This document shows, piece after piece, positions 1 to 26,953 of a DNA stretch of 26,953 nt. Position numbers and translations under genes: made by a program. This DNA comes from a virus: IMG/VR virus record IMGVR_UViG_3300017706_000621, positions 1 through 26,953 of that record; one strand, given 5' to 3'. The notes under the pieces are model-generated. The model had not been told where the DNA came from. It worked only from the letters and a program-made list of their open reading frames with translations, and did not search any database. How positions within the stretch are numbered: position 1 is the first letter of the stretch; each line of letters starts with the position of its first letter.

Positions 1-123
1 AATAGCAAGGTCTGGTGATGTAAACGTTAGTGTTTGATTATCAGTTTCACTTGTCAAATAACCTGCGTCATTTGTAAACATTGAAATGTTTCCTGATTTG
101 TTTGTTAGCGTTTCTGTTGAATC
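1..123. repeat. Terminal redundancy, copy 1 (circular contig overlap)
   Basis: Bases 1-123 are identical to 26831-26953. The repeat lies inside a fibre gene that stays open and in frame across the junction: 1275 nt is exactly 425 codons, followed by 18 more codons ending at 26777. This is what an assembler overlap on a circular or circularly permuted genome gives, so the unique length is about 26,830 bp. A true short direct terminal repeat inside a coding region is less likely. Confidence 0.9.
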
Positions 124-1275
124 TGCTTTTATAAATGCTTCATCATTTGTCCATTGACTATTGCTTCCGCTTTTGTTTGTAAGTGTGTCTGTGGTAGACG
201 CTGTAATGTAAGCTTCATCATTTGTCCATTGACTGTTGCTTCCGCTTTTGTTTGTTAGCGTGTCTGTGCTTGAAGCTGTGATGTAAGCAGCCAGGCTTGG
301 TGTGTTCAATATATCTGTATAAGTTAATTGACGCTTTTCAACTCCACCTGCGTTTCCAATGAATACATTGTAGTGTGCAAGGTTTGGTGTATCATTTGAT
401 CTGCCTGCACCCATAAGAAACAATTGACCATTGTTGGCATGCACTCTTATAATCTTTGCAATCTTCTGAACTTCTTCACCACTGCCTGTTGGGCGTGTGT
501 TTGTAAGTTTATTATTGTTTACAAATAGTTCATCACCTACAACCCAAGTCTCACCTTCTGTGGTTCCTGTAGTATCTACATTCTTTAGATCACCAAAGGT
601 TGATATTGAACCATTGTTGTTGTTGGCAATGTCTGCTGAAGCAATACCAAAGGCTGGCATCTTGGCAGGATCATCAAAGTCAGCAACCATAACTTCTGGT
701 GTGTTTCCTGAATGTCCTGAAATGTAAACAGGTTGTCCGGCAGTGACGGTTTCTCTTGCTTTGGCAGTAAAATGTTGCACGCCAAAGAAGTCTGATGTCA
801 CAGTGTTGAATTCTACATCTGCGGTTGTGCCAACATCTTGCCCAATACTAATATCTCCTGCAGCATAAGTTACGCCTGTTCCACCTGTTAAGTGACCATC
901 AATTCTGGCATCTGTGTAATATAAATTGTTTGGACCTTCTGCCAATTCATCTGTGTCTGCAAAACTTAAATCTAAGTTAGCGCCAGTTTGTAGATCAACT
1001 CTGGCGTCAGCACGGGCGTCTGTGTAATATTGATTGACACCTTCTGATATTTCTGTAGTTGTAAGAGTTACATGATCAACCAAATTGTTTACGCTAAGGA
1101 CCGCACTTGTGATGCTGACTGCCGCTGGTGTAATGTTTAGGACAACAGGGTTGTCTGCTTCTTGTATTGTTACATCAAGATCACTGTCATCCTGCAAAGA
1201 TGGATCCAATGCAGGATCTATTACAGTAACCTCTAAATTTAAATCATCTTGAGGTAATACTGTATAAACTGTCAT
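1..1275 (-). CDS. Tail fibre/adhesin protein, 442 aa across the circular join (5' part)
   Basis: ATG at 1275 starts MTVYTVLPQDDLNLEV. The frame stays open to base 1 and continues in the terminal copy to a TAA at 26777-26779, giving 442 aa. The start codon overlaps the upstream stop (ATGA). Visible modules are the YYTDARADARVDLQTGANLDLS type, typical of marine phage fibres, a middle domain with KARETVTAGQPVYISG, and a C-terminal run of 25-residue repeats containing DTLTNKSGSNSQW. The protein ends in LTDGGTY. The N-terminal modules are paralogous to those of the 450-aa protein encoded next. Receptor binding at the tail tip is inferred from the modules and the repeats; the exact target is unknown. 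Confidence 0.8.
   Translation of the reverse strand, partial: MTVYTVLPQDDLNLEVTVIDPALDPSLQDDSDLDVTIQEADNPVVLNITPAAVSITSAVLSVNNLVDHVTLTTTEISEGVNQYYTDARADARVDLQTGANLDLSFADTDELAEGPNNLYYTDARIDGHLTGGTGVTYAAGDISIGQDVGTTADVEFNTVTSDFFGVQHFTAKARETVTAGQPVYISGHSGNTPEVMVADFDDPAKMPAFGIASADIANNNNGSISTFGDLKNVDTTGTTEGETWVVGDELFVNNNKLTNTRPTGSGEEVQKIAKIIRVHANNGQLFLMGAGRSNDTPNLAHYNVFIGNAGGVEKRQLTYTDILNTPSLAAYITASSTDTLTNKSGSNSQWTNDEAYITASTTDTLTNKSGSNSQWTNDEAFIKADSTETLTNKSGNISMFTNDAGYLTSETDNQTLTFTSPDLAI
62..286. repeat. 75-bp tandem repeats in fibre gene (about 3 copies)
   Basis: The phrase tcatcatttgtccattgac recurs 75 bp apart, near 140 and 215. A more diverged copy begins near 62. Each unit encodes 25 residues (TLTNKSGSNSQWTNDEAYIT type). 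The two inner copies are nearly identical at DNA level, which suggests recent duplication, recombination or gene conversion. Confidence 0.8.
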
Positions 1276-1604
1276 GCTCCTGTAACTCCTTGCTTAACAA
1301 ATGCTTTGCCTTGAAACAAACGTGTTATTGCACCAGCACTGTTTGTCATGCGTATATCATAAACCCAGGTGCCTGGAACTAATGCACCTGTTTGTGTATC
1401 AGTTAATTCCATACTAAACAAACCATTTGGTGCATCTGTTATACTGCATGTAAAGTCTACATCTGTAGTTGATTGATAGGTTTCTTTTAATGCTGCATCA
1501 AAGCTATAATTTGTAATGTCTAAGATTACATCATCTTCTTTTAACTGAAATGATCTTTTGAAATCAGCATATTTGTCTATTGTTATGTTGTATGTGGCTG
1601 CCAT
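1272..1604 (-). CDS. BppU-N-like baseplate/fibre-attachment protein, 110 aa
   Basis: The protein begins MAATYNITIDKYADFKRSF. It has an all-beta pattern (linear-polymer-like hydrophobic strands, SITDAPNGLFSMELTDTQT, then GTWVYDIRMT) resembling the small N-terminal BppU-like or immunoglobulin-like proteins that precede fibres in marine phages. The start at 1604 is chosen because it overlaps the stop of the upstream 40-aa gene as TAATG. A longer GTG start at 1652 would run through that upstream gene. Its stop overlaps the fibre start as ATGA. A role in joining fibres to the tail tip is inferred from position and fold-like pattern. Confidence 0.65.
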   Translation of the reverse strand: MAATYNITIDKYADFKRSFQLKEDDVILDITNYSFDAALKETYQSTTDVDFTCSITDAPNGLFSMELTDTQTGALVPGTWVYDIRMTNSAGAITRLFQGKAFVKQGVTGA

Positions 1605-1726
1605 TAGTTTATTAAACTCCCAATTAAGAATGCTAACCCTTGATATCCCCACGTAATTGTAAGGTAAAGTAATATCAGGTTAGAGAGGGTTGTTAAACTT
1701 TTGATTAATTTGTCTAAATCTTTCAT
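1604..1726 (-). CDS. Small membrane protein, 40 aa (first gene of late block)
   Basis: ATG at 1724-1726 is preceded by AAGGA at 9-10 nt. The protein starts MKDLDKLIKSLTTLSNLILL and continues through a hydrophobic stretch with W26 and G27 to LIGSLIN. There are one or two membrane segments at about residues 14-37 with a charged N-terminus. The TAA overlaps the next ATG (TAATG), like many junctions in this genome, which supports translation. Small membrane proteins at the start of late operons are often holins or pinholins, but nothing here proves that. The family is not recognised. Confidence 0.6.
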   Translation of the reverse strand: MKDLDKLIKSLTTLSNLILLYLTITWGYQGLAFLIGSLIN

Positions 1727-1758
1727 AATGTGTTCCTTGTTTTATTTGTATACAGCTT

Positions 1759-1766
1759 TATTTATC
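1759..1766 (-). promoter_or_regulatory. GATAAATA motif upstream of late genes
   Basis: The minus strand reads GATAAATAAAGCTGTATA 33 nt before the 40-aa gene. The same GATAAATAAAGCT block precedes the scaffold gene, and GATAAATAA precedes the portal gene. It resembles the T4-type late promoter box (TATAAATA; NATAAATA in T4-like cyanophages), but its function is unproven in an AT-rich genome. Confidence 0.35.
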
Positions 1767-1791
1767 TGTTTGGAAATCATCAGAAAATGCC

Positions 1792-1861
1792 CAGGCATCC
1801 CACAAGGAGAGGAGCCTGAGCTACCATGCCTCACAGAACCCCCACTGTTTGGTTGGTAGCT
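1792..1861 (-). ncRNA. Two adjacent hairpins in the late-operon leader
   Basis: On the minus strand AGCTACC (1861-1855) pairs with GGTAGCT (1825-1819). Directly abutting it, CAGGC (1818-1814) pairs with GCCTG (1796-1792), extended by TCC/GGA across one bulged base. An alternative stem, AGGCAT (1831-1826) with ATGCCT (1798-1793), would exclude the second hairpin and compete with the first. The island is visibly richer in GC than its surroundings and holds no ORF. Two abutting stem-loops recall the put antiterminator RNAs of phage HK022; a regulatory switch or a DNA-level packaging site are alternatives. Confidence 0.4.
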
Positions 1862-1862
1862 G

Positions 1863-1917
1863 TATTTATAGCTTTTTTGTAAGATTTAACGGCATAATGG
1901 TTTACAGATTAAACGGC
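1863..1917 (-). promoter_or_regulatory. Candidate late promoter with two upstream direct repeats
   Basis: TATAAATA (1870-1863) serves as a -10 or T4-like late box. Upstream lie two imperfect copies, GCCGTTAAATCTTACAAA (1893-1876) and GCCGTTTAATCTGTAAAC (1917-1900), spaced 24 bp apart. The nearer copy begins 23 bp before TATAAATA. No good -35 is present, so an activator bound to the repeats is a reasonable inference. The element sits immediately after the terminator at 1922-1959 and before the 22-kb structural block. Confidence 0.45.
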
Positions 1918-1921
1918 CAAT

Positions 1922-1959
1922 AAAAAACCCCACATAGCTTATAAGGGGGCTATGTGAGG
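1922..1959 (-). terminator. Intrinsic terminator
   Basis: On the minus strand CCTCACATAGC pairs with GCTATGTGGGG (11 bp, one G-U) around a 10-nt loop, followed directly by TTTTTTA. It lies 24 nt after the 55-aa gene and separates the accessory block from the late block. Confidence 0.9.
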
Positions 1960-1983
1960 TTAGTGATTATAAACTCTTATAAT

Positions 1984-2151
1984 CTATTGCATCTCTGCAA
2001 ATCCAATTGTAACAGGTTCAACAAAACCTTTATTTTGGTAACTGTATTTATCTTGACAGTAGTTCAACCATAGTTTTTTAGCTTTGCGTTGACTGATTAA
2101 TCCACGTTTTACACTGTGCGTCAACATGTTCATGTATGCACGTTTGCTCAT
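1984..2151 (-). CDS. Small basic protein of unknown function, 55 aa
   Basis: The protein begins MSKRAYMNMLTHSVKRGLIS and is rich in Lys and Arg in the first half (QRKAKKLW). The ATG at 2151 overlaps the stop of the 53-aa gene (ATGA), and the gene is followed by a strong terminator. Nucleic-acid binding would fit the charge but no motif is seen. Not recognised. Confidence 0.6.
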   Translation of the reverse strand: MSKRAYMNMLTHSVKRGLISQRKAKKLWLNYCQDKYSYQNKGFVEPVTIGFAEMQ

Positions 2152-2309
2152 AACAGTATCTCCACGTGTGCCCAGTTATTGATAATTTGTGCTACTGTTG
2201 GGTGTAGAAATATATCTTGGATACATTCTTTAGCAGGTATATCTGCATAATCTCTACACCAGTTTGCTGCGTTAATTAGTGTTGTTTCTGGGTTAGTTAT
2301 ATAAGTCAT
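2148..2309 (-). CDS. Small protein of unknown function, 53 aa
   Basis: ATG at 2309 has a strong site, AAAGGAG, 8-9 nt upstream. The protein begins MTYITNPETTLINAANWCRD and contains two Cys and two Trp. It overlaps the next gene by ATGA and is the first gene after the promoter at 2341-2369, so the two small genes form a two-gene operon closed by the terminator at 1922. Not recognised. Confidence 0.65.
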   Translation of the reverse strand: MTYITNPETTLINAANWCRDYADIPAKECIQDIFLHPTVAQIINNWAHVEILL

Positions 2310-2340
2310 TTGTTACACTCCTTTGTTAATGTGTAACTAC

Positions 2341-2369
2341 AACATATAAGCTATAAACATCAGTGTCAA
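2341..2369 (-). promoter_or_regulatory. Sigma70 promoter TTGACA-17-TATGTT
   Basis: -35 TTGACA (2369-2364), a 17-bp spacer and -10 TATGTT (2346-2341), 32 nt before the ATG of the 53-aa gene. A 17-codon GTG frame overlaps it (2390-2337) and is probably fortuitous. Confidence 0.7.
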
Positions 2370-2386
2370 GCCTATAATTAAATAAA

Positions 2387-2551
2387 TCACGCTGTCTCCT
2401 CTATAACTTCTTCTATTTCAATAATATCATAGTTATTACCAAGTTCTAAATCTGCTTGATTTTCTGCGGCTTCTCTGTTGACACCATAAGTATACATTTC
2501 TAATATTTCATTAGGATACCTATAGTGTTTATATTTTACTTTTATTTCCAT
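2387..2551 (-). CDS. Small acidic protein of unknown function, 54 aa
   Basis: The protein begins MEIKVKYKHYRYPNEILEMY and ends in an acidic tail, EIEEVIEETA. The ATG overlaps the previous stop as TAATG, with GAGGAG just upstream inside the previous gene. The C-terminal EETA is the translated ribosome-binding site of the junction, as in the 57-aa gene before it. Not recognised. Confidence 0.6.
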   Translation of the reverse strand: MEIKVKYKHYRYPNEILEMYTYGVNREAAENQADLELGNNYDIIEIEEVIEETA

Positions 2552-2724
2552 TACGCCGTCTCCTCTAATTTATAATAAACACACATAAAATCTACAATAG
2601 TTTTAATATCTTGTTTACTATTAGCAGATAGCATACCTGTTACAGGAGCATCAATATAGGGATTTCTCCAATACCATTTACCATCATACTCACTGTATAT
2701 TTCAAAGCCTTTATAAAGTTCCAT
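2551..2724 (-). CDS. Small protein of unknown function, 57 aa
   Basis: The protein begins MELYKGFEIYSEYDGKWYWR and is rich in aromatics, with a compact alpha/beta-like pattern. The ATG overlaps the stop of the 149-aa gene (TAATG) behind AGGAGG. It ends in EETA, coded by the binding site for the next gene. It is probably co-transcribed from the promoter at 3220-3248. Not recognised. Confidence 0.6.
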   Translation of the reverse strand: MELYKGFEIYSEYDGKWYWRNPYIDAPVTGMLSANSKQDIKTIVDFMCVYYKLEETA

Positions 2725-3173
2725 TACGCTGCCTCCTGGGTTAATTTATCTAAAAATAGTATTTTTTCTACTGCTGTTTTATCAGCACCATACCAGTCAA
2801 CAAAATTTTCTACTATTTCTTTGTTGTTGATTGTATAGCCTGCTGTTCTGTGAGCAGCCACAAAGTCATCAACATAATATTCTAATTCTTCAATAACATC
2901 TTGTTGGTCATACAATTCACCTTGTAATATGTGCAATGCTAGAAACACTTCTTCACCTGCATCCCATATCTTTTCATATAATTCATCTGATTGTTCTACG
3001 CCATCTTGTAGCTCAACTATAAAGCTACCATAATTGTCATGCTTTACATTCCACACTGTATATGGAAGTTTTGCTTGTAATAGGTCAAATAATTTTTGAC
3101 ATTGATCCTTCCATAGTGGCATATCTACTACTATAAAAAAGCTCTCATCATCTATTTTTTTGAAGTTATTCAT
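2724..3173 (-). CDS. Highly acidic protein of unknown function, 149 aa
   Basis: The frame is open from 3197, but the start at 3173 (MNNFKKIDDESFFIVVDM) is preferred. ACGGAG lies 10 nt before it, and the upstream segment through 3197 is a leader shared with the 155-aa gene, where it is out of frame. I count 31 Asp/Glu against 12 Lys/Arg, so net charge is strongly negative, with clusters such as EELEYYVDD. First gene after a consensus promoter, followed by two co-transcribed small genes. Small acidic early phage proteins are sometimes DNA mimics or inhibitors of host enzymes; that is only a suggestion. No family recognised. Confidence 0.75.
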   Translation of the reverse strand: MNNFKKIDDESFFIVVDMPLWKDQCQKLFDLLQAKLPYTVWNVKHDNYGSFIVELQDGVEQSDELYEKIWDAGEEVFLALHILQGELYDQQDVIEELEYYVDDFVAAHRTAGYTINNKEIVENFVDWYGADKTAVEKILFLDKLTQEAA

Positions 3174-3219
3174 TGTATTTGCTCCGTTTGTTGTCATAAA
3201 CTTTATTGTCTATACTTAT

Positions 3220-3248
3220 AGTATACAGCAAGATGTCTTACTTGTCAA
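3220..3248 (-). promoter_or_regulatory. Sigma70 promoter TTGACA-17-TATACT with operator-like palindrome
   Basis: -35 TTGACA (3248-3243), 17-bp spacer, -10 TATACT (3225-3220). The spacer carries AGTAAGACATCTTGCT, an inverted repeat with one mismatch. The promoter and the 5' leader down to ACGGAG (about 75 nt) are nearly identical to those at 3764-3792. Confidence 0.85.
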
Positions 3249-3253
3249 CCTTT

Positions 3254-3721
3254 TTATGCCGCTTCTTTAACATTATTTAATGCATCTTTATACCACGGCA
3301 TAGCACCTGATTCAATTACATCATATACATCATCAAACATTTTGCAGAAGAATTGTGTTTTAATACGCTTGTAATTTTTGCGTATATTAGCCACTGTATG
3401 TGGTGCAAGGTCATAATAATCACCTTCTGCTAAATGCCAATCTTCTGGGAATTCAAATGTTTCAACAATCATAAAGTCATTCATATCATTAGCATCTGAT
3501 ACACTATCAATTGCTGCTTTAATTGACTGTGGATTAAGTTTATCAAAGCGTTCATGAACAATAAAACTTACTTCACAGTTGCTGTCAACACCGTGACTTA
3601 CATCTGGTGCAATGCGTGAGCCTGTTTGTTCAAGTATTGCTGTGTAAACTTCATTTACATCACGGTAACATTCCGCTGATGTGCTATAAATTGCTACTGT
3701 TTTTGTATTAGTGTTTGTCAT
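3254..3721 (-). CDS. Acidic protein of unknown function, 155 aa
   Basis: The protein begins MTNTNTKTVAIYSTSAECYR and ends in VKEAA. It has more Asp/Glu than Lys/Arg (about 26 to 14) and an alpha/beta pattern with VSFIVHERF and FMIVETFEFPEDW. ATG at 3721 follows ACGGAG by 6-7 nt in a leader shared with the 149-aa gene, so the two should be expressed together, although the proteins show no clear similarity by eye. No terminator is visible between them. No family recognised. Confidence 0.75.
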   Translation of the reverse strand: MTNTNTKTVAIYSTSAECYRDVNEVYTAILEQTGSRIAPDVSHGVDSNCEVSFIVHERFDKLNPQSIKAAIDSVSDANDMNDFMIVETFEFPEDWHLAEGDYYDLAPHTVANIRKNYKRIKTQFFCKMFDDVYDVIESGAMPWYKDALNNVKEAA

Positions 3722-3763
3722 TGTTAACTCCGTTTGTTGTCATAACTTAATTGTTATACTTAC

Positions 3764-3792
3764 AGTATACAGTAAGATGTCTTACTTGTCAA
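3764..3792 (-). promoter_or_regulatory. Sigma70 promoter TTGACA-17-TATACT with perfect spacer palindrome
   Basis: -35 TTGACA (3792-3787), 17-bp spacer, -10 TATACT (3769-3764). The spacer contains AGTAAGACATCTTACT, two perfect 7-bp arms around CA. A protein bound there would cover the promoter, so it is a good operator candidate. Confidence 0.85.
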
Positions 3793-3804
3793 CCTTTAGA
3801 GTCA

Positions 3805-3832
3805 AGAAAAAACCCATATATTTCAATGGGTT
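3805..3832 (-). terminator. Intrinsic terminator
   Basis: On the minus strand AACCCAT pairs with ATGGGTT around an 8-nt loop and is followed by a T-run (TTTTTTC, partly in the arm). It lies 17 nt after the 51-aa gene and just before the promoter at 3792, so it insulates the two units. Confidence 0.8.
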
Positions 3833-3848
3833 AAAATTTATTTTGATT

Positions 3849-4004
3849 TTATTTGTATTTTTTTGCGTATTTTATGACAAATTCACGTAATTCACTGTCA
3901 GTTGGTGCCCTGTATTCAAAGGGTTTTCCCAACATCTCATATACTTCTGTCCAAAATTTATACTTGCTTTTGCAACGTTCTATGAGATCTTCTGCTGATG
4001 TCAT
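3849..4004 (-). CDS. Small protein of unknown function, 51 aa
   Basis: The protein begins MTSAEDLIERCKSKYKFWTE, is rich in Lys and aromatic residues, and ends in KYAKKYK. The ATG at 4004 overlaps the stop of the 103-aa gene (ATGA). It is the last gene of the 4548-3849 unit, directly followed by a terminator. Not recognised. Confidence 0.65.
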   Translation of the reverse strand: MTSAEDLIERCKSKYKFWTEVYEMLGKPFEYRAPTDSELREFVIKYAKKYK

Positions 4005-4312
4005 TTTTGCAGTCTTGAATGATCTGCAACACTGTCAAAGAATGCCGCACTAGCCAACAATCTTTCACGTCTGCCATTCATTGTGGGATGTGTTAATCTC
4101 CATAAGAAATACGCATCTGCACGGTTTAGTCTTTTGTATTCACTTGAATTGTATCTTTTTAATACACTTTTTGCATGATCAAATTGCTCTGGTGCAATGT
4201 GATAGTTGTGCATACAACGTCTGGTGTGTTTTACCAGCCATCTGTGTGCTATTTTATAATGATGATTTGTTTTCCACCATCTGTTAAATTTTGTTAGTCT
4301 ACCTTGATTCAT
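4001..4312 (-). CDS. Basic His/Arg-rich protein of unknown function, 103 aa
   Basis: The protein begins MNQGRLTKFNRWWKTNHHYK. It is strongly basic, with many His, Arg and Trp (HRWLVKHTRRCMHNYH) and predicted mostly helical. It overlaps its neighbours by ATGA on both sides, as middle gene of a three-gene unit. Nucleic-acid binding would suit the charge; no known domain is visible. Confidence 0.65.
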   Translation of the reverse strand: MNQGRLTKFNRWWKTNHHYKIAHRWLVKHTRRCMHNYHIAPEQFDHAKSVLKRYNSSEYKRLNRADAYFLWRLTHPTMNGRRERLLASAAFFDSVADHSRLQK

Positions 4313-4548
4313 TTACCTGCTCCTATATATGCTTCTTTGTCAAAGATTGCTTTGCAATCCAAGTTGTTGCGTTGTGTTTGATTTAGACTGTTAAACTCAG
4401 AGATTGATATGTCATATATTTTATGTCCTACCCAAGTTCCTGCTAATTTACGCAGAACTAGATCTTTGTCTAATGCCCGTTGATTTTCATATTCAAATTT
4501 ATCTATAATTCTTATTCCTGAATTATAACTGTATATCTCTACTACCAT
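4309..4548 (-). CDS. Protein of unknown function, 79 aa
   Basis: The protein begins MVVEIYSYNSGIRIIDKFEY and has an alpha/beta pattern. ATG at 4548 has AAGGAA about 11 nt upstream. It is the first gene after the 600-nt non-coding stretch, so that stretch may act as its long 5' leader; alternatively a promoter at 4685-4712 drives it. It overlaps the next gene by ATGA. Not recognised. Confidence 0.65.
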   Translation of the reverse strand: MVVEIYSYNSGIRIIDKFEYENQRALDKDLVLRKLAGTWVGHKIYDISISEFNSLNQTQRNNLDCKAIFDKEAYIGAGK

Positions 4549-4575
4549 AATTGTATTTATTCCTTGTTATTAACA

Positions 4576-4619
4576 CCTATCTTACAGATAGGAAACATCA
4601 AAACTCTAAAGAGTTTTTT
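4576..4619. terminator. Two hairpins before the 79-aa gene; one terminator-like on both strands
   Basis: AAAACTC (4600-4606) pairs with GAGTTTT (4611-4617) around TAAA. On the plus strand it runs into TTTTTT, so it would stop plus-strand transcripts better than minus-strand ones. CCTATC (4576-4581) pairs with GATAGG (4587-4592) close to the ribosome-binding site of the 79-aa gene. These could mark the 3' end of the upstream RNA or regulate the gene. Confidence 0.4.
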
Positions 4620-4684
4620 CTGTTTATTTTTTATCTTTAGTTTTTAGTTCTTAAGTGGAACATGTATTCATTTATTAGATAATA

Positions 4685-4712
4685 ATTATATTATCTTTAA
4701 GTTTGAAGTCAT
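4685..4712 (-). promoter_or_regulatory. Possible promoter ATGACT-16-TATAAT
   Basis: A perfect -10 TATAAT (4690-4685) lies 16 bp after ATGACT (4712-4707), which matches 4 of 6 bases of the -35 consensus. It sits just downstream of the 12-bp hairpin at 4711-4738 and would serve the 79/103/51-aa unit. The region is very AT-rich, so a chance match is possible. Confidence 0.4.
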
Positions 4713-4907
4713 AGTCACGCTAGTATTAGCGTAACTATAAAAATCAAATACTTTAAGTATCTGTCATTTACTGTATTAACTTAACCCAATGGGAAAGGCA
4801 GGTTTTGCTGTCTCCTTTTACAAGCGTGTCTGTTTAACGCAATGCATTACAACCAATACAGAAGTCTCTGTAATGCACATGAGGGCTGAATTGTGTATCC
4901 CTCTCAC

Positions 4908-4924
4908 TTAGCCAATATTAGTAT
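4908..4924 (-). repeat. 17-bp direct repeat, copy 2 (copy 1 at 5131-5147)
   Basis: The minus-strand sequence ATACTAATATTGGCTAA occurs exactly at 5147-5131 and at 4924-4908. In each case it follows or overlaps a -10-like hexamer, so both copies could form the 5' end of a transcript. Confidence 0.8.
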
Positions 4925-4995
4925 ATATTTGCCACACCATTAAGACAAGAGAAAAGCACTAACCACATAGGGGCGTCTTTTAAGGCATCCGCCAT
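4918..4995 (-). CDS. Possible 25-aa peptide inside structured RNA 1
   Basis: ATG at 4995 reads MADALKDAPMWLVLFSCLNG and stops after 25 codons. No good ribosome-binding site is present, and the start lies in the CCGC/GCGG hairpin loop. It may be chance or a short regulatory peptide. Confidence 0.15.
   Translation of the reverse strand: MADALKDAPMWLVLFSCLNGVANIY
4920..4948 (-). promoter_or_regulatory. Possible internal promoter TTGTCT-17-TATACT
   Basis: TTGTCT (4948-4943), a 17-bp spacer and TATACT (4925-4920) precede the second copy of the 17-bp repeat. The -35 matches 4 of 6 and the -10 matches 5 of 6 consensus bases. It would start a shorter RNA whose 5' end resembles that of RNA 1. Confidence 0.45.
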
Positions 4996-5145
4996 AAGCG
5001 GGTAGTCTCTTGAATCAGATAATAAGCAATCTTAACCTACCCTCTCACATCAGAAGGGATTCAGTAGCACTATTCAGTTGCCGTGCTGGGCTTAATCTTA
5101 TTTGTGAGGGTTCTGTGTGTGTGAGTTGTGTTAGCCAATATTAGT

Positions 5146-5174
5146 ATTATATGTTAGTTTTAATTATCTGTCAA
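5146..5174 (-). promoter_or_regulatory. Perfect consensus sigma70 promoter TTGACA-17-TATAAT
   Basis: -35 TTGACA (5174-5169), a 17-bp spacer and -10 TATAAT (5151-5146). The -35 lies in the last codons of the 125-aa gene. It points into 600 nt without a convincing gene. Confidence 0.9.
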
Positions 5175-5537
5175 TCCCCAATATCCTGCTTCTATCATTG
5201 AAGTAATACATCCCCAAATAAGAGTTTGTGCTTCTCTCTGTTGTGGTGTGTTCATTGCGGCTGTCATTATTGCTGAAAAACTGTAATCACTTACGCCGTT
5301 GTCAACTGCCCATTGTTCAAATTTATCAAATTTTTGTTGAGCTGAATTGCGTAAATTTACAGGCATATCCCAAAATCCAGTGCATGCAAAATCTTTAAAA
5401 TCTTCTATGTCTGCATCTGTTAGGTTATCACGTAATTTATGTAAGGTGCGTGTTTTAGTAAAATCACCATGCCATTGGTTAGGTGCTACTTGTTCACAAG
5501 TGTAGTTGTCTAAAAATGTTTTAATGATTGTATTCAT
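5160..5537 (-). CDS. Protein of unknown function, 125 aa
   Basis: The protein begins MNTIIKTFLDNYTCEQVAPN and looks mostly helical, with acidic clusters (DADIEDFKDF) and four Trp in the remainder. ATG at 5537 has AAAGGAG 9 nt upstream and its own promoter at 5591-5619. It forms a single-gene unit between a terminator and the RNA 1 promoter. No family recognised. Confidence 0.75.
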   Translation of the reverse strand: MNTIIKTFLDNYTCEQVAPNQWHGDFTKTRTLHKLRDNLTDADIEDFKDFACTGFWDMPVNLRNSAQQKFDKFEQWAVDNGVSDYSFSAIMTAAMNTPQQREAQTLIWGCITSMIEAGYWGLTDN

Positions 5538-5590
5538 ATCAGTCTCCTTTGTTTATATAGAAATACGCTTTTTCTATATTTGTATTTATT

Positions 5591-5619
5591 AATTTAACAC
5601 AAAAACCGTGTTTTGTCAA
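5591..5619 (-). promoter_or_regulatory. Sigma70 promoter TTGACA-17-TAAATT with spacer inverted repeat
   Basis: -35 TTGACA (5619-5614), 17-bp spacer, -10 TAAATT (5596-5591). AACAC and GTGTT in the spacer form a short inverted repeat. It drives the 125-aa gene. Confidence 0.7.
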
Positions 5620-5646
5620 GTTTTTTCAGCGGTTTTGAAGTCAAAG

Positions 5647-5695
5647 AAAAACCCTATACGCAAATCATTTAAGGAGAAAACACGTATAGGGTTTT
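5647..5695 (-). terminator. Strong intrinsic terminator
   Basis: AAAACCCTATACG (5695-5683) pairs perfectly over 13 bp with CGTATAGGGTTTT (5660-5648), with a 22-nt loop and then TTCTTT. It ends RNA 2 and would also stop read-through from the late block. The A/T flanks make it potentially bidirectional. Confidence 0.85.
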
Positions 5696-5911
5696 GAAAG
5701 TGCTGTAACACTTATTTGAAACGTTGTATACAGTATTGGGCAACTAACTGCGGCACATGAAATGTTTCATTCTTGTTTGGAGCTGCGCTATGAATTAAAC
5801 GCAAATAACCCGTATACAACTTTAAGTTAAAAATTTGTAGGCTGTTATAACTGTATAGAGAACACGTTCATAACGTATGAGTATATTACAAAATATTTTT
5901 TTTAACTTACA
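5647..5911 (-). ncRNA. Candidate structured RNA 2, about 265 nt, promoter to terminator
   Basis: The interval runs from a near-perfect promoter (5946-5918) to a strong terminator (5695-5647) with no ORF longer than a few codons. A long-range stem GUUGUAUAC/GUAUACAAC (9 bp, 5820-5812 with about 5732-5724) encloses nested GGG/CCC and UGCG/CGCA pairings and a hairpin AUGAA-ACAU-UUCAU. Another small hairpin, ACGUU-AUG-AACGU, lies nearer the 5' end. Size and terminator suit a trans-acting phage small RNA; a 6S-like polymerase decoy or an antisense regulator are possible. Family unknown. Confidence 0.55.
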
Positions 5912-5917
5912 CTATTA

Positions 5918-5946
5918 TTTATACACTAAGAAACGTTAACTGTCAA
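5918..5946 (-). promoter_or_regulatory. Sigma70 promoter TTGACA-17-TATAAA
   Basis: -35 TTGACA (5946-5941) lies in the last codons of the helix-turn-helix gene. The spacer is 17 bp and the -10 is TATAAA (5923-5918), within TATAAATA. It drives RNA 2. Confidence 0.85.
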
Positions 5947-6421
5947 CCTCTAATTCTTTGGCCATACGTTCATTGTATTTCTTTCTGTGGTAATATATGT
6001 TTGCGGCTGTGCAACCTAATTCATCTGCAATACTTGTGAGTGTTGCACCATTGTCTAATTTATGCACAATCTCTGCTTGTAATGTTTCACTGTTTACCAT
6101 TGCATCATGTGAAAAACTTTTACTGTATCCGTTTTGTCCAGTTTGTTGAGTCTGTATACCTGACTTAGTCAATTTTATTTCAGCTGATCCTCTGGGTTCT
6201 AATCCGTGTAAACCCAACCATTCATCTATATTTGGTTCACTGGTTGCAACTGCTACTATGTCATGGAACCATCTATAGCAAACATAGTCTCCTGGACATT
6301 CTGCTATTAATTTTTTAACTGCTACAAAGTGGACCAATTGGTTGTATTTGTCTAATGTTAATGCTCTGTTGAAAGTGCCTTTAAGGCGGTTTATATTGTA
6401 TTTCTTGTTGTGTAGGGGCAT
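5936..6421 (-). CDS. Helix-turn-helix DNA-binding protein, 161 aa
   Basis: The protein begins MPLHNKKYNINRLKGTFNRA. Residues about 116-147 form a resolvase/homeodomain-type helix-turn-helix (ATLTSIADELGCTAANIYYH) followed by basic RKKYNERMAK. The N-terminal 70 residues contain a Cys/Trp cluster (CPGDYVCYRWFHD) of unknown role. AAGGAA lies 9-10 nt before the ATG, and a perfect 12-bp palindrome lies 24 bp upstream. As the only clear regulator-like protein apart from the terminase candidate, it may control the accessory promoters or activate late genes. It could also be a second terminase-like or replication-start protein. Its last codons contain the RNA 2 promoter. Confidence 0.7.
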   Translation of the reverse strand: MPLHNKKYNINRLKGTFNRALTLDKYNQLVHFVAVKKLIAECPGDYVCYRWFHDIVAVATSEPNIDEWLGLHGLEPRGSAEIKLTKSGIQTQQTGQNGYSKSFSHDAMVNSETLQAEIVHKLDNGATLTSIADELGCTAANIYYHRKKYNERMAKELEVDS

Positions 6422-6444
6422 TGGTATTCCTTGTAAATTTTGAC

Positions 6445-6456
6445 GCTATATATAGC
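6445..6456. promoter_or_regulatory. 12-bp palindrome upstream of the HTH gene
   Basis: GCTATATATAGC is a perfect palindrome 24 bp before the start of the helix-turn-helix gene. A related imperfect palindrome, GCTATAAATACAGC, overlaps the late promoter at 1859-1872. Autoregulation by the HTH protein is a possibility. Confidence 0.35.
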
Positions 6457-6497
6457 CCTTGTTGAGCGTTTAAGACACCTTAATTGACTATATGTTG

Positions 6498-6815
6498 TTA
6501 GTAAGTTCCACCGTCTACGGAAGTGGCTACAATGTCTGCATTCTCCCATTGACTGGTAGTGCTGTTGTATTGTAAACTTTGTCCGTCTGACACGGCTGTT
6601 ATAGTGACATCACTTAAACTATCAAGGGTTGTAACTTCACCAGTTGAAGTGTTAATGAACTGTGATGTTGTGCTGTCATATTTTAATATTTGATTGTTTT
6701 GAACATTTGTTAAAGTAACATCACTTAATTTATTTAGGTGAACACCAGTTTGTATGTCTTGTCCGCTTGGTGTGTATTGATGTAATGTTCCTGAACCTAG
6801 TGTAATTTTACTCAT
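6498..6815 (-). CDS. Small fibre/tail-tip protein with LSDVTI repeats, 105 aa
   Basis: The protein begins MSKITLGSGTLHQYTPSGQD. Two repeats of the type LSDVTxTxxxxxQxLxYxSTTSQ are visible (about residues 31-55 and 67-92), a module common in marine phage fibres. It ends in SVDGGTY; the 442-aa fibre also ends in DGGTY, a likely shared assembly or anchoring tag. It directly follows the J-like gene. Probably a trimeric accessory fibre segment. Confidence 0.65.
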   Translation of the reverse strand: MSKITLGSGTLHQYTPSGQDIQTGVHLNKLSDVTLTNVQNNQILKYDSTTSQFINTSTGEVTTLDSLSDVTITAVSDGQSLQYNSTTSQWENADIVATSVDGGTY

Positions 6816-6817
6816 CT

Positions 6818-8335
6818 TTATAACTCCAATGCACTGTTGTAGGTTGTGGCAGTTATTTCAACTGTATTATCTTCAGTTATTTTTAATTCTTGCACTCTAA
6901 AGTATTTACGTGTTTGTCCTGCATCAGTTCCCCAACCCAAGTCATCAAGTCTTACTTCAATTACATCACCGCTGGCTAATAACAATGCTGTGTGAGCCGC
7001 TATAAAACTCAGTTGATATAAATCTCTACTTTGCTCTGCCATTTGTGTGATTAAGTCTTCAACTAATGTTGCGTCAGTGATCAATGTATAATCTTCTTGT
7101 GTTTCTAATACACTGCCATTGTCTTCTGATTGATATGCATCACTTTGAAACAACACCAAATCATCATTCCACTTTTGATTAGCATTGTTAAACAATCCTG
7201 TAACTTTATTTAGTTTGGCACTTTTTGATGGTAGTCCCAATGAAACTTCACCAAGGATATTATCTTTAGTAAAGATTGCACTGCTTGGAAGGTTTAGGTG
7301 TTCATCTTTTTTACGGATACGCAATTCATACTTACCATTAACAAACAACAACATACCATTGCAAACTTCTAATATTTCACTGATGTTGTCAAAGATTTGT
7401 TTTTCTGTTTGTAAGAATCCATTTAATGGATATCCACTGCCACCTCTTGCAGCATCACAATCTAATCTTGCTTGTTGAAAACTTGCTATGTTGATATTTG
7501 TTCCTGCAACCCAATTTCCATTTCCCAATCTATCTAATCCTTTTCCGTAAAACGGATGGATCAAATAGTCATACATTACATCAGCAGGGTTTTGATCTGC
7601 ACCCCATGTATACGCACTTAATGGAAGAGGCGCTGTATCACCGTCAGTTAATTGACTCACGTCTATAATTTGTTTGCCTTTTAGTGTTGCATTAAATGTT
7701 GGCAGCTGTCCGCCAAACTTTTCACTTGCTTGAAGTTTCAATGCCAAATAGCTTACACTTTGTAATTTGTGATTGCTACCCCAAACACTACTGCCAACAC
7801 TGCTTTGTATTGTTGTATCAACTGTTTGATCTCCTCTTCCAGGATACCATGCAACATACATACCTGCACCTGAGAATTGTGTGCCAGTCTCAAAACCTGT
7901 TAATTGATATCCACCACTGGACAGAACTGTTGCTTTATTACCATCTGTAATAGATCCTTGCCAAACAATTGTATCATTGAACCATAGTTGTGTCATATCA
8001 GCAACATTACCTTCACACATAGCAATAACCAAGTTTAGATATTCTGTGTTTATTACTTTTGTTTTTTCTGGATCTTCTGGTGTTGCGTCAGCAACAGTGC
8101 TTTGCACACTACCTGAACCATTGCTGGCTTCAACAAACACTCTTGTTCCGCCCATGCGTTGTTGTCCATACATTGGGTAAATTGGATCATTGTTTGATTG
8201 TTTGTTAACCATAACATTAGCACGGCCGGCACTTAGTTGTTTGGCTTGTTTCTTTTCAGCCTTACGTTGCTGGCTTGATGAGAATGCACCCTGTATTACA
8301 TTTTTAAATAATTTTCCTATTACTTCTTTACCCAT
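6818..8335 (-). CDS. Tail-tip J-like protein, about 505 aa
   Basis: The C-terminal half matches the pattern of Phage-tail_3/gpJ-like proteins: YDYLIHPFYGKGL, ISEILEVCNGMLLFVNGKYELRI, LASGDVIEVRLDDLGWG, RKYFRVQELKITEDNTVEIT. The N-terminus (MGKEVIGKLFKNVIQGAF) suits a tail-tip hub. The start at 8335, with GGAG 11 nt upstream, overlaps the NlpC/P60-like gene by 8 nt. A longer frame from 8386 is possible but would overlap by 59 nt. It follows the order gpL-like, NlpC/P60-like, J-like known from many siphophages, so a role at the tail tip in host contact is inferred. Confidence 0.8.
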   Translation of the reverse strand: MGKEVIGKLFKNVIQGAFSSSQQRKAEKKQAKQLSAGRANVMVNKQSNNDPIYPMYGQQRMGGTRVFVEASNGSGSVQSTVADATPEDPEKTKVINTEYLNLVIAMCEGNVADMTQLWFNDTIVWQGSITDGNKATVLSSGGYQLTGFETGTQFSGAGMYVAWYPGRGDQTVDTTIQSSVGSSVWGSNHKLQSVSYLALKLQASEKFGGQLPTFNATLKGKQIIDVSQLTDGDTAPLPLSAYTWGADQNPADVMYDYLIHPFYGKGLDRLGNGNWVAGTNINIASFQQARLDCDAARGGSGYPLNGFLQTEKQIFDNISEILEVCNGMLLFVNGKYELRIRKKDEHLNLPSSAIFTKDNILGEVSLGLPSKSAKLNKVTGLFNNANQKWNDDLVLFQSDAYQSEDNGSVLETQEDYTLITDATLVEDLITQMAEQSRDLYQLSFIAAHTALLLASGDVIEVRLDDLGWGTDAGQTRKYFRVQELKITEDNTVEITATTYNSALEL

Positions 8336-8744
8336 GGGTTTTATGTCTCCATATGCTGTAAGGCTTATCTGGCTCTTGTAATGCAAATCTTTGCATTCTT
8401 TTTGTTCCGTCTACATTAGTCCACGCTGTGTTCATACAAACAATATATCCACTTGGATACAATCCTGTTTCTACTATAACTATATCACCTGTGCTTGGAT
8501 TACCCACACGTTTATAACCATGCTTTGGCAACCATTCACCTGTTATATTGAATTTACGGGCAGTTCTGATAGCGCCTGTTTTGTTAGTGTATTTATTATA
8601 GATTGATTTCAGTGTATCTGTGCCGTGCATATGATCATGATATTCCATAAACAGTGTGCAACAATCATTCTTACCACGCACGTAGGCTTGTTGTTGCTTT
8701 TCAGCTAACCACAGTCCTACTTTCATTAGTGCAGAATCATCCAT
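8328..8744 (-). CDS. NlpC/P60-like (DUF6950-type) tail-associated peptidase, 138 aa
   Basis: KNDCCTLFMEYHDHMHGTD near residues 25-43 carries the putative catalytic Cys28. GDIVIVETG near residue 86 and a C-terminal IWRHK follow the pattern of DUF6950/NlpC-P60-type proteins that sit between gpL- and J-like genes. The usual histidine in the second half is not obvious, so the activity may be lost or the fold only structural. The ATG overlaps the previous stop as TAATG. It is the only candidate cell-wall hydrolase seen. Confidence 0.7.
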   Translation of the reverse strand: MDDSALMKVGLWLAEKQQQAYVRGKNDCCTLFMEYHDHMHGTDTLKSIYNKYTNKTGAIRTARKFNITGEWLPKHGYKRVGNPSTGDIVIVETGLYPSGYIVCMNTAWTNVDGTKRMQRFALQEPDKPYSIWRHKTHG

Positions 8745-9313
8745 TACTCTGGTTCACGCCACGTAATTTCTTTTTGTATTTCTTTTGAGTATTCCATGCC
8801 AACATCAGTAGGAAAATATTCCTGTTGACTTGTGTTGTTTGTATGACGTGTTGATACTCTATCAAAGTCTGTCCAATGGCTGCTGATATCAATACTTACA
8901 AGACTCTGATCACCTTGTGAATTTTGTGTTACACTTAAAACATTAATGTATCCTTTAAACAATACAATTTGATGTGCAACACCATAATCTTCCATAAATG
9001 CTCTGTATATTGTTACTGACTTATCAATATAATCTAAACTTTGTGCTTGAATCATTGCTGAATCTTCACTTGGATCTAATGGAACAATACCAGCTACAGT
9101 TATGTTAAGTTTGTCAATACTAAAGTTTGCGTTGTCAGTAAAGTCACTTATACTAAGCAATCCACCTGCGGCTTTGTATGTGTTGCCATCAGCTAGTGTT
9201 AAATTATATGGTGCTTGTGTCATATAATAATTATGCGTAGCATCAATGTTTATTGCTACGCAATCAAAGTATTGTATAGTTTCTTTTGCTACTATTTGCT
9301 CTAATGTTGCCAT
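8744..9313 (-). CDS. DUF2163/gpL-like minor tail protein, 189 aa
   Basis: The protein begins MATLEQIVAKETIQYFDCVA and contains YYMTQAPYNLTLADGNTYKA with the beta-rich continuation of gpL/DUF1833/DUF2163 proteins. It ends with the characteristic DVGMEYSKEIQKEITWRE, corresponding to the family's final D.GF....KEI.WG motif. Position before the NlpC/P60- and J-like genes agrees. It should form part of the tail tip. Confidence 0.75.
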   Translation of the reverse strand: MATLEQIVAKETIQYFDCVAINIDATHNYYMTQAPYNLTLADGNTYKAAGGLLSISDFTDNANFSIDKLNITVAGIVPLDPSEDSAMIQAQSLDYIDKSVTIYRAFMEDYGVAHQIVLFKGYINVLSVTQNSQGDQSLVSIDISSHWTDFDRVSTRHTNNTSQQEYFPTDVGMEYSKEIQKEITWREPE

Positions 9314-9316
9314 TTT

Positions 9317-12300
9317 TTATTTCCAATTATCTAAGTCAAATGCTACAGTTAAAGTATAGTAATTGTTTACATCTACACTGTATTCAAAATTATCACTGTT
9401 TAATGTAACTGATGCCCAGCCTGGATTTTTATAAACTCTTTGGCCAATTGACATTGGGTCTTGAATTGGCCACGGCAATCTAACCTTAGCTTCACCAAAC
9501 GCATTTGAAGCCGCATCACCAATTGATGTATGTAATTGACCATTTTCATTTTCAGGACCAATAAACACTTCACCTGCTGCAAATGAGTATGGTTCATTGC
9601 TTGGCAATCCTTCAAGGAATAAAAGTCTGTCACCTGATAAAGCAGGAGTAATTGCACTTGCTTCAAATGAATTTGGATCAGTTATCATTCCCATGTCAGC
9701 CCATAGTAAACTAACTTCATCTTTATTTCTAAGTTTAAAATAAAATGGCATAGCTTGTCCTTGTGCTGCCTGAGCAACTGCATGAAACTCTCTAAATTCA
9801 TTTGCTTTCATTGGTGGATATTCTACTTCTAACACCCATTTAGTGTATCCTGAACTGCGTGTATATTTTATACCATTCTGGCTATTGTTTACCATAGTAG
9901 GTGAATTATATACAATCTTTGCACTGCTTGGTGACACATGATATGGCCACACTTTATCTGATGAATATCCATAGTCTGTCCATTCATCATATGTGTTGAA
10001 TACATCCTGTAATTCAGCTGTTGTAGGAATTGGTGGAACATATTCATTTGTTTTATCTTCTATTTCAAAGATCATGTCAGTTCCGTTGTTATAAAACCCT
10101 GGTGCTGACGGAGTTGTTACGCCAGCTAAATGTCCATTTGTATCCACAAATGCTGTTGCATTATGTGAAATTTGATCTGGATAATCATCAAGGTTACTTT
10201 CAAGTGTTGCTCCAGCTTCCCACCATTTATCATAATTAATCTGTGCGCCAAGTTGTGTAACATTGTTTATATCTTTATATGTGTAAGTTTCATTACCTGG
10301 CAATACCAACTCAACAGTTTTAATTTCAAATGGATTTGGTTCACTTGGTCCTAATTTTACTGTTCCTGTTGTTGAGTCATTTAAAGCACCTAAGAAACCA
10401 AGTGTTGCAGATCCGCCGTCTGTAAAAATAGGACTCATTGTTGGAGAAATATCACTTATTGGTCTGTTTGCTTGTTCAATATCATAATACATTTCACCAA
10501 ATACCCAAGGCTTAACTTCAATGTTATCTTTGCGCCAGGCCTGTCTTTTAAATTTAACTTCACCCATATTATTTGGTGCCCATTCAAAGTTGTTGCTGAG
10601 TGTTTCAAGTGCCGTTGTTGTAGTTTCACCAGTTTCTGGATAATAAAACCTATTAGGAGACATCCAACTTGGTTTTGGTAATTGGTTGTTACCTGAGTTT
10701 GATTTGTATTCAACACCTACTAAATCTTTTGCATATAAGGCAAGTCCAAAATCTGCTTCTGGCTGAGATACATCATATACTGGACTTGGTGTAGCACTTG
10801 GGCTTTGTGTTGCAATATTTTCTGCTAACAATGTCCAACCGCTTCCACCCTGATCCAAGAATGTATCATCTGGTTGCATAAACCAAACACCGCTGTGCTG
10901 GTTTGGTGGTGTTCCTGGATAGTTAGGCACAACAACATTATCAAGTATTGGATTTTTTGGAGCAACAATGTCCTGGAACCTTGTCTCATCAGGAACTCCG
11001 TTTTCATACAGCCTTACCATAATCCATTCTTCACCATCAATGTGTTCTTCAGTTTTATTGGAACCAAGGTAATCTCTAATATCAAAAAACCAACCGTAAC
11101 TTCCTGACGTTGCATCAACCATAAAATGATCATCTGATTTTGTTATATAACTTCCAGCGTCATGTGTTTTAATTAATATGTATTTGACACCATCTGGAGC
11201 TTGTATAATATCACCAGTATTTAAAAATCCATGCCATGGATTGAAACCAGTAATACTATCATCTACAACAACAGTAATGCGTTCAGTTTGAGCACTGCTG
11301 TCATTAGTTCTCCATGCACGTATTTCTGATAAATTACTCATTATATGTTTAGCAAGTCTTGGAATTGTAAATTTCTTAACTGCAACACTTGTAGGACTTA
11401 AGGCATGATACCCTGTGCCGCCGCTTGCTTTATAAACATTATCAATACCAGTATAAACATCAGTAGGTGCGCCTCCTGTGCCAAATACTCTATCATATGC
11501 AAAACCTCCGGTATCTGTGTTAATGGGTCTTGTTTCTGTAAACCCTGGCACTTTAGTGCTGATTGGACAACTAAATCCCATATAATCTGTAAAATTAACA
11601 CCAGTTATTGCTGTTGATCTTGCATTAACATTTGGAAATTCTTGAACAGTATTGCTATTTTTAAAATAATTTTCACCAGTCCTGCCGCCTGTGATTCTTA
11701 TGTGCGGTGGATAATCTGCATTAAGTATATTTGGACTTCCGTAGTAACATCTGGGCCCATCTGCAGCAGGTGGTGTAACACCAGTGTCCCAACCGTCTGC
11801 ATTCATCATTAACCATTCTTCATTTCTATCTGTTTGATGCATATCAGTAATAGGAATTTTCATAGCAACTATAGAACCGTTAGCAAAGCTGTTCCTCAGC
11901 TCACTTGTGTATCTGTCTCCAAATGGTAAGTAACTTTTAAACATATAAGGTTTATAATCTTCAAATGTTCCAACTATACCGGTGTCTAATGAACTATTGA
12001 AAAACGGATCCCAGTCAACAAATTTATATAATTTTTTACCATTAAGTGTCATTGGAGCGTTAGTGGCTGGGTCTCTTCCTAATATTTTAATAGTAATTGG
12101 ACCATTGTCTATGTTTTTCTCAAAGATACTGCTACTTTCATTTAATTCAATCTTTACTGTGTCAAATGGCAATCCTTCTAAACCAGTAACTTGTGCAGTT
12201 TCATTTAGATCTAAATCTAATTCAGTTGAATCATCAAGTGTAAAGCCACCATAATATGAATTTGTTGGATCATTAAGAATTTGATTATTTCCATCATCAT

Positions 12301-15300
12301 ATACTACTGAAGTCCACAGTCTATTGTTTCCTGAGCTTCCTTCTGGAAAGAAACCATGATAAGGTGTGTTAATCATTTCATCAATTGTAACTTCTCCATA
12401 CTGTTGTATAACTGGTGTAGTTTTAGTATTGTCTGTATAAAGAACACCATCTGTTCCTAATGTGTATGTTGTATCAACATCTAAATCATCTATTATATCT
12501 GTGACAGCAGTATTAATTGGTAAATCTCTTAATTTAAATGCTATGTCTTTTTCTGGATATGTATCATTACCATAAGTTATATTACCTTTAAACTTATATT
12601 TGTTATTATCAAAACAGAATGTATAAAGTTTATCATATGTTAGATCACTAACATCCCAATCACTTGGTGGAACTGTGTTGTTGTTATTATCAGTTACTCT
12701 ATACCAATTATTACCTTCATTGCTGTCTACTATAACGTCATGAATGAATACACTTGATGCAGCAATATAATTACCACTGTTAACTTTTATTGTTGTTCCA
12801 ACTGGAAAAGTTGGAGAATTTAATTCAACATAAGTTTGATTACCATCTGTATATACACCATACCCATAAGTTGGGTTGTAAACTTCATATTGTGGATTCC
12901 ATTCATAAGGATAATATCTACGGTCCCATCCATATATTCTTTCAACTGTATATTTTAATGGATCATTTTCTGTTTGAGTTAATTTAATTTGTTCACCGCT
13001 TTGCCACGGTCCAGGGTGTGAATTACCACTTGCAAATGCAGGACGGTTTGTGCTTACTCCAGCTAAATCATTATTATCTAATTCAGACGTTGTAAACACT
13101 GAGCCTATAGTTGTTCCATATTGTGGTATTGCGTTTACTTTATAATCTGTATCAGTTATTAATAAAGCATCTGCTCTGTTATAGGAATTTAGACCAAACC
13201 CTAAGCTAACCACATTGGGATTATCTGGATCTATATCTTTCTGATGAATATAACAAGTTGTTCCAATTAAATTTTTTCCATTCTTTTCAACATCTGTTAT
13301 TTGAATTCTGTTATATGGGGCAGCGTAACCATCAATAAATTGATTATTTTGATTGAGGCTTCTATCCATCCATAAAGTTGCTACACGGGTTCTCCCTGCT
13401 GCTGGATAAACGCCTTCATACTCTGGTAAAGTTATTTCACGTGACCACTGTGCGCCACTGGGTAGTTGGCCTGGAGTATGAGTAGCTAATCTTCCTTGTT
13501 GCATATCACCATTGGAATATGTTGGATCCCAATCTAATGTATCACCTACGTTCCATCCAAAATCTGGATTAGCAACATTTACAACTGTTTTAGTAATAAG
13601 ACCGCCTACTCCTTTTGTATATGTGTCTATTTGAGGAGTTAGTCCGTGTGGCTTTGTTCTAACTACAGATGAATTTTCCTCAAGTTCAATAGTAGAAACG
13701 TAATCACCCAGGGTAAGATCAGCTATTGTAAGTTTTGTAGTTAATGCACTGTCTTTGTATAATTCATATGTGTCTAGTGGTGAATCAAAAATATCAATAT
13801 AATTCTCTCCAATTTTGCTATCACGGTATTTTAAATAATAGGTATTTCCACTTAATGCATCACCACCATTCAAACCTTTATGACTAGGAATATTCCCACA
13901 AACAATTGAATCACCATCTTCAACAACATGATTAGCTGGAATAAGCATAGTAACGTCTCCGTTGCCATGACCAATACTGGTAAACGGCGTATCAGTAGCA
14001 TCTGCATATCCCATAGCTGGTTGCAAATGTTTCCAGCCAGGGTTGTAGGTTGGGCTGTAGTTATTAACTGGTGTAAATCTTTCTTCAATAACTACAGGTG
14101 TTGTATAATTACTGTCTGTGTATACTTCATATTCATATACATCAGCTGTTGTTTTTAAGTAATAAATTTGATCACTGTTCCAATGATATATATCATCACT
14201 CCAGCTTACAGGAGTGTTTACATAAACTCTTAATTGCTCTGTAGTTAACTGAGATGGTGTAACTACTTTTAATGGGTTACCTTCTATAAATGTAACTGCT
14301 ACTTCAGTATTCAATGGAGCAATGTCATCCATCATAAGTGCATCACTTAATGTATCTGCATCTTTGTATATTTGATAATAGTGACCAATACCAGTTGACT
14401 TAAGATAATATTCATTGCCTATAATATTACTGCCGTTATTAGTAACACTATTAAAAACAATTTTTGTGTTAGCTGGAGGTAATATTCCTGCACTTGCAAA
14501 ATTTATTTGAACTGGACTTACTAGAGCATACTCATAGCTTAATTCATCATCTATAAATGATACAGTAACTTGTTGTTGAAAACCAACCATTTGAGTTAAT
14601 GCTTCATCATATGCTGCTTGCATACTCATTGAATTTATTCTTTTACAATAAAATTCTTGGTCATTGTGTAACACTCCCCACGTTCCATCAAATCCATCAA
14701 TTTGGATTATCATACCATCTTCAAACTCATGTGTCTGTCCAATAGTTGCTAATCCACCGCTGGTATATGTTGTAAATGTAGAAGTATCATCAATACTAAA
14801 TGTTTCATCAGTTATAACTGTAATTGTATAACTCTCTCCATTGACTTCTGTCATTCCACCAACATTAGAAAATTCAATAATATCTCCTGTGCTGAACCCA
14901 TGTGCGTTTGGACATGTTACAACACCTGGATTAGCTGTTGTTATATCATCTACATTCTTCTGATAACCTGTAACAATAGTTGCAGGGTCTAATGTATCAG
15001 CTGAAATAATTGGGGCATCATCTGCTCTAGGACCTCTTGTTGCATAAACTAGTGGTTTCTCCCAAAAATCATAACGTGAAATATGACTTGCATGACTAAA
15101 ATGATTATAATAATTTTTAAACTTTGAAATGTTTTGCATAGTTTGACTTGTAGTTGTGCCCAAGTCATTTACTGGATCTAATCCTAACCATGCTTTGTAT
15201 GTTCCTGCTAACAGTTCATCAATTCTGCGTGTTAGTCCGCTTGTTGCATTACCTAAATAATCTGGATCAATATAATCTGTTCCAATATTATCTGGGTAAG

Positions 15301-15325
15301 TAAATATTTGTCTCATGTCAGCCAT
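9317..15325 (-). CDS. Giant modular tail protein, 2002 aa
   Basis: The gene covers about 22 percent of the genome. The N-terminus (MADMRQIFTYPDNIGTDYID) is followed at about 125-190 by a module with NPGVVTCPNAHGFSTGDIIE and TEVNGESYTI, similar to the FCCH-type beta modules of phage tail proteins. Weaker copies with HGL/HGNGD and YYLK phrases recur. The last 200 residues (WVLEVEYPPMKANEFREFHA, then GQAMPFYFKL) resemble the compact tail domain with a PPM...F...F motif often encoded right after the tape measure. I infer a Dit-like or tip domain with a huge beta-rich N-terminal extension, perhaps a central fibre. The ATG overlaps the tape-measure stop (TAATG). Confidence 0.7.
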   Translation of the reverse strand: MADMRQIFTYPDNIGTDYIDPDYLGNATSGLTRRIDELLAGTYKAWLGLDPVNDLGTTTSQTMQNISKFKNYYNHFSHASHISRYDFWEKPLVYATRGPRADDAPIISADTLDPATIVTGYQKNVDDITTANPGVVTCPNAHGFSTGDIIEFSNVGGMTEVNGESYTITVITDETFSIDDTSTFTTYTSGGLATIGQTHEFEDGMIIQIDGFDGTWGVLHNDQEFYCKRINSMSMQAAYDEALTQMVGFQQQVTVSFIDDELSYEYALVSPVQINFASAGILPPANTKIVFNSVTNNGSNIIGNEYYLKSTGIGHYYQIYKDADTLSDALMMDDIAPLNTEVAVTFIEGNPLKVVTPSQLTTEQLRVYVNTPVSWSDDIYHWNSDQIYYLKTTADVYEYEVYTDSNYTTPVVIEERFTPVNNYSPTYNPGWKHLQPAMGYADATDTPFTSIGHGNGDVTMLIPANHVVEDGDSIVCGNIPSHKGLNGGDALSGNTYYLKYRDSKIGENYIDIFDSPLDTYELYKDSALTTKLTIADLTLGDYVSTIELEENSSVVRTKPHGLTPQIDTYTKGVGGLITKTVVNVANPDFGWNVGDTLDWDPTYSNGDMQQGRLATHTPGQLPSGAQWSREITLPEYEGVYPAAGRTRVATLWMDRSLNQNNQFIDGYAAPYNRIQITDVEKNGKNLIGTTCYIHQKDIDPDNPNVVSLGFGLNSYNRADALLITDTDYKVNAIPQYGTTIGSVFTTSELDNNDLAGVSTNRPAFASGNSHPGPWQSGEQIKLTQTENDPLKYTVERIYGWDRRYYPYEWNPQYEVYNPTYGYGVYTDGNQTYVELNSPTFPVGTTIKVNSGNYIAASSVFIHDVIVDSNEGNNWYRVTDNNNNTVPPSDWDVSDLTYDKLYTFCFDNNKYKFKGNITYGNDTYPEKDIAFKLRDLPINTAVTDIIDDLDVDTTYTLGTDGVLYTDNTKTTPVIQQYGEVTIDEMINTPYHGFFPEGSSGNNRLWTSVVYDDGNNQILNDPTNSYYGGFTLDDSTELDLDLNETAQVTGLEGLPFDTVKIELNESSSIFEKNIDNGPITIKILGRDPATNAPMTLNGKKLYKFVDWDPFFNSSLDTGIVGTFEDYKPYMFKSYLPFGDRYTSELRNSFANGSIVAMKIPITDMHQTDRNEEWLMMNADGWDTGVTPPAADGPRCYYGSPNILNADYPPHIRITGGRTGENYFKNSNTVQEFPNVNARSTAITGVNFTDYMGFSCPISTKVPGFTETRPINTDTGGFAYDRVFGTGGAPTDVYTGIDNVYKASGGTGYHALSPTSVAVKKFTIPRLAKHIMSNLSEIRAWRTNDSSAQTERITVVVDDSITGFNPWHGFLNTGDIIQAPDGVKYILIKTHDAGSYITKSDDHFMVDATSGSYGWFFDIRDYLGSNKTEEHIDGEEWIMVRLYENGVPDETRFQDIVAPKNPILDNVVVPNYPGTPPNQHSGVWFMQPDDTFLDQGGSGWTLLAENIATQSPSATPSPVYDVSQPEADFGLALYAKDLVGVEYKSNSGNNQLPKPSWMSPNRFYYPETGETTTTALETLSNNFEWAPNNMGEVKFKRQAWRKDNIEVKPWVFGEMYYDIEQANRPISDISPTMSPIFTDGGSATLGFLGALNDSTTGTVKLGPSEPNPFEIKTVELVLPGNETYTYKDINNVTQLGAQINYDKWWEAGATLESNLDDYPDQISHNATAFVDTNGHLAGVTTPSAPGFYNNGTDMIFEIEDKTNEYVPPIPTTAELQDVFNTYDEWTDYGYSSDKVWPYHVSPSSAKIVYNSPTMVNNSQNGIKYTRSSGYTKWVLEVEYPPMKANEFREFHAVAQAAQGQAMPFYFKLRNKDEVSLLWADMGMITDPNSFEASAITPALSGDRLLFLEGLPSNEPYSFAAGEVFIGPENENGQLHTSIGDAASNAFGEAKVRLPWPIQDPMSIGQRVYKNPGWASVTLNSDNFEYSVDVNNYYTLTVAFDLDNWK

Positions 15326-17199
15326 TAATAAATCCCCTGTTTTCCACGTCTGTTGTATGCATTCTGGATGATACCTTCTACTGCTTTTTTATTGTTAAGC
15401 AGGAACTCTGTTCCAGATTGTGTGTCTATTGCTTGTATAGTTATATTTACCGCAGGTGCGTTACCGCTCATTTGATTCATTGGAGTAACACCAGCTGGTC
15501 CATGAATAATCTCTGGTCCATTTTCTCCTGCTATACCAAACTTGCCTGCGCCTAGTGTTCCGCCGTTTGCAAAGAAGCCACCAAACAAACTACCCAAGCC
15601 GCCGCCTCCGCCGCCGCCAAATAGTCCACCTAATAATCCTCCAATGCCGCCGCCTCCGCCGCCGCCTCCAAACATTCCGCCACCAAATACTTTACCTAAG
15701 ATGCCGCCAAATCCACCAGCACCTTGTGCCATTGAACCTAATTTGTTTTGGAAGAAATTAGCAAAGCCACCCAAGTCTAGTTTGCCTGTTTGTAATGCGT
15801 TTCCTAATGTGCTGGCAAATACATCTTCAAATGTTTGTGCACCTTGCATAGCTGATTGGTTAACTTGTGTTGTCATGGTTTGCATTTCACTAACACTTCC
15901 AACCTTCATGTCTTTGAATGAGGCAATAACTGCATCACGTAGGTCTGGAAAAACACTATTACCAACCAAGTAATTATACATACTACTTGCGCCATCTTTC
16001 ACGCCGTTATACATACCGTTTGCTTTGTTAACAACACCATCTTTCATATTACCAAATGCACCTACTGTAGCATCTTTTAATTCAATTGCTTTTTGTTTAA
16101 TTGCACCTAATGTATCAACAGCTTTTTGGAATACACCAACTACTGCATCAACAATACTTTTTAATCCTTCAAATCCTGCTTGAAGCGCCGGTAATGCAAT
16201 CTCATAAACACTTTTCATTATTTCATATGCACTTGTAATTACATCAACAATGAATTGGAAACCTTCTTTTAATAATGGTAATGCACTGTCAACAAGTGGT
16301 GCAATTGCTTCTGCTATAAATCCCAAGTATTCAAATACTTTGGTTAAGATTGGAACTATAACTTCTGTAAGTAGTGTTCCTATCAATTCAAATACAGGTT
16401 GTAGATTACTAATTGCTGTTTGAACCTTTTCAATAATAGCAGGCATGTTTGCTAATATGTTTTCACTGAGATCCAATAACATTGGCATCAGCGGTGTAAT
16501 TGCATCAGTCATCATTTGACCCAGGCCTTCTTTCAAGCGTCCAATGTTGTCATTGAATGCTTCTGCCTGTTCAGCTGCTTCTAGTGGAATAATGTTTGTG
16601 TTTTGTGAAACGTCATCAAGCGTAGCTTGTAGATCTTCTGCACTTTCATTCATGCTTGCAAACTGTTGTTGAATTAATGGACCAGCACGTCCACCAACAA
16701 CTTTTGCAAAGTCTTCTGTTGTAATCTTGCCTTCATTTAAGGCATTCATCATTTCTTGTAATAGATCTGGACCTGACTTTAAGTTGCCGTTCAAGTCTAA
16801 TATACTATCACCAAGTTTATCAGTAACAGCGGCAAATGATTTTTGTCCTTCTGTTCCTGCTTTTAATCTGCTTGTGGTTTGAAGCATAGCTCTATCAAAT
16901 GTAGCAGCATCAATACCTGCTTCATTCATAGCTTGTTTCATTACTTGGAAGCCTTCAAATGCTTCCCCACTCATTGCTGCTCCGGCACTCCTTGCACTCT
17001 TGGCCAAGTCATCCATTGCTGTAATTTTATCACCAACAATTTTAACTGCACCTAAGGCAGCAAAAGCGGCACCTGCCGCCCCCATTGCAACCTTAAATTT
17101 ATTGGCACTTCCTGTAAGCCCACCAAGTCCGCCTGAGATCTTACCAATTGATCCACTTGCGTTGTCCTTGGCGTTGATATTAATATTATAATCTGCCAT
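15325..17199 (-). CDS. Tail tape measure protein, 624 aa
   Basis: The protein begins MADYNININAKDNASGSIGK and has a hydrophobic segment at about 36-52, long helical repeats with many hydrophobic heptads (250-380), a Gly-rich stretch at about 495-543, and a terminal FGIAGENGPEIIHGPAGVTP motif typical of tape measures. At about 1.5 angstrom per residue it would set a tail near 90 nm, so siphovirus morphology. The start overlaps the stop of the frameshift product of the chaperone gene (TAATG), the classical order. Confidence 0.9.
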   Translation of the reverse strand: MADYNININAKDNASGSIGKISGGLGGLTGSANKFKVAMGAAGAAFAALGAVKIVGDKITAMDDLAKSARSAGAAMSGEAFEGFQVMKQAMNEAGIDAATFDRAMLQTTSRLKAGTEGQKSFAAVTDKLGDSILDLNGNLKSGPDLLQEMMNALNEGKITTEDFAKVVGGRAGPLIQQQFASMNESAEDLQATLDDVSQNTNIIPLEAAEQAEAFNDNIGRLKEGLGQMMTDAITPLMPMLLDLSENILANMPAIIEKVQTAISNLQPVFELIGTLLTEVIVPILTKVFEYLGFIAEAIAPLVDSALPLLKEGFQFIVDVITSAYEIMKSVYEIALPALQAGFEGLKSIVDAVVGVFQKAVDTLGAIKQKAIELKDATVGAFGNMKDGVVNKANGMYNGVKDGASSMYNYLVGNSVFPDLRDAVIASFKDMKVGSVSEMQTMTTQVNQSAMQGAQTFEDVFASTLGNALQTGKLDLGGFANFFQNKLGSMAQGAGGFGGILGKVFGGGMFGGGGGGGGIGGLLGGLFGGGGGGGLGSLFGGFFANGGTLGAGKFGIAGENGPEIIHGPAGVTPMNQMSGNAPAVNITIQAIDTQSGTEFLLNNKKAVEGIIQNAYNRRGKQGIY

Positions 17200-17357
17200 T
17201 AGTTCATCCTTTTATTTTGTTGCTGATACTGGTATTCATAATATTTAGCCCAGCCCTGCAACTCCAATGTGCTTACATTGTGCAGGATCCATTCTACACT
17301 TTGTCCTATTTCTCCAGCAATCTTAAAGAGCAAGAGTGTGTCAAGATCCTCTGTTAG
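17199..17357 (-). CDS. Minus-1 frame extension of tail assembly chaperone (gpT-like, 52 aa)
   Basis: After a -1 slip on GGGAAAC the frame continues LTEDLDTLLLFKIAGEIGQS and on to QQQNKRMN, with a TAA that overlaps the tape measure ATG. The extension has no start codon and no binding site of its own, and fills the otherwise empty gap exactly. The fused product would be 164 aa (chaperone plus extension), as with gpG-T of lambda. Confidence 0.85.
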   Translation of the reverse strand, partial: LTEDLDTLLLFKIAGEIGQSVEWILHNVSTLELQGWAKYYEYQYQQQNKRMN

Positions 17358-17692
17358 TTTCCCAGAGTTTCAGACGCCTTATCTTTTGCTGCATTTAATT
17401 CTGTGCAAACACGGATAATAACATTAGGATCAACTTCACGCATCAGCACATCTTTGTCTGCGTTCTTGAACATTTTCTTACCATCTTTATCTAATGATTT
17501 TTGAATCAATGTTTCTACTAGTGCAGCAACTAATTCACCTTTTGCATGCAATTCAAGAACTTTTTGTTCCTGTGCAAATGTTGATACGTTTTTAAAATAG
17601 ATTTTTGTTTCCCATTCTGGAACATCAATACTATTTAGGTCTCCTGCTAGTTGGTCTCTGAAATGACCTTTTGCTTTATTTAATACGCTCAT
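17354..17692 (-). CDS. Tail assembly chaperone, 112 aa (gpG-like)
   Basis: The protein begins MSVLNKAKGHFRDQLAGDLN; small, helical and charged, it ends in KASETLGN. Position just before the tape measure and a slippery heptamer in its last two codons identify it as the tail assembly chaperone. In this family the short form and a frameshifted long form, in a fixed ratio, coat the tape measure during tail assembly. Confidence 0.85.
   Translation of the reverse strand: MSVLNKAKGHFRDQLAGDLNSIDVPEWETKIYFKNVSTFAQEQKVLELHAKGELVAALVETLIQKSLDKDGKKMFKNADKDVLMREVDPNVIIRVCTELNAAKDKASETLGN
17357..17363 (-). other. Programmed -1 frameshift site GGGAAAC
   Basis: On the minus strand CTG GGA AAC TAA holds G GGA AAC in the correct X XXY YYZ phase, immediately before the zero-frame stop. 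Slippage gives GGG AAA and then the -1 frame, open for 52 codons to the tape measure start. Lambda uses GGGAAAG at the same place. Confidence 0.85.
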
Positions 17693-17694
17693 AA

Positions 17695-17988
17695 TTATCT
17701 TTTCCTTGTTGTTTTACGTAGGGCAACTTCAACTATCCCGTTGGGTGCTTGTCTACTTGTTTTATCTGAGTCCAATACTCCAATGTATGGGACTGTGTTC
17801 TTTGCCAACGGAGCAATCTTTCTTCCGTTCATTCCACGGAATGTGTTTTGCCAACCTTGGCGTGCTCTACCTGTATCTATTGGGGTGGTAGCACGTAAAT
17901 TTGCAACTAAGTCACGTGAAAAAGCGGACAAGTCTTTGGATATTTCCGCATACAGTTCTTTTTTAATTCCTGCTTGTGTTTTAGCCAT
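17695..17988 (-). CDS. HK97 gp10-like head-tail joining/tail protein, 97 aa
   Basis: The protein begins MAKTQAGIKKELYAEISKDL. RATTPIDTGRARQGWQNTF is the hallmark of the gp10-like family (PVDTGRLR..W), and a basic C-terminus KTTRKR follows. It lies between tube protein and chaperone genes. Expected at the neck or tail completion step. Confidence 0.7.
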   Translation of the reverse strand: MAKTQAGIKKELYAEISKDLSAFSRDLVANLRATTPIDTGRARQGWQNTFRGMNGRKIAPLAKNTVPYIGVLDSDKTSRQAPNGIVEVALRKTTRKR

Positions 17989-18007
17989 TAACTTGTCCTC
18001 CTGTTTC

Positions 18008-18376
18008 TTATGATGTTATTAGTTCACCATCACCCATAAATGATAAAGATATAGTAATCATATCTTCAACACCTACAGAAGTTTCAAGTGACGTAACAAT
18101 TGCACTACCGTTGTAAGTTTGTGTTCCTGCAATTTCATATGCTGTAAGAACTACCTCTGAACCAACAGTTGGGTATGTTTCACCTGTGTCAAAGATAGCT
18201 TCCGCTGATCCTTCCCAACTGAAGTTACCCGGTTTAACACATTTCCAATCTTCACCCATATAAGAGGCTTCAATTGTTTCTGCGTTTTGTGTAATAGTCC
18301 AAGCAGTTAATTGACCTACATTAGTAGATCCACCATCAACTGACAAAGCACCATTTTTTCCTGATATACATGCCAT
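18008..18376 (-). CDS. Major tail tube protein, 122 aa
   Basis: The protein begins MACISGKNGALSVDGGSTNV and has the beta-rich pattern of tail tube proteins: LTAWTITQNAETIEASYMGE, then FSWEGSAEAIFDTG, and a C-terminal ITISLSFMGDGEL. AAAGGAG precedes the start. Located between the terminator-like and gp10-like genes, upstream of chaperone and tape measure as usual. Confidence 0.8.
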   Translation of the reverse strand: MACISGKNGALSVDGGSTNVGQLTAWTITQNAETIEASYMGEDWKCVKPGNFSWEGSAEAIFDTGETYPTVGSEVVLTAYEIAGTQTYNGSAIVTSLETSVGVEDMITISLSFMGDGELITS

Positions 18377-18388
18377 GTATTATCTCCT

Positions 18389-18829
18389 TTATGTATTATT
18401 TAATTGGTAACAATATTCTACAGTGAATATTATTCCACAACTTGCAAAAGGGGCGCTTTCACCAGTTGTAATAGTTTCAACTCTCGTGAGCCTAATATCT
18501 TCAACAATAGAATCTAAACTTCTATCTGCCATTAGTGTGTTTTCAATAGCTTCTACGGCAATATTTCTTTGCGTATCACGTTCTCTTCCACCCACTACTA
18601 GCACAATGCTGACTTCCATCAACCCTTTACGCATTAACCCAGCTGAACCCATTGACATAGTAATATCTTCAATTTCTTCATCTGTAGTTTCAATGTAAAC
18701 AGCAGGAAAGGCAGTTGCGGCAAGTTCTTCAATCACAATAGGATCTCTTTGAACTACGCCAAGTTTCACACTGCGTTGCGCCTTTAGACGCTTAACTATT
18801 TCTACTAAAATATCTTCTCTGCGTGCCAT
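18389..18829 (-). CDS. Tail terminator/completion protein candidate, 146 aa
   Basis: The protein begins MARREDILVEIVKRLKAQRS. A central FPAVYIETTDEEIED and MEVSIVLVVGGRERDTQRNI, followed by RLTRVETI and GIIFTVEYCY, fit the alpha/beta pattern of tail terminator (gpU/gp17-like) proteins. The ATG overlaps the previous stop (TAATG). Assigned by pattern and position. Confidence 0.6.
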   Translation of the reverse strand: MARREDILVEIVKRLKAQRSVKLGVVQRDPIVIEELAATAFPAVYIETTDEEIEDITMSMGSAGLMRKGLMEVSIVLVVGGRERDTQRNIAVEAIENTLMADRSLDSIVEDIRLTRVETITTGESAPFASCGIIFTVEYCYQLNNT

Positions 18830-19242
18830 TATCTATACAACCTATTTTGACTTACTTGTTTGACATCTGAGTTGTCAATAGTTCCGTCATCCTCAAAATC
18901 ATATTTTATTCCTACACCAAATTGTAGTTCCCATTCTTCATTGAACCTATCTTTATAAAAAGATAATTGTTCTCTGTAGGGATCACCTTCTGGTCTGAAC
19001 GTAGATAACCTTGGCAGAATATAACCATATAAGGCTTGATATACTGTAGTTTTAGTCCACTGTGCTTCAACCAATTTACTACTGTCAAATTCACTACGGC
19101 TATAGAATTTATTCCACCATTTGAATTGAATCATGTTGATAACATCAGTCTGTGCTTTGGCCAGTTCTTCTGTCCAATCATCAACTCCTTGTTGGAAAAC
19201 TTCTGGAGCGTATTCTTCTAAATTTGTATTTGTAGCAAACAT
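18829..19242 (-). CDS. Head-tail adaptor candidate, 137 aa
   Basis: The protein begins MFATNTNLEEYAPEVFQQGV; mainly helical, with IQFKWWNKFYSRSEFD and a YREQLSFYKDRFNEEWE helix, and it follows the capsid gene. Helical connector proteins binding the portal are normally encoded here. AGGAG lies 8 nt upstream of the ATG. Sequence alone does not prove the family. Confidence 0.55.
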   Translation of the reverse strand: MFATNTNLEEYAPEVFQQGVDDWTEELAKAQTDVINMIQFKWWNKFYSRSEFDSSKLVEAQWTKTTVYQALYGYILPRLSTFRPEGDPYREQLSFYKDRFNEEWELQFGVGIKYDFEDDGTIDNSDVKQVSQNRLYR

Positions 19243-19260
19243 TTTCTTCTCCTGTTGAAT

Positions 19261-19286
19261 AACTGAAGCGGTTGCCCGCTCCAGTT
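19261..19286 (-). promoter_or_regulatory. Hairpin with GCAA tetraloop after capsid gene
   Basis: On the minus strand AACTGGAGCGG and CCGCTTCAGTT form an 11-bp stem (one G-U) closed by GCAA, a GNRA tetraloop. No T-run follows. A stable 3' hairpin could protect the capsid message or weakly attenuate downstream neck genes. Confidence 0.6.
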
Positions 19287-19301
19287 TGCTTTAAGCTATA
19301 A

Positions 19302-20150
19302 TTAAGCTGTTCCTACAACTACACCACGTGTAGCGTCAAGGGCTGTAACACCAAATGCTGCTGAAGCAACAATGTCATTACCTACAGCTGCTGCTCTGCG
19401 TTCTACTTCTAAGTTTACGCCGCCTTGCATTGCCATTCTTAGAGCGTCTTGTGAGAACACTGCAAAGTCTGGAGTTGTAAGACCTGTGTTTGTTGCGTTG
19501 AAGTGTGAACTTACATAACATGGAACGCCTGCAATCATACCAATGAAACCAGTTCTCATTGCTGCGTTTTGTGTTTCTCCACCTGCAAAAGCTGATGAAC
19601 CAATTTTTTCCATAAAGCCTTTGTAAGAAGTTGCTGCAACTATACAGTTAAGAGCACCTGTTTCACCTGCTGCACGGATTGTTCCAATTGCATCATAAAG
19701 GTCATTTAACAAGTTAGATGTTGGAGCTACTGCTGTGCCTAAGCCTGTGCCAATTGCTACTGAAACTTGCTTGTCAACTTCTGCTGCAATTGCGTTACCC
19801 ATAACTCTACCCATTTCAGATGGATCAATTCCACCTAAGTCACGTAGGACTGTGCGTGCTGCAATCAAGTCTAAGTTGATTGATTTTTTAGTGTTAGTTG
19901 GAAGAGTTGAAGCAAAGTCTGCCTCAATTTCTTGTGTTCCGTCACCGTTGTTTGTTACTACTGTTGCGTCTACTGAACCCATAACAGCCACTTGTGCTGA
20001 TGCTGAGCCTGCCGCCACTGATACTGATGGGATGATTAATCCTGGTAGGTATAGTGAGTTTTCTTGTGCAGCAAATACTGTTGCTGCTTGTGTAGGGACC
20101 ATTAAAGCGTCTAAGTTGATGCCTGATCCATATTCATTTGCGTATGCCAT
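19302..20150 (-). CDS. Major capsid protein, 282 aa
   Basis: The protein begins MAYANEYGSGINLDALMVPT, contains LIAARTVLRDLGGIDPSEMG and AAEVDKQVSVAIGTGLG, and ends in FGVTALDATRGVVVGTA, in keeping with HK97-fold capsid proteins of this size. It lies between scaffold and adaptor genes. AAAAGGA upstream is strong. No separate protease gene or cleavable prohead domain is evident, so scaffolding is probably protease-independent. Confidence 0.8.
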   Translation of the reverse strand: MAYANEYGSGINLDALMVPTQAATVFAAQENSLYLPGLIIPSVSVAAGSASAQVAVMGSVDATVVTNNGDGTQEIEADFASTLPTNTKKSINLDLIAARTVLRDLGGIDPSEMGRVMGNAIAAEVDKQVSVAIGTGLGTAVAPTSNLLNDLYDAIGTIRAAGETGALNCIVAATSYKGFMEKIGSSAFAGGETQNAAMRTGFIGMIAGVPCYVSSHFNATNTGLTTPDFAVFSQDALRMAMQGGVNLEVERRAAAVGNDIVASAAFGVTALDATRGVVVGTA

Positions 20151-20176
20151 AATATTTTTCCTTTTATATTATAAAA

Positions 20177-20851
20177 TTAAACCTTGCCTTGCATCTTCAT
20201 CTTTTTATAGATTTCTCTATGCTCTGGCTTGTTCATGTCAAGTTGTGCAAGATCAAAACTCTGTTGATCTGCGTTATTTGTATTACCCTGAGAGCCTGCA
20301 CCACTTGGGCCTGCGCTCTTAAAATACTGGTTACTTGATAGGAACTCTTCAACTAAATGGTGAACGCTCATAGGATCTGCATTATCCGTATAACGTTGTT
20401 TACCTTCTGAATCTGTAACAATTACTTGTCCGTCTTCACTTAATTTAATGTTCTTTCTCAATAGTTGAGCCACGTGATCAGGTGCAACACTTTTAGCTTT
20501 AGATGCCGCATCAATTAATGCACCATCAATTTTGATACTCTCAAGTTCACTACGTAGTCTGTGGATTTCTCCTTCTGACTTTTCTTTTTGTTTCTTGAGA
20601 ACACCGTTAAAGTCTTCCTTCTTGATCAATGTCTCTTCCTCAATCTGCTCTTTCAAGCCTCTGAGTGCTTTGTATTCTTCCATATCAACATTTTCATATT
20701 TCTTGTTGACTTGGGCAACACGTTTACCAATCAATTCATTTACCTCATCTTGAGTGAATGTCTTGGCTTCAACCTGGGTTTCTATATTTTGGCCTGCATC
20801 TACATCCCCAGTGTCTGTAGTTTCAGTAATACCATGAGTTTCTGTTGTCAT
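20177..20851 (-). CDS. Capsid scaffolding protein, 224 aa
   Basis: The protein begins MTTETHGITETTDTGDVDAG, then FTQDEVNELIGKRVAQVNKK (typical of phage scaffold proteins), a charged coiled coil at about 60-110, a middle VAPDHVAQLL segment, a disordered Gly/Ser/Asn stretch and a basic C-terminal helix ending KMKMQGKV. Encoded just before the capsid gene. It should direct prohead assembly and leave afterwards. Confidence 0.8.
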   Translation of the reverse strand: MTTETHGITETTDTGDVDAGQNIETQVEAKTFTQDEVNELIGKRVAQVNKKYENVDMEEYKALRGLKEQIEEETLIKKEDFNGVLKKQKEKSEGEIHRLRSELESIKIDGALIDAASKAKSVAPDHVAQLLRKNIKLSEDGQVIVTDSEGKQRYTDNADPMSVHHLVEEFLSSNQYFKSAGPSGAGSQGNTNNADQQSFDLAQLDMNKPEHREIYKKMKMQGKV

Positions 20852-20905
20852 GTCAATTTCCTTTATTAAGTTAGGGTTGGATCATATAATCTACTTATAT
20901 AGCTT

Positions 20906-20913
20906 TATTTATC
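20906..20913 (-). promoter_or_regulatory. GATAAATA motif between minor head and scaffold genes
   Basis: The minus strand reads AAGGATAAATAAAGCTATAT, 55 nt before the scaffold start in a short gap, closely matching the element at 1766-1759. A possible internal late promoter for scaffold and capsid. Confidence 0.35.
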
Positions 20914-20916
20914 CTT

Positions 20917-21777
20917 TTACTCTTCTTCAAAGTTTTCTACAGGCACCCAATAGTGTTGGCAGTTGTATCCGCCACGCACTACAAATGCATCACCAGGCTC
21001 TTTTCCTGCCCAGCTTTCACCATTCCAGATGTTCTGTATTTCTTCTTCAGTCATTTGTAATCCCAACATACTTCTGCAAAATGGTCTTGATGTTGCCATC
21101 AACCCACCAGCATATTCAAAGCGTTCAATCTTCTGACGCTTTGCTCTGCTTTTTGCAAATGTTCCGTTGTAACTACCTACAACACTTTCTGCTTTTGTGC
21201 TCAACAACGTTGCTAATGCAGCCGCTGTGTTTACATCTCCAGGTAATTTACGTTTAATTTGTGCTACAAGATCTTTGTGTTGATCTCCTGTTGCTTTACG
21301 CAATTTACGTTGTAATCTTTTTACTTCTGGATCATTGGAATCCATATGAACTCCGCTAATTCTTCCTCTTACTTGATTTACTAATGCAGCTGTAGCCACA
21401 CCAGCAACAGTTCCAAGCACTGCTGTCTTAATTACATCTTCACTAGCACTGCTGACAGTGTTAGCTAATTCATCTTGTGAACTTTGTAGTAATGCACTTT
21501 CTGCCTGGTAGTCTGCAGGTTCAACTGGCAAACTACTTTGGTCTAATAAGTCTGTGCTTACATCTCTTAAACTGTTTGCACTGGCACGCACACTTTCAGC
21601 ATGACGTCCAAATGCTTGATTAATCTGTGGCCTTAAAGCCTCAACTGGTAGACCTTGGGATACCAGTTCCGCTACTTCTGACTCTAATGCTTTGGCATTG
21701 TCAAATACACCAGCTTGAACTTCTTCTAATGTATTCTCCAAAACTTTATCATGTTTTTTAACATTGAACTTTGCCAT
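20917..21777 (-). CDS. Mu gpF-like minor head (morphogenesis) protein, 286 aa
   Basis: The protein begins MAKFNVKKHDKVLENTLEEV. A long helical N-terminal half is followed by the Mu F/SPP1 gp7-type C-terminus: SRPFCRSMLGL, a short spacer and VVRGGYNCQHYWVPV, with the conserved Cys residues. It follows the portal gene by 2 nt. Such proteins ride in the prohead with the portal and may help DNA ejection. Confidence 0.8.
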   Translation of the reverse strand: MAKFNVKKHDKVLENTLEEVQAGVFDNAKALESEVAELVSQGLPVEALRPQINQAFGRHAESVRASANSLRDVSTDLLDQSSLPVEPADYQAESALLQSSQDELANTVSSASEDVIKTAVLGTVAGVATAALVNQVRGRISGVHMDSNDPEVKRLQRKLRKATGDQHKDLVAQIKRKLPGDVNTAAALATLLSTKAESVVGSYNGTFAKSRAKRQKIERFEYAGGLMATSRPFCRSMLGLQMTEEEIQNIWNGESWAGKEPGDAFVVRGGYNCQHYWVPVENFEEE

Positions 21778-21779
21778 GT

Positions 21780-23261
21780 TTATCCTTCATGCGTGTAGCC
21801 TTGTTCAAGCAACGCTAAATGCTGTGCTTCTGATTCTACAATTACACTTTTACCTGTGCGTGGATCTACCATCACGTGTGTTTCAAACTCTTCTGTTGAA
21901 TCCATGTCCGCAAGTATTTCACTTTGCAATTCTGCATCATCAACAGTGAGCGCAACAATTTGTCTTGATATCTCATCTTGGAACATTTGATTGTTAACAC
22001 CTGCACTGCGTGTTTTCATTAACAAGTCTAATTCTAAATGTTCATCTCTCATATCAAATGTTTCTGGATATTCTAAACTAAAGTCTTCTGGCATACCTAA
22101 TGCTTGCCAATCTAACCACATAATCCACATTTGATATTCTGTTTCTTTGAGCGTGTCAGCCATGTCTGATAGCTTTGCATTTAATAACTGACGTTCCGTT
22201 TGTAATGCAACACCACTCATTGGTGATCCTGTTGTTGCCTGTATTGCACTGGTGTGACTCATGCGTTTAATACTTGCAACACTGTTTTCAATTGTTTTTA
22301 ATATACTATCTGTTGTTGATAGACTTGGTGAAAGCAGATAAGGTTTCAATCCTGGATCAACGCTTTCATCTAAATTTAGCACACTACCTGCACCAGCAAC
22401 TGCGTCAGTTGAAGTTGGTTTTACCAGTGTTGGGTGTGAACTAATTCTCAAATGTTGTTCAATTTCACTTAAACAATTGTAGATAAACTTTTGTTGATTT
22501 GAAATATCTGCAACCAAACTTAATCCCACACCTTTTGTGGGTGATTTCATTGGAGCATGAAATACAAAAGGAATATAACCCAATGGATTTTCATGTTCTT
22601 CATAACTTTCAATACTGCGGTAATCACCAGTGTTTGGATCTTTTGTTACTTTGTATTTTTCTACAGTGTCTTTGTGCCAACACGTAAATGTAACACATTC
22701 ATCATTTTCTGATTCTCTTACTTTGATGTATTCAAGTTCCATCTTGCCTGCAACATTACGTTCATAATACCAATCTAAAACGTTTTGTGGTGTATACATT
22801 GCTGCATAAGCACGGATGCCTAATTGAATTGCTTCAGCTTCTGTTTCTACTTTGTATGCAGGTTTGTCTACCAGTATCCACGTTGCACCGTGAACCATTG
22901 AAAGATCATTTGCAGTCTTTAAGAAACTGTCAATGCTTTGTCCTTCTTGGTCTGTGTCATACAACCAAGCATTTACCAATGGATTGTTTATCAATAATCC
23001 AATCTCACGTTTTGGTAATGTGCGGAACAAGAAGCTACGGTAAATGTCTACTGTAGTTTGCACATGGTTATCTAATGGTGTGCTGTTTAATCTCTTTCCA
23101 TACTGGTCACCAGGCGCTTGATTTTCACCAATGTATTGTGTTAAATAACTACCGCTTTTATACAATTCACCACCCACGTATGATTTGTAATGATAGTTGG
23201 CCTGCTTTGCTACATTACTGTAGCTTGGATGGGTTTGTTCTATTTGTTCTAATGTCAACAT
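21780..23261 (-). CDS. Portal protein, 493 aa (DUF4055-like)
   Basis: The protein begins MLTLEQIEQTHPSYSNVAKQ and contains YGKRLNSTPLDNHVQTTVDI, ENPLGYIPFVFHAPMKSPTK, LSEIEQHLRISSHPTLVKPT and SGVALQTERQLLNAKLSDMA, which together match DUF4055-type portals. It lies between TerL and the Mu F-like protein. AAAGGA sits in a 12-bp palindrome, CCTTTATAAAGG, just before the start, which might mask the site. The portal forms the dodecameric DNA channel and head-tail vertex. Confidence 0.85.
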   Translation of the reverse strand: MLTLEQIEQTHPSYSNVAKQANYHYKSYVGGELYKSGSYLTQYIGENQAPGDQYGKRLNSTPLDNHVQTTVDIYRSFLFRTLPKREIGLLINNPLVNAWLYDTDQEGQSIDSFLKTANDLSMVHGATWILVDKPAYKVETEAEAIQLGIRAYAAMYTPQNVLDWYYERNVAGKMELEYIKVRESENDECVTFTCWHKDTVEKYKVTKDPNTGDYRSIESYEEHENPLGYIPFVFHAPMKSPTKGVGLSLVADISNQQKFIYNCLSEIEQHLRISSHPTLVKPTSTDAVAGAGSVLNLDESVDPGLKPYLLSPSLSTTDSILKTIENSVASIKRMSHTSAIQATTGSPMSGVALQTERQLLNAKLSDMADTLKETEYQMWIMWLDWQALGMPEDFSLEYPETFDMRDEHLELDLLMKTRSAGVNNQMFQDEISRQIVALTVDDAELQSEILADMDSTEEFETHVMVDPRTGKSVIVESEAQHLALLEQGYTHEG

Positions 23262-23324
23262 AATTATATTTCCTTTATAAAGGTAGTCATTACAATAATG
23301 ATCAGTTATTGCTGCTATATCAGT

Positions 23325-23332
23325 TATTTATC
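23325..23332 (-). promoter_or_regulatory. GATAAATA motif between TerL and portal genes
   Basis: The minus strand reads ACGGATAAATAACTGATATA, 64 nt before the portal start. AATAACTGAT is repeated 20 bp further. The third intergenic copy of the GATAAATA element in the late block. Confidence 0.35.
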
Positions 23333-23335
23333 CGT

Positions 23336-24568
23336 TTAATAATGTCCAAACAACTGCGGTCCTTTGCCAAGCTCTGGCTGTGGTCTTCTTATAGGGTTTA
23401 TCCAATGCACCAAATATCCTAATGCATCATTCATGTGGTCTAAGTTGCCGCTTTTATCTGGCACTTGTGTTCCTTCTTTGTAAACTTGACTGCTTATACA
23501 TTTGATTAAGTTTCTACATTTAGGGTCCACACTTAATTTAACAGTTCCGTCCGTTGCTTTAAGACTTGCGTTCACTGCCGCTATTCTATCTTTCACTGGT
23601 GGATTGATATTCCTAACTTTAAGTGTGAACCCTGAGTTTCTCAGTATGTGATGGTCTGAAGTATTTGAACTGGTCTTACGTGCTTGACCTGAAGCATCTG
23701 GATACACCCAAATTCTATTGTCAGGGTATCTGTTTATCAGTTCTTCTGCCATTTCAAATGTGTTTGATCCTTCCATACTGATTTCATCTATTACGCTTAT
23801 TTCATTTCCGTTAACTCTACTGATTGCAGCCACTAGCGGACTTACGTTAAAGTCCATTGCCACGTGTAGTATTTCATTCTTCTTAAAGTCTACATCTTGT
23901 TTCTTAATGTGTGTGCCGCTGTCCCAATTGTAGTAAATGCTTCCTGAATATTGTTCAAAGCTGGCTTCATATTCTTGTCTAAAACTTTTCTCATCTAATT
24001 CATTGCGGGCTTGTTCTATTTCTTCTGGCGGAACATTACCACCTTCTAATGTTGTGTATTGAAATGCACTCCAGTTGTCTTGAGCGTGTGCGCCTTGCCA
24101 TAGTTCATATATCCATGAACCTTTGCCTTTTGGTGTTGTGATAAACAATGCATTTCCTTGTTTGTCACTCAACGCTGGTCTACAAACTTCTGTCCACATC
24201 TTTTGATCAATCATTGCCGCTTCATCCATGATCAAATAATTCATACTCACACCACGTAAACTATCTGGGTTGTCTGCTGAACGTAAATAAATCTTTGAAC
24301 CATTGATCAATGTAATACAAAGATCACTTTCATTTATTTTCTTTACCCATCTGCATCTTATGAACTTCTCTTTTAGATCATCCCATATAATTTGTTTGGC
24401 TTGTCTATAACTTGGAAACACTGCAAAGATATTACTATTGGGAAAACGTGCATGCTTGGCAATTTCATGCATTGCAAGAAAGCTCTTCCCCCAACGTCTA
24501 CCAGCAACAACAACTTTGAATCTGTTGCTGTCTTGGCTGACTTCTTTCTGAACTTCACTTAGTGGCAT
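23336..24568 (-). CDS. terL: Terminase large subunit, 410 aa
   Basis: Walker A VAGRRWGKS at 21-29, Walker B YLIMDEAAM at 111-119 (D115, E116), coupling motif ITTPKGKG near 143-150. The nuclease domain has D239 (HVAMDFNVSP), D291 (YPDASG) and D381 (LDHMNDALGY) as likely metal ligands. It pumps DNA into the prohead and cuts it. The start overlaps the 65-aa gene by 14 nt. Length and motifs look complete. Confidence 0.95.
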   Translation of the reverse strand: MPLSEVQKEVSQDSNRFKVVVAGRRWGKSFLAMHEIAKHARFPNSNIFAVFPSYRQAKQIIWDDLKEKFIRCRWVKKINESDLCITLINGSKIYLRSADNPDSLRGVSMNYLIMDEAAMIDQKMWTEVCRPALSDKQGNALFITTPKGKGSWIYELWQGAHAQDNWSAFQYTTLEGGNVPPEEIEQARNELDEKSFRQEYEASFEQYSGSIYYNWDSGTHIKKQDVDFKKNEILHVAMDFNVSPLVAAISRVNGNEISVIDEISMEGSNTFEMAEELINRYPDNRIWVYPDASGQARKTSSNTSDHHILRNSGFTLKVRNINPPVKDRIAAVNASLKATDGTVKLSVDPKCRNLIKCISSQVYKEGTQVPDKSGNLDHMNDALGYLVHWINPIRRPQPELGKGPQLFGHY

Positions 24569-24752
24569 TACAAATTATCTCAATACTTTCTGAATCCATG
24601 TATTCTCCATTACTAAAGAACTGTCTTGTTACTGTTTCTCTTTTTACTTGTCCGCCTTCTACAAATATTGTTTCCAAGCGTTGTGTTTTTATCTTGCCAT
24701 CAGGTTGATCCAGTTTGGTATCCCAATGGTCACTATTAATATGTCTTTTCAT
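24555..24752 (-). CDS. Protein of unknown function, 65 aa, before TerL
   Basis: The protein begins MKRHINSDHWDTKLDQPDGK and looks like a small beta-hairpin protein (RLETIFVEGGQVKRETVTRQ). The ribosome-binding site AGGA is weak. It overlaps TerL by 14 nt, implying translational coupling. Not recognised. Confidence 0.6.
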   Translation of the reverse strand: MKRHINSDHWDTKLDQPDGKIKTQRLETIFVEGGQVKRETVTRQFFSNGEYMDSESIEIICNATK

Positions 24753-24772
24753 TGTGGGGTTTTATCCTATTT

Positions 24773-24814
24773 CTACTTGCCGTATTTCTTCTTGCCTTTT
24801 TTCTTCTTAGCCAT
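24773..24814 (-). CDS. 13-aa lysine-rich peptide MAKKKKGKKKYGK
   Basis: ATG at 24814 follows GGGAGG by 8 nt, one of the strongest binding sites in the window, and starts 1 nt after the stop of the holin-like gene. Nine of 13 residues are Lys or the like-charged pattern K-rich, with a final KYGK. The coupling and binding site argue that it is translated. A DNA/RNA-condensing or membrane-active peptide is conceivable; function unknown. Confidence 0.5.
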   Translation of the reverse strand: MAKKKKGKKKYGK

Positions 24815-24815
24815 T

Positions 24816-25043
24816 TTACAGTCCTCCCTTTATCATTCCTATTACAGTTGATACAACCAGTAGGCCTAATACCCACCATATCCTATCAGACATCTTTTCT
24901 ATGGATTTTGTTTGTTTGCACATATCTTTTTCCAAGTGCGCTAAATGATTATTCTGAATTGTTTCAATTGAATGTTTAATATCTACAATATCTTTTGCAT
25001 TCTGTTCTGTGACTTCTGCCCACTTGTGATCTGCTTTGCTCAT
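24816..25043 (-). CDS. Holin-like membrane protein, 75 aa
   Basis: The protein begins MSKADHKWAEVTEQNAKDIV, has a helical coiled-coil-like stretch at about 10-52, one membrane segment (WVLGLLVVSTVIGMI, about 57-71) and a short KGGL tail. This N-helix plus C-membrane layout is like XhlA/holin-accessory proteins. Located between terminase subunit genes. A role in lysis is inferred from topology only; no endolysin partner lies nearby. Confidence 0.6.
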   Translation of the reverse strand: MSKADHKWAEVTEQNAKDIVDIKHSIETIQNNHLAHLEKDMCKQTKSIEKMSDRIWWVLGLLVVSTVIGMIKGGL

Positions 25044-25061
25044 TTGTGCATTCCTTTTAGT

Positions 25062-25409
25062 TTAGTCTGTCCAAGGTAGAATAGTTCCAGCCTCTTCATC
25101 AAGCGGAGTATCTGTTTGGTTGAGAACATTCTTACCTAGCCAAATCTGCATAGTAACATTATTCTTTTCCATAGCGTTTCTCCACTGTGCTCTGCGTAAT
25201 GCTATCTTGCCTTGGCTTTTGCCTTCATCAATAACATCCCTATAGTTCCTATTTAATGTATCTACACTCACGCCCAAAACGTAGGCTATTTCTTTGATAG
25301 TGCATTGTATTTCACATAGATTGCGTAATACAGCTTTGTCTACTTTAATAGGTGGTCTTCCTTTGACTTTTTCCTGTTTGTCCTCAGTGTTGTCCGCATT
25401 TTCAATCAT
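25062..25409 (-). CDS. terS: Small terminase subunit candidate, 115 aa
   Basis: GRPPIKVDKAVLRNLCEIQC leads into a helix-turn-helix at about 31-60 (TIKEIAYVLGVSVDTLNRNY), then a basic helix (LRRAQWRNAMEKNNVTMQIW) and WLGKNVLNQTD, a phrase frequent in small terminase proteins. AAAGGAG precedes the ATG. It lies three genes before TerL. It should recognise the packaging site. Confidence 0.8.
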   Translation of the reverse strand: MIENADNTEDKQEKVKGRPPIKVDKAVLRNLCEIQCTIKEIAYVLGVSVDTLNRNYRDVIDEGKSQGKIALRRAQWRNAMEKNNVTMQIWLGKNVLNQTDTPLDEEAGTILPWTD

Positions 25410-25424
25410 GGTAGATCTCCTTTA

Positions 25425-26777
25425 TTAAACTATTGTGCCAGTGATGTAACGCCAATCACTTCCGTCATAATATTCTACTCTAGTATCATCCATGTTGTAG
25501 ATTATCATACCTTCAGCTGCAGCAAGAGAATTTCTTTCTGTAGCAGTTAGTCTGGGTGGCATTATTGGCACTTCAAACCTAGCATCAGTTGAATCTATTT
25601 CCAATGCTTTATCTGTGTCTGTGTCTGAGATTTTAGCATGAACCTGAAAGTTCTCACAGTGAGCCTCAAACGGTTTGAATCCATAACCACCATAATTTCC
25701 TAACGGTCCTGGGCTTGGACTACCACTAGCTCCGTTATCACTACTGTTAGCATCATCATAGATTCTTAACTTAAATCCATCCTTGGCACCAAACACATTC
25801 ATTTCCATACCTGGGTTGTTTATGTCATTGTATTCTTTTAGATAGTATATACCATAGTCACCTGCAAAACTTGTAATATTATTTGGACTGTGTATGTTTT
25901 CTGGATCTAGTGTAACAATAAACTTGTCTCTGTTTTGGTTAACATCATCCATCTCACCTATCATGCTGAATACTTTACCATTTGAATCTTCACATAGTAT
26001 CTGTGGTCTGTTGTATCCAGTATCATCTACTTTGATGTTTAATACTGCATCATCTAGTTCTGCATCAGGATCTTCTATGTCCATTCCATCATTGGCTCTA
26101 ATTCTAGGATTGATTGTTAAATCATTATTATTGCCTTCAAATATTGTGTATTTGTTTGATGGGTCACTAGCATCATATGTAAAGCCAGCTATCCAGTGTG
26201 GCTCACTAGCGTCATTGCTTCCACTGCCACCCATAAAGCCACCAGCATAAATGTTTTGTGGAGCGTTGTTTGTATTGGTTGCATCACTTTGAATACTAAA
26301 GTCTATACTTGCGGCTCTTTCTTCAAAGCCAGATACAGCTCCATCACTGCCTAAGTCTCTGGTTATTTCCACGGCTGTTAGCTGAGTATTCAAGCTGTTG
26401 TTTATTCTAGTTGCTTGTATACGGTTATTGTATGTCTGTGTTTCATTAGTTAATCCACTTGAAGTTTCTATCTTTCCACTTAGATCTAAACTTGATGCAT
26501 CTTCAATTGCTGTAATGGCACGTGCATCTGTAAAATATTCATTGGTGCCTTCACTCAGGTCTGAGGTTGATTTTGAACTAAGATCTAAATTAGCACCTGT
26601 TTGTAAATCTACTCTGGCGTCTGCATCTGCATCATCATATTTGTTTGCAAGTATTACTGCGTCTGTTCCGTTTGTTGATGTATATAATTTCTTGTCCGCA
26701 ACATCCATTGCAACTTCATATTGTTCCAGGCTACCTGCTGGTGAACCCGTTCCTCTTTTTAATTTAATAGTTCCCAT
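25425..26777 (-). CDS. Tail fibre/adhesin protein, 450 aa
   Basis: The protein begins MGTIKLKRGTGSPAGSLEQY, the usual N-terminus of marine phage fibres, and then ADARVDLQTGANLDLSS and NEYFTDARA modules shared with the 442-aa fibre. A large middle domain is unlike it, and the C-terminus (PPRLTATERNSL, then EGMIIYNMDDTRVEYYDGSD) is a common fibre end module. The ATG overlaps the stop of the 442-aa gene (TAATG). The pair likely arose by duplication and then diverged in the receptor-contact part. Confidence 0.8.
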   Translation of the reverse strand: MGTIKLKRGTGSPAGSLEQYEVAMDVADKKLYTSTNGTDAVILANKYDDADADARVDLQTGANLDLSSKSTSDLSEGTNEYFTDARAITAIEDASSLDLSGKIETSSGLTNETQTYNNRIQATRINNSLNTQLTAVEITRDLGSDGAVSGFEERAASIDFSIQSDATNTNNAPQNIYAGGFMGGSGSNDASEPHWIAGFTYDASDPSNKYTIFEGNNNDLTINPRIRANDGMDIEDPDAELDDAVLNIKVDDTGYNRPQILCEDSNGKVFSMIGEMDDVNQNRDKFIVTLDPENIHSPNNITSFAGDYGIYYLKEYNDINNPGMEMNVFGAKDGFKLRIYDDANSSDNGASGSPSPGPLGNYGGYGFKPFEAHCENFQVHAKISDTDTDKALEIDSTDARFEVPIMPPRLTATERNSLAAAEGMIIYNMDDTRVEYYDGSDWRYITGTIV

Positions 26778-26953
26778 TAGTAGGTTCCTCCATCTGTTAA
26801 TGCACTCAAGTCTTGACTGTTTCCATTTGAAATAGCAAGGTCTGGTGATGTAAACGTTAGTGTTTGATTATCAGTTTCACTTGTCAAATAACCTGCGTCA
26901 TTTGTAAACATTGAAATGTTTCCTGATTTGTTTGTTAGCGTTTCTGTTGAATC
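26777..26953 (-). CDS. 3' end of the 442-aa fibre gene, reading from the terminal repeat
   Basis: Continuation of the gene that starts at 1275. The codons at 26953-26831 duplicate those at 123-1, then 17 codons (SNGNSQDLSALTDGGTY) and TAA at 26779-26777. Not a separate gene. Confidence 0.85.
   Translation of the reverse strand, partial: DSTETLTNKSGNISMFTNDAGYLTSETDNQTLTFTSPDLAISNGNSQDLSALTDGGTY
26831..26953. repeat. Terminal redundancy, copy 2
   Basis: Identical to bases 1-123; see the first copy. It indicates that the window is one full turn of a circular or circularly permuted genome. Confidence 0.9.

Follow-up and report, generated by a model that had tools for sequence, protein, structure and literature searches.

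What does a perfect consensus promoter transcribe when nearly 600 nt behind it hold no convincing gene? The question arises in the window, by which we mean the whole stretch of DNA analyzed, an entire virus record of 26,953 nt with genes for terminase, portal, and further virion proteins. An earlier note had called this promoter the best in the window and the nearly 600 nt behind it devoid of a convincing gene, and we found both descriptions to be accurate. The predicted promoter matches the consensus at 12 of 12 positions and is the sole exact TTGACA-17-TATAAT site in the window (0.04 expected from dinucleotide shuffles), and neither strand has an ORF of at least 50 aa between 4549 and 5159. 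Judged by its sequence, a host-type sigma-70 promoter stands upstream of the RNA, with transcription inferred to start near 5139. The features of the locus are as follows.

5160..5537, minus strand: 125-aa gene upstream of the RNA; its 3' end overlaps the promoter
5174-5146, minus strand: predicted consensus sigma-70 promoter, TTGACA-17-TATAAT, 12/12 match
4565..5139, minus strand: large structured non-coding RNA, ~575 nt; core conserved as a unit, ends inferred
5108..5137, minus strand: conserved leader TTGGCTAACA...CACAGAACCC, mostly unpaired; common to the short-core and L006 RNAs (see below)
4939..5096, minus strand: Domain I, multi-branched, closed by 5096-5091/4944-4939; 19 pairs with two-sided changes
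Minus strand, helices of Domain I: 5087-5083/5070-5066, 5065-5063/5037-5035, 5058-5053/5046-5040, 5031-5029/5020-5018, 5012-5006/4952-4946
4771..4903, minus strand: Domain II, with hairpin 4903-4899/4885-4881, stem 4878-4870/4850-4842, and pseudoknot 4861-4852/4780-4771
4746..4762, minus strand: hairpin AGATACU-uaa-AGUAUUU; two-sided changes in 4 of 7 pairs
4711..4738, minus strand: 12-bp hairpin; inner 7 bp (4734-4728/4721-4715) conserved
4651..4660, minus strand: conserved 3' motif TTCCACTTAA, present too in the short-core and L006 RNAs
4600..4617, minus strand: 3' hairpin A, AAAACUC/GAGUUUU; arms differ yet remain complementary in L018, L028, L035, and L041
4576..4592, minus strand: 3' hairpin B, CCUAUC/GAUAGG; CCUGUC/GACAGG in L008, UCUCUC/GAGAGA in L010
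4309..4548, minus strand: 79-aa gene of unknown function directly downstream; not beside the RNA in every member

No trace of a protein was detected in the RNA region. The 416-nt core contains no coding relic (6-13 stops per frame), and protein-coding conservation is absent among the cores, all of which carry stops in all frames. Conservation that follows codons would have spoken against an RNA, and the cores have no codon structure. A small ORF at the 5' end of the RNA (TTG/ATG GCT AAY) was rejected, as its frame differs between members. ARAGORN detected no tRNA anywhere in the window, and no plus-strand promoter matching at 9 or more of 12 positions occurs within 4560-5174. No intrinsic terminator was found between the RNA and 3832-3811; because of this, and because the ends of the RNA are unmapped, it could belong to a longer mRNA.

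Related contigs have a TTGACA/TATAAT promoter at a similar distance upstream of the RNA (L006, L008, L010, L021, L028, L034, L035, and L041) or a variant of it, namely TAGACA (L018), TATACT (L040), or TTGACT/TACAAT (L054 and L055). Genes other than the 125-aa gene occupy the upstream position in L006, L008, and L018. Elsewhere in the window, the regions 3164-3255 and 3716-3797 are similar to each other, with TTGACA-17-TATACT at 3248 and 3792; both align to one site in relatives, as repeated early promoters. The window also has a 123-nt direct terminal repeat (1-123 = 26831-26953), and its circle may be real or may be an assembly join within repeats. Since this repeat lies inside a tail-fibre repeat, it is weaker evidence of closure than the terminal repeats of G006 (127 nt) and G011 (144 nt).

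Fold and covariation

The minus-strand RNA (4565-5145) folds at -145 kcal/mol (z = -3.8), a value equalled by 0 of 100 shuffles; the plus strand of the same region gives a weaker fold (z = -2.2). We aligned 11 cores with MAFFT without using structure, the members being 61-93% identical to the window. An RNAalifold model built on these cores comprised 87 pairs, 37 of them with compensatory changes. In an initial count with controls, 98.1% of cells were paired and 39 pairs had two-sided changes, compared with 20 in shuffles and 3-8 when the structure was slid. A scan of all column pairs revealed one additional long helix, the 10-bp pseudoknot 4861-4852/4780-4771, which took the place of an RNAalifold helix (alignment columns 313-316/325-328) and uses some of its bases. 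The pseudoknot is intact in 11 of 11 cores, and 4 of its pairs have changed on both sides; its arms read CUGUAUUGGU/GUUAAUACAG in the window and CUUAAUCGGU/GUUGAUUAAG in L054.

With the pseudoknot and the domain-closing stem added, the final structure has 97 pairs, and 97.8% of cells are paired across the 11 cores. Two-sided changes were observed in 42 of the 97 pairs, against 22.2 in shuffles (0/500) and 3-9 in slid controls. Because many of these changes separate two clades, we reconstructed them on a tree, which yielded ~58 two-sided events over 40 pairs (at least two events in 13 pairs) versus 23 events in which pairing was lost or gained. The pairs were counted on the alignment from which they were derived, a circularity that the slid controls address, and the pseudoknot was selected from among all column pairs, a concern to which its 10 consecutive intact pairs speak. 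Distinct core sequences number just 12, and they fall into two main clades. Since covariation extends over 42 pairs and the pseudoknot is intact in every core, we take this to be a genuine large structured RNA, and we have almost no doubt, on comparative grounds, that the family is real and structured. As far as can be read from sequence, it codes for no protein and has a conserved multi-domain fold with a pseudoknot.

The leader reads TTGGCTAAYA...CACAGAACCC across members. The closing stem of Domain I is AUUAAG/CUUAAU, and the pseudoknot of Domain II encloses three hairpins (4840-4824, 4818-4794, and 4793-4785). The arms of the 3' hairpins were read from member sequences, some automatic matches (L041 B and L006 B among them) being misplaced or on the opposite strand. 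A perfect 17-nt repeat, TTAGCCAATATTAGTAT, links the leader with the inter-domain spacer (4908-4924 = 5131-5147), and the inner of the two copies might fold into a 9-bp hairpin.

Several elements of this architecture had been proposed in the earlier note. Its 10-bp stem (4878-4869/4851-4842) is supported by two-sided changes in 5 of the 9 pairs tested, and the inner 7 bp of its 12-bp hairpin (4738-4711) persist in almost every member (97% of cells). Its GGGUAG (5042-5037) and CUACCC (5005-5000) are present in the sequence, but their long-range pairing is unsupported; in the comparative structure, GGG (5042-5040) partners CCC (5058-5056) and not CUACCC. The pseudoknot, the stem 5096-5091/4944-4939, and the 3' hairpins (4617-4600 and 4592-4576) were absent from that note. 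Its leading option, a new class of large RNA, has gained weight: homologues exist in IMG/VR, covariation is strong, with two-sided changes far above the slid controls, and the lack of any Rfam family match is consistent with a new class. The window RNA represents, on this predicted structure, a large phage RNA of a new family, whose compact architecture is supported by covariation.

Distribution and exchange of cores

We gathered related phages by flanking-gene searches and located the RNA itself by DNA-pattern scans of IMG/VR. The scans identified the same core in 12 further contigs from at least two phage lineages. Members with this long core occur in window-like phages (the window, L010, L018, L028, L035, L040, and L041) and in a second phage group with other neighbours (L054, L055, L056, L058, and L059); the copy in L057, which is of the L041 type, is partial. 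A looser IMG/VR pattern added no members. An Rfam 15 cmscan of the window yielded no hit at the gathering score and no relevant one even with E relaxed to 10, and L056, L034, and L006 likewise had no Rfam match. Group I and group II introns, tmRNA, and RNase P RNA gave no match (Rfam, ARAGORN). The RNA had no blastn hit in INPHARED or PLSDB, the core had no match in an exact-pattern scan of 84,980 GTDB genomes, and a protein-anchored scan of GTDB genomes found none. A literature search found no description of the window's RNA.

The leader, the TTCCACTTAA motif, and the 3' hairpins are common to RNAs with a different middle, namely a short core (L008, L021, and L034) and the core of L006. A covariance model of Domain II, run on 35 sources including the short-core contigs, L006, DSL-LC06, and HTVC111P, recovered long-type members only, with 13-bit noise elsewhere; the other cores are therefore not recognizable homologues. 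For the short core, represented by three distinct sequences only, 8 of 90 pairs have two-sided changes (0/500 shuffles). Behind the 3' tail, L018 (~4790-4840) and L006 (~5255-5310) share GCCAAGCTCAGA...ACCG.AAGCAAT within what may be a stem; this could be a second, small RNA element.

The nearest flanking-gene relatives of the window phage lack its RNA. In L002, flanking DNA is 83-84% identical at the nucleotide level on both sides, and the slot holds a 512-aa ORF and no RNA; in L006, the 79- and 103-aa proteins are 89% and 86% identical to those of the window, and the RNA core is different. In L018, by contrast, the RNA core matches that of the window at 92.9% identity, beside an upstream HTH protein just 27% identical, and the RNA of L010 is 96.5% identical in its 3' half and 62% in its 5' half, with a 79-aa homologue at 46%. 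More distant phages thus have the RNA at 90-93% identity, whereas near relatives carry another core or protein genes. From these identities, it follows that recombination has moved the RNA, and its domains, independently of what lies next to them. The comparison reveals a cassette that moves between phages, with conserved ends and exchangeable cores.

Protein genes occupy the slot in several relatives. A 190-aa protein family without a known function is found there in four contigs (L005 4907-5485, L044 6901-7512, L052 2758-3294, and L079 12850-13422) and in no RNA-bearing contig; many contigs are partial, and the same slot is used by both. PDB searches with this family were empty or noise (AlphaFold pLDDT 46, too low for use). 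The L005 slot ORF may be an MT-A70-type adenine methyltransferase, a reading taken from its DPPW motif without profile confirmation. The 512-aa ORF of L002 (6493-8031) and a 369-aa ORF of L049 (3454-4563) also fill the slot, without Pfam hits. By eye, both have motifs resembling single-subunit polymerases (VKEAITAMGFGAKSSLYG, VHDGVY; EHDGF). For the 512-aa ORF, PDB and Pfam searches were empty or noise, and a single-sequence AlphaFold prediction had a pLDDT of 34, too low for use. These arrangements suggest that an RNA can fill an accessory-gene slot otherwise held by proteins. The absence of the RNA from some close relatives provides natural knock-outs, and its identity with that of more distant phages exceeds 90%; for these reasons, a comparative and genetic test of a large phage RNA would be unusually direct here.

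Possible functions of the RNA

Most window-like phages have the same small operon downstream of the RNA. In L054-L058, the genes downstream of the core are unrelated to those of the window, and in L018 the 103-aa gene lies directly downstream. Moreover, the 79/103/51-aa operon occurs without the RNA in L002, L005, L044, L049, L052, and G011. Because the downstream genes differ between lineages, the RNA does not serve the 79-aa gene as a dedicated leader. Because the core precedes unrelated genes in a second lineage and the usual operon exists without it, we infer that the RNA probably acts mainly in trans. In our preferred reading, this tailed phage carries a large structured RNA that stands alone and acts in trans. 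Host RNA polymerase would make it early and in quantity, although expression data are lacking, and it would fold by itself. The 3' hairpins might be trimming sites on a transcript that continues into the 79/103/51-aa operon. The folded RNA would then act on a host target, to which nothing links it directly. An accessory role in host takeover or counter-defence is a tentative inference, drawn because the slot in sister phages holds swapped-in protein genes (one DPPW-type) and because near relatives lack the RNA. More doubtful is the proposal of a single promoter/leader and a single 3' tail, both shared, between which different structured RNA cores are exchanged, with RNA and protein genes interchanging in the slot as host-takeover or counter-defence effectors.

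To our knowledge, few large, ornate RNAs have been described from phages, and ROOL and GOLLD have no assigned function. Both often lie near tRNA islands, and GOLLD is often over 800 nt. They are nearest in kind to the window RNA and are not its relatives. ROOL (Rumen-Originating, Ornate, Large; 659 nt in the solved example) is structured, pseudoknotted, and phage- or prophage-borne, with no known protein partner, and GOLLD, also large and found in phages, is conserved in its 3' part but variable in its 5' part (PMC12286853). The window RNA resembles ROOL in being large, structured, pseudoknotted, and phage-borne; unlike ROOL, it has no Rfam match even at E 10, no tRNAs nearby, its own consensus promoter, and exchangeable cores. 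It differs from GOLLD in its length of ~575 nt, in being conserved at both ends with a swapped middle, and in the lack of a sequence or model match. We consider it unlikely that the RNA assembles, in the manner of a GOLLD/ROOL-like RNA, into a homo-oligomeric particle or cage. Its phage origin, size, multi-domain pseudoknotted fold, and lack of an obvious protein partner would fit such an assembly, as would the constant 3' and variable 5' parts of GOLLD (PMC12286853), but no sequence or covariance-model relation exists and the window has no tRNA. Such an oligomer would be compatible with the accessory role in host takeover or counter-defence.

A cis-acting leader and a replication primer are less likely. 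The former, an attenuator or riboswitch-like element for the downstream operon, was an option raised earlier for the 79-aa unit, and the RNA does directly precede the window's 79/103/51-aa operon without a terminator between them. Against this, the same core stands before other genes (L054-L058) and before the 103-aa gene (L018), and six related phages have the operon without the RNA; we therefore give this explanation little credence.

ColE1 RNA II is a structured replication pre-primer of ~550 nt with a strong promoter, in a replicon without an obvious replication protein. The window RNA is alike in length, structure, and promoter strength, and no polymerase, helicase, or initiator is obvious among the ORFs of these ~25-29 kb genomes, a statement that rests on ORF lists and selected profile searches and not on exhaustive annotation. 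An RNA II-like pre-primer, forming an R-loop near its 3' end that primes DNA synthesis in a phage without a recognized replication protein, could also be read into the polymerase-like motifs seen by eye in the slot ORFs of L002 and L049. Unlike ColE1, however, the region has no antisense RNA I promoter, evidence of an R-loop is lacking, and the skew does not clearly change here. Phages swap the RNA as they would an accessory gene, and some sister genomes of the same design lack both it and the 512-aa ORF, for example G011 with its 144-nt direct terminal repeats. The primer, also suggested earlier, is not excluded, has no positive support, and seems improbable to us. A chance fold or decayed gene in promoter-rich spacer DNA without RNA function can be set aside almost entirely. 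In its favour, the spacer is AT-rich, a low folding energy by itself proves little, and the fold of the short-core relative L034 is no more stable than those of its shuffles (z = -0.7). Against it, 42 covarying pairs with a conserved pseudoknot already contradict this reading, and no frame holds a coding relic.

We also compared the trans-acting RNA that we favour with a region of phage DSL-LC06 (OR003941; L080), the best INPHARED terminase match (49%). In this deposited lake phage, ~460 nt without a credible gene (831-1290; fold z = -4.8) have no detectable homology to the window RNA. Both regions are non-coding and structured; that of DSL-LC06 has its own intrinsic terminator (1268-1285), with a perfect consensus promoter right after it. 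The region is a second candidate large phage RNA. At ~607-760 of the same genome, a frame resembling a 58-aa zinc-ribbon protein of L002 and G011 contains an in-frame TGA where relatives have Trp, which may reflect a decayed gene or a sequencing error.
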